Shown in pieces: positions 1 through 64,000 of a stretch of 64,000 bases of DNA. This DNA comes from Rufibacter psychrotolerans (GTDB lineage: Bacteria; Bacteroidota; Bacteroidia; Cytophagales; Hymenobacteraceae). The notes beneath the pieces are model-generated. The model worked only from the letters and a program-made list of their open reading frames with translations, ran no database searches and had not been told where the DNA came from. Position 1 is the first letter of the stretch. Every line of letters begins with the position of its first letter. Position numbers and translations under genes: made by a program. Location: assembly GCF_016924645.1 (NCBI RefSeq), contig NZ_JAFFJV010000011.1, positions 124,001 to 188,000 of the forward strand, given 5' to 3'.

Positions 1-84
1 TCTAGCCAATGATTTCATGCAATAAAATTATTGGACAAAGATAGCAAAATTCTGATATCCGCCGCCGCAGGGCAGGCGGTGGGG

Positions 85-519
85 TTAGGAGCCCTTTAAG
101 GTTGCAGTTAATGTAATCTCGGGCACCGAGGCCAGGGCGCGCGAAATAGGGCAGCCTTCCTTGGCTTTCTGGGCCAGCTGCTGCAGCTCATCGTCAGATA
201 AGCCCGGGGCCTCCACTTCGGTGGTCAGGTCAATCTTGCGGATGAACGGGCCGTTCTCCTGGCCCAGGTGCACCTTCGCCTGGGTTCTGACCGAGGTGGC
301 GGTTTTGCCCGCGCCCTCCAGCAGGCTGCTCAGGAACATGGAGAAACAGCCCGCGTGGGCCGCGCCCACCAGTTCCTCGGGGTTGGTGCCCGAAACGCCT
401 TCCTCAAAGCGTGAGCCGAACGAATAACGGGCGTCGAGGGCGCCGCTCTGGGTAGAAACCGTTCCTTTGCCTTCTTTCAGGCCGCCTTCCCAGACGCCTG
501 TACCGGTGTTATTTGCCAT
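85..519 (-). CDS. osmC: OsmC family peroxiredoxin
   Basis: A 144-residue protein of the OsmC/Ohr family, thiol peroxidases that reduce organic hydroperoxides in the cytoplasm. Two conserved cysteines are visible, Cys58 in the AAHAGCFS context and Cys123 in EGCPISRAL. The spacing matches the peroxidatic and resolving pair of OsmC. Length is typical for OsmC, and the conserved Arg/Glu-rich N-terminal part (RYSFGSRFEEG) is present. It is the leftmost gene, transcribed leftward, and appears monocistronic. OsmC rather than Ohr is inferred from the AHAGCFS motif and the N-terminal pattern. Confidence 0.9.
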   Translation of the reverse strand: MANNTGTGVWEGGLKEGKGTVSTQSGALDARYSFGSRFEEGVSGTNPEELVGAAHAGCFSMFLSSLLEGAGKTATSVRTQAKVHLGQENGPFIRKIDLTTEVEAPGLSDDELQQLAQKAKEGCPISRALASVPEITLTATLKGS

Positions 520-606
520 AAGGGTATGTGTTTAGGTTTGTTTGCTTCAAAATACTAAAAAGTACGCCATTTTGTTTTTGGCGGCCGGTGTAGACCAGGA
601 AACCAA

Positions 607-646
607 GCGCTTTGGGGCGGTTTTCCTGAAAGTAGCCCTAAAACGC
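607..646. repeat. P1 palindromic repeat copy
   Basis: One copy of the ~40-bp imperfect palindrome called P1. The left arm resembles GTTTTrGGGC followed by TTTTC, and the right arm GAAAA followed by GCCCyAAAAC. It lies between osmC and the GH3-like gene, about 120 bp before the latter's start. Confidence 0.7.
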
Positions 647-764
647 CGGGGGCAGCCCGCCGCCGGTAACTTGCGTAAGATTGCTATCTTTACCGCCTAC
701 CAGAGGCGGGGCGGCGCTGTTTTTTTCAGGCTGGTGCCGCCGCCTTTACCATTAAAATTCAACC

Positions 765-2261
765 ATGGGAGTTAAAGCGTTCTTGAGTAAACCTTTAGCG
801 GCCTGGACCGTGGCCCAGCAGCAAAGCTGGATGGAACAGCCCGGGCAGGCCCAGCAGCAGGTTTTTGAGGCAATTATCCGGAAAGGGGCCAAAACCGCGT
901 TCGGGAGGGACCATTACTTCAAGGATATTCAGACCCCGCAGGAATTTGCCCAGGCGGTGCCCGTGCGCGACTACGAAGCCCTGAAGCCCTACTTTGACCG
1001 GCTCAAACAAGGCGAGCGCGATGTGCTCTGGCCCGGGCTGCCCCTGTACTTCGCCAAAACCTCGGGCACCACGTCGGGTACCAAGTACATTCCCATCACG
1101 CAGGACTCTATCCCCAACCACATCAACGGGGCCAAGAACGCGCTACTCAACTACATTCATGAGACGGGCCGGGCGCAGTTCCTGGACGGCAAGCTGATTT
1201 TCCTGAGCGGCAGCCCGGTGCTGGAGCAAGTGGCCGGCATCAATACCGGCCGGCTGTCGGGCATTGTGAACCACCACGTGCCGGCGTACCTGCGCACCAA
1301 CCAGCTGCCCAGCTACCAGACCAACTGCATAGAAGACTGGGAAACCAAGCTGGACGCCATTGTGCAGGAAACCATTCACCAGCGCATGACGCTCATCTCG
1401 GGCATTCCGCCCTGGGTGCAGATGTACTTTGACAAGCTCATGGCCCGCACCGGCAAACCCATCAAAGACGTGTTCCCAGACTTCAACCTGTTTGTGTACG
1501 GGGGCGTGAACTTTGCGCCCTACCGCACCAAGCTGCTGGAGAGCATTGGCCGCCAGGTAGATTCCATTGAGACGTTCCCGGCCTCTGAGGGCTTTTTCGC
1601 CTTCCAGAACCAGCAAGACGACCCCGGCTTGCTCTTGCTGGCCCAGAGCGGCATTTTCTATGAGTTCATCCCCGCCGAGGAGTTCCACCAGCCCAACCCG
1701 CGCCGCCTAACCCTGGCCGAGGTGGAGACCGGGGTCAACTACGCGCTCATCATCAACAGCAACGCCGGGCTGTGGGGCTACTCCATTGGCGATACCGTAA
1801 AGTTTACCTCGCTGTTTCCGCACAAAGTGGTGGTGAGCGGCCGCCTGAAGCACTTTATCTCGGCGTTTGGCGAGCACGTGATTGGCGAGGAGGTGGAAAG
1901 CGCCCTGCAGGCGGCCATGGCCGAGTTTCCGGAGGTGAAGGTGACCGAGTTCACCGTGGCGCCCTACGTGAGCCAGGGAACCGGCGCCTCTTACCATGAG
2001 TGGCTCATTGCCTTTGACACCCCACCGCACCACCCGGAGCGCTTTGCCAAAGCCCTGGACCTGCACCTGCGCCGGCGCAACAGCTACTATGATGACCTTA
2101 TCTCGGGCAACATTCTGACTACCCTGCAGGTGACCCCTTTGCCCGCAGATGCGTTCCAGCAGTACATGAAGCGGCAGGGGAAACTGGGCGGCCAGAACAA
2201 AGTGCCGCGCCTGAGCAATGACCGCACCCTGGCCGACGGGCTCCTGGAGATTTTCCGGTAG
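765..2261 (+). CDS. GH3-type acyl-acid amido synthetase (ANL superfamily)
   Basis: A 498-residue cytoplasmic protein of the GH3 family, named after the plant auxin-responsive enzymes. These adenylate a carboxylic acid and join it to an amine, usually an amino acid. The ATP-binding loop TSGTTSGTKYIPIT is at residues 98-111. Further GH3-like features are the YGGVNFAPYR and ETFPASEGFFAFQ segments and a C-terminal small domain with the ISAFGEHVIGEEVE segment. Length is somewhat under the ~600 residues of plant homologues but normal for Bacteroidota members. The start at 765 follows directly after an intergenic stretch with a P1 repeat. Substrate cannot be read from the sequence. Confidence 0.85.
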   Translation: MGVKAFLSKPLAAWTVAQQQSWMEQPGQAQQQVFEAIIRKGAKTAFGRDHYFKDIQTPQEFAQAVPVRDYEALKPYFDRLKQGERDVLWPGLPLYFAKTSGTTSGTKYIPITQDSIPNHINGAKNALLNYIHETGRAQFLDGKLIFLSGSPVLEQVAGINTGRLSGIVNHHVPAYLRTNQLPSYQTNCIEDWETKLDAIVQETIHQRMTLISGIPPWVQMYFDKLMARTGKPIKDVFPDFNLFVYGGVNFAPYRTKLLESIGRQVDSIETFPASEGFFAFQNQQDDPGLLLLAQSGIFYEFIPAEEFHQPNPRRLTLAEVETGVNYALIINSNAGLWGYSIGDTVKFTSLFPHKVVVSGRLKHFISAFGEHVIGEEVESALQAAMAEFPEVKVTEFTVAPYVSQGTGASYHEWLIAFDTPPHHPERFAKALDLHLRRRNSYYDDLISGNILTTLQVTPLPADAFQQYMKRQGKLGGQNKVPRLSNDRTLADGLLEIFR

Positions 2262-2263
2262 CC

Positions 2264-2301
2264 GGGTTTCAGGGCCTGTTTTTGAAAATCGGCGTTGAAA
2301 G
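2264..2301. repeat. P1 palindromic repeat copy (degenerate)
   Basis: A weak P1 copy just after the stop of the GH3-like gene: a GGTTTCAGGGCC left part, a GTTTTTGAAAA centre and a poorly matching right arm. Confidence 0.45.
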
Positions 2302-2423
2302 CGCAGCTTGCCCTGGAAAGGAAGGAAACTGCAGGGAGCAGGACCACTTACTGCCCCTTGCGGACCCGGCACATGGCCTGAAACCGCCCGGAACCTTGCG
2401 GCGGCGCTAAGGAAGAGAGGAGT

Positions 2424-2460
2424 CGTTTTGGGCGGTTTTGTGGAAAATAGCCCTAAAACG
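2424..2460. repeat. P1 palindromic repeat copy
   Basis: A good P1 copy. CGTTTTGGGC forms the left arm and GCCCTAAAACG the right, with a TTTTGTGGAAAA centre. It lies about 100 bp before the start of the CNNM/CBS gene. Confidence 0.75.
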
Positions 2461-2512
2461 GCTACAAGTAATTTTTTAAACCAATACAGAGAACATCCTT
2501 TCGTTAGAAAAG

Positions 2513-2520
2513 TACTTTAT
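2513..2520 (+). promoter_or_regulatory. Possible -7 element for the CNNM/CBS gene
   Basis: TACTTTAT resembles the Bacteroidota -7 element TAnnTTTG and lies about 43 bp before the ATG at 2563. No convincing -33 TTTG was seen at the right distance. It supports the internal ATG rather than the longer open frame beginning at 2308. Confidence 0.35.
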
Positions 2521-2562
2521 CTTGCCGGGCGAGGCAGTACCCCCGTTCGTGAACGTACCCAC

Positions 2563-3879
2563 ATGGAAATACTCATCATCTTAGTGCTTACCCTGCTCAA
2601 TGGCTTTTTCGCGCTTTCAGAGATTTCCATCATTTCAGTAAAACGGAGCCGCATTGCGCACCAAGCCAAAGAAGGCAGCCGAGGCGCCAAAACGGTCCTC
2701 CGCCTGCTGGACAATCCCGAGGATTTCCTCTCGGCGGTGCAGGTGGGCATTACCTTAATTGGCATTGTCTCGGGGGCGTACGGCGGGGCGGCCTTCTCAG
2801 ATGACATGCGGGCCTTGCTGGTGCGGGTAGATTTCCTGGCGCCCTACGCCGACACCCTGTCCATTGTGCTGGTCATTGGCCTGATTACCTACATCTCCAT
2901 TGTGGTGGGCGAGCTCATCCCTAAAACCATTGCCCTGGGCAACAGCGAGCCTATTGCCCTGGCCGTGGCCCCTATCATCAAGGTGTTCACCACCCTCACG
3001 CTGCCCTTGGTGAAGCTGCTTTCAGTGTCCACTAACGTTATCATCAAGCTGTTGCGCATTAAGGAGCCGGCCCAGGAGCAGATCTCTGAGGAAGAGCTGC
3101 GGCAGATCATCAAGACCGCCGGAAAGCAGGGCGTCCTGAACAAAGAGGAGAGCGACCTGCACCAGAACCTCTTCAGCTATGCCGACCTGCGGGCCAAGGA
3201 CCTGAAAACGCACCGCATGGAGGTGGAGTGGATTTACGTAAAAGACTCGGTGGAGACCATCAAAGAGAAGATGCACCGCAGCGTGCACTCCCGGTTCCCG
3301 GTGTACGACGCCGGGCATGACGAGGTGGTGGGCGTGCTCACCTCCCGCGACTTCTATGAGAACCTGCTGGGCCAGAACCTGCCGCTGCGCAGCATCCTGC
3401 TGGAGCCCATCTTTATCTCAGAGACCATGTACGCGCACGCCGTCTTAAACCTCTTCAGGCTGCGCAAGCAGTACATGGGCATTGTGGTAGACGAGTTTGG
3501 CTCCGTTGAGGGCATCATTACTCTGCACGACATCCTGGAGGCCATTGTGGGCGATATTCCGGATACCGATGAACTGGGCGAGCCCCTCATGGTGCGGCGG
3601 GAAGACAAGTCGTACCTGGTGAGCGGTTCCATCACGGCCCGGGAGCTGAACAAAGGCCTGAGAAAGAAACTCCTGGAAGAGAAGTCGCCCGATTTTACCA
3701 CTCTGGCCGGGTTCGTGATCCATCATTTGGGGCGCTTGCCCCAGGTGGGCGAGACGTTTACGCACAAAGGCTTCGGGTTTGAGGTGGTGGACATGGACGG
3801 CGTTAAGATAGACAAACTCATTGTGAAGGCTTTGGCGGCACCGGCAGAACCCGTGGTGGGGGACCAGCCGGCAGGGTAA
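2563..3879 (+). CDS. CNNM/CBS-domain 'hemolysin family' membrane protein
   Basis: A 438-residue inner-membrane protein of the CNNM/CorC-HlyC family. Its order is an N-terminal DUF21 membrane domain (first helix about residues 1-24, further helices to about 145), two CBS domains in the middle and a C-terminal CorC_HlyC domain ending near residue 425. The segment EEELRQIIKTAGKQGVL links membrane and CBS parts as in the family. Such proteins are linked to Mg2+/Co2+ export. The gliding protein GldE is a relative, but nothing here proves that role. The open frame begins upstream at 2308. The added 85 residues are Arg/Pro-rich and overlap a P1 repeat, so the ATG at 2563, followed directly by a membrane helix, is chosen. 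Confidence 0.85.
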   Translation: MEILIILVLTLLNGFFALSEISIISVKRSRIAHQAKEGSRGAKTVLRLLDNPEDFLSAVQVGITLIGIVSGAYGGAAFSDDMRALLVRVDFLAPYADTLSIVLVIGLITYISIVVGELIPKTIALGNSEPIALAVAPIIKVFTTLTLPLVKLLSVSTNVIIKLLRIKEPAQEQISEEELRQIIKTAGKQGVLNKEESDLHQNLFSYADLRAKDLKTHRMEVEWIYVKDSVETIKEKMHRSVHSRFPVYDAGHDEVVGVLTSRDFYENLLGQNLPLRSILLEPIFISETMYAHAVLNLFRLRKQYMGIVVDEFGSVEGIITLHDILEAIVGDIPDTDELGEPLMVRREDKSYLVSGSITARELNKGLRKKLLEEKSPDFTTLAGFVIHHLGRLPQVGETFTHKGFGFEVVDMDGVKIDKLIVKALAAPAEPVVGDQPAG

Positions 3880-3935
3880 GAGGGGTTGGACCGCGCCAGT
3901 TTGCCCCACAGGCGCTCCAACTAGCTAAAGCCAAC

Positions 3936-3978
3936 CCGGGTTTTAGGCCTCTTTTTTGGAAATTGGGTCAGAAACGGG
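3936..3978. repeat. P1 palindromic repeat copy (degenerate)
   Basis: A P1-like palindrome with CCCGGGTTTTAGGCC on the left and GAAACGGG on the right. It overlaps the upstream extension of the next open frame, which argues that the small gene starts downstream of it. Confidence 0.5.
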
Positions 3979-3994
3979 TATTGATAGCTGCTGT

Positions 3995-4366
3995 ATGCTG
4001 AGGTTTTATGAGATGATGTATTACGCCATCTACCGGCAACGGCTGGAAGGGAAGGTTGATGGCTTTCATTACGCCACCCGGTTTTACACGTTCTTAGTTT
4101 TCCTGAATGCCACTACTTTGCTTTTCCTGTTGAATTCTTTTTTGCAGACCCGGGGTATCCTATCGGCAAAGTCAGAGGTATACTGTTTCCTAGCGGCCAT
4201 TTTGCTTGGGTTTGGGATGGATGCACTAATGGGCAGGAGGGCAGCTAAGGTTAAGGCGAAATTTGAGAATCAGGATTGGTCAGGCATTGCCACCTGGCTC
4301 ATGGTGTACCTTGTTTTCAGCTTCGCCTCTTTCCTGGCAGTGGCAATAGCATTCGATTACATGTGA
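3995..4366 (+). CDS. Small membrane protein of unknown function
   Basis: Not recognised. From ATG 3995 it is 123 residues, with two or three hydrophobic segments. The first contains FLVFLNATTLLFLLNSFL, the second VYCFLAAILLGFGM, and the last is close to the C-terminus (LVFSFASFLAVAIAF). A basic stretch (GRRAAKVKAKFE) lies between the second and third. The frame is open from 3956, but that part overlaps a P1 repeat. Starts at 3995 or at the two adjacent Met codons near 4013 are all possible. Length and topology loosely resemble small SLATT- or phage-type membrane proteins; this is only an impression. Confidence 0.5.
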   Translation: MLRFYEMMYYAIYRQRLEGKVDGFHYATRFYTFLVFLNATTLLFLLNSFLQTRGILSAKSEVYCFLAAILLGFGMDALMGRRAAKVKAKFENQDWSGIATWLMVYLVFSFASFLAVAIAFDYM

Positions 4367-4394
4367 GCTTTGGCCCCACTGATGCCCCTAATTT

Positions 4395-4483
4395 TTGTCA
4401 TTCTGAAAGGCCCTTGGTAGGAACGAGCGAAGCCTGTCGTAAGTGTTACTTCTGTTCGCTCTCAAGAATCTTCCAGAAGGATA
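4395..4483. repeat. P6 inverted repeat pair
   Basis: TTGTCATTCTGAAAGG at 4395-4410 is followed by an inverted, partly matching AAGAATCTTCCAGAAGGAT near 4464-4482. The unit recurs near 15.0, 41.9 and 57.1 kb (family P6, core GTCATnCTGAAAGGATCTTG). Confidence 0.55.
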
Positions 4484-4553
4484 CTAGGAGTGGTTCAGCT
4501 GATTAAGCCCTTGGCTTGAACCACCGGGCAAATCAGAAAATAGAAAGAAACTC

Positions 4554-4595
4554 CCGTTTTTCCCCTAATTTCGCAAAAACAGCCCCTAAACGGCG
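4554..4595. repeat. P1 palindromic repeat copy, at the dxr promoter
   Basis: A degenerate P1 copy ending about 14 bp before the dxr start. It contains TAATTTCG (4566-4573), which fits a Bacteroidota -7 element, so repeat and promoter may overlap. No matching -33 element was seen. Confidence 0.5.
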
Positions 4596-4608
4596 TTAAC
4601 CAGAGTAC

Positions 4609-5763
4609 ATGAAGAAACGAGTAGCCATTCTTGGCTCAACGGGCTCTATTGGCACCCAGGCGCTGGAGGTGATTCAGGCGCAGCCGCAGGCGTTTGAGGT
4701 GGAGGTGCTCACGGCCCATTCTAACGCAGACTTGCTCATTGCCCAGGCCATCGCTTTTCAGCCCAACGTGGTGGTCATCACCAAAGATGAACTGTACGAC
4801 CAGGTGCGGGCGGCGCTGGAGCCTTACCCCATCAAAGTGTACGCGGGTATGAACGCCGTGAACGGCGTGGTGCAGATGGACTCCGTGGATATGGTGCTCA
4901 CCGCCATGGTGGGCTACGCCGGACTTCAGCCCACCATTAAGGCCATTGAGGCGGGCAAAGCCATTGCCCTGGCCAACAAAGAGACGCTGGTGGTGGCAGG
5001 TCAGTTAATTACCGATCTGGCCCGCCAGAAAGGCGTGAACATTTACCCCGTTGACTCTGAGCACAGTGCCATTTTCCAGTGCCTGGCCGGCGAGTTCCAC
5101 AACCCTATTGAGAAGATTATCCTCACCGCCTCGGGCGGGCCGTTCCGCGGTCGGGATAGAGCGTACCTGCAAACCGTGACCAAGGCGCAGGCGCTCAAGC
5201 ACCCCAACTGGGACATGGGGGCCAAGATCACCATTGACTCGGCCTCGCTCATGAACAAAGGGCTGGAGGTGATTGAGGCCAAATGGCTCTTCGGGCTGCG
5301 CAACGACCAGATAGAAGTGGTGGTGCACCCACAATCTATCGTGCATTCGCTCGTTCAGTTTGAAGACGGCTCCCTGAAGGCCCAGATGGGCCTGCCCGAT
5401 ATGAAGCTGCCCATCCAGTACGCGCTCAACTATCCTAACCGCCTGAAGGCCGATTTTCCCCGGTTCAACTTCCTTCACTACCCGCAGCTTACCTTTGAGC
5501 AGCCCGATGTGGAGACGTTCCAGAACCTGGGACTGGCGTTTGCGGCCATGGAGCGGGGCGGCAACGCCCCGTGCGTGCTCAACGCGGCCAACGAGGTTGC
5601 CGTAGCGGCCTTCCTGCGCGAGGAGATTGGCTTTTTGGAGATGTCTGACCTCATCTCTGACTGTCTCGCTAAAGTTGCGTATATTGCCAAGCCTTCTCTG
5701 GAGGATTATGTGCAGACCGATCAGGAGGCCCGCCAGGTGGCGTTCAGCCTGATGCAGGCGTAA
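4609..5763 (+). CDS. dxr: 1-deoxy-D-xylulose 5-phosphate reductoisomerase
   Basis: A 384-residue enzyme of the MEP isoprenoid pathway, converting DXP to 2-C-methyl-D-erythritol 4-phosphate with NADPH. The NADPH-binding GSTGSIGTQALEV motif is at residues 9-21. KETLVVAG and the metal/substrate site PVDSEHSAIFQ follow, then SGGPFRG and HPNWDMGAKITIDSA, and the C-terminal helical domain with APCVLNAANE. Length is normal. It is followed 89 bp later by rseP in the same direction, an arrangement common in Bacteroidota. Confidence 0.97.
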   Translation: MKKRVAILGSTGSIGTQALEVIQAQPQAFEVEVLTAHSNADLLIAQAIAFQPNVVVITKDELYDQVRAALEPYPIKVYAGMNAVNGVVQMDSVDMVLTAMVGYAGLQPTIKAIEAGKAIALANKETLVVAGQLITDLARQKGVNIYPVDSEHSAIFQCLAGEFHNPIEKIILTASGGPFRGRDRAYLQTVTKAQALKHPNWDMGAKITIDSASLMNKGLEVIEAKWLFGLRNDQIEVVVHPQSIVHSLVQFEDGSLKAQMGLPDMKLPIQYALNYPNRLKADFPRFNFLHYPQLTFEQPDVETFQNLGLAFAAMERGGNAPCVLNAANEVAVAAFLREEIGFLEMSDLISDCLAKVAYIAKPSLEDYVQTDQEARQVAFSLMQA

Positions 5764-5852
5764 TGCTTCTCTAAAACCGGCGACAAATGGAACAAACCGC
5801 ACTGGGGCTCTTGAAGTTTCTTGCCCTGGTGCCTACCCTATAACTTCTTTCA

Positions 5853-7166
5853 ATGGATGCATTAGTAATGGCCGGCCAGTTAATTCTGGGCCTGACCATC
5901 TTAGTAGGAATACATGAATTAGGCCACATGCTCACGGCCAAATGGTTTGGGATGCGCGTGGAGAAATACGCCATCGGGTTCCCGCCCAAAATTGTGAGCA
6001 AGCAGGTGGGCGAAACCGAGTACATGATTGGCATGATTCCGCTGGGCGGTTTCGTGAAGATTTCCGGCATGGTAGACGAGTCGCTGGACACGGCCACGTT
6101 AAGCCAGGAGCCGCAGCCGTGGGAGTTCCGGGCCAAACCCGCCTGGCAGCGCCTCATTGTGATGATGGGCGGCATTATCTTCAACGTGATTACCGGTATC
6201 ATCATTTTCGCGGCGCTCACCTACCTGTACGGCGAGAGCTACCTGCTGGCCAAGGACGTGAAATACGGCATTGAGACCAACGAGATTGGCGAGCAGATTG
6301 GCCTGCGCGACGGCGACAAGATTGTGGCCGTCAACGGCAAGCCCCTGGTAGAGTTCCAGGACGTGTACAGCCCCGATGTGCTGCTGGGCCAGAACGCCTC
6401 TTACACCGTGGAGCGCAACGGGCAGCAGGTACAGGTTCCCGTGCCCGGCAACCTGATTGACAAACTGGCCGATGGCGACAAGGTAGGCTTTATCATGGCC
6501 CGCGAGCCATTTGCGGTAGAGTCTGTGAAAGCCAACAGCCCGGCCTCGGCCGCCGGCCTGCAACCCGGCGACCAGATCACGCAGGTGGGCAACCAGCCGG
6601 TGCAGTTCTTCCATGAGTTTCAGCAGGCCCTGCAGGCCCACAAAGGCAAGCCCGTCGCCTTGCAGGTAGACCGCGACGGCAAGCCCGTTACCCTCAACAC
6701 CACCGTAGACGAAGACGGCACCCTGGGCTTTTACCCAAGGCTGTTATTGCCGCGCGCCACCCGCGAGTACGGGTTGCTGGCTTCCATTCCGGTGGGGGCA
6801 GACAAGGCTTTCTCGGTGATCACCACCAACATCAAAGGGTTTGCCAAGATTTTCCGGGCCGAAGTTTCTCCGTCTAAGGCGCTGAGTGGCCCCATTGGCA
6901 TCGCGCAGATTTTCGGGGGTAATTTCTCCTGGATCAACTTCTGGGCTATTACGGCCATGCTCTCCATGGTGCTGGCCTTCATGAACTTTCTGCCCATTCC
7001 GGCCTTGGACGGCGGCCACGTGATGTTCCTGACCTACGAGATGATCTCGGGCCGCAAGCCCTCAGACAAGTTTCTGGAGAACGCGCAGAAAGTGGGTATG
7101 GTCCTGCTGCTGGGCCTCATGGGCTTTGCCATCTTCAATGACTTTTTTAAACTGTTATTCAAATAA
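5853..7166 (+). CDS. rseP: RIP metalloprotease RseP (site-2 protease)
   Basis: A 437-residue inner-membrane zinc protease that cuts transmembrane segments, typically anti-sigma factors. The zinc motif HELGH is at residues 21-25 in the first helix. Two PDZ-like regions follow in the periplasmic part (LRDGDKIVAVNGKP and LQPGDQITQVGNQP), and the second active-site motif PIPALDGGH lies near the C-terminus, followed by the last helices. All catalytic residues of the family are present. It lies just after dxr and may share its transcript. A hairpin terminator follows the stop. Confidence 0.96.
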   Translation: MDALVMAGQLILGLTILVGIHELGHMLTAKWFGMRVEKYAIGFPPKIVSKQVGETEYMIGMIPLGGFVKISGMVDESLDTATLSQEPQPWEFRAKPAWQRLIVMMGGIIFNVITGIIIFAALTYLYGESYLLAKDVKYGIETNEIGEQIGLRDGDKIVAVNGKPLVEFQDVYSPDVLLGQNASYTVERNGQQVQVPVPGNLIDKLADGDKVGFIMAREPFAVESVKANSPASAAGLQPGDQITQVGNQPVQFFHEFQQALQAHKGKPVALQVDRDGKPVTLNTTVDEDGTLGFYPRLLLPRATREYGLLASIPVGADKAFSVITTNIKGFAKIFRAEVSPSKALSGPIGIAQIFGGNFSWINFWAITAMLSMVLAFMNFLPIPALDGGHVMFLTYEMISGRKPSDKFLENAQKVGMVLLLGLMGFAIFNDFFKLLFK

Positions 7167-7209
7167 GGAAGAGCCGCCCAGCGGCGCTGTTGATAACTAT
7201 TTGCCAGGG

Positions 7210-7234
7210 AAGACGCACGAGCAGGGCGTCTTTC
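7210..7234 (+). terminator. Terminator after rseP
   Basis: A short hairpin with AAGACGC and GCGTCTT arms followed by TCTCTGTTT. It begins 44 bp after the rseP stop and ends just before the next gene. Confidence 0.6.
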
Positions 7235-7254
7235 TCTGTTTATAGGGGAAGAAT

Positions 7255-7782
7255 ATGATGAGACAGATGAATAAAACCGGGAGTTGGGCAAAGGGTTGGT
7301 GGTGCCTGCTGCTGTTGTTAGTGTGGCTGCCCGCAGTGGCGGGGGCGCATGACTTCCACACCAGCATTACTGATGCCCGCTACAACCCCAAAAATCAGAC
7401 CTACGAGCTTTCGGTGCGGGTATTTGCCGATGATCTGGAGGAAGCCCTGAGCCGCCGCCACAAGACCACCGTTCGGCTAGACCGGTCTGAGCGCGTGAAC
7501 AAACTTATTGCCGAGTACCTGCAGACCCATCTGGCCATCTCGGCGGTCAAGGGTACCCGGGCCACCCAGAAGTTTATAGGTGCCCAGGAAGAGGCCGATG
7601 CCATCTGGCTGTACGTGGAGATTCCGGCCAGTAAGGCCCCGGCAGGGCAGGTGTGGGTGCAGAACGCGCTTTTAACTGAGATTTTTGACGACCAGACCAA
7701 TATTTTAAACCTGGAGGTGGCCGGTAAAAAACGCTCGGTGCTTTGCCGTACCGGCGATACCCAGCAGACCATCACCCTGTAG
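7255..7782 (+). CDS. DUF6702-like secreted protein
   Basis: A 175-residue protein with an N-terminal signal peptide (hydrophobic LLLLLVWLPAVAGA, cleavage probably after about residue 31). The mature part begins HDFHTSITDARYN and continues ELSVRVFADDLEEAL. This resembles the DUF6702 family of Bacteroidota periplasmic proteins, which has no known function. Three possible ATG starts lie at 7255, 7258 and 7267; all give a workable signal peptide. It is downstream of rseP but separated from it by a terminator-like hairpin. Confidence 0.7.
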   Translation: MMRQMNKTGSWAKGWWCLLLLLVWLPAVAGAHDFHTSITDARYNPKNQTYELSVRVFADDLEEALSRRHKTTVRLDRSERVNKLIAEYLQTHLAISAVKGTRATQKFIGAQEEADAIWLYVEIPASKAPAGQVWVQNALLTEIFDDQTNILNLEVAGKKRSVLCRTGDTQQTITL

Positions 7783-8052
7783 CTAAGGGCAACTAGTCTG
7801 TGGCTGCGGTCGAGGGAGAGAAGGCGTTTGCCTTTTTTGCTTCCTAATGTGGCGGGCATTCCTTAGTTTTAAAGAAGAATTATAGTAGAAAGTTGGTGAA
7901 CCGGAGTGATTCCGACCGGCTTGAAGCAGACCGCTCAAGTGCATCTGTTTTAGGTCAGCGAGAATCTCGTGATTGATGCTGTTGTTGCCTGTGCGAGACG
8001 TGAGGGGGAGAAGGATGGAGGCAAGCGTACTGTTAGTTTTTAAAGTGTTTTT

Positions 8053-8883
8053 ATGAAAAAAAGCTTCCTTCCGGTAGCTGGTTTATTACTGGGGTTAGGG
8101 GTGAGCAGTTGCTCTTCGGTGTATATGCCCAACGTGCCCAACACTCCCATGCTTACGGCCAAAGGTGAATTGAGCACCGGGGGCCACATCACCCTCAAAG
8201 GCAACGCGAGTTTTAACACTGCCTACGCCGTCACCGACCACATTGGCGTGCTGGTGGGTGGGGCCATGATGAACAACAACAAAGACGAGAAAGATTTCAG
8301 GCACAACCTGCTGGAGGCCGGCGGCGGTTATTTTACCACGTTCGGCCCTAACCAGAACCGCATTCTGGAGGTGTACGCGGGCCTGGGCCGTGGCAGCAGT
8401 GATCGCACCTACAAAGACAAAACCCCCGAAGGGCTCATGACCTATGACCGCCAGGAAACCACCTTCAACAAGTACTTTCTGCAGGTCAATTATTCTTCCA
8501 AGAAAAAGCGCCTGCTGCGTCTGTTCGGCTCTGAGCATACCTTGAATTACGGGACGGCCCTGCGCCTGAGCTATCTCACCATGGACGAGTTCTACCGCAA
8601 TGACGTGAAGCAGCCCACCGAGGACAATATCTTCTTTGAGCCCGTCTTTTACACCCGCATGTCGCTCACGCCGGCCATTCAGTTGCAGTACACCAGCGGC
8701 AGCAACTTCGGGCTCAAGAACCGCGACTTCATGACTGCCGGAAACTCGGTGTTCAGCATTGGGTTTATTGTGAACGTGGGAGGCTTGAAGCTGAAAAAGG
8801 ACCCGCCCAGACCCGAGGACAGGACCCCGGCCCTGCCGCAGATTCCGCCTTCCTGGAAGAAAAAGGGCAGCATCAAACTATAG
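8053..8883 (+). CDS. Outer-membrane lipoprotein, probable beta-barrel, unknown function
   Basis: A 276-residue protein beginning with a lipoprotein signal: a basic MKK, a hydrophobic stretch and lipobox VSSC, with Cys20 as the lipidated residue. The mature part is rich in alternating hydrophobic/aromatic strands with Gly and Asn turns (for example GGGYFTTFGPNQNRILEVYAGLGRGS). This suggests an outer-membrane beta-barrel of the OmpA/OMP-beta type. The tail is Pro-rich (DPPRPEDRTPALPQIPPSW) and basic. It is flanked by about 270 bp upstream without a gene and by a strong terminator downstream, so it is probably monocistronic. Function is unknown. Confidence 0.75.
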   Translation: MKKSFLPVAGLLLGLGVSSCSSVYMPNVPNTPMLTAKGELSTGGHITLKGNASFNTAYAVTDHIGVLVGGAMMNNNKDEKDFRHNLLEAGGGYFTTFGPNQNRILEVYAGLGRGSSDRTYKDKTPEGLMTYDRQETTFNKYFLQVNYSSKKKRLLRLFGSEHTLNYGTALRLSYLTMDEFYRNDVKQPTEDNIFFEPVFYTRMSLTPAIQLQYTSGSNFGLKNRDFMTAGNSVFSIGFIVNVGGLKLKKDPPRPEDRTPALPQIPPSWKKKGSIKL

Positions 8884-8913
8884 CTGAAGCCTGCTCCAAG
8901 CCGATACACTGAC

Positions 8914-8957
8914 AAAATGCTACTCACTTGTTACAGCAGGTGAGTAGCATTTTTGTT
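8914..8957. terminator. Strong hairpin terminator
   Basis: A perfect 14-bp stem (arms 8914-8927 and 8940-8953, AAAATGCTACTCAC type) with a 12-nt loop and a T-run on the plus strand. It ends transcription of the lipoprotein gene. Confidence 0.85.
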
Positions 8958-8997
8958 GCTGGCAACGTGGGGCAGGAAGCAATATGCTGTTTAGTCC

Positions 8998-9036
8998 TGT
9001 TTGGGAGCTTCTTTTCAGAAAAGAGCCCCGAAATAG
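8998..9036. repeat. P1 palindromic repeat copy
   Basis: A P1 copy whose inner arms are TTCTTTT and AAAAGAG rather than the more frequent CTGTTTT and AAAACAG. Both arms changed together and pairing is kept. Confidence 0.65.
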
Positions 9037-9064
9037 GATTATGGATTGTTTACGCGTTTGCTCA

Positions 9065-9094
9065 CCATGGCGCGGAAGTAAATCCGCGCCATGG
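9065..9094. repeat. P5 palindrome
   Basis: A perfect 12-bp inverted repeat, CCATGGCGCGGA facing TCCGCGCCATGG across 6 nt. The same core recurs at 38490-38555 and 41975-42003. The 8884-9206 gap holds only the terminator and repeat copies listed here; no gene was seen. Confidence 0.7.
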
Positions 9095-9136
9095 TAGTTT
9101 TCAATACTAAATCAGCCCAACTATTCTAAATAAAAA

Positions 9137-9178
9137 AGCGATTCGGGGCTGTTTTGCGCAAAACAGCCCCGAATCGCT
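9137..9178. terminator. P1 copy acting as terminator of the PorE-like gene
   Basis: A perfect 42-bp palindrome (AGCGATTCGGGGCTG left arm and its complement on the right, centre TTTTGCGCAAAA) of the P1 family. On the minus strand it is followed by a TTTTTT run 29 bp beyond the stop at 9207, the layout of an intrinsic terminator. Confidence 0.8.
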
Positions 9179-9206
9179 CTTCAGGAGGAAACCCTTCACG
9201 GGGCGC

Positions 9207-11198
9207 TTACCAATCGCCGCCGCCGGTGGCGGCATCTTTGGGTTTGATGAGTTTGAACTCTACCCGGCGGTTCACGGCGCGGTCCTCGATGGTGAGTTCG
9301 GGTTTGATGGGTTCTGAGCTGCCTTTGCCCACGGCGTCAATGCGGCCGGGCGCCAGTTGGCCTTTGTCTTCCAGGTACTTCTGGATAGAGAACGCCCGCC
9401 ACTGTGAAAGCTCAATGTTGGCGTTGGGGTCGCCGCTGCTGTCGGTGTGGCCTTCAATGCTGAGGCGTACCTGCGGGTGGTCTACCAGGAACAGCACAAT
9501 GCGGTCCAGGGTAGGTTTCATGGCATCCTTGATCTCGGCCTTGCCCTCGTCAAACTCCAGGTTCTTGAAAATGAGCGGAATGCTGTAGTCAATGAGCGTG
9601 GTCATGATCTTGAGCACCGTGTCCTGCTTCAGGTCAATTTCCTTCTCAATGGAGAAGAAATCGGGGCTCTGGATCATCATCATGTAGCGGCTGTTGTCAA
9701 TGAGGTCAAAGTCAAACGAGCCGTCTTCGCGCAGGTATTTAGAGGCCACCTCAATGCCGTTGTCCAGGTCAATGATGGAGATGATGCCGTTCAGGGGCTT
9801 GTGGGTCACCGAATCGGTGAGCACGCCGGTGAGTTTGGTCACAGCCAAGGGGTGCGCCTCCATGGGCAGCGGGAAGGAGTACAGGTCCAGGTTCTTCAGG
9901 TCTGAGGGCTCCGAGCGGGCGTAGTACAGGTTGGTGGAGTTGGCGTTGATGGTGAAATAGTACTCGCTTCCCTGGCCGTTCACCAGCGGCCCAATGTTGC
10001 GCGGCTCCTGCCAGCGGTCGTTCACCCTGTACGATTTGTAGATGTCAAAGTCCCCGAAGTTGAGCAACTGCCCCCGCGAACTGAAGTACAGTACCTGGTA
10101 CAGCGGGTGGAAGTACGGGCTCACTTCGCTCTCGCGGGTGTTGATAACGGGCCCCAGGTTCTGCGCCGGTGCCCACTGCCCGTTTTTCTGCTTGTAGGTG
10201 AAGTAAATGTCAGACATGCCAAAGCCGCCCAGGCGGTCAGAGGCAAAATACAGCGTGTCTTCCTGCGGCGAAAGGGTGGGCTGCGAGTCCCAGGCGTTGC
10301 TGTTCACGGCAGCGCCCAGGTTTTTGATCTGGCCCCAGGAGCCATCGCCCAGGCGGGTGGCGCTGTACAGGTCGCAGTTGCCCAGGCCGTCAGGACTATC
10401 GCAGCGGGCGAAGTACAGGGTCTTGCCATCGCGGCTGAGGCAGGCCGAGCCTTCGTTGTACACGCTGTTAATGGGTTTTCCGAAGGATTGGCCCTCTTGC
10501 CAGAAACCGCCCTCAAAACGGGAGAAGTACAGGTCCTCGTCGGTGCCTTTGCCTTTTACGCCTTTGCGGCGCGAAGTGTAAATGAACAGCTCCTCGTCTG
10601 AGTGCACCGCCGGGCCGTAATCCTCGGCCTTGGAGTTGATGGCGTCGCCCATGTTGGTGTAAATGCCGCGCGGCGGCTTGAACGTGGCCACCGATTTGCG
10701 GTACTCCACCAGCTCATAGTAGTAGTTGAGCGGCACGTACAGGTCTTTGTTCTTCTGCTCCAAAGAGTCATAGTACTGCTGCACCTGCCTGATGTCGGTA
10801 CGGTGGTGCTTCAAGACCAGGCGGTAGTAAGCAATGGCCCGGTCCTTCTGCCCCAAACGCTCATACAATTGGCCCAAACGCCAGAGAAGTTTTGTATCTT
10901 TATAGAAATTTTCAATCCCGAAATTTCCCACGTACTCCGCCAGCAGGGGCAAGACCTTGTCCCAGGCTTTTTTCTTCTCCAGTTTTAGAATGCTCTGGTA
11001 CTTGGCTCTGTTGTAGTAAAAGGGAACGCGGTTGATGTTGGGGAACTCCAGGACAATCCCCGCCGGGGGAGCTTTCCGCTTAAGGGAGTCATTGACGGGC
11101 TTTAGCTTGAGACGCAAGGGCGCCTTGGTTTGGCCGGCAGCGGAGAAACCAAAGGCACAGAGGAGCAGGAAAAATAGAAGATAACCGGTACGCGACAT
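9207..11198 (-). CDS. PorE-like OmpA-family protein (TPR, beta-propeller, CRD, OmpA)
   Basis: A 663-residue secreted protein. The order is a signal peptide (MSRTGYLLFFLLLCAFGFSA), a TPR-like helical region (near KLLWRLGQLYERLGQKDRAI), several PD40/WD40-like propeller repeats (for example YFARCDSPDGLGNCDLY and LYFASDRLGGFGMSDIY), a carboxypeptidase-regulatory-like fold (TGVLTDSVTHKPLNGIIS) and a C-terminal OmpA peptidoglycan-binding domain (SIEGHTDSSGD, NRRVEFKL). This is the arrangement of T9SS PorE and its flavobacterial paralogues, but no lipobox Cys was seen, so an exact orthologue is not claimed. The frame is open to 11342; a TACATTTG promoter element at 11242-11249 and the signal peptide favour ATG 11198. 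Confidence 0.85.
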   Translation of the reverse strand: MSRTGYLLFFLLLCAFGFSAAGQTKAPLRLKLKPVNDSLKRKAPPAGIVLEFPNINRVPFYYNRAKYQSILKLEKKKAWDKVLPLLAEYVGNFGIENFYKDTKLLWRLGQLYERLGQKDRAIAYYRLVLKHHRTDIRQVQQYYDSLEQKNKDLYVPLNYYYELVEYRKSVATFKPPRGIYTNMGDAINSKAEDYGPAVHSDEELFIYTSRRKGVKGKGTDEDLYFSRFEGGFWQEGQSFGKPINSVYNEGSACLSRDGKTLYFARCDSPDGLGNCDLYSATRLGDGSWGQIKNLGAAVNSNAWDSQPTLSPQEDTLYFASDRLGGFGMSDIYFTYKQKNGQWAPAQNLGPVINTRESEVSPYFHPLYQVLYFSSRGQLLNFGDFDIYKSYRVNDRWQEPRNIGPLVNGQGSEYYFTINANSTNLYYARSEPSDLKNLDLYSFPLPMEAHPLAVTKLTGVLTDSVTHKPLNGIISIIDLDNGIEVASKYLREDGSFDFDLIDNSRYMMMIQSPDFFSIEKEIDLKQDTVLKIMTTLIDYSIPLIFKNLEFDEGKAEIKDAMKPTLDRIVLFLVDHPQVRLSIEGHTDSSGDPNANIELSQWRAFSIQKYLEDKGQLAPGRIDAVGKGSSEPIKPELTIEDRAVNRRVEFKLIKPKDAATGGGDW

Positions 11199-11241
11199 AG
11201 GGTAAACAGGCCGGGGAAAGCATTTTTTCTCCCCACAATAC

Positions 11242-11249
11242 CAAATGTA
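11242..11249 (-). promoter_or_regulatory. -7 element for the PorE-like gene
   Basis: On the minus strand this reads TACATTTG, a perfect Bacteroidota -7 element. It lies 43 bp upstream of the chosen ATG, so transcription would begin within the longer open frame and the upstream extension is excluded. A weak TTA stands about 20 nt further upstream as a possible -33 element. Confidence 0.6.
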
Positions 11250-11300
11250 GTTCTTTCTGAGGTGAAATTTAACCCCAGAGTCCAGATTTCCGGCCAGATA

Positions 11301-11332
11301 TTGGCACAGCTCTTGACAAGTATATACCTTAA
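11301..11332 (+). promoter_or_regulatory. Possible lon promoter
   Basis: TTG at 11301-11303 is followed after 21 nt by TACCTTAA, near the TAnnTTTG consensus. It lies about 63 bp before the ATG at 11395. No CIRCE-like or other heat-shock operator was recognised. Confidence 0.4.
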
Positions 11333-11394
11333 AGGCAAACAACAGAACCTACGGGAGGATTGCTGCCAAATTGGCACCCTCAGAGACACAACGT

Positions 11395-13893
11395 ATGAAT
11401 TATATCCAAGAGAACTTACTACAGCAACTCATGTTGTCTGATTTGACTGACGATGGCAATGGCGATATCATCTCCATTATCACCTCAGAACTGGACGACG
11501 AAGGAGGCGCTGAGAAAAATACCCCAGAAACCCTGCCGCTGCTGCCCATCAGAAACACCGTGTTGTTTCCGGGCGTGGTCATTCCCATCACGGTAAGCCG
11601 GAAAAAATCGGTGCGGTTGGTGCGCAAAGCCTACCGTGGCGACAAAACCGTGGGCGTGGTGGCCCAGAAAAACATGTCGGCCGAGGAGCCTATGCCCGAT
11701 GATCTGTACGGGGTGGGCACCATGGCCAAGATCCTGAAAATGCTGGTGTTGCCAGACGGCAATACCACCATCATCATTCAGGGCCAGAGCCGTTTCAAGA
11801 TTGACGAGGTCACCCAGGAAGACCCCTATCTGGTGGCCAAGGTTTCCTATTGCCCCGAGACCTTCCCGAACCAAAAGAGCAAGGAAGTAAAGGCCTTAGT
11901 ACAGTCCCTGCAGGAGGCGGCCGCCAAAATCCTGAAGTTGAACCCTGAGATTCCGCAGGAGGCGCAGGTGGCCCTGGACAATATTGACAGCCCTTCGTTT
12001 CTGACCCATTTTCTGTCTTCCAACATCAATGTGGAAGTGGCCCAGAAACAGAAACTGCTGGAGATTAACGACGGCGTGGAGCGTGGCACCACCTTGCTGC
12101 AGCTCATGATGCGCGAAATCCAGATGTTGGAGATCAAGCAGGAAATCCATACCAAAGTACACTCAGACATAGACGAGCAGCAGCGCGACTATTTTCTGCG
12201 CCAGCAGATCAAAGTCTTGCAGGATGAACTGGGCATGGACGGTCCGGAGCAGGAAGTGGAGAAAATGCGCGCCGTCGCGGCCAAGAAAAAGTGGCCCGAA
12301 ACGGTTGCCAAACACTTCAGCAAGGAACTGGACAAATTGAGCCGCCTCAATCCGCAGGCTGCTGAGTACCCCATTTCCCTGAACTACTGTGAATTCCTGC
12401 TGGACCTGCCCTGGAGCGAGTTCACCAAAGACAATTTCAACCTGAAGCGCACCAAAAAGATCCTGGACACCGACCATTATGGTTTGGAGAAGGTGAAAGA
12501 GCGCATTCTGGAGTACCTGGCCGTTCTTAAACTGAAGAACGACATGAAAGCGCCTATTCTTTGCCTGTACGGGCCTCCGGGCGTGGGGAAAACCTCGCTG
12601 GGCCGTTCCGTGGCCAAAGCTTTGGGACGTAAATACGTGCGCATTGCCTTAGGTGGGGTGCGCGATGAGGCGGAGATCAGAGGCCACCGCAAAACCTACG
12701 TGGGTGCTATGCCGGGCCGTATCATCAGCCAGATCAAGAAAGTGGGTTCTTCCAACCCGGTGATGATCCTGGACGAGGTGGATAAGCTGACTTCTGATTT
12801 CAGAGGTGATCCGTCTAGTGCGTTGCTGGAGGTGCTGGACCCTGAGCAGAACCATACCTTCGCGGATAACTACCTGGAGGTGGAATACGACTTGTCCAAA
12901 GTCCTGTTCATCGCCACGGCCAACTCTCTGGACACCATTCATCCGGCCCTGCGCGACCGCATGGAGATCATTGAGGTGACGGGTTACACCATTGAGGAGA
13001 AAACCGAGATTGCCAAGCGCCACCTTATTCCTAAACTGAAGGAAGACCACGGCCTGACGGCCAAAGACGTGGCTCTGTCCAACGCGGCTATCCAGAAAGT
13101 GATTGAAGACTACACCCGCGAGTCGGGCGTGCGGAATTTGGAGCGCAAGTTGGGCGCGGTAATCCGGAACGTGGCCAAATCCAAAGCCATGGAAGAGGAG
13201 TGGCCTGCCAAACTGGAGCCGAAAGACGTGTCCCGTATTCTGGGACCGGAGATTTTTGACAAAGAGATTTACCAGGACAACGAAACCGCCGGGGTGGTAA
13301 CCGGCTTGGCCTGGACCTCGGTGGGCGGCGATATCTTGTTCGTGGAATCATTGCTGAGCCGTGGCAAAGGCAAACTGACCTTATCGGGGCAACTGGGCGA
13401 TGTGATGAAGGAATCAGCCATCACGGCGGTTTCTTACCTGCGCGCCCACGCTGATGAGTTGGAGGTGGATTACCGTCTCTTCGACCAGTACGACCTGCAC
13501 ATCCACTTCCCCGAAGGGGCGGTGCCGAAAGATGGACCAAGCGCCGGAATTGCTATCTTTACTTCCATCGCGTCGGTGTTCACGCAGCGCAAAGTGCGGT
13601 CGCATCTGGCCATGACCGGTGAGATTACGCTGCGCGGAAAAGTACTGCCGGTAGGCGGCATCAAAGAGAAGATTCTGGCGGCCAAGCGCGCGGGCATCAA
13701 AGACGTGATTTTGTGCTACAAGAACCGCAAAGACGTGGAAGAGATTTCGGCGCACTACATTGAGGGCCTGAACATCCACTACGTGGACCGCGTGGACGAG
13801 GTGCTGGAAATCGCCTTGCTGGAGGAGAAAGTGGCCAAGCCGCTGGACCTGCGCGTGCGCGAAGAAGCGGTGCCGGTAAAAGCAGAAAGTTGA
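11395..13893 (+). CDS. lon: ATP-dependent protease Lon
   Basis: An 832-residue cytoplasmic AAA+ serine protease that degrades misfolded and regulatory proteins. The order is an N-terminal LON substrate domain ([19 protein letters not shown]), a coiled-coil linker, an AAA+ module with Walker A GPPGVGKT near residue 392 and Walker B MILDEVDK, and a protease domain with catalytic Ser near 716 (KDGPSAGIA) and Lys near 757 (GGIKEKIL). The open frame can be extended to a TTG at 11371, but the ATG at 11395 is the normal start. porQ follows 24 bp later and may be co-transcribed. Confidence 0.97.
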
Positions 13894-13917
13894 TTTAAAG
13901 CTATTTTACGATAAACG

Positions 13918-14964
13918 ATGCAGAAACGCCTTTTCCTTCTGGGACTCCTGTTAGCGGCCTTGGTGCCGCTGGCTTCGGCCCAGGTGGGAGGGCGTTCTAT
14001 GTTTCGGTTCCTGGACATCCCTACCCACGCCCGCGTGGCGGCCTTGGGCGGCGTGAACATTTCCTCGGGGCTGGAAGACGTGAATGCGGTGACGGCCAAT
14101 CCAGCGCTGATGCACGGCAAAACCGATAACCACTTGGGGCTAACGTACCTCAACTACCTGGCCGATGTCAGCCAGAATAACCTCAACTACACCTTAGAGA
14201 GCAGCCGTTGGGGCCGCAACGCCATTGGTGTGCAGTACCTGGACTACGGCTCGTTCACCCAAACCAACGATGCCGGGCTGGAGGAAGGCAGCTTTAAGGT
14301 GCGGGATTACGCGCTTACCCTTTCGCACGCGGCCACCATTGAGCATTTCACGCTGGGCGCTACCGCAAAACTGGCTATTTCCAGCATTGCCGGAGACCAG
14401 GCGTTAGCCACACTAGTAGATTTAGGCGGCACGTTCAAGCATCCGCAGAAGGATTTTGTGGTGGGTTTGCTCATCAAGAACCTGGGCGTGATGGTGAACC
14501 CCTATGACAACGGTGAGCGCGAAGAAATGCCGCTGGACATCCAGTTGGGTGCCAGTTTCAAGCCCGAGCACGCGCCGTTCCGCTTATCGGTGACCGCGCA
14601 TCACCTGCATCGCTTCGACATTGTGTACCTGGACCCGAACAAGAAAGGCACCCTCAACGAGAACAACGAGGAAGTAAAGGAAGAAAAAACCTTCGGTGAT
14701 AAACTGGCAAGACACTTTGTGGTGGGCGGCGAGTTTATTCTGGGGCCGGGTTTTCAGTTGCGGGCGGGCTACAACCACCTCAGAAGAAAAGAGCTGGTGG
14801 TGGAGAACGTGGGTGGCATGGCGGGTTTTTCCTTCGGGACATCTATCAAAGTGCACGCGTTTCGGTTTGAGTACACGTACGCCAAATTTCACGTAGCCGG
14901 GGCCAGCAATTACCTCACCCTGAACACCGACCTGAACCGTTTCCTGAAAAAGAAGCTGGATTGA
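13918..14964 (+). CDS. porQ: Type IX secretion system protein PorQ
   Basis: A 348-residue outer-membrane protein with a signal peptide (cleavage near SAQ, residue 22). The mature start GGRSMFRFLDIPTHARVAALGG and the following DVNAVTANPALM segment are characteristic of PorQ/PorV-type FadL-like barrels. In the T9SS, PorQ works with PorU, PorV and PorZ in the attachment complex that processes secreted cargo. Length is normal for PorQ. It starts 24 bp after lon on the same strand. A wrong older label for this family is 'penicillin-binding protein'. Confidence 0.85.
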   Translation: MQKRLFLLGLLLAALVPLASAQVGGRSMFRFLDIPTHARVAALGGVNISSGLEDVNAVTANPALMHGKTDNHLGLTYLNYLADVSQNNLNYTLESSRWGRNAIGVQYLDYGSFTQTNDAGLEEGSFKVRDYALTLSHAATIEHFTLGATAKLAISSIAGDQALATLVDLGGTFKHPQKDFVVGLLIKNLGVMVNPYDNGEREEMPLDIQLGASFKPEHAPFRLSVTAHHLHRFDIVYLDPNKKGTLNENNEEVKEEKTFGDKLARHFVVGGEFILGPGFQLRAGYNHLRRKELVVENVGGMAGFSFGTSIKVHAFRFEYTYAKFHVAGASNYLTLNTDLNRFLKKKLD

Positions 14965-15028
14965 AGATGTGGAGATGGGAAGATTTGGAAATTTGGAGAT
15001 GTCCAGAGGTGCGAATAACTCTCCCCGA

Positions 15029-15059
15029 TTGTCCTCCTGAAAGGATCTTGTGGGCGAAC
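15029..15059 (+). repeat. P6 repeat unit
   Basis: TTGTCCTCCTGAAAGGATC followed by TTGTGGGCGAAC. It matches the units at 41898-41928 (inverted), 57100-57124 and 57160-57190 (inverted). Confidence 0.65.
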
Positions 15060-15106
15060 TTAAAAGGTGCCTGTTCAGCGACCGGGAATCTGAAGAGTTG
15101 GAGGGT

Positions 15107-15151
15107 TTCTGTTTTGGGGCCGAATTCCTGAAAACGGACGTAAAACCGACA
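15107..15151. repeat. P1 palindromic repeat copy
   Basis: A P1 copy with TTCTGTTTTGGGGC on the left, CCTGAAAACGG in the middle and GTAAAACCGACAGAA on the right. The outer TTCTG/CAGAA ends also pair. Confidence 0.6.
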
Positions 15152-15337
15152 GAATGCTTGCCTGATGTAGGAGAGGGGCCAACAAGTTCTTTCCCCCAGT
15201 CGTTTAGGTCAGGAAGAGCAGTTTAAAAAATGAAAAAGGAGGGGCAAGAGGCCGCTCCAGACCTATAAATTTCATGAATGGAATGCGTGGTACATCTCAT
15301 TCACTCCACCACGCATTCACACAATCACTCATTTAAC

Positions 15338-16744
15338 ATGTTAGATTCAAGCAAGTATTTAACCCCCAGCCAGATTGTAGCCGAGCTAGATAAATATATC
15401 ATTGGGCAGCACGACGCCAAACGCAACGTGGCCATTGCGTTGCGCAACCGCTGGCGCCGGATGCACGCCAACCCCGAGATGCAGAAGGAGATTGTGCCCA
15501 ACAACATCCTCATGATTGGCGCTACTGGGGTAGGTAAAACCGAAATCGCGCGCCGTTTGGCCAGCATTGCTGATGCGCCGTTTACCAAAGTGGAAGCCTC
15601 TAAATTCACCGAAGTGGGCTACGTGGGCCGCGACGTGGAAAGCATGGTGCGCGACCTGGTAGAACAGGCCGTGAACATGGTCAAAACCCGCAAGAAGGAA
15701 GAAGTAAAGCTACAGGCCGCCCAGCAAGTGGAGGAAGTGATCCTGGATGCGCTGATCCCGCCCATCAGCCAGCCGGGCAACCGCGACATGGTGGGCTTTG
15801 GCAGCAACAATCATCCCACCTCAGACATCCCCGACAGCGACCATGAATTGAACGAGCGCACGCGCGAGCGTTTCCGGGAAAAGATCAGGAACGGCGAGTT
15901 GGAGGACCGTAAAATCGACATCAAGGTATCGCAGAACCCTACCTCAGGGGTGGGCATCGCCGGCCCGGGCATGGACGAAATGTCCATGATGAACATCCAG
16001 GAGATGATCGGGAACATGATGCCCAAGAAAACCAAGAAGCGGAAAGTAACCATCGCCGAGGCCCGCAAACTGCTTCTGGAAGAGGAAGCTGCCAAGCTCA
16101 TTGACATGGACGAGGTGAAGGAAGAAGCCATTTCCAAAGCCGAGAACGCCGGCATTATCTTCATTGATGAAATTGACAAGGTAGCCAGCTCCAGCAACAA
16201 AGGCGGCGGCGGTCCTGACGTGAGCCGCGAAGGCGTGCAGCGCGACCTGCTTCCTATTGTGGAAGGCAGCACCGTGAACACCAAGTACGGCGTCATCAAA
16301 ACCGACCATATTCTGTTCATCGCGGCCGGGGCGTTTCACGTGGCTAAGCCCTCAGACTTGATTCCGGAGTTGCAGGGCCGTTTCCCCATCAGAGTGGAAC
16401 TGCAGAGTCTCAGCACCGACGATTTCTACCAGATCCTGAAGTACCCTAAAAACGCCCTGACCAAGCAGTACGAAGAACTGCTCCGCGCCGAGGGTGTGGA
16501 ACTCAGTTTCACCGATGAGTCCCTGCATAAGCTTGCCGAAATCTCCTTCCAGGTGAACGCCGAAGTGGAGAACATCGGGGCCCGCAGACTGCAAACCGTC
16601 ATGAGCCGCCTGCTCAACGACATCCTGTTTGACGTACCCGACACCATCCCCGCCAACGCACGCCTCATGATCACCCCAGAATTGGTGGAGGAGCGTCTCC
16701 GCGACATGGTGAAAAACCGCGACCTGAGCCAATACATTCTTTAA
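15338..16744 (+). CDS. hslU: HslU, ATPase subunit of the HslUV protease
   Basis: A 468-residue AAA+ unfoldase that feeds substrates to the HslV peptidase. Early motifs are LTPSQIVAELDKYIIGQ and Walker A GATGVGKT at residues 61-68. An inserted I-domain follows at about residues 110-245 (Met/Lys-rich middle), then Walker B IIFIDEIDK near 277 and a C-terminal sensor region ending in DLSQYIL, as in HslU of other bacteria, where the C-terminus docks on HslV. The ATG at 15338 is chosen over an upstream ATG at 15278, which adds a His/Ser-rich stretch. hslV is not adjacent and must lie elsewhere. Confidence 0.96.
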   Translation: MLDSSKYLTPSQIVAELDKYIIGQHDAKRNVAIALRNRWRRMHANPEMQKEIVPNNILMIGATGVGKTEIARRLASIADAPFTKVEASKFTEVGYVGRDVESMVRDLVEQAVNMVKTRKKEEVKLQAAQQVEEVILDALIPPISQPGNRDMVGFGSNNHPTSDIPDSDHELNERTRERFREKIRNGELEDRKIDIKVSQNPTSGVGIAGPGMDEMSMMNIQEMIGNMMPKKTKKRKVTIAEARKLLLEEEAAKLIDMDEVKEEAISKAENAGIIFIDEIDKVASSSNKGGGGPDVSREGVQRDLLPIVEGSTVNTKYGVIKTDHILFIAAGAFHVAKPSDLIPELQGRFPIRVELQSLSTDDFYQILKYPKNALTKQYEELLRAEGVELSFTDESLHKLAEISFQVNAEVENIGARRLQTVMSRLLNDILFDVPDTIPANARLMITPELVEERLRDMVKNRDLSQYIL

Positions 16745-16764
16745 GTAGGAAGTAAGAATTGAAG

Positions 16765-16796
16765 GAGCCGCTGCCGAATGGGGAGTGGCTCTTTTG
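16765..16796 (+). terminator. Terminator after hslU
   Basis: A hairpin with AGCCGCT and AGTGGCT arms followed by CTTTTGTTTT, 20 bp beyond the hslU stop. The stem is interrupted by one mismatch. Confidence 0.55.
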
Positions 16797-16834
16797 TTTT
16801 CGGGCTGTTTTGGGGAAAGGAGGGTGAAAACGGA
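16795..16834. repeat. P1 palindromic repeat copy (degenerate)
   Basis: TTCGGGCTGTTTTGGGGAAA on the left and GGTGAAAACGGAA on the right. It directly abuts the hslU terminator and the P2 element. Confidence 0.5.
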
Positions 16835-16837
16835 ATT

Positions 16838-17198
16838 GGCGGAGACGCTCGCAGGTCCCGCGGCCGCTACGAGGTCTTTTGAGAGGCGACAAGGCGGAGG
16901 CAGACGCAATAGACCCACCCCTGCCCCTCCCAGGAGGGGAGTTTCTGTTTTCTAGCTGGTTTTCAGAATTCAAGCCGAAAACAGTTTGATGCAGCTGTGC
17001 ATGGGACTATACTTTGGAGTTCCCATTCCCGTAACTTAATTTTCAAGGCTGCAGAGAGAAGTATTTACTCCCTCTAAACACGCATACCCGAAACTCCCCT
17101 CCTGGGAGGGGCGGGGGGTGGGTTCAATGAGCTTCCCACCGCCTTACCGCCTCTCAAAAGACCTCGTAGCGTCCGCAGGACCTGCGAGCGTCTCTGCC
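16838..17198. repeat. P2 large inverted-repeat element
   Basis: Two ~108-bp arms (16838-16945 and 17090-17198) face each other across about 144 bp. Each arm contains a GGAGACGCTCGCAGG-type end, an AAAGACCTCGTAG block and a CTCCCCTCC/GGGAGGGG hairpin next to the centre. The arms match over most of their length but not perfectly. No open frame in the centre looks coding. The same module recurs at 22597-22640, 43573-43655 and 59422-59657. It fills the gap between hslU and the SDR gene. Confidence 0.75.
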
Positions 17199-17296
17199 CA
17201 CGACCTTACCCCAACTTTCCTCCCAAGATTTTGCGTATGCAGCAGAAAGGACGTTCTTAGCCCCCCATTCCTAATTCTAAATTCCTAATTAGAAAT

Positions 17297-18025
17297 ATGC
17301 ACTACTATATCATCACCGGAGCCAGCCGTGGGCTGGGGAAAGCGTTGGCCGAGGCCTTGCTGGAAAACGAGCAGAACTTTGTGATAGGCGTGTCCCGCAA
17401 CAATACCCTTACGCACGCCCGCTACCGGCACCAGCCGCTGGACTTTTCAGACATTGCCGGGGTAGAGCACAACCTGCACAAGGTGTTCGCCCCGCTGGAA
17501 GATGCCCAGAAAATAGTGCTGGTGAACAACGCCGGGGTCATTGGAGAAATAGGCTACATGGGCCAGAGCAAAAACGAGCACTTTGAGTACGTGTTTGACG
17601 TGAATGTGATTGTGCCGGCCATGTTCATGAACCTGTTTCTGCAAAGCTACCAGCACCGCCCTCACTGCCAGAAAATGATTGTGAACATCAGCTCCGGGGC
17701 CGGGCAGAAAGCGAAGGACGGCTGGGCCGCCTACTGCGCTTCCAAAGCCGCCCTGGACATGCTCTCGCAAACGGCGCAGCTGGAGCAGCAGCAACTGGGC
17801 ACCGGGGTAAAGGTATTCTCGGTGGCGCCCGGCATCATTGACACCGAGATGCAGGAGCAGATCAGGGAGGCTCCGGTGGAGCAGTTCAGCAGTGTGCAGC
17901 AGTTCAGGGAGTACAAAAAACAGGGGGCCCTGGCCTCGCCCCAGGAAGCGGCGCAGAAGATTCTCCGCCTGATAGACGAGCCGCAGATTGCGCGGGGCGT
18001 GGTGTGCTCCGTGCGGGATTTCTAG
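17297..18025 (+). CDS. Short-chain dehydrogenase/reductase (benzil reductase/sepiapterin reductase-like)
   Basis: A 242-residue NAD(P)-dependent oxidoreductase of the classical SDR type. The cofactor motif TGASRGLGKAL is at residues 7-17, followed by the NNAGV motif, the active-site Ser in VNISSGAG and YCASK with catalytic Tyr146 and Lys150. The PGIIDTEMQEQIR segment is typical of the sepiapterin/benzil reductase branch. Substrate cannot be deduced. It stands alone between a P2 element upstream and a P1 repeat directly at its stop. Confidence 0.85.
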   Translation: MHYYIITGASRGLGKALAEALLENEQNFVIGVSRNNTLTHARYRHQPLDFSDIAGVEHNLHKVFAPLEDAQKIVLVNNAGVIGEIGYMGQSKNEHFEYVFDVNVIVPAMFMNLFLQSYQHRPHCQKMIVNISSGAGQKAKDGWAAYCASKAALDMLSQTAQLEQQQLGTGVKVFSVAPGIIDTEMQEQIREAPVEQFSSVQQFREYKKQGALASPQEAAQKILRLIDEPQIARGVVCSVRDF

Positions 18026-18066
18026 CCGTTTTGGGCCCGTTTCAGGAAAACAGCCTCTAAACTCCG
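18026..18066. repeat. P1 palindromic repeat copy
   Basis: CCGTTTTGGGCCCGTTTCAGG on the left and AAAACAGCCTCTAAACTCCGG on the right. It begins immediately after the SDR stop codon and ends 9 bp before the promoter of the nuclease gene. Confidence 0.7.
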
Positions 18067-18074
18067 GGACAGGA

Positions 18075-18107
18075 TTTGGGGCAGCCCAGATTTTTAGGCT
18101 ACTTTTG
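18075..18107 (+). promoter_or_regulatory. Promoter of the S1/P1 nuclease gene
   Basis: TTTG at 18075-18078, 21 nt, then TACTTTTG at 18100-18107. This is a near-perfect Bacteroidota sigma-A promoter. Predicted transcription start is around 18113, about 20 nt before the ATG. Confidence 0.75.
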
Positions 18108-18133
18108 CAGACCCTTCAACATTAAAAACAGCC

Positions 18134-18925
18134 ATGAGCGTTTTCAAGAAATTAGTAGCACTCTGCCTCTTCATGTACCTGCCGTTCCAGTCAATGGCGT
18201 GGGGCATGCTGGGCCACCGCATCGTGGGCGAGATTGCCGACCGGCACATCTCCTCCAAAACCAGGAAGAACATCAAGAAGATTCTGGGCAATGAGTCTAT
18301 TGCCATGGCCAGCAACTGGGCCGATTTCATCAAGTCTGACCCCGCGTACAACTACCTGGGCAACTGGCACTACATCAACCTGAAGCAAGGCTTGACCCAG
18401 GCTGAGGTGGAGAAGCACCTTCTGAACGATACCACCACCAACGCCTTCACACGCATCAACTTCCTTAAAAACGAGCTGAAGAAGAAGGACCTTGCGCAGG
18501 ATAAGAAAGTGATGTACCTGCGCCTGCTCATCCACTTTGTGGGCGATGTGCACCAACCCATGCACGTGGGCCGGCCAGAGGATCTGGGCGGCAACCGGGT
18601 GCGGGTGCAGTGGTTCAACCAGCCCTCTAACCTGCACCGCGTGTGGGACGAGCAACTGGTGGAGTACCAGGAGCTGAGCTACACCGAGTACACCGCCGCC
18701 ATCAACTTTGCTACCAGGAGCCAGGTAAAGACGTGGCAGCAGCAGCTCATGCCGCAGTGGTTCTTTGAGTCATACCAGATCGCCGACCGCTTGTACCAGG
18801 GCATCACCAAACCCGAGGAAAGATTGAGCTACCAGTACAACTTTGAGCACGTGCAAACCCTGAACGAGCAGCTCCTGAAAGGCGGGGTACGGCTGGCCGG
18901 AGTGCTGGACGAAATCTTCGGGTAA
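18134..18925 (+). CDS. S1/P1 family zinc-dependent nuclease
   Basis: A 263-residue secreted nuclease that cuts single-stranded DNA or RNA and may remove 3'-phosphates. The signal peptide ends after Ala22, making Trp23 the mature N-terminus, which is the first zinc ligand in this family (WGMLGHRIVGEIA). Other ligands lie in NWADFIK, NWHYINL, LIHFVGDVHQPMHVG and NLHRVWDE. All conserved His/Asp ligands of the three-zinc site appear present. Size is typical. It has its own promoter and is followed by a strong terminator. It probably acts in the periplasm or outside the cell in nucleic-acid scavenging. Confidence 0.92.
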   Translation: MSVFKKLVALCLFMYLPFQSMAWGMLGHRIVGEIADRHISSKTRKNIKKILGNESIAMASNWADFIKSDPAYNYLGNWHYINLKQGLTQAEVEKHLLNDTTTNAFTRINFLKNELKKKDLAQDKKVMYLRLLIHFVGDVHQPMHVGRPEDLGGNRVRVQWFNQPSNLHRVWDEQLVEYQELSYTEYTAAINFATRSQVKTWQQQLMPQWFFESYQIADRLYQGITKPEERLSYQYNFEHVQTLNEQLLKGGVRLAGVLDEIFG

Positions 18926-18965
18926 TTGTGATTCTTTCGTTTCTGGGGTAATATCCGGAAAACAT

Positions 18966-19012
18966 AGCAAGAAGGGCGGGCACTGCAAAAGTGCCCGCCC
19001 TTCTTGCTTTTT
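18966..19012. terminator. Strong bidirectional terminator
   Basis: An 18-bp perfect stem (AGCAAGAAGGGCGGGCAC and its complement) around a 7-nt loop, followed by CTTTTTC. It ends the nuclease transcript. Confidence 0.85.
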
Positions 19013-19025
19013 CAGAACATACCCC

Positions 19026-19245
19026 ACGCTCGCCACAGGCGAGTGTGCGCTATGGGGCGGCCTCTGGCCGCTATGCAGGAAAGTAGTGATTGGCTCGCTT
19101 TGGAATGAATGATTGGAGCTCTTCGCGGCCGGACCCCGCCTTATAGCCTACACTCGCACTCATATTGATTTTAACTATTCACCCCTTCCTCACTGCATAG
19201 CGGCCAGAGGCCGCCGGATTTCTCACACTCGCCAGAGGCGAGCGA
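19026..19245. repeat. P3 inverted-repeat pair
   Basis: Arms at about 19026-19075 and 19195-19245, each holding two small hairpins in series: a GCGGCC/GGCCGC block and a CTCGCC/GGCGAG block. The arms are inverted around about 120 bp without a recognisable gene. Two similar pairs lie at 41735-41863 and 42122-42351. This fills the 18926-19283 gap together with the terminator. Confidence 0.65.
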
Positions 19246-19283
19246 GGGAATATGTAAGCAGTTTGCCAAGAAAGGAGAATTGC

Positions 19284-20405
19284 TTACTGCTTCACTTTTA
19301 GTGCCCGCAGCTCTTCGTCAATTTTCTGGTTCCAGCGTTCCTGGGCCATGCGGTTAAGGCCGTGGCCGGTTTCGCCGTCGTATTGCTTCTGGAGGCGGTC
19401 CATTTCCCAGAGCGCTTCCAGGTACTGGTATTTGATGATGCTCTCGTAGTCTTCCAGCGTCAGTTTTTCGGGCTTGATGCGCTGTTTGTAGTGCTCAGAC
19501 ACCAATTTCACAATGTCAAAGTGCCGTTGCTCATGGTTCAGGGCGTAGTCGTTTTTGGCGCTGGGCAGCACTTTAGAGAGGTTGCGCAGAATATACGGTT
19601 TGGTAGACACCCGCACGTGAATCACGCCGTTCTGCACTGTGGCATAGATGTCGTTGGAGAGCCCGGGGAAGACCGACGCCGCAAACGAACCCGAAATACG
19701 CGAGCCACCCTGGAAATCACTCCAACTCAGCGGACGGCTAGGGTCGTAGAACAGGGTGTCATCGTCCTGGTTGCGGGTGTAGTCTTCAAAGGAGACTTTG
19801 ATTGACCGGGCCAGTTTCTCGTTGGTGGGTGCCTCTTGCTCTACCCAGGTGGTGAGATACCGCAACGACTCAGACAGCATCTTGCGCAGCGTAGGCTCCA
19901 CCACCGACTGGTTCCCGATGGGGCGGGCGTAGCGGGCCCCGCTCCTGTAGTCGAACAGATGCAGCCGCTTGCCTTCGCGCTGCACCTCAAAGGTGGCCAC
20001 AATCTGCATCTGCCCCTCTACCCGGGAACCCGAGGTTTGTTTCTCGGTGACCTGATATTCCTTCAAGCGCATGACAATGGGCCTGAGCTTAGGATTGTGC
20101 GAAAAGCTTTCCTTGATGTATTTCTTGATAGCAGGCACGCTGCCGCCCTGGAAGTCTACCGTCTTCGGTGTTGAACTCCCGGTGGAAGGAGTGGGCACCA
20201 ACAAACCCACGCCTTTGGCATTGGGGCGCTCGTCAATCACATCACTGATGTAGAACTCCCTGGTCTGGAACGGAAGCTGCTCAGATTTGAGCACCAGCGG
20301 TCCCATTTTAGCTATGGGTTGCCCCGCACCGCGCATCGCCAGCAGCGAGAGGACCAGCAGCGGCGCGGCCAGCAAGAAAAGCCCGCGCCGGAAATATGTT
20401 TTCAT
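19284..20405 (-). CDS. DUF922-like secreted protein, putative zinc protease
   Basis: A 373-residue protein with a signal peptide or membrane anchor (FRRGLFLLAAPLLVLSLLA). The C-terminal half contains LNHEQRHFDIVK with HEQRH at residues 291-295. It resembles the DUF922 family of predicted secreted zinc proteases, which carry an HEQxHFD motif and a preceding LSWSDFQG segment, also seen here. Function of the family is not established. The frame is open upstream to 20534; ATG 20405 is chosen because the signal peptide follows it directly. It is the first gene of a divergent pair with the small secreted protein at 20753. Confidence 0.7.
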   Translation of the reverse strand: MKTYFRRGLFLLAAPLLVLSLLAMRGAGQPIAKMGPLVLKSEQLPFQTREFYISDVIDERPNAKGVGLLVPTPSTGSSTPKTVDFQGGSVPAIKKYIKESFSHNPKLRPIVMRLKEYQVTEKQTSGSRVEGQMQIVATFEVQREGKRLHLFDYRSGARYARPIGNQSVVEPTLRKMLSESLRYLTTWVEQEAPTNEKLARSIKVSFEDYTRNQDDDTLFYDPSRPLSWSDFQGGSRISGSFAASVFPGLSNDIYATVQNGVIHVRVSTKPYILRNLSKVLPSAKNDYALNHEQRHFDIVKLVSEHYKQRIKPEKLTLEDYESIIKYQYLEALWEMDRLQKQYDGETGHGLNRMAQERWNQKIDEELRALKVKQ

Positions 20406-20752
20406 TTCGCCTCCGTATAAAATAGAAGCAAACTTAGAAGCCATGGTCGTACGATATGGTTTTGGAGAGTGCTGCCGTTGTAGAGAAAAGGCAGCTTTTG
20501 AGAAGAGAACATGCCGTTTAGGGCATGGGTTCAAAAGACCGAGTCTATGTAAACAGGTGAACAGGTGGGCAGTTGTAGGACAAAGGTTTTAAGGCTGTTT
20601 TCAGGAAAACAGGCCCAAAACGGGACTGTCACTTAGTTGCGATTTTCTCCGGTTGCCTTTGGCTTTTGTGTAGCGGGTGGAAAGCAACGTGTCCTTGAGC
20701 CCTGAAGCCGCCTTGCTGCTTGCCTACTTTCAATAGGATGTATCTCAATATT
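20406..20752. other. Divergent intergenic region
   Basis: No gene was seen between the divergent DUF922-like gene and the small secreted-protein gene. It holds a P1 copy at 20584-20624. A possible -7 element TACTTTCA lies at 20725-20732, facing right, about 20 bp before the ATG at 20753. Confidence 0.5.
20584..20624. repeat. P1 palindromic repeat copy
   Basis: AGGTTTTAAGGCTGTTTTC on the left, GGAAAACAGGCCCAAAACGGG on the right. One of the better-paired copies. Confidence 0.75.
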
Positions 20753-21133
20753 ATGGAAAAGAAGATCTTACTGGGTGGGGTGCTGTTGCTGCTGGCGAAC
20801 ATGGCCGTGGCCCAGACACCCTCCGATAGCCTCCATCCGAGGCCAAACCCCTCACAAGCCCCGAAACTCAAGATTGAGCCTTTCAGGAAGGATCAACTCT
20901 TTCAGAAGTCTCCCCTAAAGCTGTACGCCGATGCCCTTCCCCAAGCCCAGGCTTTTGCAGGGGAAGAAACCATCATCTACAGCAACATGCCGCAGGCCAA
21001 GTTCGGGCGGAAGCAAGACGATTTGCCTGTGGTCAAACCAGAGGCCAGGGTGCACCACCACCTGCTGAAGAAGAAATACAAAGTGCTGCCGGTGCCTAAG
21101 AACTCAGGCGTTGAGTCTGAGGGATTGGAATAA
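20753..21133 (+). CDS. Small secreted protein of unknown function
   Basis: Not recognised. From ATG 20753 it is 126 residues, with a clear signal peptide (MEKKILLGGVLLLLANMAVA, cleavage before QTPSD). The mature part is Pro- and Lys-rich without Cys. Other in-frame starts upstream (TTG 20720, ATG 20738) give a weaker signal. A possible -7 element just upstream (20725-20732) would exclude the TTG. It is followed by a strong terminator shared with prfB on the other strand. Confidence 0.65.
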   Translation: MEKKILLGGVLLLLANMAVAQTPSDSLHPRPNPSQAPKLKIEPFRKDQLFQKSPLKLYADALPQAQAFAGEETIIYSNMPQAKFGRKQDDLPVVKPEARVHHHLLKKKYKVLPVPKNSGVESEGLE

Positions 21134-21177
21134 CTTTTCTGCGTTTTTGCGGTCTTTTCCCAAATAGCTATCAAAAA

Positions 21178-21218
21178 CAAAGGCCTTTCTGAGCTGCTCA
21201 GAAAGGCCTTTGTTTTTG
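21178..21218. terminator. Bidirectional terminator between convergent genes
   Basis: A perfect 16-bp stem (arms 21178-21193 and 21197-21212, CAAAGGCCTTTCTGAG type) with a 3-nt loop and TTTTT on the plus strand. It serves the small secreted-protein gene and, on the other strand, prfB. Confidence 0.85.
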
Positions 21219-21234
21219 TAAACGCATCAGGTGT

Positions 21235-22312
21235 TTAAGCTTGCATCAGGTACGCCTTGATGTATTCATCCAGGTCGCCGTCCAGCACGTTCTGCACGTC
21301 TGAACGCTCCACGCCGGTTCTGATGTCTTTCACCAGTTTGTACGGGTGCAGCACGTAGTTCCGGATCTGCGAACCGAAATCAATGCGTTTCTTGGTGCTT
21401 TCCAGCTTGTCGCGTTCCTCGTTGCGCTTGTTGATCTCAATCTGGTAGAGCTGCGATTTCAGCATCCGGATGGCGTGCTCTTTGTTCATGAGCTGCGAGC
21501 GCTCAATCTGGCAGGCAATCACAATCCCAGACGGTTTGTGTTTCAAACGCACGGCGGTTTCCACCTTGTTCACGTTCTGACCACCCGCACCACCGGAACG
21601 GAAGGTATCCCACTCAATATCGGCGGGGTTCACGTTGATCTCAATGGTATCGTCTACAATAGGGTAGGCGAACACGGAGGCAAACGACGTATGGCGACGT
21701 CCGCCGGAATCGAACGGAGAAATACGCACCAGGCGGTGCACGCCAATTTCGGCCTTCAGATAGCCGTAGGCAAAATCGCCCTCAAATTGCAAAGTAGCTG
21801 ATTTAATCCCGGCACCTTCGCCCGGCTGGAAGTCGATCTGTTTCACGGAATAGCCTTTGCGCTCGCCCCACATGAGGTACATGCGGTAGAGCATCTCGGC
21901 CCAGTCCTGGCTTTCGGTTCCGCCGGCCCCGGAGTTTACTTCCAGAATGGCGCCCAGCTGGTCTTCCTCGTTGCTGAGCATCCGCTTGAACTCCAGGTTC
22001 TCCACGGTTTCCTCGGCGGCTTTGAACTCGGCGTTCATGTCTTCTTCAGACACTTCGCCTTCCTTGTAAAAGTCGAAGAGCACTTCTACGTCCTCCACGG
22101 CCTTGGAAGTAGCTTCAAAGTCATCGGTCCAGGTCTTCAGGCTCTTGGCCTCCTTCAGCACTGTTTCGGCTTTCTTGGGATCATCCCAGAAGTCTGGGGC
22201 AGTGGATTGCGCCTCAATGGCTGTTACTTGTTCTTTCTTGGCATCGTAGTCAAAGATACCTCCTCAACGCCTCTACACGGCCTTTCAATTCTTTTATCTG
22301 GTCTTGGGTCAT
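21235..22312 (-). CDS. prfB: Peptide chain release factor 2 with programmed +1 frameshift
   Basis: RF2 releases the peptide at UGA and UAA codons. The gene starts at ATG 22312 and reads 20 codons (start [12 protein letters not shown]) to an in-frame TGA at 22252-22250. A +1 shift at CTT TGA C then continues for 338 codons, total about 358 residues, a normal RF2 length. The GGQ peptidyl-release motif ([11 protein letters not shown]) is at about residues 243-245. The stop-codon recognition SPF tripeptide is at about 198-200. An ordinary ORF finder sees only the part from 22161. High RF2 would favour termination and low RF2 the shift, giving autoregulation. Confidence 0.96.
22249..22264 (-). promoter_or_regulatory. 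Programmed +1 frameshift signal of prfB
   Basis: Read on the minus strand this is AGGAGG, TAT, CTT, TGA, C. An internal Shine-Dalgarno-like AGGAGG sits 3 nt before the CTT slip codon, followed by the in-frame TGA and a C. This is the classical RF2 recoding site. The internal SD is notable because Bacteroidota rarely use SD for initiation. Confidence 0.95.
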
Positions 22313-22340
22313 AGGTTCAAAATGCTAAAAGCAGTATGCG

Positions 22341-22375
22341 CAAAGATAGTGGTTATAAGGGAAGATGGTGTAAAA
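22341..22375 (-). promoter_or_regulatory. Probable prfB promoter
   Basis: On the minus strand TATCTTTG (22348-22341) matches the -7 element exactly. A T-rich TTTTA about 22 nt upstream may serve as -33. The predicted start is about 25 nt before the prfB ATG. Confidence 0.6.
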
Positions 22376-22425
22376 GGTTAGATATCAGGCCAGGGTTGGT
22401 TTGACAATTATGGACCATGCGGTAT

Positions 22426-22586
22426 GTAGCGGCGTTACCCTGTACCGCCGTGGCTCCACGCAGCGATTTCGGATGAGGTCGCTGAGAACCGCCTTTGCCA
22501 TTATTTTCCCCGCAGGGGAGAAAAGGTTTGTTCTGGGTGAGCCCATCATTTCCATAGAACCACGGCGTTACAGGTAAGGCCGCTAC
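22426..22586. repeat. P7 inverted-repeat pair
   Basis: Arms at 22426-22458 and 22557-22586: GTAGCGGCGTTACC type on the left and GGTAAGGCCGCTAC type on the right, both including a CGCCGTGG block. Only one pair was seen in the window. A small hairpin (TTTTCCCC / GGGGAGAAAA) lies between the arms. With the following P2 module and P1 copy it fills the 22313-22714 gap; no gene was seen. Confidence 0.6.
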
Positions 22587-22596
22587 GCCTCTTGCT

Positions 22597-22640
22597 CAAA
22601 AGACCTCGTAGTGTGCGCAGTTCCTACGAGTGTCTAAGCC
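22597..22640 (+). repeat. P2 module, solitary
   Basis: CAAAAGACCTCGTAG, then TTCCTACGAGTGTCTAAGCC. It matches the outer part of the P2 arms at 17153-17198 and 59616-59657. Confidence 0.6.
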
Positions 22641-22650
22641 AAAAACAAAA

Positions 22651-22696
22651 AATCCGTTCCAGAGCCGTTTTTCAGAAAACAACCCCGAAACGGATT
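22651..22696. terminator. P1 copy acting as ilvE terminator
   Basis: A P1 palindrome with outer AATCCGTT/AACGGATT pairing. On the minus strand, 19 bp after the ilvE stop, it is followed by TTTTTTG, the form of an intrinsic terminator. Confidence 0.7.
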
Positions 22697-22714
22697 TTTA
22701 AAAGATAGAAAAAT

Positions 22715-23785
22715 TTAAACCACTGGCACTACCCACCCGTGCGGGTCGGGCGCCAGGCCGTAGCGGATGTTATCCAGTTCCACGGAGATCTTGTTGGAGA
22801 GGGCACGCTCTTCTACCGGCGGCAATACCATCTCATCTCCCCTAAAGGTGATGGACTTGATGTGCGCGATGGTGGCGGCGGTGCCAGTACCAAAGGCATC
22901 CTGCAGTTTGCCGGCCTGGTAGGCGTCTACAATCTCCTGGATCTGGATTCTGCGCTCTTCTACCGGAACACCCCAGTCGCGGGCCAGCTGCAGCACGCTA
23001 TCGCGGGTAACGCCGGCCAGGATGGAGGTGCTGAGGGCAGGAGTTACCAGCTTGCCGTCAATCACGAACATCACGTTCATGGTACCGGACTCTTCAATGT
23101 AGTTGTGCTCGCGGCCATCGGTCCAGATGATTTGGTGGTAGCCTTCCTCGTGGGCCAGTTTGGCGGGCAGCAAAGAACCGCCGTAGTTTCCGGCCGCCTT
23201 GGCGTAGCCAAAACCACCTTCTACGGCGCGGGTGTAGTGCTCCTCAATTTTCACGCGCACGGGCTCGGCGTAGTAGCTGCTGGCGGGGCTGCAGAAAATG
23301 ATGAACTTGTACTCGGTGGCCGGACGAACGCCCAACAGTCCTTCAGAGCCGAACATTACCGGCCGGATGTAGAGCGAGAAGCCCGGGCGTTGCGGCACCC
23401 AGTCGGCGTCCAGGGCCACCAGTTGCTTGAGGCCCTCCATGAACAGGTCTTCCGGAATCTCGGGCATGCACAGGCGCTTGGCCGATTCATTCAACCGGGC
23501 CCAGTTGGCCTGCGGACGGAACAGCACCACTTCGCCCTCCTGCGTTTTGTAGGCTTTCATGCCTTCAAACAGGGCTTGCCCGTAGTGCAGGGCAGCGGTG
23601 GCCGGACTCAACTCAATGGGCCCAAACGGCAAGATGTGGGGCTCCTGCCAGGCACCGTCCTTGTAGTCAATCACCAGCATGTGGTCGGCAAAGACTTTCC
23701 CGAACTGCAGGTTCTCCAGGTCAAGGTTGGCGAGTTGGCTGGCCGTGGTAACGGTGGTATGAATAGGCATGGATTCTGTTTGCAT
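22715..23785 (-). CDS. ilvE: Branched-chain amino acid aminotransferase
   Basis: A 356-residue PLP enzyme (fold type IV) that transfers the amino group between glutamate and the keto acids of Leu, Ile and Val. The catalytic Lys is Lys196 in GYAKAAGNYGGS. FGPIELSPATAALHYGQALFEG contacts the substrate end, and EESGTMNVMFV and GTGTAATI bind the PLP phosphate and substrate. Length fits the eukaryote-like BCAT subgroup common in Bacteroidota. A second Met at residue 6 is an alternative start. It appears monocistronic with a P1 palindrome as its terminator. Confidence 0.95.
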   Translation of the reverse strand: MQTESMPIHTTVTTASQLANLDLENLQFGKVFADHMLVIDYKDGAWQEPHILPFGPIELSPATAALHYGQALFEGMKAYKTQEGEVVLFRPQANWARLNESAKRLCMPEIPEDLFMEGLKQLVALDADWVPQRPGFSLYIRPVMFGSEGLLGVRPATEYKFIIFCSPASSYYAEPVRVKIEEHYTRAVEGGFGYAKAAGNYGGSLLPAKLAHEEGYHQIIWTDGREHNYIEESGTMNVMFVIDGKLVTPALSTSILAGVTRDSVLQLARDWGVPVEERRIQIQEIVDAYQAGKLQDAFGTGTAATIAHIKSITFRGDEMVLPPVEERALSNKISVELDNIRYGLAPDPHGWVVPVV

Positions 23786-23833
23786 AGGTTAGGTGTTAGA
23801 GGTAAGTATTGTACGCATTTCTGGCAATTCTGA

Positions 23834-23860
23834 ATAAAAAAAGCCTCACATACGAGGCTT
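23834..23860 (-). terminator. Terminator overlapping the end of the adenosyltransferase gene
   Basis: The AAGCCTC/GAGGCTT stem (23841-23847 and 23854-23860) is followed on the minus strand by TTTTTTT. The stem includes the last codons and stop of the upstream gene, so terminator and coding end overlap. Confidence 0.75.
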
Positions 23861-24397
23861 CCAAGTTATTTCTTTTACTCCTAATTCAAAACCCACGGCG
23901 CGGCTTAACACAAAAAGGAAGTCAGAAAGACGGTTCAGGTATTTCACCACCAGGTCATCTACGTGCGATTCTTCCTGCAGCGCAATGGCTAGGCGCTCTG
24001 CCCGGCGGCACACGGTGCGGGCCACGTGGCAGAACGAGACCGCCGGGTGCCCGCCGGGCAAGACAAAGCTGCGGAGCGGGGGCAGGCGCTGGTCCAGCAG
24101 GTCCATCTGCTCTTCCAGCAATTGAATGTCAGCCTCATGCAGGTCAGGGGTCTGGACCTTGCCTTCCTTGTCTGGGTCGGTGGCCAGGGTGGAGCCGATG
24201 GTGAACAGGCGGTCCTGGATCTCGGAGAAGATCTCCTGGCGCTTCTGGTTCACTTCCTGGTCGCGCACCACGCCAATAAAGGAGTTGAGCTCGTCTACGG
24301 TGCCGTAGGCCTCTATGCGCAGGTGCGATTTCTTGACGCGGGTACCGCCAATGAGGGAGGTTTCGCCCTTGTCGCCGGTTTTGGTGTAGATCTTCAT
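23846..24397 (-). CDS. Cob(I)alamin adenosyltransferase, PduO type
   Basis: A 183-residue ATP:corrinoid adenosyltransferase that makes adenosylcobalamin. The ATP-binding N-terminal [16 protein letters not shown] is at residues 5-20, and the second conserved block [19 protein letters not shown] with RAER follows in the helical part. Length is typical. Its ATG overlaps the stop of the upstream ABC ATPase gene by 4 bp, so it is the last gene of the plsC-gatC-TPR-ABC operon. The link with the others looks organisational rather than functional. Confidence 0.92.
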
Positions 24398-25128
24398 TGA
24401 GGGGAGTCTAAAGCGGCCGCCTGCAGGGCAGGCACCGTGATGTTTTCATTGATGAGGTCAGACTCAATCAGGCCGTCGCGCAGGCGCACAATGCGGTGGG
24501 CGTAATGGGCGATGTCGTCTTCGTGGGTTACCATAATGATGGTGTTGCCCTTGGCGTGCAGGTTCTCAAAGAGACCCATGATCTCATAAGAGGTCTTGGT
24601 GTCCAGGTTACCGGTAGGCTCATCGGCCAGGATAATGCTGGGGTCGTTCACCAGAGCCCGGGCTATGGCCACGCGCTGGCGCTGCCCGCCCGAGAGCTCA
24701 TTGGGCTTGTGTCTGGCCCGGGAGCCCAGGCCCACGCTGTTCAGGGCCTCCATGGCCCGTTCTTCGCGCTCGGCTTTGCCGTAACCGGCGTAGATGAGCG
24801 GCAGGGCCACGTTGTCCAGCGAGGTAGACCGGGGCAGCAGGTTGAACGTCTGGAACACGAAACCAATCTCTTTGTTGCGCACCGTGGCCAGCTCGTTGTC
24901 TGCCATGTTGCTGACATCGCTGCCGTTGAGGATGTACGTGCCCGAGGTGGGCGTGTCCAGGCAGCCCACAATATTCATGAGCGTGGATTTGCCGGAGCCG
25001 GACGGACCCATGAACGCCACGTACTCGCCCCGCTTTATCTCAATGGAAATAGACCGCAGCGCATGGATGGTCTCCGTGCCCATCTGGTAAACTTTGGAGA
25101 TATTCTCGGTTTTGATGATGGTGCTCAT
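24394..25128 (-). CDS. ABC transporter ATP-binding protein, MacB/LolD type
   Basis: A 244-residue ABC ATPase. Walker [10 protein letters not shown] is at residues 41-49, then the Q-loop ([11 protein letters not shown]), signature [15 protein letters not shown], Walker [13 protein letters not shown] and the His-switch VTHEDD. The [15 protein letters not shown] segment and [11 protein letters not shown] start place it with MacB/LolD-type exporters, which normally partner with a FtsX-fold permease. No such permease is adjacent; the upstream gene is a TPR membrane protein. The frame is open to 25260, but ATG 25128 is the family start. The gap to the upstream gene is 10 bp. Confidence 0.93.
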
Positions 25129-25138
25129 AGGTATGCTT

Positions 25139-28100
25139 TTATTGCCACTCCTGCTGCAAGGCCTCGCTGGCCTGGAGTTGGGGCTCAATTTCTCTTTTAA
25201 AAGTAAGGTATTCCGCAGGACTAACCAAAGGCTCCAGCTGCTCCAGGCCCTGCAGGGCATATTCGCGCAGGCCCTGGCTCAAAGCAATTTTCACGTAGGC
25301 CTTGCGCAGCACCACCGACGCCGGGTTGTAACTAATACCCTCCAGCAGCAGGTCATAGGCCCGCATGGGCTGTTTCTGGGCCACAAAGAAATCGGCGGCG
25401 GCCAGGTGCGCTGGCTCAGAGCCGGGAGCCCGCTGCAGCAGCTGGGTAAAGAGATTAGTCGCCGCTTTGCCGTTTTTATTACGCTGGGCTAGCAGTGCCT
25501 GGTAATAGAGCCTGGTGCCGGCGTCCTGCGGAGCGAAGTACAGGGTAGGCAATTGCTGGCTCAGGGTCTGCCACTGCTCGGTCTTCCACCACAGCTCAGC
25601 CTGTAGGGCGCTGGCCTGCGATTTTAGGCTGTTTTTAGGAAAACTGGCCGGAAAATGGATCTGCAGCAGGTTGGCGGCAGTAGGGTAAGTGCCTTCCTGA
25701 ATGTACCTGCTCACTAGGGGCAGCGCCGCCGCGGGCGCCAAGGCCGGAGTAGTGATGGCGTTGGCCACCGCCTCTACCTGGGCCAGGGGCAGGGAGGGCG
25801 CCCGCAGCTGCAGAAACTGCACCTTCAAAGAATCGGGGGCGTTCACCGCCTGCTCAGGGGTAATCTGGGTAGCGAAGGCCAACTGGGTAGCGGCTTTCTG
25901 CTGCCAGGGCTCGGGGAAATCGGTAGTATTGAGCGCGATGCCGGCCGCCTGCGGGAAATTACCGGCCAAAGCGTAGGCTACCACGGCGTGCAGGTGGGCG
26001 TCACGGTACCCGGCCTGGCGCGCGCGCTGGAAGTAGTCGGCGGCCAAGGGGTACAGTTTGCCTTGCAGCATCCACTGGCCCAGAATGTCATAGTAGTAGC
26101 CGGCGGTGCCTTCGCTGTTGAGCGCCAGGTTCTCCAGAATGGCTTTGGCCTGCACGGGTTGCGGGTTAGCGGCCGTGCCTTGGTGCAGCAAGAGGGCCCG
26201 TACCAGGTTCAGGTCATCCAGAAACGCCTGGTTGGCTTCTTGCCGCAACAGCACGTTCAGGCGCTGAAGGGTGGCACTGTCGTTCTTTTCAGGCTGCAGC
26301 AGTTGACGGTTGTAGAAACGGGCGAAGGTTTGGGTGCTCAGCACACTGTCTTGTGCCTGCGCCGGAAGGTTCTGGGGTTTTGGGGCTCCAAGGGCCAGCG
26401 CAATGGCCAGCCGGTTGGCCTGTAACGGAGCGTAGCTGCCTGGAGCATATTTCTCCGAGAATTCTTTGGCCTGCTGCGGAAAGTTGTGGCTGGCCAGGAA
26501 CGCCAGTTGGTTGGCCTGAATGACTTCCTGCTCTTTGCTCTGCGCCAGGGCCGCGTCTAAGTAAAACGCCGCCGAGTCAACAAAGGAGGTCGTGCCGTAC
26601 AGCAGGCCCAGGTTGTTGAGGAGCGGGGCGTGGTCGGGGTACTTTTTCACGGCCTCCTGCAGCACCTTCAGGTGGTCAAACAGGTCAGACGGGGCGGTGA
26701 ACAGGCTGGCCAGGCGCAGGTACGCTTCCGGCGAGGGCTTCCGTTCCAAAACTTCTTCCAGGCGCTGCATCTCCAGGGTGCGGCTGCCGCCCAGGCGGTA
26801 CAGGTCGGCTAAGGCGAGGCTGGAGCGTTGGTTGTTGCGGGTTTGCAGGCTGGCCTCGTTGTAGAACTGCTCGGCCAGCAGCGGCGTGTCTTCGGTCTGG
26901 CGGTACAGGTCGCCCAGGTAATTGTAGTAACCGGCCTGGTGCTGCAGGTAGGGGGCGTAATTGCTCCGGAACAGCAGGATCACCGCCAGCGTGGTGCCCA
27001 TGAGATACACCGTGAAAAAAGCCAGCTTCTTGGGGTCATACACCACTTTGTACACCCGCAGTTTCTGCTTGATCAAGGGGCCGAAGTTCACCAGCACGTA
27101 CAGGAAAAACGCGGTGCCGTACGAAAGGTGCGTGAGGATGATGGAACTGCGGTAGGCCTGCACCAGCGGGTCGTTGGCCATCAGCAGAGCGTAGCCCAGG
27201 TTCAGAAACGTCAGAAAGGCCAGCAGCAGGTACAGGGGAACTGCCTCTGTCTCGAACTGGAAGAAGCGGGTATACTGTACCTGGCGCTGCTTCAGGCCCC
27301 ATAGCCCCACCAGGGCCGAGCACAGGAAAACCACCAGTGCGTCTAGCCCGGCAAACTCTGCCTCAATGGTACCAATCTGCCGAAGGTAGAGTAGCAACAG
27401 GTTGCCCAAATACAGCACACTAATGAGCACGAACTGCACCAAGCCAAACCGGCGCTGCGGTTGTTGCGCCTGCGTGTTGAACCACAGCAAGCCGTGCAGG
27501 TTCTCATAGGCCACCAGCACCATGAACAAGACTGCCGCCACAAAGCTGGCCAGGGTGGCATGGTTCACCACGTGTAGGGCGGTAAGCGGGGCCGCCAGTG
27601 GCGAGAAGTGGAAAAGCGCCCAGGCCAGCAGCGCCAGTATGGCCCCAAAAACCAGAAAACGGCCCAAAAACCGGACCCGGGTCCAGAAGGCCTGAAACCC
27701 GAAGCTCACCAGCGCCAGAATGCCCAGGGTTGCCCCCAATAGCACCCGGCTGGTAGGGGAGAAAATGCCCAGCAGATCAAGGTTGAGGGTAGCCAGCCAG
27801 AGCATGCCCAAAGATACCGCCACATAAAATGGTATTCGCCGCAGGGTGCTCGCCAGGGTCCAGAAAAAGGCCAGGGCCACGGCCAGGCCGGCAAAGTAGG
27901 TCCAGGTGGCCCACAGCGGCAACTGCATGTCGCCAATGGTGTACCGCTCAGAAACCAGGTAGGCGTTGACTTCTACCCGCATGGGGGTGAGCAGAGGAGA
28001 AGAAGGGCTAAGGTGCGCCTCGGCGGGAAAGAGCTCGGCTTGCTTCTCCAGCGGGAACACTAATTGATGACCGTTGTAAAAGCCCCAGAGGCCCAAAGCA

Positions 28101-28186
28101 ACGGCGCCTAAAACCAGCGCCGTCAGGAGAAAATAAAGAATGCGGCGGCCAGGCTCCACCGCCGGCCAGAACGGAAAAAGCTTCAT
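25139..28186 (-). CDS. Large TPR membrane protein of unknown function
   Basis: A 1015-residue protein, not assigned to a named family. The first ~400 residues carry about ten hydrophobic helices (for example [20 protein letters not shown] and [18 protein letters not shown]). The rest is alpha-helical with tetratricopeptide-like repeats ([40 protein letters not shown]), probably periplasmic. It starts 6 bp after gatC and ends 10 bp before the ABC ATPase gene, so it is in the same operon. A role as scaffold in envelope assembly is only a guess. A P1-like palindrome lies within the coding sequence at 25619-25659. Confidence 0.8.
25619..25659. repeat. P1-like palindrome inside a coding sequence
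   Basis: GATTTTAGGCTGTTTTTAGG on plus, facing AAAACTGGCCGGAAAATGG. It lies inside the TPR gene in frame and encodes [14 protein letters not shown] similar half-copy occurs near 27650-27672 in the same gene. Confidence 0.5.
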
Positions 28187-28192
28187 TCTGGC

Positions 28193-28480
28193 TTACTCCA
28201 GAACTTTAGGAACCCTGAAATAATCTGAGTCTTTGCGCGGGGCCAGGCGCAGGGCATCCTCGTGGCGCACGGTGTTCTGGGCCACGTCTTCGCGCATCAC
28301 GTTCAGTTCCTCTGAGATGTGGATGAGCGGCTCCACGTTCTGGGTATCCAGCTGGCGCAGTTGGTCTACCCAGTCCAGGATGTTGTTCAGGTCTTTGAGC
28401 ATTTCCTGCTCTTTGGTTTCGTCAAACTCAAGCCGGGCTAAGTGCGCCAGCTGCCGTAAGGTTTCTATGTTGGTGCTCAT
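28193..28480 (-). CDS. gatC: Asp-tRNA(Asn)/Glu-tRNA(Gln) amidotransferase subunit C
   Basis: A 95-residue GatC protein, which stabilises GatA-GatB in the amidotransferase that converts Glu-tRNA(Gln) to Gln-tRNA(Gln). LAHLARLEFDETKEQEM near the start, the LNNILDWVDQL helix and the C-terminal DYFRVPKVLE segment are hallmarks. gatA and gatB are not nearby. Its first 53 bp overlap the end of plsC in another frame. It starts at ATG 28480; the next in-frame ATG would remove conserved sequence. Confidence 0.93.
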   Translation of the reverse strand: MSTNIETLRQLAHLARLEFDETKEQEMLKDLNNILDWVDQLRQLDTQNVEPLIHISEELNVMREDVAQNTVRHEDALRLAPRKDSDYFRVPKVLE

Positions 28481-29231
28481 GGTTCTTCTGTTGTAACGTA
28501 TCGTTGATAATGTGGAAGGTCTGTTGTTTCAAGGTCTCCAGATCCTTCAGGGTCATCCCGGCGGTGGGAATGGGCCGGTGGATGATCATTTCCAGCGGAT
28601 GGTACCGGATGATGAGTTTGCCTTTCACGTCGGGCAGGAACAGGTGGTTGTAGGGCATGGTGATGGGTACCAGCGGCACCTGCTTCTCAATGGCCAGCTT
28701 GAACGGCCCGTCTTTGAACGGCAGCAGGGTGCGGCCAGAGTCCGGCGAGATTTTCCCCTCGGGGAAGATTACCACGCTGCGGCCCTGTTCCAGGCTCTGC
28801 TTGGAGGCAATGTAGGCCTTGGCACTGCTGATGGGGCTGTCGCGGTCCACCGAGATGTACAGCGCGTCATAGATCTTGCCCCACAGCGGCACTTTGGTCA
28901 GGGACTTCTTGCCCACGAAGTTCAGGAAGCCCGGCACGGCCGCCAGGATCATGGGAATGTCTATGTAGGAACTATGGTTAGGCGCGAACACGTACTTCTG
29001 GGTAGGATCAAGCTGCTCCACGCCCTGCACGGTCACCGGCATGAGGTACATGCGCAGCTGGAACTTAGACCACAGGCGGTTAAGCGTGTGCGCGTGCTTC
29101 AGACGGTTGGGCTTGGCAATCAAGACCCGGAAGAGCGGGTAAGAGGTAAGAAAAGGGAGTACAAACCAAGTGGTGCACCACACGGAGTAAACCTTTTTGC
29201 CGATTCCTTTCAACCTGTTCATCTTTCCCAA
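28428..29231 (-). CDS. plsC: 1-acyl-sn-glycerol-3-phosphate acyltransferase-like protein
   Basis: A 267-residue lysophospholipid acyltransferase that would add the second acyl chain in phosphatidic acid synthesis. It has the N-terminal membrane segment VWCTTWFVLPFLTSYPLF, the catalytic NHSSYID (Asn85-His86-Asp91) and the substrate-binding FPEGKIS (156-159 FPEG). Met1 (29231) and Met4 (29222) are both possible starts. It is the first gene of a five-gene operon. The coding end overlaps gatC by 53 bp, unusually long for bacteria; the tail (KNHEHQHRNLTAAG) is poorly conserved in appearance. The symbol is by family. Confidence 0.9.
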   Translation of the reverse strand: MGKMNRLKGIGKKVYSVWCTTWFVLPFLTSYPLFRVLIAKPNRLKHAHTLNRLWSKFQLRMYLMPVTVQGVEQLDPTQKYVFAPNHSSYIDIPMILAAVPGFLNFVGKKSLTKVPLWGKIYDALYISVDRDSPISSAKAYIASKQSLEQGRSVVIFPEGKISPDSGRTLLPFKDGPFKLAIEKQVPLVPITMPYNHLFLPDVKGKLIIRYHPLEMIIHRPIPTAGMTLKDLETLKQQTFHIINDTLQQKNHEHQHRNLTAAGALSPA

Positions 29232-29275
29232 AATTACGAATTAATAAGAAATGCGCCACATCTGCGCCGGTCAAA

Positions 29276-29317
29276 GCCGTTCTAGCCCTGTTTTGCCAAA
29301 ATCTGCTTTAAAACGGC
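29276..29317. repeat. P1 palindromic repeat copy
   Basis: GCCGTTCTAGCCCTGTTTTG on the left and CAAAATCTGCTTTAAAACGGC on the right. Outer GCCGTT/AACGGC pairs. It lies between the plsC start and the Nudix gene end. Confidence 0.65.
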
Positions 29318-29355
29318 AAACGCGCTTCGCCCTGACTTAGTGCCAGAAACGGTTC

Positions 29356-29934
29356 TTATTTGGGCCGACGGGTTAAAAGAATCTTCTCGGCTTTGAGCAG
29401 GCCGGCCACGCTGATGGCATCGGTGATCTCACTGTCCATGGCCATGCGTACGGCCTCGTGCAGGGGCAGCTTCCAGATTTTGAGGTCCTCGGTTTCCTCA
29501 AACTCGGTCTCGCCGGCAGTGAGGTCCTCGGCCAGGAAAATGAAGCCTTCCTCATCGGTTACTGAATTGGACGTGTGGATGCGGCCAATGTTGGTCCACT
29601 GTTCGGCGGTGAAGCCGGTCTCCTCCTTCAGCTCCCGCTTGGCCGACTCCAGCGCGTCTATGCCAATGGGGCCGCCGCCCATGGGAATCTCCCAGGAGTA
29701 CTCCTGCACCGTGTAGCGGTACTGCCCCACCAGCCAGGTATTGCCCTCATCGTCCACCGGAATAATGCCAATGGCCAAGTTCTTCATGGACACCACGCCG
29801 TAGATGCCGTTTCCCCCGCCTGGGTTAATGACCTGGTCCTCGCGTACGCTAATCCAGGGATTGCTGTAGATGGGGGTGGAATCAAGGGTTTTCCAGGGAT
29901 TTTCTTCAGAATGCTGTGGTTTCTCAAAGTGCAT
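29356..29934 (-). CDS. Nudix hydrolase, ADP-ribose pyrophosphatase-like
   Basis: A 192-residue Nudix protein that would hydrolyse a nucleoside diphosphate-linked substrate. The core Nudix box RELKEETGF is at residues 100-108 and keeps the metal-binding REUxEE pattern. The glutamate normally eight residues before the Arg is Ile92 here, so the first part of the motif is non-standard. The N-terminal NPWISVREDQVINPGG and VGQYRYTVQEYSWEIPMGG segments are typical of ADP-ribose pyrophosphatases. Gaps to the neighbours on both sides hold P1 copies. Confidence 0.88.
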   Translation of the reverse strand: MHFEKPQHSEENPWKTLDSTPIYSNPWISVREDQVINPGGGNGIYGVVSMKNLAIGIIPVDDEGNTWLVGQYRYTVQEYSWEIPMGGGPIGIDALESAKRELKEETGFTAEQWTNIGRIHTSNSVTDEEGFIFLAEDLTAGETEFEETEDLKIWKLPLHEAVRMAMDSEITDAISVAGLLKAEKILLTRRPK

Positions 29935-29971
29935 AGGTAGGGCTTTGCGGAATAAAGAATCTTGTATCTGT

Positions 29972-30012
29972 CTGTTTTAAGGGTGTTTTTGATGAAATAG
30001 CCCCAAAAGGGG
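29972..30012. repeat. P1 palindromic repeat copy
   Basis: CTGTTTTAAGGGTGTTTTTGATG on the left and AAATAGCCCCAAAAGGGG on the right. It lies 9 bp before the bshA stop on the minus strand. Confidence 0.6.
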
Positions 30013-30020
30013 CATGAAGA

Positions 30021-31157
30021 CTATATCTGCTGGCGCACGGCCTCGGCGGCCTGCTGGTACACCTGCTCGTACAGGGGCACAATCTTGCTGATCTCAAACT
30101 CCTGGGCGCGGGCCAGGGCATTGGCCTTGAACTGGGGCAGCTGATCGTCCTGCAGCACGAAGAGCGTGTTTTTGACCATGTCTTTCACGTCGCCCACGTT
30201 GCTCACAAACCCGGTGACGCCGTGCACGTTCAGCTCGGGCAGGCCGCCGGCGTTGGACGAGATCACGGGCACCTCGCAGGCCATGGCTTCCAGGGCGGCC
30301 AGGCCGAAGCTCTCTTTCTCAGAGGGCATCAGGAACACATCGGCCACCGACAGCAGTTCTTCCACGGCCTCCAGCTTGCCCAAAAACCGCACGTCCTGGC
30401 AAATGCCCAGCTTGCGGCAGAGGTTCTCCATCTTGGGGCGCTCGGGACCGTCGCCCACCAGCAGCAGCTTGGAAGGTACTTTTTCCCGCACCTTGGAGAA
30501 AATCTTGATCACGTCGCCAATGCGCTTCACGCCCCTGAAGTTGGAGGTGTGCACCAGCAGTTTCTCGCCAAACGGCGCAATGGCCGACTTGAAATGGTCT
30601 TTGCGCTGCTTCTGGAACCGCTCCAGGTTGATGAAGTTGGGGATGACCACAATCTCCTTCTCAATAGGGAAGTACTCGTAGGTTTCCTTGCGGAGGTCCT
30701 CCGAAACAGAGGTCACGGCGTCTGACTGGTTGATGCTGAACGTGACCACCGGCTCGTAGGAGGCGTCTTTGCCCACCAGCGTGATATCAGTGCCGTGCAG
30801 GGTAGTGATGACCGGAATCTGGATGCCCTTGGTCTGCAGGATCTGCTTGGCCATGAACGCCGCCGAGGCGTGCGGAATGGCGTAGTGCACGTGCAGCACA
30901 TCCAATCGTTCAAACTGCACAATGTCTACCATCTTGCTGGCCAGCGCCAACTCATAGGGCGGATACTGGAACAGGGGGTAATTAGGGATATTTACTTCGT
31001 GGTAAAACAGGTTCTCGTTGAAATGGTCCAGCCGAGCCGGTTGGCTGTAGGTGATAAAGTGCACCTTATGCCCTTTTTGCGCCAGGGCCTTGCCCAACTC
31101 AGTGGCCACCACACCGCTACCGCCAAAGGTAGGGTAGCATACAATTCCAATCTTCAT
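30021..31157 (-). CDS. bshA: N-acetyl-alpha-D-glucosaminyl L-malate synthase
   Basis: A 378-residue GT4 glycosyltransferase catalysing the first step of bacillithiol synthesis, joining GlcNAc from UDP-GlcNAc to L-malate. The start MKIGIVCYPTFGGSGVVATE and the following TYSQPARLDHF are highly characteristic of BshA. The donor-site EX7E motif is in SEKESFGLAALEAMACEVP. Length is normal. A promoter element (TAACTTCG) lies close before the ATG within the end of the next gene upstream. bshB and bshC are not in the window. Confidence 0.94.
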   Translation of the reverse strand: MKIGIVCYPTFGGSGVVATELGKALAQKGHKVHFITYSQPARLDHFNENLFYHEVNIPNYPLFQYPPYELALASKMVDIVQFERLDVLHVHYAIPHASAAFMAKQILQTKGIQIPVITTLHGTDITLVGKDASYEPVVTFSINQSDAVTSVSEDLRKETYEYFPIEKEIVVIPNFINLERFQKQRKDHFKSAIAPFGEKLLVHTSNFRGVKRIGDVIKIFSKVREKVPSKLLLVGDGPERPKMENLCRKLGICQDVRFLGKLEAVEELLSVADVFLMPSEKESFGLAALEAMACEVPVISSNAGGLPELNVHGVTGFVSNVGDVKDMVKNTLFVLQDDQLPQFKANALARAQEFEISKIVPLYEQVYQQAAEAVRQQI

Positions 31158-31175
31158 GCGCGTATGTGTTTGCCG

Positions 31176-31180
31176 CGAAG

Positions 31181-31183
<3 letters not shown>
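31176..31183 (-). promoter_or_regulatory. -7 element, probable bshA promoter
   Basis: Minus strand TAACTTCG, close to TAnnTTTG, 19 bp before the bshA ATG. It overlaps the stop-codon end of the upstream glycosidase fusion gene (31181). Confidence 0.45.
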
Positions 31184-34135
<2,952 letters not shown>

Positions 34136-34154
34136 TTCGCAACGCGTAATTTAA

Positions 34155-34185
34155 TTTGAATAACTGTTTCATAGGGCTAATTTCG
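34155..34185 (+). promoter_or_regulatory. Strong Bacteroidota promoter, rightward
   Basis: TTTG at 34155-34158, exactly 19 nt, then TAATTTCG at 34178-34185. Predicted start is about 34191, over 320 nt before the mutL ATG, so it would give a long leader or a separate RNA. Confidence 0.6.
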
Positions 34186-34222
34186 CAGAGGAAAACTAGC
34201 CGGTGGCCTGAGTAGCTCTGAA

Positions 34223-34260
34223 GCGTTTCTTGCTCGTTTTGTGCAAACGGCCTTAAAACC
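34223..34260. repeat. P1 palindromic repeat copy (degenerate)
   Basis: GCGTTTCTTGCTCGTTTTG on the left and CAAACGGCCTTAAAACC on the right, inside the long mutL leader. Confidence 0.5.
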
Positions 34261-34288
34261 TCATTTGTTCAGCGCAACTTTTCCCCAA

Positions 34289-34377
34289 CCCTTTGGTTCT
34301 TAGACTTTCTGGCTACAGCCTGGCTCTTTGGGCCGGCGCTGGCAGGGCAAAAAGAGCCAAAGGGCAGAACCAGAGGG
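34289..34377 (+). other. Nested hairpin in the mutL leader
   Basis: The outer stem pairs 34289-34300 (CCCTTTGGTTCT) with 34366-34377 (AGAACCAGAGGG), with one G-U. The inner stem pairs 34321-34329 (TGGCTCTTT) with 34351-34359 (AAAGAGCCA). A smaller GGCT-acA-GCC hairpin lies between. It lies between the promoter at 34155 and mutL, in the 34136-34512 gap. No open frame here looks coding. It may be a structured RNA leader, a small RNA or another dispersed repeat. Confidence 0.5.
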
Positions 34378-34512
34378 GGTGAGGCCACGGTTTAAGCTGG
34401 TAATATTACTCAAAAATTTGCTTTTGCGCCTTAAAAATCGGCGAAGCCGGGCAGTTTCCCGGTGACGCAGACCACGGCAAAAGCTAAAAACACTACGCAG
34501 GGAAGTTTCTAT

Positions 34513-36357
34513 ATGGGAGATATCATCCGTTTGTTACCCGAGTACCTGGCCAACCAGATCGCCGCCGGCGAGGTGGTGCAGCGCCCGGCCTCGGTGGTAA
34601 AGGAGTTGTTGGAGAATAGCGTAGACGCGCGCAGCACCAGCGTGACTTTGATCATCAAAGACGCTGGAAAACAGTTGATACAGGTGGTGGACGACGGTGT
34701 GGGCATGACCGAGACCGACGCCCGCATGTGCTTTGAGCGCCATGCCACCTCCAAGATCAAAACCACCGAGGACCTGTTCCGCATCAGGACCATGGGCTTT
34801 AGGGGCGAGGCCATGGCTTCCATTGCGGCCGTGGCCCAGGTGGAGCTCAAAACCCGCCCGCGGGGCGCGGAGCTGGGCACCTGCCTCAGCATTGAGGGCA
34901 ATGAGGTGATCAAGCAGGAGCCGGTGGCCATGGCCGAAGGAACGGTGGTGAGCGTGAAGAACCTGTTCTTCAACGTGCCCGCGCGCCGCAATTTCCTGAA
35001 GACCAACCCGGTGGAGATGCGCCACATCCTGGACGAGTTTCAGCGCGTGGCCCTGGCCAACCCCGAGATTGCCTTTGCGCTGTACCAGAACGAGGTGGAG
35101 GTGATGAACCTGCCTGCCGGCAAGCTGAGCCAGCGCATTGTGGGCATCTTTGGGCGCGACTACAAAGAGCAGCTGGCTTCCTGCGAGGAGACCACCCCGT
35201 TCCTGACCGTGCGCGGCTACATCGGCAAGCCTGAGTTTGCCAAAAAAACCCGCGGCGAGCAGTTTTTCTTCGTGAACAACCGCTTTATCAAAAGCCAGTA
35301 CCTCAACCACGCGGTGCTCACCGCCTATGAGGGCCTGCTGCCCAAAGACTGTTTCCCGTTTTACGTCTTGTTTCTGGAAATCGCCCCGGAAACGATTGAC
35401 ATCAACGTGCACCCCACCAAGACGGAGATCAAGTTTGAGGACGAGAAAACCGTGTACGCCATTGTGCGGGCGGCCGTGAAGCAGAGCCTGGGCCTGCACA
35501 ACATCACGCCTTCGCTGGACTTTGGGGCCGACGTGAACTACATTCCGCTGCAGCCCCTGAAGTTTCCGGCCTCCATGGATTTTGAGGCGGCCCCGGCCCA
35601 GGCCCCCCGAACCGCTTACCAGGAGCAGGAGCCGGCCACCTTTACCAGCCGGGCCTCCGGTGCCGGCGCACGTGCCGGTGCCTACGTTGAGCAGGCCCCG
35701 GTACGCGAAGTTTCCCGCGCCACCTCAGACGACAGCAGCCTGTTCCCCGAGGAGGAGGCCCTGGCACCTGCCGCAGTGAGCGCCTCGGGCGGTTCCAAGG
35801 CCCTGCAGGTGCACCAGAAGTACCTCATGGTGCAGGTCAAGTCGGGGTTGATGGTGGTAGACCAGCAGGCGGCGCAGGAGCGCATTCTCTATGAGAAATA
35901 CAGCCAGGCCCTGGGCAAGCGCACCGGGGCCTCGCAGCAGTTGCTGTTTCCGCAGGCCCTGCAGCTCTCACCCGCCGACTTCTCGCTGGTGATGGAGCTG
36001 GCCGAGGAGTTCAGCGCGCTGGGCTTCGTGTTCAACGACTTCGGCAACAACACCCTGGTAGTGAACGGGATTCCGGCCGAGATTCCGCTGCGCGATGAGC
36101 GGGAACTGATTGAGGGCTTGCTGGAGCAGTACAAGAACAACCTGAGTGCCCTCAAAGTGGACCGGCAGGAGAACCTGGCACGGGCCATGGCCAAACGGGT
36201 GGCCTCGCGCCTCACCGGCAAGCTCAGCGACCAGGAGATGAACGCGCTGGTAGACCGGCTGTTTGCCTGCCAGGTGCCCAACTACACGCCGGGCGGCCAG
36301 AAAACGCTGGTGATCCTGCAAACCGAGCAGCTGCAGGACCTTTTCCTGAGAAATTAG
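34513..36357 (+). CDS. mutL: DNA mismatch repair protein MutL
   Basis: A 614-residue mismatch-repair ATPase. The GHKL ATPase domain shows IAAGEVVQRPASVVKELLENSVDA, DDGVGM and TMGFRGEAMASI. A variable linker (Ala/Pro-rich, about residues 355-435) precedes the C-terminal dimerisation domain. In endonuclease-type MutL, DQHAxxExxxxE carries a metal ligand; here the motif is DQQAAQERILYE (Asp450), with Gln instead of His. The CPHGRP motif is replaced by TPGGQK. So this MutL probably lacks nuclease activity. The frame is open from GTG 34462, but ATG 34513 begins the conserved N-terminus. It is possibly transcribed from the promoter at 34155. Confidence 0.95.
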   Translation: MGDIIRLLPEYLANQIAAGEVVQRPASVVKELLENSVDARSTSVTLIIKDAGKQLIQVVDDGVGMTETDARMCFERHATSKIKTTEDLFRIRTMGFRGEAMASIAAVAQVELKTRPRGAELGTCLSIEGNEVIKQEPVAMAEGTVVSVKNLFFNVPARRNFLKTNPVEMRHILDEFQRVALANPEIAFALYQNEVEVMNLPAGKLSQRIVGIFGRDYKEQLASCEETTPFLTVRGYIGKPEFAKKTRGEQFFFVNNRFIKSQYLNHAVLTAYEGLLPKDCFPFYVLFLEIAPETIDINVHPTKTEIKFEDEKTVYAIVRAAVKQSLGLHNITPSLDFGADVNYIPLQPLKFPASMDFEAAPAQAPRTAYQEQEPATFTSRASGAGARAGAYVEQAPVREVSRATSDDSSLFPEEEALAPAAVSASGGSKALQVHQKYLMVQVKSGLMVVDQQAAQERILYEKYSQALGKRTGASQQLLFPQALQLSPADFSLVMELAEEFSALGFVFNDFGNNTLVVNGIPAEIPLRDERELIEGLLEQYKNNLSALKVDRQENLARAMAKRVASRLTGKLSDQEMNALVDRLFACQVPNYTPGGQKTLVILQTEQLQDLFLRN

Positions 36358-36561
36358 CAACCGGCAGGCAGGAAGTAAGAAAACCAGGTGGGATTGGCGT
36401 GAAATAAGGAGAGAAGGGTACCATTTGCGGGCTTTCTTCCGTACTGTTGGGAGCAGAACTAGTACTTTCGTGACCTGTTTAAGGGAAGAAGGCGGTGGCG
36501 GCGTTCAATACTGGCCCACGATCTTCGTTTTCTTTGAACGTATATCTTTAGACACTACCCT

Positions 36562-37338
36562 ATGCCACCCATCACCCCCATGGTGCGGAACCTCATCGTG
36601 CTTAACGTACTCATGTACTTTATGAGCGACCGGCTGTTCCCCACTGAGTTGTTTGCCCTGCATGACGTGCGCTCAGACCTGTTCCGGCCGCATCAGTTTG
36701 TCACGCACATGTTCATGCACGGGAGCGTGATGCACCTGTTCAGCAACATGTTCAGTTTGTTTATCTTCGGGCCCTTGCTGGAGCGGTACTGGGGCGAGAA
36801 ACGATTCCTGTTGTTTTACCTCATCACCGGGTTTGGGGCCAGCCTCTTGTACCTAGGCGTGCGGTCGTATGAAATCTCGCAGATGGAGCAGATGGTGGCC
36901 ACGTATCTGCAGAACCCAGACCCGTTCCTGTTCCGCGACATTCTGGAGGCCCACGGCTCGGCCTCTAACAACACCGGGTTTTTGCGCCAGTTTCAGCTTA
37001 ACCCCGACAATCCGGCCATTATCTCGGAGACCAAGGCCTACGCGCAGCTGCTGTACCAGAAAGTGCTGAACGGCGCCATGCTGGGGGCCTCGGGGGCGGT
37101 GTTCGGGATCTTGATGGCGTTTGGCATGCTGTTCCCCAATACCGAATTGATGCTGCTGTTTTTCCCCATTCCCATTAAGGCCAAGTACTTTGTTTTCCTG
37201 TACGGCGCCTTTGAACTGTACTCGGGGCTGAACCGCATGCCGGGTGACAACGTAGCCCATTTCGCGCATTTGGGCGGGATGCTTTTTGCATATATCTTGC
37301 TGAGACTATGGGAGCGCCAGCGAAACAACTTTTACTAA
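36562..37338 (+). CDS. Rhomboid family intramembrane serine protease with loop insertion
   Basis: A 258-residue membrane protease. The rhomboid core has MHLFSNMFSLFIFGP, the catalytic Ser177 in GASGAVFG and His236 in HFAHLGG. An extra ~75-residue hydrophilic segment (from about SYEISQMEQM to about YAQLLYQK) lies between two transmembrane helices ahead of the GASG helix. This is not part of the usual rhomboid fold. A second rhomboid gene begins 3 bp after this stop. Substrates are unknown. ATG at 36562 starts shortly before the first helix, and TATCTTTA at 36543-36550 could be a -7 element. Confidence 0.9.
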   Translation: MPPITPMVRNLIVLNVLMYFMSDRLFPTELFALHDVRSDLFRPHQFVTHMFMHGSVMHLFSNMFSLFIFGPLLERYWGEKRFLLFYLITGFGASLLYLGVRSYEISQMEQMVATYLQNPDPFLFRDILEAHGSASNNTGFLRQFQLNPDNPAIISETKAYAQLLYQKVLNGAMLGASGAVFGILMAFGMLFPNTELMLLFFPIPIKAKYFVFLYGAFELYSGLNRMPGDNVAHFAHLGGMLFAYILLRLWERQRNNFY

Positions 37339-37341
37339 ACC

Positions 37342-38259
37342 ATGACTAGTATTTTTGACGATATCCGTTCAGCGTTCAGCAAGGGCAACAATGCCCTGCA
37401 CCAGCTCATTTTCATCAATGTGGTGGTGTTTGCGTTCCTGATCATCCTGAGAACCATCATGACCCTGAGCGGCTCGGGCAGCACGTTCGCGTACCTCATG
37501 ACGTTCCTGAGCCTGCCCTCCAACCTGGAGCTGTTCATGTTCCGGCCCTGGACCCTCATTACCTATTTCTTCACGCACCTGGAGTTCTTCCATATCCTCT
37601 TCAACATGCTTAACCTGTACTGGTTTGGCATGCTGATCAAGGAGTACCTGGGCGACAAGCGCCTGGTGAACCTGTACGTGCTGGGCGGGCTGGCCGGCGG
37701 CCTGATCTACCTGGTTGCCTACAACACCATCCCGTACCTGCAGCTGCGCGCCGAAGGCTCTTTCATGATGGGGGCCTCTGGCAGCGTCATTGCTATTATG
37801 GTGGCCGCCGCTACCCTGCTGCCCAACTATACCTTCAATCTCATCCTCATCGGGCCGGTGCGGATCAAGTACATCGCCTTGCTCATGGTGTTGCTTTCCA
37901 TCTCGGGGGCAACCGGCGGTAACGCGGGCGGCAACATCGCCCACCTGGGCGGGGCTATTCTGGGCTTCTTTTACATTAGGCAACTGCAGCGCGGCTCTGA
38001 CTGGGGTCGTCCGGTGCAGGCGGTGCTGGGGTTGTTCAGGGGCTTGTTCCAGCGCCGTTCTCCCTTGAAAGTCACGTACAAGAACCCCAACCGGCCATTC
38101 TCCGGCGGCTCCACTTCGGCCCCCAACGGGGTGTCCACCGCCGCCGGAACGCCGTCGCAGCTGGAGATTGACCAGATTCTGGATAAGATCTCGGTGTCTG
38201 GCTACGAGAGCCTGACCAAGGAAGAAAAGCAGAAGCTCTTTAAAGCCAGCCAGAAATAG
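37342..38259 (+). CDS. Rhomboid family intramembrane serine protease, DUF6576-like tail
   Basis: A 305-residue membrane protease. Its order is an N-terminal extension, six transmembrane segments with FHILFNMLNLYWFG, catalytic Ser146 in GASGSVIAI and His201 in NIAHLGGA, then a hydrophilic C-terminal tail ending IDQILDKISVSGYESLTKEE. The tail resembles the DUF6576 domain found in some Bacteroidota rhomboids. It lies 3 bp after the other rhomboid gene, so the two are probably co-transcribed. The pair is probably an old duplication. The segment around DFFHILFN is well conserved, supporting an active enzyme. Confidence 0.92.
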   Translation: MTSIFDDIRSAFSKGNNALHQLIFINVVVFAFLIILRTIMTLSGSGSTFAYLMTFLSLPSNLELFMFRPWTLITYFFTHLEFFHILFNMLNLYWFGMLIKEYLGDKRLVNLYVLGGLAGGLIYLVAYNTIPYLQLRAEGSFMMGASGSVIAIMVAAATLLPNYTFNLILIGPVRIKYIALLMVLLSISGATGGNAGGNIAHLGGAILGFFYIRQLQRGSDWGRPVQAVLGLFRGLFQRRSPLKVTYKNPNRPFSGGSTSAPNGVSTAAGTPSQLEIDQILDKISVSGYESLTKEEKQKLFKASQK

Positions 38260-38286
38260 GGGTTAGGCGGTAGTAATTAGTGATTA

Positions 38287-38325
38287 GTTTTCGGTTTGTT
38301 TTCCTGGAACGAGGCTTAAAACAGG
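38287..38325. repeat. P1 palindromic repeat copy (degenerate)
   Basis: GTTTTCGGTTTGTTTTCC on the left and GGCTTAAAACAGG on the right. Inner pairing is poor. Confidence 0.45.
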
Positions 38326-38489
38326 GAGAGTAATCTTGCAAAGAAGGTTATAGTTAGTTCCTGTTTTTACCCTTAAAAAAAGGAACTATGCATTCTGTTC
38401 CCTTCGAAAGGAGTAAGGGGGATGACTTCTCTTTGTGATTATTCCAGTCCTAGTCGTTCGTAGGGGTAATCTCTTGTAGATACTTACTA

Positions 38490-38555
38490 TGGCGCGGAAA
38501 TTACTTCCGGGGCTTTAACTCAATTTTGAAAGTCACGGAAGTAACTTCCGCGCCA
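38490..38555. repeat. P5 inverted pair
   Basis: Arms of 20 nt (38490-38509, TGGCGCGGAAATTACTTCCG type, and 38536-38555) match with one mismatch. The same core is found at 9065-9094 and 41975-42003. Confidence 0.7.
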
Positions 38556-38701
38556 GAATAATAGACTTGCTCTGTAGAAAAACTAGTGGTTCTTGAAATA
38601 GCCTTGTCATCTCCCTACCCCTTCCAAGGGGAACAGAATGCGTGGCCTGGATTTCCCTTCTGAGAACTTATATCAACGTTGAAGATTTGCTCTAAAAAAA
38701 G

Positions 38702-38739
38702 AACGCCCCGCAGACGATTGCTGCGAGGCGTTTTTTTTA
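38702..38739. terminator. Terminator between convergent genes
   Basis: AACGCCCCGCAG and CTGCGAGGCGTT arms with one mismatch, followed by TTTTTTTT on plus; the minus strand also has a T-rich end (TTCTTTTTTT). It can stop both directions. Confidence 0.8.
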
Positions 38740-38768
38740 TGTGCTTCTCTTTTCAAGAAACCATGTCT

Positions 38769-38809
38769 CCGTTTTGGGCGGGTTTTCTGGAAAACAGCCC
38801 TGTAACGGG
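38769..38809. repeat. P1 palindromic repeat copy
   Basis: CCGTTTTGGGCGGGTTTTC on the left and GGAAAACAGCCCTGTAACGGG on the right. It directly abuts the SPFH stop codon. Confidence 0.75.
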
Positions 38810-39700
38810 TTAACCTTTGCTGTTCTTGAGCATATCGCCGATGGCGCCGATGTTGCCCAGCGTTTCTACCGCCGAGGTAGGCATGAAGATCTTGTTGGCG
38901 GGGCCCATGGCCAGTTGCTGCAGGGCCTCGAAGGATTTGTAGGTGAGCACGCGCTCGTCCAGTCCCGCTTCAATCAGGAGGCGGATACGGGCTTTCTCGG
39001 CTTCGGCAATCTCGGTGATGGCTTTGGCCTGGCCCATGGCCTCTAGTTCGCGGGCGGCGCGCTCGCCTTCGGCCCGCAGGATCTTGCTGGTCTTGTCCCC
39101 TTCAGAGCGCAGGATCATGTCTTGCTTGGCGGCTTCGGCCTCCAGGATGGTGGCGCGGCGGTTCCGCTCGGCTTTCATCTGTTTGTCCATGGCCTCCTGG
39201 ATGTCTACCGGCGGTTTAATGTCGATGACCTCCACGCGCTCAATGCGCACGCCCCATTTCTCGGTGGCCTCGTCCAGGGCGGTCCTGATCTCGGCGGAAA
39301 TCCGCTCGCGGCCCGAGAGGGTCTCGTCCAGCTCCAGGTTGCCTATGATCTGGCGCATGGTGGCCGTGGTGATGTTGCGCACGCCCAGCACGTAGTCAAA
39401 GATGCCGTAGGTGGCCTGCTCGGGGCCCACCACCTGGTAGAACACAATGGTGTCAATGAGCACCTGCACGTTGTCGCGCGTGATCACGCTCTGCGGCGGC
39501 ACGCTGGTCTGCTGAATGCGCAGGTCGTGGTAGGTGCGCACCCGGTCCACGATGGGGATGAACAGGTTGAGGCCCGGGTGCATGAGGCGCTGGAATTTGC
39601 CCAGGCGTTCTACCACGCCCACCCGCTGCTGCGGAATAATGCGGATAGAAAGGGCCATGAGCACGACAACGGCGGCAAGGATGATGAGGGTGGTAGTCAT
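38810..39700 (-). CDS. SPFH/stomatin-like (paraslipin/QmcA-type) protein
   Basis: A 296-residue protein with an N-terminal membrane helix (TTLIILAAVVVLMALSI) and an SPFH/PHB domain starting IIPQQRVGVVERLGKFQR. ERVEVIDIKPPVDIQEAM and the following Ala/Arg-rich coiled coil (ERNRRATILEAEAAKQDMIL) are typical of slipins. Such proteins form membrane microdomains and often act with NfeD partners. The nfeD-like gene lies 66 bp upstream on the same strand, so the two form the expected pair. The frame is open to 39727, but ATG 39700 is followed directly by the membrane helix. Confidence 0.92.
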   Translation of the reverse strand: MTTTLIILAAVVVLMALSIRIIPQQRVGVVERLGKFQRLMHPGLNLFIPIVDRVRTYHDLRIQQTSVPPQSVITRDNVQVLIDTIVFYQVVGPEQATYGIFDYVLGVRNITTATMRQIIGNLELDETLSGRERISAEIRTALDEATEKWGVRIERVEVIDIKPPVDIQEAMDKQMKAERNRRATILEAEAAKQDMILRSEGDKTSKILRAEGERAARELEAMGQAKAITEIAEAEKARIRLLIEAGLDERVLTYKSFEALQQLAMGPANKIFMPTSAVETLGNIGAIGDMLKNSKG

Positions 39701-39766
39701 AGGGTTTGGTAAGGTTGAGGTATACACGGGGCGCCGGGCTGGCTGGAGCGCCGGTTCCGCTGAAAA

Positions 39767-40198
39767 CTATTTAATAGGCACCACCTGCAAAACGGTGCTG
39801 CTCTGGTGCACCACCAGCACGCGCTGCCCCGGGGCCAGCTCCTCCTGGGCGCTGGCGCTCCACACCTCGGTACCCACGCGCACAATTCCCAGGCGCGAGG
39901 GTGTGATGGGTTCCAGCACTTCGCCCTGTTGGTTGGTGAGTTGCAGCACCGGATCTGAGTAGCCCTTCACCTGGCGGGCCCGGGCGGTCAGGGGCTTGGT
40001 GAACAGCATCAGGAGCACCCCCGTAATGCTGGCGGCCAGCGGTGGAAGCCAGAAACTGTCTGGGAAGAAGTAGGCCAGGGCCGCCGCCACCAAAGCCGAA
40101 ACGCCCAGCCAGAGCAGGTAGAACGTGCCGGTCACCATTTCTGCCACCAACAGCAGGATGCCCGCAATAAGCCAAAACCACCAAAAGGAGAGCTCCAT
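39767..40198 (-). CDS. NfeD family protein
   Basis: A 143-residue protein with three closely spaced hydrophobic helices (WFWLIAGILLLVAEMVTGTF, ALVAAALAYFF and ASITGVLLMLF) and a C-terminal OB-like beta domain (EVLEPITPSRLGIVRVGTEVWSA, then VLVVHQSSTVLQVVPI). This is the short NfeD form, which partners with SPFH proteins such as the adjacent gene. It begins the two-gene unit. The next gene upstream on the plus strand is divergent, with a P1 copy between. Confidence 0.88.
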   Translation of the reverse strand: MELSFWWFWLIAGILLLVAEMVTGTFYLLWLGVSALVAAALAYFFPDSFWLPPLAASITGVLLMLFTKPLTARARQVKGYSDPVLQLTNQQGEVLEPITPSRLGIVRVGTEVWSASAQEELAPGQRVLVVHQSSTVLQVVPIK

Positions 40199-40300
40199 AC
40201 CCGTTTCTTTTCTTTTTCAAGATAATGAATTTCAGCGAATACCGCCCGCGTATCTTATTAGTCGCAGGCAAGCCCCCAAAATAACAAACCGGCGGCAGAT

Positions 40301-40338
40301 AGTTTTGGGGCTCTTTTCGGCAAAACAGCCCCAAATCA
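40301..40338. repeat. P1 palindromic repeat copy
   Basis: AGTTTTGGGGCTCTTTTCGG on the left and CAAAACAGCCCCAAATCAG on the right, between the divergent nfeD-like and amidohydrolase genes. Confidence 0.7.
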
Positions 40339-40434
40339 GGGGCGCGCTGTGTGGTCCAGGGGCAAAACCCCTGCGGGATGCCGCAGAAATTGGTATCTTA
40401 ACCTTTCCTAACCGTTTCCAACCTACCCTATGCT

Positions 40435-41724
40435 ATGAAGAAACACGTTTACGCAATAGCCGTTACCGCCCTGCTGGCCCTTACCGGCGCCCAGGCCGTG
40501 GCGCAAAGAACCTATGTGCACTGCGGCCGCTTGATAGACGGCCGCAGAGACCAGCCCCAACCCGAGATGACGGTAGTGGTGGAGGGCAGCCAGATTGTGG
40601 CCGTGGAGAAAGGCTATACCGCAGCCCCCGCGGGAGCCAAAGTCATCGACCTGAAGAACCAGACCGTGCTGCCCGGCTTCATGGACATGCACGTGCATTT
40701 TGAGAGCGAGACCAGTCCCAACCAGTATGCCGAGGAGCTTTCGCTGAACCAGGGCACAGTGGCGTTCCGGTCGGTGAACTACGCCGAGCGGACCCTAATG
40801 GCCGGGTTCACCACCGTGCGTGATTTGGGCGGCAGCGGCATTAACGTGCAGCTGCGCAACGCCATTAACCAAGGGCTGGTGAAAGGGCCGCGCATGTTTG
40901 TGGTGGGCAAGGCCATCTCGGCCACCGGCGGGCACATGGACCCCACCAACGGCTACCGCCAGGACCTGCAGGGCGACCCCGGACCGGCCCAGGGCGTGGC
41001 CAACGGACCCCATGAGTGCCGGAAAGCCGTTCGGTACCAATACAAAAACGGCGCAGACCTGATCAAGATCGCCTCTACCGGCGGCGTGCTGAGCGTAGCC
41101 AAGGACGGCTCGGCGCCCCAGTTCACCGAGGAAGAGATCAGGGCCATTGTGCAGACGGCCAAAGACCTGGGCCTGAAGGTGGCGGTGCACGCGCACGGGG
41201 CCGAGGGCATGAAGCGGGCTGTAAGGGCTGGGGTGACCTCTATTGAGCACGGCACGCTCATGGACGAGGAAACCATGAACCTCATGAAGAAGAACGGCAC
41301 CTGGTACGTACCCACCATCACGGCGGGTAAATCTGTGGCAGACTCCGCCAAAATTCCGGGGTACTACCCTCCGTTGGTCACGCCCAAGGCATTGGCCATT
41401 GGCCCGCAGTTGCAGGGTACTTTCGGCAAAGCGTACAGAAAAGGGGTGAAAATCGCCTTCGGGACCGATGCCGGCGTGTTCCTGCACGGCAAGAACGCCA
41501 AGGAGTTTGAGTACATGGTGGAAGCCGGCATGCCCGCCATGGAAGCCATCAAAGCCGCCACCCTGTACGCCGCAGAGTTGCTGGGCATGCCTGATAAGCT
41601 AGGCACCGTGGAGAAAGGCAAGTTCGCAGATATGGTAGCAGTTAGCGGGAATCCTCTGGAAGACATAAAGCTGTTGCAGCAGGTGTCTTTTGTGATGAAG
41701 GACGGAAAGGTGTACAAGCAATAA
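40435..41724 (+). CDS. Secreted metal-dependent amidohydrolase (imidazolonepropionase-like)
   Basis: A 429-residue protein with a signal peptide (AIAVTALLALTGAQAVAQ). It is a TIM-barrel amidohydrolase with two-metal site motifs: HVHF after VLPGFMDM, the lysine region (KIASTGG), HAHGAEG and SIEHGT, and the Asp in FGTDAGVF. This is the layout of Xaa-Pro dipeptidase/imidazolonepropionase-like enzymes found in Bacteroidota. Substrate is not known, possibly a dipeptide or cyclic amide in the periplasm. It appears monocistronic, with a TATCTTAA possible -7 element at 40394-40401 upstream and P3 repeats downstream. Confidence 0.9.
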   Translation: MKKHVYAIAVTALLALTGAQAVAQRTYVHCGRLIDGRRDQPQPEMTVVVEGSQIVAVEKGYTAAPAGAKVIDLKNQTVLPGFMDMHVHFESETSPNQYAEELSLNQGTVAFRSVNYAERTLMAGFTTVRDLGGSGINVQLRNAINQGLVKGPRMFVVGKAISATGGHMDPTNGYRQDLQGDPGPAQGVANGPHECRKAVRYQYKNGADLIKIASTGGVLSVAKDGSAPQFTEEEIRAIVQTAKDLGLKVAVHAHGAEGMKRAVRAGVTSIEHGTLMDEETMNLMKKNGTWYVPTITAGKSVADSAKIPGYYPPLVTPKALAIGPQLQGTFGKAYRKGVKIAFGTDAGVFLHGKNAKEFEYMVEAGMPAMEAIKAATLYAAELLGMPDKLGTVEKGKFADMVAVSGNPLEDIKLLQQVSFVMKDGKVYKQ

Positions 41725-41734
41725 CCCTGGTGAT

Positions 41735-41863
41735 TCCTCGCTCGCCTCTGGCGAGTGTAGGTCTTCTTGCGGACTCTGGCCGCTGGGGGGGGGTGTTCAT
41801 TAGATGCGCATAGCGGCGGGACGCCGCCCCATTTCTCACACTCGCCGGAGGCGAGCGAGGAAG
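41735..41863. repeat. P3 inverted-repeat pair
   Basis: Arms at 41735-41785 and 41809-41863. They carry CTCGCTCGCCTCTGGCGAG and, inverted, CTCGCCGGAGGCGAGCGAGG. The GCGGC hairpin block is complete in the right arm and diverged in the left. A run of nine G lies between the arms. Confidence 0.65.
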
Positions 41864-41897
41864 GAGGGGTTATTGCTTTGCTTGAGTGGTATTCTAG

Positions 41898-41928
41898 TTC
41901 TCACACAAGATCCTTCCAGGATGACAAT
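41898..41928 (-). repeat. P6 repeat unit
   Basis: GTTCTCACACAAGATCCTTCC followed by AGGATGACAA, the inverted form of the unit at 15029-15059. Confidence 0.6.
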
Positions 41929-41974
41929 GGGAAAAGGATAGAGTCCTGTGGCGAGTCTTTGGGCTTTATAGTTT

Positions 41975-42003
41975 TCTATGACGCGGATTTGCTTCCGTGC
42001 CAG
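41975..42003. repeat. P5 repeat unit (degenerate)
   Basis: ATGACGCGGATTTGCTTCCG followed by TGCCAG, a diverged copy of the palindrome at 38490 and 9065. Confidence 0.5.
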
Positions 42004-42121
42004 AGTGGGTTATCGAAACAAGTGCGTTTTGTCATTATTTATTGTAAAACTGACCCTAAACGAACTAACACCCGCTGTCATGCCAAGTATCTTTCAGCGA
42101 GTTCTAACTTTCTCTCTCTTC

Positions 42122-42351
42122 TCCCTCGCTCGCCTCTGGCGAGTGTGAGGTATGGGGCGGCGTCCCGCCGCTGTGGGTGTTATTAGGAATCACTGTGTTC
42201 CAGTAGGTAGTTGAGTCTGCGGCATTACGCGACTTTTAGTTACTTGAGGAAAATGATTGAAGTAGGAGCGGTAATATGCCCTGGAAAATCATCACCACAC
42301 AGCGGCGGGACGCCGCCCCATACCTCACACTCGCCGGAGGCGAGCGAGGGA
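42122..42351. repeat. P3 inverted-repeat pair
   Basis: Arms at 42122-42174 and 42301-42351, almost complementary over about 50 bp. Each has a GGCGGCGTCCCGCCGC hairpin and a CTCGCC/GGCGAG hairpin. They are separated by about 126 bp without gene signs. Confidence 0.75.
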
Positions 42352-42386
42352 AATCATTACCTTTTTTTAGGGAATTGAGTTAAAAG

Positions 42387-42421
42387 CAAAGAAGCCCGGT
42401 CAATTGGCCGGGCTTCTTTGT
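42387..42421 (-). terminator. Terminator after mdh
   Basis: A 13-bp perfect stem, CAAAGAAGCCCGG and CCGGGCTTCTTTG, with an 8-nt loop, 22 bp beyond the mdh stop. Confidence 0.8.
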
Positions 42422-42442
42422 TACATATCAGAAGTGAACAGC

Positions 42443-43381
42443 TTACGCTTCAGTAGGCATGTTGTCCAGCACGTCCATTACTTCGCGCACGGCTTTTTCA
42501 GAGGCTCTCAAAAGCGCCATTTCGTCTTCGTTCAGTTGCAGTTCTATTACTTTCTCAATACCGTTCTTGCCCAGTACTACCGGTACGCCCAGATAGGTGC
42601 CGTTGATGCCGTATTCGCCTTCCAGCTTGATGCACACCGGGAACACGCGTTTCTGGTCGCGCACAATGGCTTCCACCATTTGGGCCGCCGCAGAGCCCGG
42701 AGCGTACCAGGCCGAGGTGCCCATCAGTTTCACCAACTCGCCGCCACCGTTTTTGGTGCGGTCTACAATGGCGTCCAGTTTGGCCGGGTCAATCAGCTCG
42801 GTGACCGGAATACCGCCTACGGTGGTGTAGCGCGGAAGCGGTACCATGGTGTCGCCGTGGCCACCCATCAATACTGCTTGAATATCCTTTGGGGAAACGT
42901 TCAGTTCCTCGGCCAGGAACGCGCGGTAACGGGCCGTGTCCAGAATGCCGGCCATGCCCATTACTTTGGTGCGGGGTAATTTTGAGGTCAAGTGGGCCTG
43001 GTAGGTCATCACGTCCAGTGGGTTGGACACCACAATGATGATGGCCTCAGGCGAGTGCTTGATTACGTTCTCGGTCACGGAACGAACGATGCCGGCGTTG
43101 GTGCTGATCAGGTCATCGCGGGTCATGCCGGGCTTGCGGGGTAACCCAGAGGTAATCACCACCACGTCTGAGTTGGCGGTACGGGTGTAATCATTGGTGA
43201 CGCCCACGGTGCGGGTATCATACAGGTTAATCGGCGATTTCTGCCAGATATCCAATGCCTTGCCTTCGGCGAAGCCTTCTTTGATATCTACTAACACTAC
43301 TTCATTGGCGATCTCGCGGTACGCTAATACGTCGGCACAGGTGGCACCTACGTTACCGGCTCCAACTACGGTTACTTTCAT
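42443..43381 (-). CDS. mdh: Malate dehydrogenase
   Basis: A 312-residue NAD-dependent enzyme of the TCA cycle, LDH-like MDH type. The NAD-binding GAGNVGATCA is at residues 7-16. The active-site loop LPRKPGMTRDDL carries the Arg pair for malate, and GGHGDTMVPLPRY the catalytic His. These motifs distinguish it from lactate dehydrogenase. Length is normal. TAATTTCA on the minus strand about 45 bp upstream (43425-43432) may be its -7 element. Confidence 0.96.
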   Translation of the reverse strand: MKVTVVGAGNVGATCADVLAYREIANEVVLVDIKEGFAEGKALDIWQKSPINLYDTRTVGVTNDYTRTANSDVVVITSGLPRKPGMTRDDLISTNAGIVRSVTENVIKHSPEAIIIVVSNPLDVMTYQAHLTSKLPRTKVMGMAGILDTARYRAFLAEELNVSPKDIQAVLMGGHGDTMVPLPRYTTVGGIPVTELIDPAKLDAIVDRTKNGGGELVKLMGTSAWYAPGSAAAQMVEAIVRDQKRVFPVCIKLEGEYGINGTYLGVPVVLGKNGIEKVIELQLNEDEMALLRASEKAVREVMDVLDNMPTEA

Positions 43382-43572
43382 TTTTTAGGTTTGGTTAGAT
43401 GGATATTCTACTAGACTACGTGGTGAAATTAGAAAAAAGGCCGTCACCTGAAAATTATTTCCTCATTATCTGGTTAATTGTTGATTTCCAAGGGCTGTTT
43501 GTTCATTGCTGATTGCTCGTTGTCAATTGCTAATTAACTCAAATCGCGATTTATGAAAGCAGTTGAAGCATT

Positions 43573-43655
43573 ACCCACCCCTACCCCTCCCAGGAGGGGA
43601 ATCATCTGCAACGTTGGCAGGAGAAAGTCCCCTCCTGGGAGGGGTAGGGGTGGGT
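43573..43655. repeat. P2-type inverted repeat, short form
   Basis: Perfect 27-bp arms (43573-43599 and 43629-43655), each with CCCCTCC/GGAGGGG inside, around 29 bp. It is the inner part of the P2 element at 16838-17198. It lies in the 43382-43830 gap, where no gene was seen. Confidence 0.8.
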
Positions 43656-43711
43656 CTCACGGTTGGGCGGTAAACATCGCAACATGAGTTAATTACTCAT
43701 TGCTGATGGTT

Positions 43712-43750
43712 GATTTAGGCCTGATTCCCTGTAAACGGGCCTGAAACAGC
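43712..43750. repeat. P1 palindromic repeat copy (degenerate)
   Basis: GATTTAGGCCTGATTCCC on the left and GTAAACGGGCCTGAAACAGC on the right, about 80 bp after the tilS stop. Confidence 0.5.
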
Positions 43751-43830
43751 TTTTCAATGAAAGCTCTTTAAAGCCGCTTCACTAAAAAGGATGACTCATG
43801 GACTAAACTTCAGCAAGCATCAATCATCCA

Positions 43831-45159
43831 TCAAACCCGGGTCACGGTGATCTCCACCACTTCGTGGGTGTTCTCGGTTACCTTGAAACGGTTGTCCAAC
43901 TGCTGTCCGATGACCCAGGTGAGTGAGGCGTCTGAGACCAGCACCCACACGTCGGGCTTCAGGTTGGCGGGTACTTTCTTGTCGATGAGCAGGTCGCTGA
44001 CTTTTTTCTTGCCGTTCATGCCCAGCGGAATAAACCAGTCGCCTTCTTTCCAGGGGCGAAGTTTGAGCGGGAACTTGAGCAGGGCGGCGTCCAGGGCGGC
44101 CACATCTTTGGAGCGGGGCACTTTGTAGCCTTCGGCGGGTTTCCGGGCTATTTTCGCCAGATAAGGCCCGAACCGGATTTCGGTGGCGTCTTCCGGTACC
44201 AGCACGCTTCCGAATTTCTCCAGCGGTTTTGGGGTGATGACCAGGTCTTCGCGGTCTTTCACCAGCACGTGGGTAGGGGAGGCGAACGTTTTGCCCGGGA
44301 TGCCCTCCCAGGCGGCGGCAATTTCCTGGGCCTGCACATAGGAGAAGTGGAACGGTTTTAGCAGTTCGTGGAGCAACACCACCGGGGCGGGGCTCTTCTG
44401 CAGCGGAGCAATAGAAAGGTAGGTGGCGCCGTTCTCCTCACGTTGCGTTTTCGCCTTCATTTCCTGAAAAGAGGCCAGAAACACGGCTTCGGCACCTTGC
44501 AGGCGTTCCAGGGTCTGGGTGAAGGTTTCCTCCAGGTTGGGGTTGAGCTGCTTTAGTACCGGGATTACCTCGTGGCGCACCAGGTTACGGTGGTACTTAC
44601 GGCTCTCGTTGCTGGAATCTTCCCGCCACGCCAGGCGTTTGGCTACCAGCCAGTCGTACAGGTCGTCTTTGGTCAGACTCAGCAAGGGGCGGATAAGGTT
44701 TCCGTTTTTGGGCAGAATTCCGTGAAGTCCGGCCAAACCAGTGCCGCGCACCAGGTTCAGGAGCACGGTTTCCAGCGCATCGGACTGGTGGTGGGCCGTG
44801 GCGATGACGTCGTAGCCCAATTGCTGGCGCATCTGCTCAAACCACTGGTAGCGCAGGGTGCGGGCCGCCATCTGGATGGAAATGCCTTCCTGCTCGGCGA
44901 AGGCCTGGGTCTGGAACTGCTCGCTGTAAAAAGGCGCATCGTATTGTTTAGCCAGTTTGCGCACGAAGAGCTCATCGGCATCAGACTCCTCGCCGCGCAG
45001 CCCGAAGTTGCAGTGCAGTACCGCAAACGGCAGCTTGAGACGGTGCAGCACATCGGCCAGCACCACAGAGTCCAGGCCTCCGCTCACGGCAGCCAGAATC
45101 CTGGTGTCGGGGGTGGCTAACTGGTGGGTATGTATATACTGTAAAACTTTCTGGAGCAT
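43831..45159 (-). CDS. tilS: tRNA(Ile)-lysidine synthase
   Basis: A 442-residue enzyme that converts the wobble C of tRNA-Ile (CAU) to lysidine with ATP and lysine, essential for reading AUA. The PP-loop SGGLDS is at residues 26-31. CNFGLRGEESDADE and ATAHHQSDALET follow in the N-terminal domain, and a TilS C-terminal domain ends with the LTWVIGQQLDNRFKVT segment. The frame is open upstream to 45219, but the MLQKVLQYI start at 45159 fits the family. It is divergent from the OstA gene with 50 bp between. Confidence 0.94.
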   Translation of the reverse strand: MLQKVLQYIHTHQLATPDTRILAAVSGGLDSVVLADVLHRLKLPFAVLHCNFGLRGEESDADELFVRKLAKQYDAPFYSEQFQTQAFAEQEGISIQMAARTLRYQWFEQMRQQLGYDVIATAHHQSDALETVLLNLVRGTGLAGLHGILPKNGNLIRPLLSLTKDDLYDWLVAKRLAWREDSSNESRKYHRNLVRHEVIPVLKQLNPNLEETFTQTLERLQGAEAVFLASFQEMKAKTQREENGATYLSIAPLQKSPAPVVLLHELLKPFHFSYVQAQEIAAAWEGIPGKTFASPTHVLVKDREDLVITPKPLEKFGSVLVPEDATEIRFGPYLAKIARKPAEGYKVPRSKDVAALDAALLKFPLKLRPWKEGDWFIPLGMNGKKKVSDLLIDKKVPANLKPDVWVLVSDASLTWVIGQQLDNRFKVTENTHEVVEITVTRV

Positions 45160-45182
45160 CGGTGAAGGAAGGGTATTTTTAG

Positions 45183-45190
45183 TAATTTCG
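45183..45190 (+). promoter_or_regulatory. -7 element before the ostA gene
   Basis: TAATTTCG, 20 bp before the ATG at 45210. No clear -33 TTG was seen at the expected place. Confidence 0.4.
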
Positions 45191-45209
45191 CAGCTATTGC
45201 ATTTATTTG

Positions 45210-46904
45210 ATGAACACAAAGATAGTTCTAGTATCTCTTTTCTCCCTGTTTTCTGTGGTGCTGGCGTTTGGCCAGGTGCCGCAGCCGCAGCCGCAAGGGG
45301 GCGGGCAGCCGGTAGAGGTGTCAGCGAACACGCTGCAGTCGGGCCGGTACAACGGCGAGGAGGTGCGGCGTTTGTTGGGAAACGTGGTCATGCGCCAGGG
45401 GCAGACTACGCTTACCTCAGACTCGGCCTACCAGTACGCCAGCGACCGCAACCGCCTGGAGGTGTTTGGAAACGTGCACATTACCCAGCCGGGCATGGAC
45501 GCCACCAGCGCCACGGCCAGCTATGACGGAACCCGCCGCATGGCCAACATGCGCGGCGGCGTGACTCTGCGCGATGAGCAGATGACCTTGACCACCCCTT
45601 CGCTGGACTATGACCTTAACGCCAAAAAGGCCTTCTATACCCAGGCCGGGAACATTGTAGGGCCAGATTACACCATCCAGAGCCAGTTGGGCACCTATAC
45701 CTCAGATGACAAGGTGCTCACGTTTAAGAAAAACATCAAGTACGTGGGCCAGAATGCCGAAGTGCTCTCTGACACCATGGCCTACAACACGGTGACCAAA
45801 GTGGTGGAGTTCTTCGGGCCTACCACCATCAAGTCGCCGGACGGAACCCTGTTCGCCAACCGTGGTACCTACAACACCGTTACCCGCGAGTCTAACTTCA
45901 GGGGCAACGCCAGCATCAAAACCCCCGATTACTTGATCAGGGGCGAGGTGCTCACCTATGACAAGACCAAGGAGTACTATACCGCCTCGCGCAACGTGTC
46001 TATGACCTCCATCAAAGACACCACCATCATTACCGGGCAAACGGCGCTGTACTGGCGGGCCCGGGGCCGGGCCAAGGTCTACGGGTCGCCGGTGATGCGC
46101 ACCATTGAGAAGCGCGACACCATGTACCTCTCGGCCGACACGCTGGTGTCGGTGGAGAACGTGAAGGACAAAACCAAGAAAGGCAAGCTGTACGCCTACC
46201 ATGACGTGCGTATCTTCAAGTCTGACCTGCAGGGCCTGTGCGACTCGCTCACCTATGACCAGGGCGACTCCACCATCTACATGAACCGCAACCCGCGCCT
46301 GTGGGCCAACAAAAACCAGATGACCGCCGACAGTGTGGTCATGAGGCTGCGCAACAACACCATAGACCAGATGCGCATGTTTGGCGAGGCGTTCGCTATT
46401 TCCGTAGACACGCTGGAGAACTACAACCAGGTGAAGGGGCGCAGAATGATTGCCCACTTCGCTGACGGCAAGATCCGGCGCATTGACGTGAACGGGAACG
46501 CCGAGAGCCTTTACTTCGCCCTGCAGGGCGATACCTCCACCATTGGCATGAACCGGGCGGTGTCCAGCGACATGCGGCTCACCTTTCAGGATGGGCAGGT
46601 GCAGTACATCACGTTCCTGGAGGAGCCCGACGCCAAGCTGATTCCGCCCCACGAACTGGAGGAGCCCGACACCCGCCTGAAGGGGTTTGTGTGGAGGTCC
46701 GATGAAAAGCCCACCCGGGCCTACGTGCTGGAGAAGCGCGGTGCCAGGAAAAAAACGGCTCCGGCCAAGCCTGCGAAACCCGCCACAGCCACCAAACAAG
46801 CCAGCCCCAAGAAACCCACCAAGGCGGTGAAGAAAGACAAGATTAGCCCGGCGCCGGCCAACGGGGTGAAGAAGCGGGTTTCCAGGCTGGGTAATTCGCA
46901 GTAA
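45210..46904 (+). CDS. OstA-like LptA/LptD-N protein
   Basis: A 564-residue secreted protein with a signal peptide (MNTKIVLVSLFSLFSVVLAFG, cleavage before Q). The body is composed of OstA/LptA-type beta-jellyroll repeats (VSANTLQSGRYNGEEVRRLLGNVVMRQ, YASDRNRLEVFGNVHITQ). Such proteins bridge lipopolysaccharide across the periplasm. The C-terminus is a Lys/Ala/Pro-rich tail (about residues 515-564) with no fold visible. The open frame starts at a TTG (45207), but ATG 45210 is the natural start. It heads the plus-strand series to RecN, with about 70 bp before bamD. Confidence 0.85.
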   Translation: MNTKIVLVSLFSLFSVVLAFGQVPQPQPQGGGQPVEVSANTLQSGRYNGEEVRRLLGNVVMRQGQTTLTSDSAYQYASDRNRLEVFGNVHITQPGMDATSATASYDGTRRMANMRGGVTLRDEQMTLTTPSLDYDLNAKKAFYTQAGNIVGPDYTIQSQLGTYTSDDKVLTFKKNIKYVGQNAEVLSDTMAYNTVTKVVEFFGPTTIKSPDGTLFANRGTYNTVTRESNFRGNASIKTPDYLIRGEVLTYDKTKEYYTASRNVSMTSIKDTTIITGQTALYWRARGRAKVYGSPVMRTIEKRDTMYLSADTLVSVENVKDKTKKGKLYAYHDVRIFKSDLQGLCDSLTYDQGDSTIYMNRNPRLWANKNQMTADSVVMRLRNNTIDQMRMFGEAFAISVDTLENYNQVKGRRMIAHFADGKIRRIDVNGNAESLYFALQGDTSTIGMNRAVSSDMRLTFQDGQVQYITFLEEPDAKLIPPHELEEPDTRLKGFVWRSDEKPTRAYVLEKRGARKKTAPAKPAKPATATKQASPKKPTKAVKKDKISPAPANGVKKRVSRLGNSQ

Positions 46905-46962
46905 AAGCCACGCTATACTGAATGGAAAGGCCCAACGTTCTGTTACATATAAAAAAAATCGT

Positions 46963-46970
46963 TATTTTTG
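46963..46970 (+). promoter_or_regulatory. -7 element before bamD
   Basis: TATTTTTG, a match to TAnnTTTG, only 7 bp before the bamD ATG at 46978. Transcription would start almost at the ATG, giving a nearly leaderless message. Confidence 0.45.
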
Positions 46971-46977
46971 CGCGCTT

Positions 46978-47832
46978 ATGACTAAACGCATTCTTTCCTA
47001 TTTGCCCATCATGCTCATGGTAGTAGTACTGGGCGCTTGTGGGAAATACAATAAAATCCTGAAGAGCGACGACGTAGACAAGAAATACGCCGCGGCGCTT
47101 GCCTACTACGAGGACCAGGACTACGACAAAGCCGGTGCTCTGCTGGAAGACCTCATGCCTCTGTTAAAAGGACGCAGCGAGTACGAGCGGGCCAACTTTC
47201 TGTACGCCTATACCAAATACCACCAGGGCCTGTACCTGGAAAGCTCTTTCCACTTCACTTCTTTCGGGCAGACTTTCCCGCGGAGCCAGTACGCGGAAGA
47301 GGCAGCGTTCATGAATGCCAAATCGCTGACCAACGAGTCACCAGATCAGAACCTGGACCAGCAGAGCACTTCGCAAGCCATGACTGCGCTGCAGGAGTTT
47401 ATGCGCCGGTATCCGCAGAGCAAGTACATGCAGGAAGCCAACACCATTTATGATGAGCTTTCGCGCAAGATTGAACTGAAGGCTTTTGACAACGCCAGAC
47501 AATACTACAAGCTTACCAACTACGATCCTCAGTACTACAAGGCAGCGGTTGTGGCCCTGGAGAACTTCCGGAAAAACTTCCCTTCTTCCACGTACAATGA
47601 AGAAGCCGCTTACCTTCGCTTAGATGCCCAGTTCAACTACGCCAAGGAAAGTATTGAGACCAAGCAACGCGACCGCTACCTGGAAGCCGTTGCCATGTAC
47701 CAAGCGTTTGTAGATGCATATCCGCAGAGCAAGTTTTTGCGTAACGCCGAAGAGCGCTACGATGCCAGCCGTCAGGCCCTGGAGAGACTGAGCAAGAGTC
47801 AGCCAGCCGCCGCCACGGCAACCAACCAGTAA
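46978..47832 (+). CDS. bamD: Outer membrane assembly lipoprotein BamD
   Basis: A 284-residue outer-membrane lipoprotein, the BAM-complex partner of BamA. Lipobox LGAC with Cys21 is followed by five TPR-like repeats (EDQDYDKAGALLEDLMPLL, YAYTKYHQGLYLESSFHF, FMRRYPQSKYMQEANTIYDE). Length is normal for Bacteroidota BamD. rpoZ follows 33 bp later. This bamD-rpoZ-coaBC-porD-recN order is conserved in many Bacteroidota. Confidence 0.92.
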   Translation: MTKRILSYLPIMLMVVVLGACGKYNKILKSDDVDKKYAAALAYYEDQDYDKAGALLEDLMPLLKGRSEYERANFLYAYTKYHQGLYLESSFHFTSFGQTFPRSQYAEEAAFMNAKSLTNESPDQNLDQQSTSQAMTALQEFMRRYPQSKYMQEANTIYDELSRKIELKAFDNARQYYKLTNYDPQYYKAAVVALENFRKNFPSSTYNEEAAYLRLDAQFNYAKESIETKQRDRYLEAVAMYQAFVDAYPQSKFLRNAEERYDASRQALERLSKSQPAAATATNQ

Positions 47833-47865
47833 TTATTCATTTGTAAAACCCAATTCACTAGCTAT

Positions 47866-48195
47866 ATGGCCCAAGTACCAGCATCCATTGTAACGCGTAA
47901 TATCTCTGACCTGGCCACTGAAACCGGTAACGTATACGAGTCTATCTCTATCATCTCTAAGCGTGCCAACCAGATTGCCGTAAAGGTGAAGGAGGAGTTG
48001 AACTCTAAACTGGCCGAGTTTGCTACTACCGTAGACAACCTGGAAGAGGTGTTCGAGAACCGCGAGCAGATTGAGATCTCTAAATACTATGAGCGTCTTC
48101 CTAAGCCTACCAACATGGCTATTGAGGAGTTCATTGAAGGCAAAGTGTATTTCCGCAAAGCCGACGACGAAGCGCAAACTTCATCCGCGCTTTAA
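47866..48195 (+). CDS. rpoZ: RNA polymerase omega subunit
   Basis: A 109-residue omega protein that assists assembly of the beta' subunit. The segment ITRNISDLATETGNVYESI and RANQIAVKVKEELN resembles the Bacteroidota omega family (RpoZ-like, longer than in E. coli). GKVYFRKADDEAQ near the C-terminus is also characteristic. Its position between bamD and coaC is the usual one for the phylum. Confidence 0.88.
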   Translation: MAQVPASIVTRNISDLATETGNVYESISIISKRANQIAVKVKEELNSKLAEFATTVDNLEEVFENREQIEISKYYERLPKPTNMAIEEFIEGKVYFRKADDEAQTSSAL

Positions 48196-48209
48196 TCCAC
48201 CGTTTCTGA

Positions 48210-48770
48210 ATGCTTCGGCATAAGAAAATACTCCTGGGGGTTTGCGGTAGCATTGCAGCGTACAAAGCGGCTTTGCTGGTGCGGCTCCTCATCAAAGCAG
48301 AAGCAGAAGTGCAGGTAATCCTGACCACTTCTGCTTCTGCTTTTATAACCCCTGTAACGTTAGCCACCTTGTCTAAAAGACCGGTCTTAACCGAGTTTGT
48401 GCGCGATGACAACTCCGGTCTGTGGCACAACCACGTGGAATTGGGCCTCTGGGCCGATGTCATGCTGGTGGCGCCCGCCAGCGCCAATACGGTGGCCAAG
48501 TTTGCCCGGGGTTTGTGCGATAATCTTTTATCGGCTACGTATCTCTCGGCCCGGTGCCCGGTGTTTGTGGCGCCTGCCATGGACCTGGACATGTACCAGC
48601 ACCCGGCCGTTCAGGAGAACTTCCGGTTGTTGCGTTCCTACGGGAACCACATCATTGAGGCCGGACACGGGGAGTTGGCCAGCGGACTGGTAGGGCAGGG
48701 ACGCCTGGCGGAGCCCGAGGAGATTGTTCAGGTTTTACAACAGCATTTTATTTCTCATAACATTGTTTAG
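48210..48770 (+). CDS. coaC: Phosphopantothenoylcysteine decarboxylase (CoaC part)
   Basis: A 186-residue flavoprotein that decarboxylates 4'-phosphopantothenoylcysteine in coenzyme A synthesis. GVCGSIAAYKAALL near the start, the active-site His region NHVELG, APASANTVAKFARGLCDNLL and APAMDLDMYQHP are visible. In most bacteria this domain is fused to CoaB; here a TAG stop at 48768 ends it. The next reading frame (+1) encodes CoaB. The stop overlaps the TTG start of CoaB. Either a natural split pair or a +1 frameshift joins them. Confidence 0.85.
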   Translation: MLRHKKILLGVCGSIAAYKAALLVRLLIKAEAEVQVILTTSASAFITPVTLATLSKRPVLTEFVRDDNSGLWHNHVELGLWADVMLVAPASANTVAKFARGLCDNLLSATYLSARCPVFVAPAMDLDMYQHPAVQENFRLLRSYGNHIIEAGHGELASGLVGQGRLAEPEEIVQVLQQHFISHNIV

Positions 48771-49425
48771 CGGCAAGAAAGTCCTGATCACCGCCGGGCC
48801 CACCTATGAGCCTTTAGACCCGGTTCGTTTTATCGGCAATCATTCCACCGGCAAAATGGGGTATGCGTTGGCCCGCACCCTGGCCGAGCAAGGAGCAGAG
48901 GTTTTCTTAGTTTCTGGCCCTACCGCCCTGAAAATGGAGCACCCCAACGTGCAGGTTACCTCCGTGATGACCGCCGATGAGATGTACGCCGCCTGCCAGC
49001 AGATAGCTCCCGAGGCAGACCTCTGGATCTTCGCCGCCGCCGTGGCCGACTACAAACCCAGCCAGACGGCTACTTCTAAAATAAAAAAAAGTGACGCCAC
49101 GTTTACCATTGAACTGGTGAAGAACGTTGATATAGCGGCTGCCTTAGGTCAACAGAAGCGTGCCGATCAGTTTGCGGTAGGCTTCGCCCTGGAAACTGAT
49201 CAGGAACTGGAGAACGCCCGCGCCAAACTCCTCAAGAAAAACCTGAACATGGTAGTGCTGAACTCCCTGCGTGATCCTGGGGCTGGTTTCAAACATGACA
49301 CCAACAAGATCACCATTGTGAAACCCACCACGGTAGAGGAGTTTGCGCTGAAGACCAAAGACGAGGTAGCCTTGGATATTCTGGAATCTATAAAAGCTGA
49401 ATGGGCATGTTTGCAAAGAAAATAG
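48763..49425 (+). CDS. coaB: Phosphopantothenate-cysteine ligase (CoaB part)
   Basis: A 220-residue enzyme that joins cysteine to 4'-phosphopantothenate. GKKVLITAGPTYEPLDPVRF is the typical start of the CoaB domain. NHSTGKMGYALA, the AAAVADYKP segment and KIKKSDATFTIEL with the catalytic Lys follow. The start is taken as TTG 48763, which overlaps the coaC stop by 8 bp and gives MFSGKKVL. An earlier TTG at 48724 would add 13 residues. It overlaps porD by 25 bp. Confidence 0.82.
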   Translation: MFSGKKVLITAGPTYEPLDPVRFIGNHSTGKMGYALARTLAEQGAEVFLVSGPTALKMEHPNVQVTSVMTADEMYAACQQIAPEADLWIFAAAVADYKPSQTATSKIKKSDATFTIELVKNVDIAAALGQQKRADQFAVGFALETDQELENARAKLLKKNLNMVVLNSLRDPGAGFKHDTNKITIVKPTTVEEFALKTKDEVALDILESIKAEWACLQRK

Positions 49426-50315
49426 CCGGGGTGGCGTTGTGGCTCTTGTTGCCCCTCTCTGCCTGGGCGCAGGAACTACGGTGCGAAGTGATTGTGAACA
49501 GTGAGCAGGTGCAGGCTACTGACCGGCAGGTGTTCCAGCAGATGCAGAACGCTATCTCAGAGGTTATGAACAACACCCGTTGGACCAGCGATGTGTACCA
49601 GAACGAGGAGCGCATCCGCTGCAAAATGTTCATCACCTTACGCGCTATGCCGCAGATTGGGGTGTACGAGGCCAATACCCAGATCATCTCCAGTCGGCCT
49701 ACTTACGGAACGGGCTACGAGACCACGGTGCTTTCCTTCGTGGACACCAACTTTGGGTTTGAGTACAATCCGGCCCAGCCGCTGCAGTACGCGCCTAATA
49801 CTTACACCACCAACCTCATGGCCATTCTGTCTTTCTATGCCTACACCATCATCGGGATGGACAACGACAGTTTCTCCCGCTTGGGTGGCGCCAACGCCCT
49901 GGCCGAGGCCAGCAACATCCTGAACCTGGTGACCTCGTCGGGCGCTAATGCCGGAGGCTGGAGTGCCACCGCTGATACCCGCAACCGCTATTGGCTCATC
50001 AATAACCTGCAGGACCCCCAGTTTGAGCCGTTCCGAAGCGCCGTGTATCTGTACCACCGCCAGGGGCTGGACCTGATGGCCCAGGACCCGGAGAAAGCCC
50101 GGCAGAACATTCTGGAAGCGTTGCGCAACATTCAGCAAGTGGCCCGCATCAGACCGGGAGCGGCGGCTTTGCGCTCGTTCTTTGAAGCCAAAGCCGCCGA
50201 GTTGAGCAGCGCGTTCACCTCGGCTACGCCGCCGCAGAAGCAACAGGCCTACGATATTCTATCCCAGATAGACCCTACCAACCGCGCCCGCTACGAGTCC
50301 TTGATCAGACGATAG
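49401..50315 (+). CDS. porD: Type IX secretion system protein PorD (DUF4835)
   Basis: A 304-residue periplasmic protein with a signal peptide (GVALWLLLPLSAWAQ). ELRCEVIVNSEQVQ, the following DRQVFQQMQ, and SFYAYTIIGMDNDSF are typical of DUF4835, now called PorD. In Bacteroidota it is linked to the T9SS, but its biochemical role is not settled. It overlaps coaB by 25 bp, so translation is coupled. recN follows about 550 bp later. Confidence 0.8.
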   Translation: MGMFAKKIAGVALWLLLPLSAWAQELRCEVIVNSEQVQATDRQVFQQMQNAISEVMNNTRWTSDVYQNEERIRCKMFITLRAMPQIGVYEANTQIISSRPTYGTGYETTVLSFVDTNFGFEYNPAQPLQYAPNTYTTNLMAILSFYAYTIIGMDNDSFSRLGGANALAEASNILNLVTSSGANAGGWSATADTRNRYWLINNLQDPQFEPFRSAVYLYHRQGLDLMAQDPEKARQNILEALRNIQQVARIRPGAAALRSFFEAKAAELSSAFTSATPPQKQQAYDILSQIDPTNRARYESLIRR

Positions 50316-50318
50316 ACT

Positions 50319-50358
50319 TGTTTTTGGGCTGATTTTAGGAAATCGGCTCTAAAACACG
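50319..50358. repeat. P1 palindromic repeat copy
   Basis: TTGTTTTTGGGCTGATTTTAGG and AAATCGGCTCTAAAACACG. The inner arms are GATTT/AAATC rather than TTTT/AAAA: both sides changed and pairing is kept. It starts 4 bp after the porD stop. Confidence 0.7.
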
Positions 50359-50391
50359 CTACTCAGCTGCGCCTTCTCAGATTGATCCAGG

Positions 50392-50430
50392 CGTTTACGG
50401 GCTGATTTCACCGAAATACCCCTAAAACAG
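50392..50430. repeat. P1 palindromic repeat copy
   Basis: GCGTTTACGGGCTGATTTC and GAAATACCCCTAAAACAG. The inner ATTTC/GAAAT pair again differs from the majority form but pairs. Its right end is also the left arm of the following terminator. Confidence 0.65.
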
Positions 50431-50473
50431 CGATGCCTTTGCCGATTTTCCGGTGAAGGCATCGCTGTTTTAG
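50422..50473. terminator. Terminator built from a P1 half
   Basis: A perfect 18-bp stem (50422-50439 and 50456-50473, CTAAAACAGCGATGCCTT type), loop about 16 nt. Its outer part is the right half of the preceding P1 copy. The 50316-50866 gap holds two P1 copies, this hairpin and the recN promoter; no gene was seen. Confidence 0.65.
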
Positions 50474-50786
50474 GGCCTGTTCTTGATCTGTGGCGGACCA
50501 GCCTGGCCCAATGCCCCACATCCGTGCTTGGCTTGGCCGTATTTACCTCCCTGACTTAGGGTTAGAGCTATTGGCATTTGTTCTCTATTTTGTACATTCG
50601 GTTTGCGCCAGGTGCTGAAAGCGGGGTGAAAGAATTAACGCAGGGTAGGCAGGGCGGAGAACTCTGTTCCAGGGGTATTGGTTTACTTTATACTCCAGGG
50701 CACGTACAGAAGAGGGCAAGAGAAGAACCTGGTCCGGGTTTGGCCAAGCAGTCTCCCGGGAATAAATTTTTGGCTATATTTATTAG

Positions 50787-50816
50787 TTGTGGAAACTAAA
50801 TAAATTAGCATCTTTG
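50787..50816 (+). promoter_or_regulatory. recN promoter
   Basis: TTG at 50787-50789, 19 nt, then CATCTTTG at 50809-50816. It lies about 50 bp before the recN ATG at 50867. No SOS box was recognised by eye. Confidence 0.55.
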
Positions 50817-50866
50817 TCTATTGGAGTACATCAACACAACAAACCAGATAGAGGCATTCCTACCTT

Positions 50867-52525
50867 ATGCTCGTAGATCTTAAGATAAAAAATTACGCCT
50901 TAATTGAGCAGCTAGAGCTGCAGCCTTCGCCGTTGCTGAACATCATTACCGGTGAAACGGGAGCCGGTAAATCCATCATGCTGGGCGCCATTGGGTTGCT
51001 GCTGGGGAACCGCGCAGATTCCAAACTGCTGTTCAACCAGAACGAGAAGTGCGTGATTGAGGGCTCCTTTGATATTGCCGAATACAACCTGCAGGGTTTC
51101 TTTGAAGAGGAAGACCTTGACTATGAACCCGTGAGCTTGCTGCGCCGGGAGATCAGCCCGAGCGGGAAATCACGCGCCTTCGTGAACGACACGCCGGTCA
51201 CGCTGGAACAGCTGCGCCGCATTGGCGATCAGCTCATGGACATTCACTCGCAGCACGACACGCTCCTGCTGGGTGACCCGGCGTACCAGTTGAACATCCT
51301 GGACTTGTACGCCCAGAACGAGGCGCTGCGGACCCAGTACGGCACCGCGTACCGCACCTACCGCAAACTGGAGCGCGAGTACAAAGACCTGGAAAACCAA
51401 TTGGCCCAGTCGCAGAAAGAGCTGGACTATAATACCTATTTGCTGAACGAGCTCTCTGAAGCCAACTTACAGGCCGAGGAGCAGGAAAGCCACGAGGTAG
51501 AACTGAAGCAACTGGAGCACGCCGAGGAAATAAAACTGAAGCTGAGCCAAGCGTTGCAATACATCTCTGAGAGCGAGTACAACGCGGCCAGTGCCCTGAA
51601 AGACGCCAGCCATCTGGTGGGGCAGGTAACCGAGTACGGCGAAAGCTTCCAGACCCTGAAAGAGCGCCTGGACAGCTGCCTCATTGAACTGAACGACATT
51701 GCCGGCGAACTGGAAGATGCCGAGCGCAAAACCGAAGCCGATCCGCAACGCGCCGAGCAACTGCAGGAGCGCCTGGATTTGATTTACACGCTCCAACGTA
51801 AGCACCAGGTACGCACCGTAGAGGAGTTGCTGGCCCTGCAAGCCGAACTGGAAGTAAAGGTAGGCAGCGTCCACAACCTGGATGCCGCCATTGAGAAAAC
51901 CAAGAAAGCTCTGACCGCCGCTTTGCAGGAAGTGGAAGCCCGCGCCCAGGAATTGTCTGAGAGCCGTACGCGCGTGTTCACTACCTTCCAGGATGAACTG
52001 CACAGCCTGCTTTCTGAACTAGGCATGCCGAACGCCCGCGTGGTGATAGAGCACAAAACTGCCGCTCCGGCTCCAACTGGTATTGACGTGGTCAACATCC
52101 TGTTCAGCGCGAACAAAGGCGCCGCGCCGCAGACCCTGAGCAAAGCTGCCTCGGGTGGTGAGTTCTCCCGCCTCATGCTCTGCGTGAAGTACCTACTCGC
52201 CGACAAAACCGCGCTGCCCACCATTATCTTTGATGAGATTGACACCGGTATCTCCGGCGAGATTGCCGTGAAAGTGGGTAAAATGATGCAGCAGATGTCG
52301 CAGAAGCACCAGTTGATCTGTATCTCGCACTTGCCGCAAATGGCCGCCCAAGGCGATACGCACTACTTCGTCTTCAAAGAAGACCGCGCCGATAGAACCA
52401 TCAGCCGCATCCGGCAACTGAGCCACGAGGAGCGGGTGGTGGAAATCGCGCAGATGATTGCCGGAGCCAATCCGTCAGAAAACGCTTTCCAGAGCGCGAA
52501 AGAATTGCTGGCCCTCAGTGCCTGA
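50867..52525 (+). CDS. recN: DNA repair protein RecN
   Basis: A 552-residue SMC-like ATPase in double-strand break repair. Walker A GETGAGKS is at residues 29-36, with LNIITGETGAGKSIMLGAI. A long central coiled coil (about residues 150-380) precedes the C-terminal ATPase half with signature ASGGEFSRLMLCVK and Walker B TIIFDEIDTGISGE. Length is normal. It has its own promoter and a terminator downstream. Confidence 0.97.
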   Translation: MLVDLKIKNYALIEQLELQPSPLLNIITGETGAGKSIMLGAIGLLLGNRADSKLLFNQNEKCVIEGSFDIAEYNLQGFFEEEDLDYEPVSLLRREISPSGKSRAFVNDTPVTLEQLRRIGDQLMDIHSQHDTLLLGDPAYQLNILDLYAQNEALRTQYGTAYRTYRKLEREYKDLENQLAQSQKELDYNTYLLNELSEANLQAEEQESHEVELKQLEHAEEIKLKLSQALQYISESEYNAASALKDASHLVGQVTEYGESFQTLKERLDSCLIELNDIAGELEDAERKTEADPQRAEQLQERLDLIYTLQRKHQVRTVEELLALQAELEVKVGSVHNLDAAIEKTKKALTAALQEVEARAQELSESRTRVFTTFQDELHSLLSELGMPNARVVIEHKTAAPAPTGIDVVNILFSANKGAAPQTLSKAASGGEFSRLMLCVKYLLADKTALPTIIFDEIDTGISGEIAVKVGKMMQQMSQKHQLICISHLPQMAAQGDTHYFVFKEDRADRTISRIRQLSHEERVVEIAQMIAGANPSENAFQSAKELLALSA

Positions 52526-52590
52526 ACAAATGCTTGCCTTTAACCGGTCCAGTTCCTGTGGGGTTTGCACCCGCTAAGGGAAACCTTAGT

Positions 52591-52655
52591 GAAAAAAGCG
52601 TTGCCCCGTCACCAGGCTTTCTTGTAAGCCCTGTGACGGGGCAACGCTTTTTTCA
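52591..52655. terminator. Strong terminator after recN
   Basis: A long stem GAAAAAAGCGTTGCCCCGTC and its complement around an inner AGGCTT/AAGCCT hairpin. T-runs on both strands make it bidirectional. Confidence 0.85.
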
Positions 52656-53239
52656 ATTGCGTCTAAGCTTGCTGTAAGCCTTGGCTGACCTGCAGGAAAA
52701 TGAAGCCATAACAAAGCAGCAACCTACCACCATCTGCGACCCACTTTCGTTTAATTCTGCAAACTGTTAAGATCGGGTTTTTGATGCCTTTTCAAGTTTT
52801 CGCCCCCAAAACGGGATGGAGGCTGAGAGAGGGCCTGCCTGGTCACGTTCCAAGTTTGTTAGCCCGCCTTTTCCGTGGGGTTTTCACGATCCACGATGCA
52901 CAGGGGCTCCTCCGCTTGCGGGTAGAAGCACCCACAAAGCTGGCGGCACACTTTCTCAGTTCCTTTAAAACCAGGTCTCTTTTACTGCAGAGCCAAGCAA
53001 GACGTGTGCGTAGGAATGTTTCTGTAATTTAATATTAACTATATTAAATATAACTAAAATTTTAAAGGTGTAGCTCAATGTTCTTAAGAAAGTAAGCAGT
53101 TCTGGATTGCTTTAGTGATATTTATTCTCTAATTTAAATCTAAGTTCAAAAAAAGGCACTTATCGCACACTGGTAAGTCGCTGTAAATCAATATTCTTTT
53201 TAATACTTCTTATTTTATTCACTACACCTTTACCCCTCC
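52656..53239. other. Intergenic region, AT-rich toward the right
   Basis: No gene was seen. The part 53030-53235 is clearly more AT-rich than its surroundings (TATTAACTATATTAAATATA type sequence) and probably contains the promoter of the HEXXH lipoprotein, but no exact TAnnTTTG/TTTG pair was assigned. A short open frame at 52781-53032 lacks any coding signature. Confidence 0.5.
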
Positions 53240-54373
53240 ATGAAAAAATCAAAATTCGCTCTGATGTGCCTTGCCTTAGGCTTTGCCACCGCTTCCTGTG
53301 AAAACGAGCTGGAAAACCTGGGGCTGCAGTCCACTTCCCAATCGCAGAACGTAGGCGTGGCGTCTACCTCCGGGCAGGACATCCCCCAAATTCTGGCACT
53401 CAAAACGCCCACAGGCTTCACCCCGCTGGGGGAGAACCTCAGAAATTTATTGGTGAACAAGGCGGTAAGCCCCAGCGAATGCGGGCCCACGGAGTTTGTG
53501 GCCGTGCAGAACCGGCAACTCACACCCTTGCTGAACAACCTGTTCTCGCTGTTCGGAACGCAATACGCCAGTATCTTCTACCTGTACATGGACCTGAACC
53601 TGTACTCTGCCTACTTTGACACCTCTGCTAAGCAGTATTTTGGGAAGAGCGGCGAATACACCAACCTGGTGGCGAAAAGAAAAAGAGACCTGGAGGCGTT
53701 CTGGGACATGCCTAACCAGATTCAGATCAATGGGCAGCACACGGCCACCCTCAATGACCGCGAAAAACTGGCAGATGTGTATGAAATTGTGGGCGCAAAC
53801 GTGAACACCAGGGAAGATGCGTACAGAGCCGCCGACCAGATCCTGGCCCTGAATGCCCTGTCACCCTATCTTCCTGAGTCGCCTTTCTTTGCCATTGACG
53901 GGTTTGCCACTACTTACCGCAACCTCATTGTGATAGGAGACGGACTGGTGGAGTTATTGACCGAGACCGGCCTGGAGGCCGACATTGTCTGGACCGGTAT
54001 CCTGGCGCACGAGTGGGCGCACCAGATCCAGTTCAAGAACATGGGTGCCTGGTACCCCGGTGGGGCCGCCAAAGATCCGGTCGAGGCCACCCGCTACACA
54101 GAACTGGAGGCCGACTTTATGGCCGCGTACTACATGACGCACAAAAGAGGCGCCACTTTTAACAGCAAGCGCGTAGAACAGTTCTTCTCCCTTTTCTTCC
54201 AGATTGGTGACTGCTCATTTGCCAGCTCTGGGCACCACGGTACACCGGCGCAACGGATGGCCGCCGCCCGCCTGGGCTTTGAGTTAGCCGACCAGGCCCA
54301 GAAACAAGGCCACATCCTAACTCCGCAGCAGGCGCATGAAGTGTTTGTTTCCAGAATAGGAACCGTGCTTTAA
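53240..54373 (+). CDS. Lipoprotein with HEXXH zinc-protease motif
   Basis: A 377-residue predicted lipoprotein with a lipobox near residue 20 (Cys20 in TASCENE). ILAHEWAHQIQF at about residues 254-265 has the HEXXH motif (His257, His261). TELEADFMAAYYMTH about 35 residues later supplies a plausible Glu third ligand. SGHHGTPAQRMAAARLGFEL near the end is like the neutral zinc metallopeptidase families. No exact family was assigned. The gene stands alone with AT-rich sequence upstream and a strong terminator downstream. Function is unknown. Confidence 0.7.
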   Translation: MKKSKFALMCLALGFATASCENELENLGLQSTSQSQNVGVASTSGQDIPQILALKTPTGFTPLGENLRNLLVNKAVSPSECGPTEFVAVQNRQLTPLLNNLFSLFGTQYASIFYLYMDLNLYSAYFDTSAKQYFGKSGEYTNLVAKRKRDLEAFWDMPNQIQINGQHTATLNDREKLADVYEIVGANVNTREDAYRAADQILALNALSPYLPESPFFAIDGFATTYRNLIVIGDGLVELLTETGLEADIVWTGILAHEWAHQIQFKNMGAWYPGGAAKDPVEATRYTELEADFMAAYYMTHKRGATFNSKRVEQFFSLFFQIGDCSFASSGHHGTPAQRMAAARLGFELADQAQKQGHILTPQQAHEVFVSRIGTVL

Positions 54374-54432
54374 TGAACCAGGAATTCTTGTCCCGTTTAA
54401 GAGCCGATTTATCGGGACAGAAGTAAATCCAT

Positions 54433-54480
54433 AAAACAAAGATCCCTTGTCAGTCTAGACTGGCAAGGGATCTTTGTTTT
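54433..54480. terminator. Strong bidirectional terminator
   Basis: AAAACAAAGATCCCTTG and its complement, with a CAGTCTAGACTG centre. It separates the convergent HEXXH lipoprotein and cupin genes. Confidence 0.85.
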
Positions 54481-54551
54481 AGGTGGCCTGAACAGGGGTT
54501 GCAGGGAGAGGGGAGCCGCCAGGTTCCTCCGGGAGGGAAAAGGTGCTCTGC

Positions 54552-54926
54552 TTAGTCCTCGCGGTTCACGGTGTTGATATCAAAGGCGGGCACGCACACA
54601 GACCAGTACTCGCATTCCTCGTCAAACGGGTTGGAGTACCTAACCCGTACCCCGGCCTTGAGGTGCAAGGTCTGCCCCGCCGAGAGGATAACGGGCTCGC
54701 CCTCAATCTCAATCTGTTTCCTGCCGCGCAGCACAATGGTGACCTCGTCAAACTCAGGGGTTTGGTGCGGTTCGCTCCAGTGGGGAGGGGCCACCATGTG
54801 AGCCACGCTGAACGCCTCGGTGCGGGTGCTGGCTAGCCCAAAATGTTCCTCAATGAGTTTGCCGTCGGTGGTGGGCACCCGGTAAGGAGCCGTTTGCAGG
54901 TAATATTTTTTTTCGCTCATGGCCAA
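54552..54926 (-). CDS. Cupin domain protein
   Basis: A 124-residue single-domain cupin. EVTIVLRGRKQIEIEGEPVILSAG contains the second beta-strands of the barrel, and HTQ-like metal ligands are only partly present (HWSEPHQTPEFDE). LHLKAGVRVRYSNPFDEECEYW forms the second half. Ligand is unknown. It starts immediately after the Kazal-type gene stop, so the two form a two-gene unit. Confidence 0.75.
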   Translation of the reverse strand: MAMSEKKYYLQTAPYRVPTTDGKLIEEHFGLASTRTEAFSVAHMVAPPHWSEPHQTPEFDEVTIVLRGRKQIEIEGEPVILSAGQTLHLKAGVRVRYSNPFDEECEYWSVCVPAFDINTVNRED

Positions 54927-55175
54927 TTAGTTGTTAGTGCTTTTGGTGGCGCATTCTCCCTTGGTGTAAGAAGTCACTCCCTTGGTCTCTGCCGTGCAGG
55001 CGTTGCCGTAGGTCTTGCCATCGCAGCCGCACACCGGGTCATATTGCATGGTGCAGGCGCGTTCATTGTCAATCTTGGCGGGGTCTATGCAGGCAGAGGC
55101 GGTTTGCTGGTTACTCTTGCAGCCGAAGGCGCACAAGGCCAGGCAGAGGGCAGGGGCAAAAAAGTATTTTTTCAT
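54927..55175 (-). CDS. Kazal-type protease inhibitor lipoprotein
   Basis: An 82-residue lipoprotein with lipobox AFGC (Cys19). The mature part is one Kazal domain: [20 protein letters not shown] with the conserved [12 protein letters not shown] core and six cysteines expected to form three disulphides. Kazal proteins inhibit serine proteases. As a surface or periplasmic lipoprotein it may block foreign proteases or act on endogenous ones; this is inference. It is the first gene of a pair with the cupin. Confidence 0.88.
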
Positions 55176-55296
55176 AGTGGTAGTTGCTTGGTGAAATATA
55201 CGTAAATAGAAATACAGTATCTATGCCCCGCCTCGCCCAGGTTGTTTTAGGCACAATTTTCAGCAAATAGGGGAAAACCAGCTAACCCCTGTCTCA

Positions 55297-55322
55297 TATA
55301 TGCGTACATTGTATATATGCGT
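55297..55322. promoter_or_regulatory. Direct repeat TATATGCGT, possible operator
   Basis: TATATGCGT at 55297-55305 and again at 55314-55322, 17 nt apart start to start, in an AT-rich stretch between the divergent Kazal and YtxH genes. Confidence 0.4.
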
Positions 55323-55432
55323 TATAATATATAGTTATTGTTTAGCATATTGCCCTGGCAACCGCCGTCGTTCTATAGATCGTGGGTTGCCAACAAGTAA
55401 CCGTTACACAAACCCTTATTTTTTTAATTACT

Positions 55433-55720
55433 ATGAAAACCGAAAATTCTAAAATCTTGATTGCTGCTGCTGCAGGAGCTGCTGCTGGTGTGGTTGCGGG
55501 TATCTTAATGGCCCCAAGCAATGGCAAAGAGTCGCGTGAAGGAATCCTGAGAGCTGCCAGCCAGCTTGCCGATAGCGTAAACGGCCAGATTGCTCCTTAC
55601 CTGGAGAAACTGAGCGGCTTGTCTAGCATGATGGGTTCATCTGAGGGCAAAAACACCACCTCTACGTCGGTGGGCGCAGACAACACCGCCGGCACCACCG
55701 CCGACGGCAACCAGGCCTAA
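55433..55720 (+). CDS. YtxH domain-containing protein
   Basis: A 95-residue protein with one Ala/Gly-rich membrane-like helix (ILIAAAAGAAAGVVAGILMAP) followed by the YtxH-typical SNGKESREGILRAASQ. The tail is Thr/Gly/Ala-rich. YtxH proteins are often general-stress induced and have no known activity. The frame is open from 55382, but ATG 55433 begins the YtxH motif. The next gene encodes a related YtxH protein; the two are probably paralogues. Confidence 0.8.
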   Translation: MKTENSKILIAAAAGAAAGVVAGILMAPSNGKESREGILRAASQLADSVNGQIAPYLEKLSGLSSMMGSSEGKNTTSTSVGADNTAGTTADGNQA

Positions 55721-55847
55721 GGGCCACCTGCGTCCTCGCCCAAGACAAAGCTTTACCGGAAAACCAAATGCTTTAGCTACCGTTAAGTAACAGAAAACAA
55801 ATGTTCTTAGCCGTAACAGACGCACGTACTCCTAAAAAATAGAGCTT

Positions 55848-56387
55848 ATGAAAGACGATAACGGAAAAATAATCCTGGCCATGCTTGCTGGTGCCAGCGC
55901 TGGCCTGGTGGCTGGCATCCTGATGGCTCCCGAAAGCGGGGAAGCTACCCGTGGCAACCTGAAAAGATCGGCCTCTAAACTTGGTTCAGGTTTAGGCTCC
56001 AAGTTACAAGCCGTTGGCTCCAGCGCCGGATCGTTACTCGGCAGAAAGTCTGGCGGCGGCGACGCAGACGTGGTGAACACCGGTTCCAACACCAACCCAA
56101 CCTCTCACCTGGCCAACAACCCAACGGGAGGCAATCCTGGTGCCATGACCGGCGACAATGCCCGTGATAACACCACCGGCACCGCCGTCTCTGACGTGGG
56201 GGCCGGCATTGACGCCGGCGCCCTGGGGGCCGACGCAGGAACGCTGGGCGCTGACACAGACGCAAATGCTACCACCACATCGGCTGGTACCACCACCGGC
56301 GGTACTACCAAGCCCAAGCGGCCCAGCAGAGCCAAAGGCGCCTCCAAAACCGGCAACACCGGCACCGGCACTGATGCCTCTGCCTAA
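55848..56387 (+). CDS. YtxH domain-containing protein with low-complexity tail
   Basis: A 179-residue protein. Residues 1-50 resemble the previous gene's YtxH unit (KIILAMLAGASAGLVAGILM, PESGEATRGNL). The rest is Gly/Ala/Thr/Asp-rich low complexity (for example DAGALGADAGTLGADTDANA), ending in basic PKRPSRAKGASK and Gly/Thr repeats. It is probably unfolded. It lies 127 bp after the other YtxH gene. Confidence 0.75.
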   Translation: MKDDNGKIILAMLAGASAGLVAGILMAPESGEATRGNLKRSASKLGSGLGSKLQAVGSSAGSLLGRKSGGGDADVVNTGSNTNPTSHLANNPTGGNPGAMTGDNARDNTTGTAVSDVGAGIDAGALGADAGTLGADTDANATTTSAGTTTGGTTKPKRPSRAKGASKTGNTGTGTDASA

Positions 56388-56627
56388 CCAAAAAATCTTT
56401 GGCATTTCTTGTAACCTTCTGGATACGGGAGCGTTAAAGATAGAAAGTATGATTGGTTAAATAAGAAATTGCTGACCAGATGAAGTAAGCGTAGTTATTT
56501 GATGACGTTGAAACTTAAACAAAATTGACCGATAGGTGAAGCTTTTTAAGGGATACGAGAATAGCAGCGTAGTACAGACGAAAGTCACATCAAGGAATAG
56601 CAAGTAGAAGTTATTTAACCAATATAG

Positions 56628-56659
56628 GAAAGCCTTCCCAGTCGGGGAAGGCTTTCTGC
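56628..56659 (+). terminator. Hairpin terminator
   Basis: GAAAGCCTTCCC and GGGAAGGCTTTC arms with a short loop, then TGCTTTT. It lies about 240 bp after the second YtxH gene. Confidence 0.65.
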
Positions 56660-56668
56660 TTTTAAAGG

Positions 56669-56706
56669 CATTCTGTTTTTGGCCTGCTTTTGCAAAAAAA
56701 CAGAAG
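56669..56706. repeat. P1-like palindrome (degenerate)
   Basis: GCATTCTGTTTTTGGCCTGC on the left, TTTTGC then AAAAAAACAGAA on the right. Only the outer arms pair well. Confidence 0.35.
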
Positions 56707-56784
56707 TTAATCGGGCAACTCCTGCTGAGAAGAAAGCCGGCTTGTGTTTTTAATCTGTTTATTCCCTTTGTGCTGAAGTAAGGA

Positions 56785-57000
56785 ATGCGTGCGGACACGA
56801 GCTGCAAGCTCGCGCCAGCGGGGTAAGCGGAGGCATTGCTTTTGTTTTCGGGCAGTTTTCTAAGAAAGGTTCATGAACACGATTGGCCACACCTTAAGCA
56901 ACCATTTAAGCAACCATTCTAGGTTGTATAAACTTTAGAGTAGTTTGCTCCCCGCTGCTCCCCCCGCTGGCGCGAGCGTCCCGCTCGTGTCCGCACGCAT
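56785..57000. repeat. P4 inverted-repeat pair
   Basis: The unit ATGCGTGCGGACACGAGC with CGCGCCAGCGGGG at 56785-56823, and its inverted copy at 56962-57000. A third unit, direct, is at 57277-57313. Each unit has its own GAGC/GCTC hairpin. Confidence 0.7.
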
Positions 57001-57099
57001 TTCAGAATAACTTTTGCTTCCTGCGCTTCAGAATTTAGGTATCAAAATTCCTTTGAAAAATAGGCATGACAGTTGGTATCAAGGGTGCTCTCCTCCCTT

Positions 57100-57190
57100 T
57101 TGTCATGCAGAAAGGATCTTGGTGCAACCAGTAGTAGCGCTGGAGTAAACGCCTTTCTAGTTCGCCCACAAGATCTTCCCAAGATGACAG
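57100..57190. repeat. P6 inverted-repeat pair
   Basis: TTGTCATGCAGAAAGGATC at 57100-57118, and inverted AAGATCTTCCCAAGATGACAG at 57170-57190. Each is followed or preceded by a TTCGCCCAC-like or GGTGCAAC block. Confidence 0.65.
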
Positions 57191-57276
57191 AGAGGGTGGG
57201 AAATGCCTTTAAGAGCAGGACTTCCCTTGATTGATGGCCTTTATTTGCAGGTCAACAAGAGGGAACTACCCGGAAA

Positions 57277-57313
57277 ACGTGCGGACACGAGCGGGACGCT
57301 CGCGCCAGCGGGG
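57277..57313 (+). repeat. P4 repeat unit
   Basis: ACGTGCGGACACGAGCGGGA, then CGCTCGCGCCAGCGGGG, matching the pair at 56785-57000. Confidence 0.65.
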
Positions 57314-57370
57314 CAAAGCAGAATCATCCCTGATCTGCGTTTTGGCCTCAAGTTTCTTAAAAGTGGCAGA

Positions 57371-57411
57371 AAACAGGAAGGCCGCTCAAATAAGAGCGGC
57401 CTTCCTGTTTT
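57371..57411. terminator. Strong terminator
   Basis: AAACAGGAAGGCCGCTC and its complement with a 6-nt loop, followed by TTTT. It lies 65 bp beyond the lysS stop and serves it on the minus strand. Confidence 0.8.
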
Positions 57412-57425
57412 GCGGCGCTGGTGCC

Positions 57426-57479
57426 CATTAGCACATCAGCACATTCTCTAATTAGCACATTAACAAATCAGCACATTAG
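57426..57479. repeat. Tandem AGCACAT units
   Basis: Four copies of AGCACATn with irregular spacing (57430, 57439, 57453, 57470) at the 3' end of lysS; the last one includes its stop codon. Possibly slipped-strand repeats. Confidence 0.5.
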
Positions 57480-59005
57480 CTATCCTGACGGTGCTCTGGC
57501 TTCATTTGCGGGAAGAACAGCACATCCTGGATAGAGTGGGAGTTGGTCATAATCATGCTGAGGCGGTCAATCCCGATGCCCAGTCCGGCAGTAGGCGGCA
57601 TGCCGTACTCCAGGGCACGCAGGAAGTCCTCGTCTAAGACCATGGCCTCGGTGTCACCGCGTTTGCCCAATTCCAACTGCTCCTCAAAGCGGGCGCGCTG
57701 GTCAATCGGGTCGTTCAGCTCAGAGAAAGAGTTACAGATCTCTTTTCCGTTACAGATGGCCTCGAAACGCTCTACCAAGCCTTCTTTGCTGCGGTGCTTT
57801 TTGGCCAGTGGGCTCATTTCCACCGGATAGTCGGTGATGAAGGTTGGCTGGATCAACTGGCCTTCACATTTTTCCCCGAAGATCTCGTCAATGATCTTGC
57901 CTTTCCCGATGTTCGGGTCCAGTTTGATGCCCAGGCTGGTAGCCGTTTCACGCAATTGCGCTTCGTCCATCTCAGAGATGTCAATCTGGGTGAAGTGCTC
58001 AATGGCTTCAAACATGGTGAAACGCTTCCATGGGCGGGCAAAGTTGATAACGTTTTCGCCAACCTGAACTTCAGTAGTGCCATGCAGGGCCAGGGCTACA
58101 CGCTCCACCATTTCCTCCACCAGGTCCATCATCCAGTAGTAGTCTTTGTACGCTACGTACAGTTCTACCTGGGTAAACTCGGGGTTGTGGAACCGGCTCA
58201 TGCCTTCGTTGCGGAAGTCTTTGGAGAACTCGTACACGCCGTCAAAACCACCCACAATCAGACGCTTCAGGTACAGCTCATTGGCGATGCGCAGGTACAG
58301 GGTCATGTCCAGGGTGTTGTGGTGCGTCTTGAACGGACGGGCGGCGGCGCCACCGTACAAGGGCTGCAGGATAGGCGTTTCCACCTCCAGGTAACCACGC
58401 TCGTTCAGGTACTCACGCATGGTGTTCACCAGCTTGGTGCGCTTGATGAAGGTATCCCGCACGTCTGGGTTCACCACCAGGTCCACGTAGCGCTGACGGT
58501 ACCGCAATTCTGGGTCAGAGAAGGCATCATAGACGTGCTCCACGCCGTTCTCGTCTACCTCGCGCTTCACAATTGGCAGCGGTTTTAATGACTTGGCCAG
58601 CAATTTAAGCTCAGTAACGTGCACCGAGGTTTCGCCCACCTGCGTTTTGAACACGTAGCCTTTTACCCCGATGAAGTCCCCGATGTCCAGCATCTTCTTG
58701 AACACCGTGTTGTAGAGGTCTTTGTTTTCGCCCGGGGCGATGTCATCCCGGGACACATAGATCTGGATGCGGCCGGAGCTGTCCATGAGCTCGGCAAACG
58801 AGGCCTTGCCCATGATGCGGCGGCTCATCAGGCGGCCGGCCAGGCTTACCTCCTGGTAGTTGTTCTGCTCTGGACTGTAGTTATCTTTTATTTCCTTAGC
58901 CGTGGCGGTCACATCAAAAAGTTCGGAAGGGTAGGGGTTGATGCCCATCTTCTGGAGCTCTTCGCGCTCATGGCGCCGGCGTAGTTCCTGTTCGCTTAAT
59001 TGCAT
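57476..59005 (-). CDS. lysS: Lysyl-tRNA synthetase, class II
   Basis: A 509-residue class II aminoacyl-tRNA synthetase. The OB-fold anticodon domain is at about residues 55-165 ([21 protein letters not shown]). Then come motif 1 ([15 protein letters not shown], then [21 protein letters not shown]), motif 2 ([18 protein letters not shown]) and motif 3 ([14 protein letters not shown]). Length is normal. It starts at ATG 59005, with TAATTTCC (59058-59051, minus strand) as a possible -7 element. Confidence 0.97.
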
Positions 59006-59103
59006 GGAAACGTTCTTTCAGTGTATTCTATAAATCAACCCGCGAATTTCGGAAATTATTCGCAGACCTGAATAGATGGTGGGGTGATTCCTTGCAATAA
59101 GGT

Positions 59104-59141
59104 TGATTTAGGGCAGATTTTGGGAAAAGAGCCGCTAAATG
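59104..59141. repeat. P1 palindromic repeat copy
   Basis: GATTTAGGGCAGATTTTGGG on the left and AAAAGAGCCGCTAAATGG on the right. Confidence 0.6.
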
Positions 59142-59421
59142 GAATCTTCTGTGGCTGATGCCCTGGCTTTTCTGTTTGTCTAAGGCTGTATGAGTTGTGC
59201 TGCTGCGTCTTTTCCGGTAAGCGCTCACGGCCGCAGGGCCCCGTCTTCCCCTCTCGCACTGCCCTTGCGGCCCACGCGCGCAGTCCGCTCTTAGCAATAG
59301 CTATCCAAGGGCCACAGGCGAGGCGCTCCAGAGAAAGACTGGAATGGGTGCGTTTAGCAAAGGCTTTTTGAGGCTGGTAGCGGAAGTTCTGCTGGTAATC
59401 ACGGATGTTCTGCAAACGTAA

Positions 59422-59657
59422 ACCCACCCCTGCCCCTCCCGGGAGGGGAGTCATCTGCACGAGTAAGGGAATCGCCTTAGCTGTCCTTAGACTTCGGCTT
59501 CTGCAATCCATTGGCAAGGTCCACCCTAAAGTAAATGGTTGGCTATGCAACAAAACTCCCCTCCCGGGAGGGGCAGGGGTGGGTACACGTTTGCCCCCAC
59601 TTTACCGCCTGCTTCAAAGACCTCGTAGAGTCCAGAAGACCTGCAAGCGTCTGCGCC
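59422..59657. repeat. P2 inverted-repeat element
   Basis: Perfect 30-bp arms (59422-59451 and 59555-59584, with CCCCTCCCGGGAGGGG inside). The AAAGACCTCGTAG module continues on the right to 59657. It is closely related to the right arm of the element at 16838-17198; the left outer module is missing here. Confidence 0.8.
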
Positions 59658-59662
59658 AAATC

Positions 59663-59702
59663 CTGTTTAGAGGCCATTTCCCGCAAATTAGGCTAAAACC
59701 AG
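59663..59702. repeat. P1 palindromic repeat copy
   Basis: CTGTTTAGAGGCCATTTCCC on the left and GCAAATTAGGCTAAAACCAG on the right. Confidence 0.6.
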
Positions 59703-59735
59703 AATGCCCGGCTATTCCAGAGATAACCGGGCATT
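59703..59735. other. Hairpin
   Basis: AATGCCCGG and CCGGGCATT arms with a 15-nt centre, between two P1 copies. It lacks a T-run and may or may not be a terminator for the reductase gene. Confidence 0.45.
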
Positions 59736-59749
59736 GGGCGAGGGAGTAC

Positions 59750-59790
59750 GTGTTTAGGGGCCGTTTTCATGGAAATGGCCCCTAAATGCA
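59750..59790. repeat. P1 palindromic repeat copy, near perfect
   Basis: TTTAGGGGCC and GGCCCCTAAA outer arms around GTTTTCATGGAAAT. It begins 6 bp after the reductase stop on the minus strand. Confidence 0.75.
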
Positions 59791-59796
59791 TTGAAC

Positions 59797-60792
59797 CTAC
59801 TTGGATAGATCCAGTTTGTTCAGTTCCTCGGTGATGAAGGAAAGTTCGTCCTGGGTTAACTGCACGGCCATGGCTTTGGCGTTCTGGATGGTTTGCTCGG
59901 CGTTGCGGGCGCCCACCAGCGCAATGGTGATGCCCGGCTGCGCGATGGTCCAGCGGAGCACCAGTTGGCCCAAAGTGGCGTTTTTGTCATCGGCCAGCGG
60001 TTTAATCTTGTTCAGGAAATTGTTCACCTTCTCCAGGTTGTGGGGTTGGTAAACGGGTAATCCCGCGCGGTGGTCGCCTTCGTTGAAGGGATGGCCGGGC
60101 CTGATTTTGCCGGTGAGCAAACCGCGTTCCAGTGGACTGTAGGCCAGAATGGCTTTGTGGTGCTCCAGGCAATACGGTACCACATCGGCCTCAATGCCGC
60201 GGTTCACCATGCTGTACGGCACCTGGTTGGAGGCCAGTGTCACGTACTTTTCGGCTTCCTGCATCTGGGCCACGCTGTAGTTGCTTACACCCGCCTGCCG
60301 GATTTTCCCTTCCTTGATCAGTTGAGCCACTGTTTCCATGGTTTCCTCAATGGGCGTGGTGGTGTCTGGCCAGTGGATCTGGTACAGGTCAATGTAGTCG
60401 GTGCCCAGGCGGCGCAGGCTGTCTTCGCATTCTTTGATGATGCTCTCGCGGCCGGCGTATTTGTAGATATCGATGGGGTTGCCCTGGTTGTCTTCGCTCT
60501 TCATGGCGAAATCACCTTTGGCCAGGTCCCAGCGCATGCCGTATTTGGTGAGAATCTGCACTTTGTCGCGCGGAATGCCTTTGATGGCTTCGCCCACTAT
60601 TTCTTCGCTCAGGCCCTGCCCGTAAATGGGGGCAGTATCAATGGACGTCATGCCGTGGTCATACGCGGCTTTGATGGCGTCAACGGCTTCCTGGCGCTCG
60701 GTTCCGCCCCACATCCAGCCGCCCGCGGCCCAAGCCCCGAACGTCAACACCGATACTTCCAGGTCAGATGCTCCTAATTTTCTAAACTCCAT
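59797..60792 (-). CDS. Aldo/keto reductase
   Basis: A 331-residue NADPH-dependent reductase with the AKR (alpha/beta)8 barrel. The catalytic tetrad is visible: Asp52 and Tyr57 (DTAPIYGQG), Lys83 (LTKYG) and His140 (YQIHWPD). MEFRKLGASDLEVSVLTFG is a typical start. The frame is open upstream to 60954, but that part has no conservation in appearance, and ATG 60792 is chosen. Substrate is unknown. It has a P1 palindrome right after its stop. Confidence 0.9.
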   Translation of the reverse strand: MEFRKLGASDLEVSVLTFGAWAAGGWMWGGTERQEAVDAIKAAYDHGMTSIDTAPIYGQGLSEEIVGEAIKGIPRDKVQILTKYGMRWDLAKGDFAMKSEDNQGNPIDIYKYAGRESIIKECEDSLRRLGTDYIDLYQIHWPDTTTPIEETMETVAQLIKEGKIRQAGVSNYSVAQMQEAEKYVTLASNQVPYSMVNRGIEADVVPYCLEHHKAILAYSPLERGLLTGKIRPGHPFNEGDHRAGLPVYQPHNLEKVNNFLNKIKPLADDKNATLGQLVLRWTIAQPGITIALVGARNAEQTIQNAKAMAVQLTQDELSFITEELNKLDLSK

Positions 60793-61026
60793 AGGTCTAA
60801 TAGTTAAAGTAAAACGCTGAATCAGGTGGCCGCTCTGGCAGAGCAGCCCAGATTCTCTTACGTAGGCCAAAGAAAAGGATTCCATCTTGCTTTTGGGCCA
60901 GGCTACCTGGTAGAATAGGGTATACCAGGTGGCTTGGGAAAGCAGGCTGACCATAGGGTAATCTGCACACTAAATTAGACCCTCAAGGGGCTTTCGCCGT
61001 TAAAGGCAAGAGTCAATTGCTTAACT

Positions 61027-61494
61027 ATGAAATGTGAACTCAGCCTGGTATTTGAGGAGAACGACGGAACACTTCGGTGGATTTTCAACATTCTCATTTA
61101 CGCCCACCAGATCAGCGACCCGCAGGTGCGCAAGATGTTACAACCCACGTTGAAGGAATTTCTGCACAAACGCAGCTACCAGGAGGTGATTCGGCTGGCC
61201 GAAACGGACATTGACGAAGGAGCCTTTGTGCGCGACTACCTCAAGCAGAACCTCATTAAGTTCAACGCCACGCAGGTGCGGGTGAAAGGGGAGAAGGTGA
61301 AAGCCATGTGTTTCACCATTGAACAGGCCGGCCACATGCAGGCCGCCGCCGATCCGGAGTCGGTTGACCCTGAGGTGCTGGCCTTGTTTGAGGGCCATGA
61401 GTTAAAACTCCAGCAGATCAGGCACTGTGCCATTGAGGCCCTGAAGGAGGCCGGGGCCAAGGGCGTGCAGATTGAGCGGTTCAGCCATGAGTAA
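61027..61494 (+). CDS. Protein of unknown function
   Basis: Not recognised. 155 residues, mixed alpha/beta, no signal peptide. Aromatic and charged residues are scattered (LRWIFNILIYAHQISDPQVR), with a single Cys near each end. The high Glu/Lys content suggests a soluble protein. It is flanked by convergent transcription and a terminator, so it is a single gene. Confidence 0.55.
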   Translation: MKCELSLVFEENDGTLRWIFNILIYAHQISDPQVRKMLQPTLKEFLHKRSYQEVIRLAETDIDEGAFVRDYLKQNLIKFNATQVRVKGEKVKAMCFTIEQAGHMQAAADPESVDPEVLALFEGHELKLQQIRHCAIEALKEAGAKGVQIERFSHE

Positions 61495-61506
61495 GGCAGG
61501 GCCAAT

Positions 61507-61547
61507 CTGTTTTAGGGCCATTTTAGCCCAAACTGCTCGAAAACAAG
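61507..61547. repeat. P1 palindromic repeat copy
   Basis: CTGTTTTAGGGCCATTTTAG on the left and CCCAAACTGCTCGAAAACAAGG on the right. It lies 12 bp after the stop of the unknown gene and before its terminator. Confidence 0.6.
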
Positions 61548-61560
61548 GGACAAAAAACGC

Positions 61561-61597
61561 AAAAGCCGAACGGTCTGGAACCATTCGGCTTTTTTTG
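61561..61597. terminator. Terminator between convergent genes
   Basis: AAAAGCCGAACGGT and ACCATTCGGCTTTT arms with one mismatch, followed by TTTTT. It stops the plus-strand unknown gene. Confidence 0.8.
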
Positions 61598-61608
61598 GTG
61601 AGTAGAGG

Positions 61609-62643
61609 TTATGCCGCCGCCGAAAGTTGCAGGGTGGGGCCTTCGGTGAACAGGGGCTCTACCTGTTGGTGCAACCGTTGCTCAACAAAGCTGTTGCGCA
61701 GGTGCTCTGGCAGTTCGGCCGCCAGTTTGCGGTATTGCTCAAGGCCCATGGCCTGCGCCACGTAGCTTTCATGCAGTCCGTTCAGGTAACTCACAATGGA
61801 GAGCAGGCTCTCATGGAACAGCTTAAAGTCAATCTGGGCCTCCACAAAACGGTCAATCTCCTTCTGGGTAGACGAAATGCGCAGGCGGCTCAGCAGGTCA
61901 AACAAGGTGGTGTAGCCCATGCGCCAGGTAATCTGCTGCCAGTGCTGCGCCGACCATTTATCCAGGATCTGCCCCGTCTTAGCGCTCCTGATGGCCGTGG
62001 CCGGGTTGCTCTGTACCTGCTGCCTGATGGCGTTGGCGGTTAGCTTTCTGGTGGTGCGCAGAAACTGGCCAATCTGGGCCTGGGCCTCAATCTCTTTGCC
62101 GGCAATCTGTAGGCTGGGTTTGTACCCGGCCAAGGGAAGGCGGTGGATGCTGAAGTCGGGGTAGGCGCCAGCGGCATAGAAGCCCACGGCTCTTGGATAG
62201 GCATTCTTCACCACCAGTCGGCCCGCCTCTCTTCTGATGGCCGCCTCATTGTTGGTCTTCACGCCCAGGGTGTACAGGAAAGCCTGCAACCCCGCGAAGA
62301 TAGAGTAATAGGCCTGCGGAAACGTCCAGTGCAGGGCATTGCGCAGGTAGGTTTCATCGCCCAGTTCGGCGGTGGCGCGCAGCGCATACTCGGTACTCCA
62401 GCAGTTGTGCAGGATTCGGGTAAGGGCTTGCAGGTCCTGCTCGGTTACGTTTGCGGTGTGTTGCCGAAAAAAGACATGGTTTCGCAGGCCAGCTTCCTCG
62501 GCGCTATGGTTGATATGGTAGTTGATGGCAAAAAAATAGTTCAGGAACACTTGTGCCGGGATGGATTTTCGCCAGGCAGAATCCTGTGGTTTTTGCTCTT
62601 CCTGAAAGAGCGGAATCACATTTTCCTCTAAAACTTTCTTCAT
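61609..62643 (-). CDS. Protein of unknown function
   Basis: Not recognised. From ATG 62643 it is 344 residues, soluble-looking and mostly helical. LHWTFPQAYYSIFAGLQAFL and the following LGVKTNNEAAIRREAGRL are reminiscent of HEPN-like helices, but no R-x4-6-H motif was found, so no family is claimed. The frame is open upstream to 62679. The start is preceded by an inverted repeat at 62651-62670 and an AT-rich stretch (62690-62760). Confidence 0.6.
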   Translation of the reverse strand: MKKVLEENVIPLFQEEQKPQDSAWRKSIPAQVFLNYFFAINYHINHSAEEAGLRNHVFFRQHTANVTEQDLQALTRILHNCWSTEYALRATAELGDETYLRNALHWTFPQAYYSIFAGLQAFLYTLGVKTNNEAAIRREAGRLVVKNAYPRAVGFYAAGAYPDFSIHRLPLAGYKPSLQIAGKEIEAQAQIGQFLRTTRKLTANAIRQQVQSNPATAIRSAKTGQILDKWSAQHWQQITWRMGYTTLFDLLSRLRISSTQKEIDRFVEAQIDFKLFHESLLSIVSYLNGLHESYVAQAMGLEQYRKLAAELPEHLRNSFVEQRLHQQVEPLFTEGPTLQLSAAA

Positions 62644-62650
62644 ACATTTT

Positions 62651-62670
62651 AAACACCTTTTCTGGTGTTT
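62651..62670. promoter_or_regulatory. Inverted repeat before the unknown gene, possible operator
   Basis: AAACACC and GGTGTTT arms separated by 6 nt, 7 bp upstream of the ATG at 62643. It could be an operator or an RNA hairpin in the leader. Further AT-rich repeats (GTAATA and TGTTATA) lie upstream. Confidence 0.45.
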
Positions 62671-62869
62671 GGGTTGCATTTTGCTGTATTTTTATAGGTG
62701 TGTAATATACTGTAATACAATGTGTTATATAATAATTTTGGCGAGTTTTAGGTAGGGTGTGAACCTCAGATTTCGGGGTGAAAAAACTAAGGTTCGGGCA
62801 GTGGGGACGGGCTCTCCACATAGGGGGGCATAGCCGAAAAGAGCAAAAAAATGAAAACTTAACCTGCGC

Positions 62870-62903
62870 TTGATGTGGCGTGTTGGGGTAATCACTACTT
62901 TTG
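62870..62903 (+). promoter_or_regulatory. Probable promoter of the T9SS cargo gene
   Basis: TACTTTTG (62896-62903) is a good -7 element, with TTG at 62870-62872, 23 nt upstream, slightly longer than usual. It lies 88 bp before the ATG at 62991. Confidence 0.5.
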
Positions 62904-62990
62904 CCCATCGGCTCGCATGGTGAGGATACAAGGGAATGTTAGTTGCGAAGACCCGTTACCAATTGAAATTTCAAACTAACCTTCACTTTT

Positions 62991-64000
62991 ATGCTTAAAC
63001 CTTTACAAAAAGTAAGTTTGCTTCTGATTGCTGGCCTGGGACTTGGAAGTGTAAGTGCCTCCGGACAGACTTTTTACGAGCCGTTCAACGGTACTGGTAC
63101 CGTTGGCGGGGCAGATGCCACTACCGCTGGTGCCACAAGTAACGGATGGACCACGCACAGCCCTTCTCCTAGCAATACAAGTTCCGGTACAACTGGTGCC
63201 ATTTCCATAGAAACCGGAAGTTTAACCTATGCCGGCTTAGCGCCTGCCGTAGGTAACAAAGTATTGCTTCCTGGAACAAACTCTACCGTAAGCCGGGATA
63301 TTAATGCAGATGTGTCTGCGGTGACTGGTACAGCTACCACCGCGTATTTTTCTGCGCTAGTGAACGTAGTAGATGAAACACAACTCACCGAGGCCGGTGA
63401 TTACTTCATGCATTTTGGTAATGATGCGGGAGCCGCAAACACTAACCTTTTCGCACGGTTGTTTGTGAAAAAGACGGCTACGGGGTATCGTCTGGCTATC
63501 CAGAATATCTCAAGCGGCACTCCTACGCAAACGGAGTACCCTTTAGATCTGGTATTTGGAACTACGTATTTGGTGGTTGTCAAGTACGAGATCAAGACGG
63601 GCAATGACATGGCAACGCTCTGGGTTAACCCAACCTTGGGAGCAACGGAACCTGAAGGAGGCGCTACCAATGAGAGCGGAACCGGTACAGGCGCCACCAG
63701 ATTTCAATCAATCAACCTACGGAACGGATCTGCCACTCCTAAAGCCTACGTGGATGAGATTAGAGTAGGAACTACCTTTGCTTCGGTCACCCCGGGGCCC
63801 CTAAGCGTGAAAGAGTTTGCCGCAGGTAAAATCAGCCTTTCCCCCAACCCCACCGCGGGCGCCACAAAATTGACCCTGCCGGCCAATTTCCCCGGCAAAG
63901 ACAAATTGGCGATGACCGTGTACGGCTTAGACGGCAAGGTGCTCCTGCAGGCTGCCGGCAATGAGCAGGCAATCAATGCCCAATTAAACGCATCGCTTGG
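62991..64000 (+). CDS. Secreted protein with T9SS C-terminal sorting domain, truncated by window end
   Basis: The frame starts at ATG 62991 and stays open to the window end, 336 complete codons. Signal peptide KVSLLLIAGLGLGSVSASG is followed by a mature part starting TFYEPFNGTGTV, Gly/Thr/Ala-rich, which may be a beta-sandwich. The last visible part (KISLSPNPTAGATKLTLPAN, then DKLAMTVYGLDGKVLLQAAG) is the typical type A sorting domain of T9SS cargo, cut off before its end. The protein would be exported by the T9SS and processed by PorU. The frame has no stop within the window. Confidence 0.85.
   Translation, partial: MLKPLQKVSLLLIAGLGLGSVSASGQTFYEPFNGTGTVGGADATTAGATSNGWTTHSPSPSNTSSGTTGAISIETGSLTYAGLAPAVGNKVLLPGTNSTVSRDINADVSAVTGTATTAYFSALVNVVDETQLTEAGDYFMHFGNDAGAANTNLFARLFVKKTATGYRLAIQNISSGTPTQTEYPLDLVFGTTYLVVVKYEIKTGNDMATLWVNPTLGATEPEGGATNESGTGTGATRFQSINLRNGSATPKAYVDEIRVGTTFASVTPGPLSVKEFAAGKISLSPNPTAGATKLTLPANFPGKDKLAMTVYGLDGKVLLQAAGNEQAINAQLNASL

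Follow-up and report, generated by a model that had tools for sequence, protein, structure and literature searches.

The window analysed here comprises 64,000 nucleotides of the Rufibacter psychrotolerans genome (contig NZ_JAFFJV010000011.1, positions 124,001 to 188,000 of the forward strand). Between a gene that we take from its sequence to be hslU-like, which ends at 16744, and a presumably short-chain-dehydrogenase-like gene, which starts at 17297, lies a non-coding palindrome of about 362 bases (16837-17198), designated P2 (Table 1). Its arms (16837-16945 and 17090-17198) are 87% identical over 108 aligned positions with one gap, and an inverted-repeat search recovers them in two parts, namely 16838-16921/17115-17198 (84 nt, 85% complementary) and 16918-16945/17090-17117 (28 nt, 96% complementary). 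Folded as single-stranded DNA, P2 reaches -131.1 kcal/mol compared with a mean of -54.9 kcal/mol (sd 4.7) for 100 dinucleotide shuffles (z = -16.1), which confirms the inverted repeat with ~108-bp arms described in the first-pass annotation. Its statement that the centre is devoid of an open frame also holds: no listed open reading frame of at least 80 aa lies within these 148 bp, and one minus-strand frame of 100 aa (16671-16973), antisense to the hslU-like gene, enters the centre by 30 bases. P2 is short, non-coding and bounded by terminal inverted repeats like a MITE, and its two inverted units pair into a single hairpin as in a REPIN. At gathering scores nothing in the window matches Rfam, and P2 is unmatched among plasmid records.

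Table 1. Features of P2 and of related repeats; positions refer to the window unless a locus (L) or contig (C) is named
Feature	Position	Strand	Evidence
Upstream gene, presumably hslU-like; marker of the orthologous site in relatives	15278..16744	+	
M hairpin-like sequence, GTTTTCGGGCTGTTTT...GAAAACGG, adjoining the left O on its outer side	16796..16833	+	read by eye
Left outer module (O) of P2; forms an imperfect hairpin by itself	16837..16882	+	profile search (L057:838-883)
Left-arm linker between O and I, mostly complementary to the right linker	16883..16912	+	inverted-repeat and profile searches
Inner module I, left; ACCCACCCC tail and CCCCTCC/GGAGGGG hairpin	16913..16943	+	profile search
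Centre of P2, 148 bp	16944..17091	.	ORF list, similarity search
Right inner module (I), facing its left counterpart	17092..17123	-	profile search
Right-arm linker	17124..17153	-	inverted-repeat search
Right outer module (O) of P2	17154..17198	-	profile search
Downstream gene, presumably short-chain-dehydrogenase-like; used for fetching the site of relatives	17297..18025	+	
Solitary O module	22597..22641	-	profile search (C30:146597-146641)
Convergent I pair, 22 bp apart, without O	43573..43655	.	profile search
Larger repeat: O, linker, I, centre, I', tail, conserved hairpin block	59107..59792	-	similarity to other copies
Convergent I pair, O present only on the right; centre inverted relative to O compared with three other copies	59421..59658	.	
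Other copies of the conserved block	L058, L061, L062, L066, L073, L090, L104, L253-L256, L259-L262, L268, L033:11326-11555		
RAYT genes above the cut-off	L093:1390-2800 (C28) and L094:1660-2540 (C30)		

The arms of P2 are composed of two repeat families, O (~45 bp, foot TTGGCN-AGAC) and I (~31 bp, foot ACCCACCCC), each of which forms a hairpin. The first similarity search with P2 returned 110 matches in the genome, and 40 of 86 first-look candidates were scored. In the fetched loci of R. psychrotolerans a profile search finds 57 O and 79 I modules, and thereby the expected repeat family with conserved ends; a pattern search with at most three mismatches finds 47 and 69, with no match for the reversed control patterns. 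All three further sites that had been assigned to the same arm module are recovered by the profile search, but this single module resolves into two families, O and I, which vary independently in the genus (e.g. 74 O and no I in genome G001, 13 O and 84 I in G002). Single modules look like decay products, as had been proposed. By pattern, O is present in all 16 genomes of the genus, one per species, with 4 to 90 copies each. In a sample of 241 genomes from the order it occurs in eight, comprising all four drawn from the genus and four of five from one other genus of the family. At no more than two mismatches, I is found in two of 296 genomes sampled from the phylum, R. psychrotolerans and one single match elsewhere.

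By our own count from the profile search, the fetched loci of R. psychrotolerans contain 33 convergent I pairs; 14 of them are flanked, at no more than 100 bp, by an O that points inward, six of these (P2 among them) on both sides, and an O inside the pair is never seen (0/33). Seven O pairs within 600 bp are free of I, and back-to-back O modules form one cluster (L118). Looser orders occur in relatives, with O between two outward-facing I (L218) or a divergently oriented O and I (L265). Some composite elements of R. psychrotolerans (L060, L067, L070, L075, L084) have O and I separated by a further layer, D; it is AGTCCTGAGTCTTGAGTGCTGAGT-like on the left, and in most of the five the right side shows the reverse complement. 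The non-coding spacer between O ends ranges from 44 to 431 bp, with 768 bp in L122, where neither a RAYT match nor an ORF above 169 aa was found. A tblastn search with two RAYT proteins detected no RAYT remnants in 28 non-coding centre sequences from 26 places, and blastn of these centres recovered mostly one shared palindrome, which is also located inside the RAYT loci L181 and L195, and two further matches of 23 and 26 bases. The centre of P2 itself has no other copy among the genome matches from the 40 of 86 first-look candidates scored, which cover only query positions 1-114 and 237-361; this counts against P2 having moved as a unit. A facing I pair 1.3 kb apart in G002 (L216) was considered as an autonomous I element and rejected, since the enclosed gene is presumably fabG-like. 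No transposase lies between I pairs in the loci examined, and the sole I match near a RAYT is weak (L146, E 0.031).

The hairpin structure of O is conserved. Across 112 distinct O sequences the 14 proposed base pairs are 90.3% paired (shuffle maximum 87.5%), with two weak pairs at 65% and 37%, and slid pairings drop to 28-41%. One apical pair is C-G in 54 sequences and G-C in 50, and the number of double-change cells amounts to 61 compared with a shuffle maximum of 34, the kinship among copies being left in. To judge from these alignments, the O hairpin is kept by compensatory change. In 28 of 119 modules the short motif AAACG, with which an M hairpin ends, begins 12-20 bases ahead of the O core; a control interval further out has none, the reverse complement gives one and shuffles give about two (maximum 7). 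This spacing places some O modules at the foot of another hairpin, and most are without such a sign by this test.

In other genomes of the genus, inward-facing O modules represent the ends of an element of about 750 bp with one gene, which encodes a RAYT-kind HUH/Y1 transposase of usually 203-205 aa (187 in L181). All 12 RAYT ORF entries of this type, the O clade, have an O within 400 bp, compared with two of 61 other RAYT ORFs, and eight entries have facing O modules on both sides. The 12 entries correspond to 11 genes, three of them being fragments or read-throughs that belong to two G010 genes, and eight unbroken O-gene-O' elements were read. Both exceptions among the 61 concern another RAYT of 187-188 aa with its own two-layer repeats, which lies inside an O pair with a degenerate left O in L135 (G013) and beside an O in L137 (G006). 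By eye, the O ends of P2 are of the GTCC/GGAC type, as are those of the gene-bearing loci L167, L177, L180 and L194 and one end of L163. The transposase with matching ends that the first-pass annotation had suggested to look for is accordingly present, at 53% identity or more, in seven of the 16 genomes of the genus. It is missing in R. psychrotolerans (best match 28%), where it would therefore have to act in trans. O counts are higher in genomes with the gene (27-78) than in those without (4-90; p = 0.015), apart from the geneless genomes of G013 (90 O) and R. psychrotolerans (47 O by pattern).

The assignment of the O-clade proteins is based on profile and structure comparisons. The family model NF047646 matches all four proteins scanned (E 4e-16 to 7e-19, 59.1-68.2 bits), none of which reaches its curated cut-off of 80 bits, and NF033573 matches none of them. 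Pfam Y1_Tnp is sub-threshold in two of the four and misses the other two. TnpArep (PDB 4er8) is the best match of the O-clade profile (E 4.9e-6) and ranks first for the predicted fold (E 1.6e-7), which also matches 2xma and 2vjv; the fold model is of moderate quality (pLDDT 72, compared with 45-54 for the other four models). The O-clade protein is thus predicted to have a TnpArep-like HUH/Y1 fold. In the available text of PMC6006769, the motifs of TIRYT subclass 2.1 are NHVH or NH[YF]H, W[EQ] or FQ, and YIELNP or Y[IV]HLNP. O-clade proteins contain NH[VIF]H and LFQ, and YIHFNP or YLHFNP in place of the third motif. Subclass 2.1 also has a C-terminal helix-turn-helix extension; for the O clade, C-terminal helices are predicted with low confidence, and one of the four proteins has a weak Homeobox_KN match (E 0.032).

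R. psychrotolerans has seven RAYT-like loci according to the model search, and two of them (L093, L094) are above the RAYT cut-off. Both genes are flanked by facing pairs of their own, different palindromes with a CTGGCGCGAG head, and their fetched stretches contain neither O nor I. They are therefore not obvious cognates. O and I are equally absent from the fetched stretches of the other five loci (L156-L160).

A comparison of orthologous sites provides an overview of the occupancy across species. One gene-bearing site, bordered by an acetyltransferase-like and a convergent gene, was compared in 16 genomes. An O-gene-O' element is located there in five of them, with the gene running with the acetyltransferase-like gene in G001, G010 and G011 (broken in G010) and against it in G006 and G014. 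Two genomes have O ends without the gene: in G013 two O modules enclose another palindrome with M-like sequence outside, and R. psychrotolerans harbors a nest of I modules with a full O on the right and, read by eye, an O fragment on the left. The site is a mere gap of 17, 39, 39 or 48 bp in four genomes and shows other arrangements in the remaining five. With five of 11 O-clade genes at one orthologous site, the distribution looks like vertical inheritance more than active spread. At the P2 site, 24 relatives share the gene order; an O pair is present in two, a lone O in one, a lone I in one, and neither module in 20. The presence/absence pattern that the first-pass annotation had asked for among strains is hence seen at the same sites across species. 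One O-pair relative (L032) has a different O subtype on both arms, which are 75-81% identical to the P2 arms and 91% to each other, and its flanks align to the P2 site at 82% and 91%; the arms of the other (L055) are 84-91% identical to those of P2. The centres of the three O-pair genomes have no significant match among each other. The gap behind the hslU-like gene holds further elements, namely other insertions, some coding-looking by eye, in Rufibacter sediminis and R. hautae (L035, L036), and another facing, TCATCCTGAAAGGATC-like palindrome upstream of the P2 site in L034, L038 and L055.

The element at 59421-59658 is part of the larger repeat at about 59107-59792, which P2 shares incompletely. 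Many half elements with O on one side only occur in R. psychrotolerans and G003, and the side of O follows the orientation of the centre in seven of seven G003 copies and in four of six R. psychrotolerans copies with homologous centres. The two turned-round centres are those of C22:111109-111352 (L058) and of the element in the window (centre 59452-59553). Altogether 21 of 25 comparisons of O side and centre orientation agree and four do not. An inversion between facing I modules would explain the turned centres, and a possible invertible segment is thereby indicated; the idea that half elements are directional units was withdrawn, since two of the six R. psychrotolerans copies have a flipped centre. 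Half-element copies run on into a conserved block, which was not found around P2. In the window this block (59144-59373, minus strand; L059:345-574) is more conserved than its surroundings and contains stops in the frames read. Its consensus fold from 17 copies has 35 pairs, two with compensatory change. The block has no Rfam match above threshold and no plasmid match, and the only Rfam hits around 59 kb are two sub-threshold matches to eukaryotic families. The block may represent a structured RNA or a further family of hairpins.

We interpret P2 as a non-autonomous hairpin element whose O ends are probably (p roughly 0.8) the terminal inverted repeats of a small RAYT-type HUH/Y1 transposon. 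The support is comparative throughout and comes from the O-flanked gene in relatives, the conserved O hairpins, the species-variable occupancy of the sites, and a geneless genome that retains O. Because its ends correspond to those of a transposon that is intact in related genomes, P2 is most likely a defective passenger of this transposon, and another repeat family is nested within P2. The O-clade transposase would bind O hairpins as single-stranded DNA, cut near the O foot around TTGGCN-AGAC, and move O...O' units in trans without target duplication. P2 may have originated from an O...O' element that lost or never had the gene, would then have taken the second hairpin family I into its middle, and would now be immobile in R. 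psychrotolerans.

The first-pass annotation described P2 as a MITE-like element that depends on a transposase in trans, and this non-autonomous reading largely stands. The long inverted arms, the non-coding centre and the high copy number of the modules would also suit a classical MITE in decay, belonging to a cut-and-paste (DDE) insertion sequence, but the ends match an HUH/Y1 gene and are hairpins with compensatory change. The target-site duplications that had been named as a check did not stand out in 40 O-pair boundaries; the best counts for k = 2-5 are 7, 3, 1 and 1, compared with shuffled maxima of 10, 5, 3 and 2. Given this lack of duplications and the hairpin-recognising HUH/Y1 kind of the transposase, P2 is rather TIRtron- or REPIN-like, and a DDE origin is very improbable. 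Selection for a host function, e.g. as terminator, mRNA stabiliser or site for a nucleoid protein, could also hold the hairpins in place and make mobility only apparent. The strong P2 hairpin, the compensatory changes in O, and terminator-like matches at I (16924-16941; two found, shuffle mean 1.0) are in accordance with such a function. However, O and I are both missing from this gap in 20 of 24 relatives, the modules flank a transposase gene elsewhere, and immediately after the hslU-like gene, before P2, a hairpin with Ts behind it can be made out by eye, although the terminator scan did not list it. Host function as the primary explanation is hence improbable, and a secondary host role may exist.

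P2 could alternatively have grown in place by template switching, the palindrome being extended or corrected and one arm copied into the other. Arms of the same element are 92.6% identical compared with 84.4% between elements, a difference reached in 0 of 2000 permutations (41 pairs, one place duplicated) that keep the relatedness among pairs, and L032 carries its different O subtype on both arms despite aligned flanks. However, one transposase subtype recognising both ends gives the same pattern, L055 is without a clear pattern, and insertion is favoured by a site that is a short gap in some genomes and gene-bearing in others. We consider growth in place unlikely; the arm likeness may be due to joint recognition by one transposase subtype or to arm correction. 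A tentative further reading is that hairpin elements might serve as landing sites for others. M outside O outside I would then represent concentric “Russian doll” palindromes, formed as several unrelated palindromic families insert at the foot or loop of one another; in these the transposase gene could be swapped for a non-coding nest at the same place, the core might flip between its arms, and the paired arms would be kept alike by correction or joint recognition.

P2 combines properties of several known systems. BIMEs are mosaics of several palindromic modules, and so are P2-type elements, but O lies outside I in 14 of 14 combined I pairs of R. psychrotolerans, with L218 and L265 as loose exceptions. 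The IS200/IS605 family moves without target duplication and resembles the O elements in this respect, in the Y1 transposase fold and in the hairpin ends. It differs in that the O ends are inverted copies of each other and in that the four scanned proteins match the RAYT model instead of NF033573. Our placement is based on the available parts of four sources (PMC6006769, PMC3733652, PMC3116915, PMC8266576). TIRtrons (TIRYTs) are described there as RAYT-like genes between terminal inverted repeats, some self-complementary, which also occur singly and paired elsewhere in the genome (PMC3733652). The RAYT-kind gene between facing O modules, in relatives only, and the dispersed O family agree with this description; the GGGGWSAS motif is absent from O by eye, an O site is also occupied without the gene, and I and partly M hairpins are stacked with O. 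REPINs are described as inverted hairpin units with a less conserved spacer and predicted HUH/Y1 movement in trans, single units being remnants (PMC3116915). P2 likewise has two inverted hairpin units around a less conserved spacer. It deviates in the length of O (~45 bp versus 20-40 bp for a REP unit), the absence of the GT[AG]G foot, the variable spacer between O ends (44 to 431 bp, 768 bp in L122), which in REPINs is short and of fixed length, and the O-clade gene between two ends in relatives. As far as these sources describe the systems, P2 is closest to TIRtrons and TIR repeats in anatomy and cognate gene (PMC3733652) and to REPINs in its way of working (PMC3116915). Since O lacks the GTAG foot and the proteins stay below the RAYT cut-off, P2 and O are filed as a variant. 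Literature queries, made mainly by repeat or transposase type and little by genus, returned no paper on O/I repeats in Rufibacter and nothing fitting on the nesting of such hairpin elements.

The comparison links an orphan palindromic family of R. psychrotolerans to a transposase of a named type that its relatives carry. The gene-bearing site provides a natural series at one location, i.e. empty, with the gene in either orientation, with the gene lost, and nested. This series makes it testable whether RAYT-like genes move with their ends as a unit and whether hairpin elements preferentially land on hairpins.
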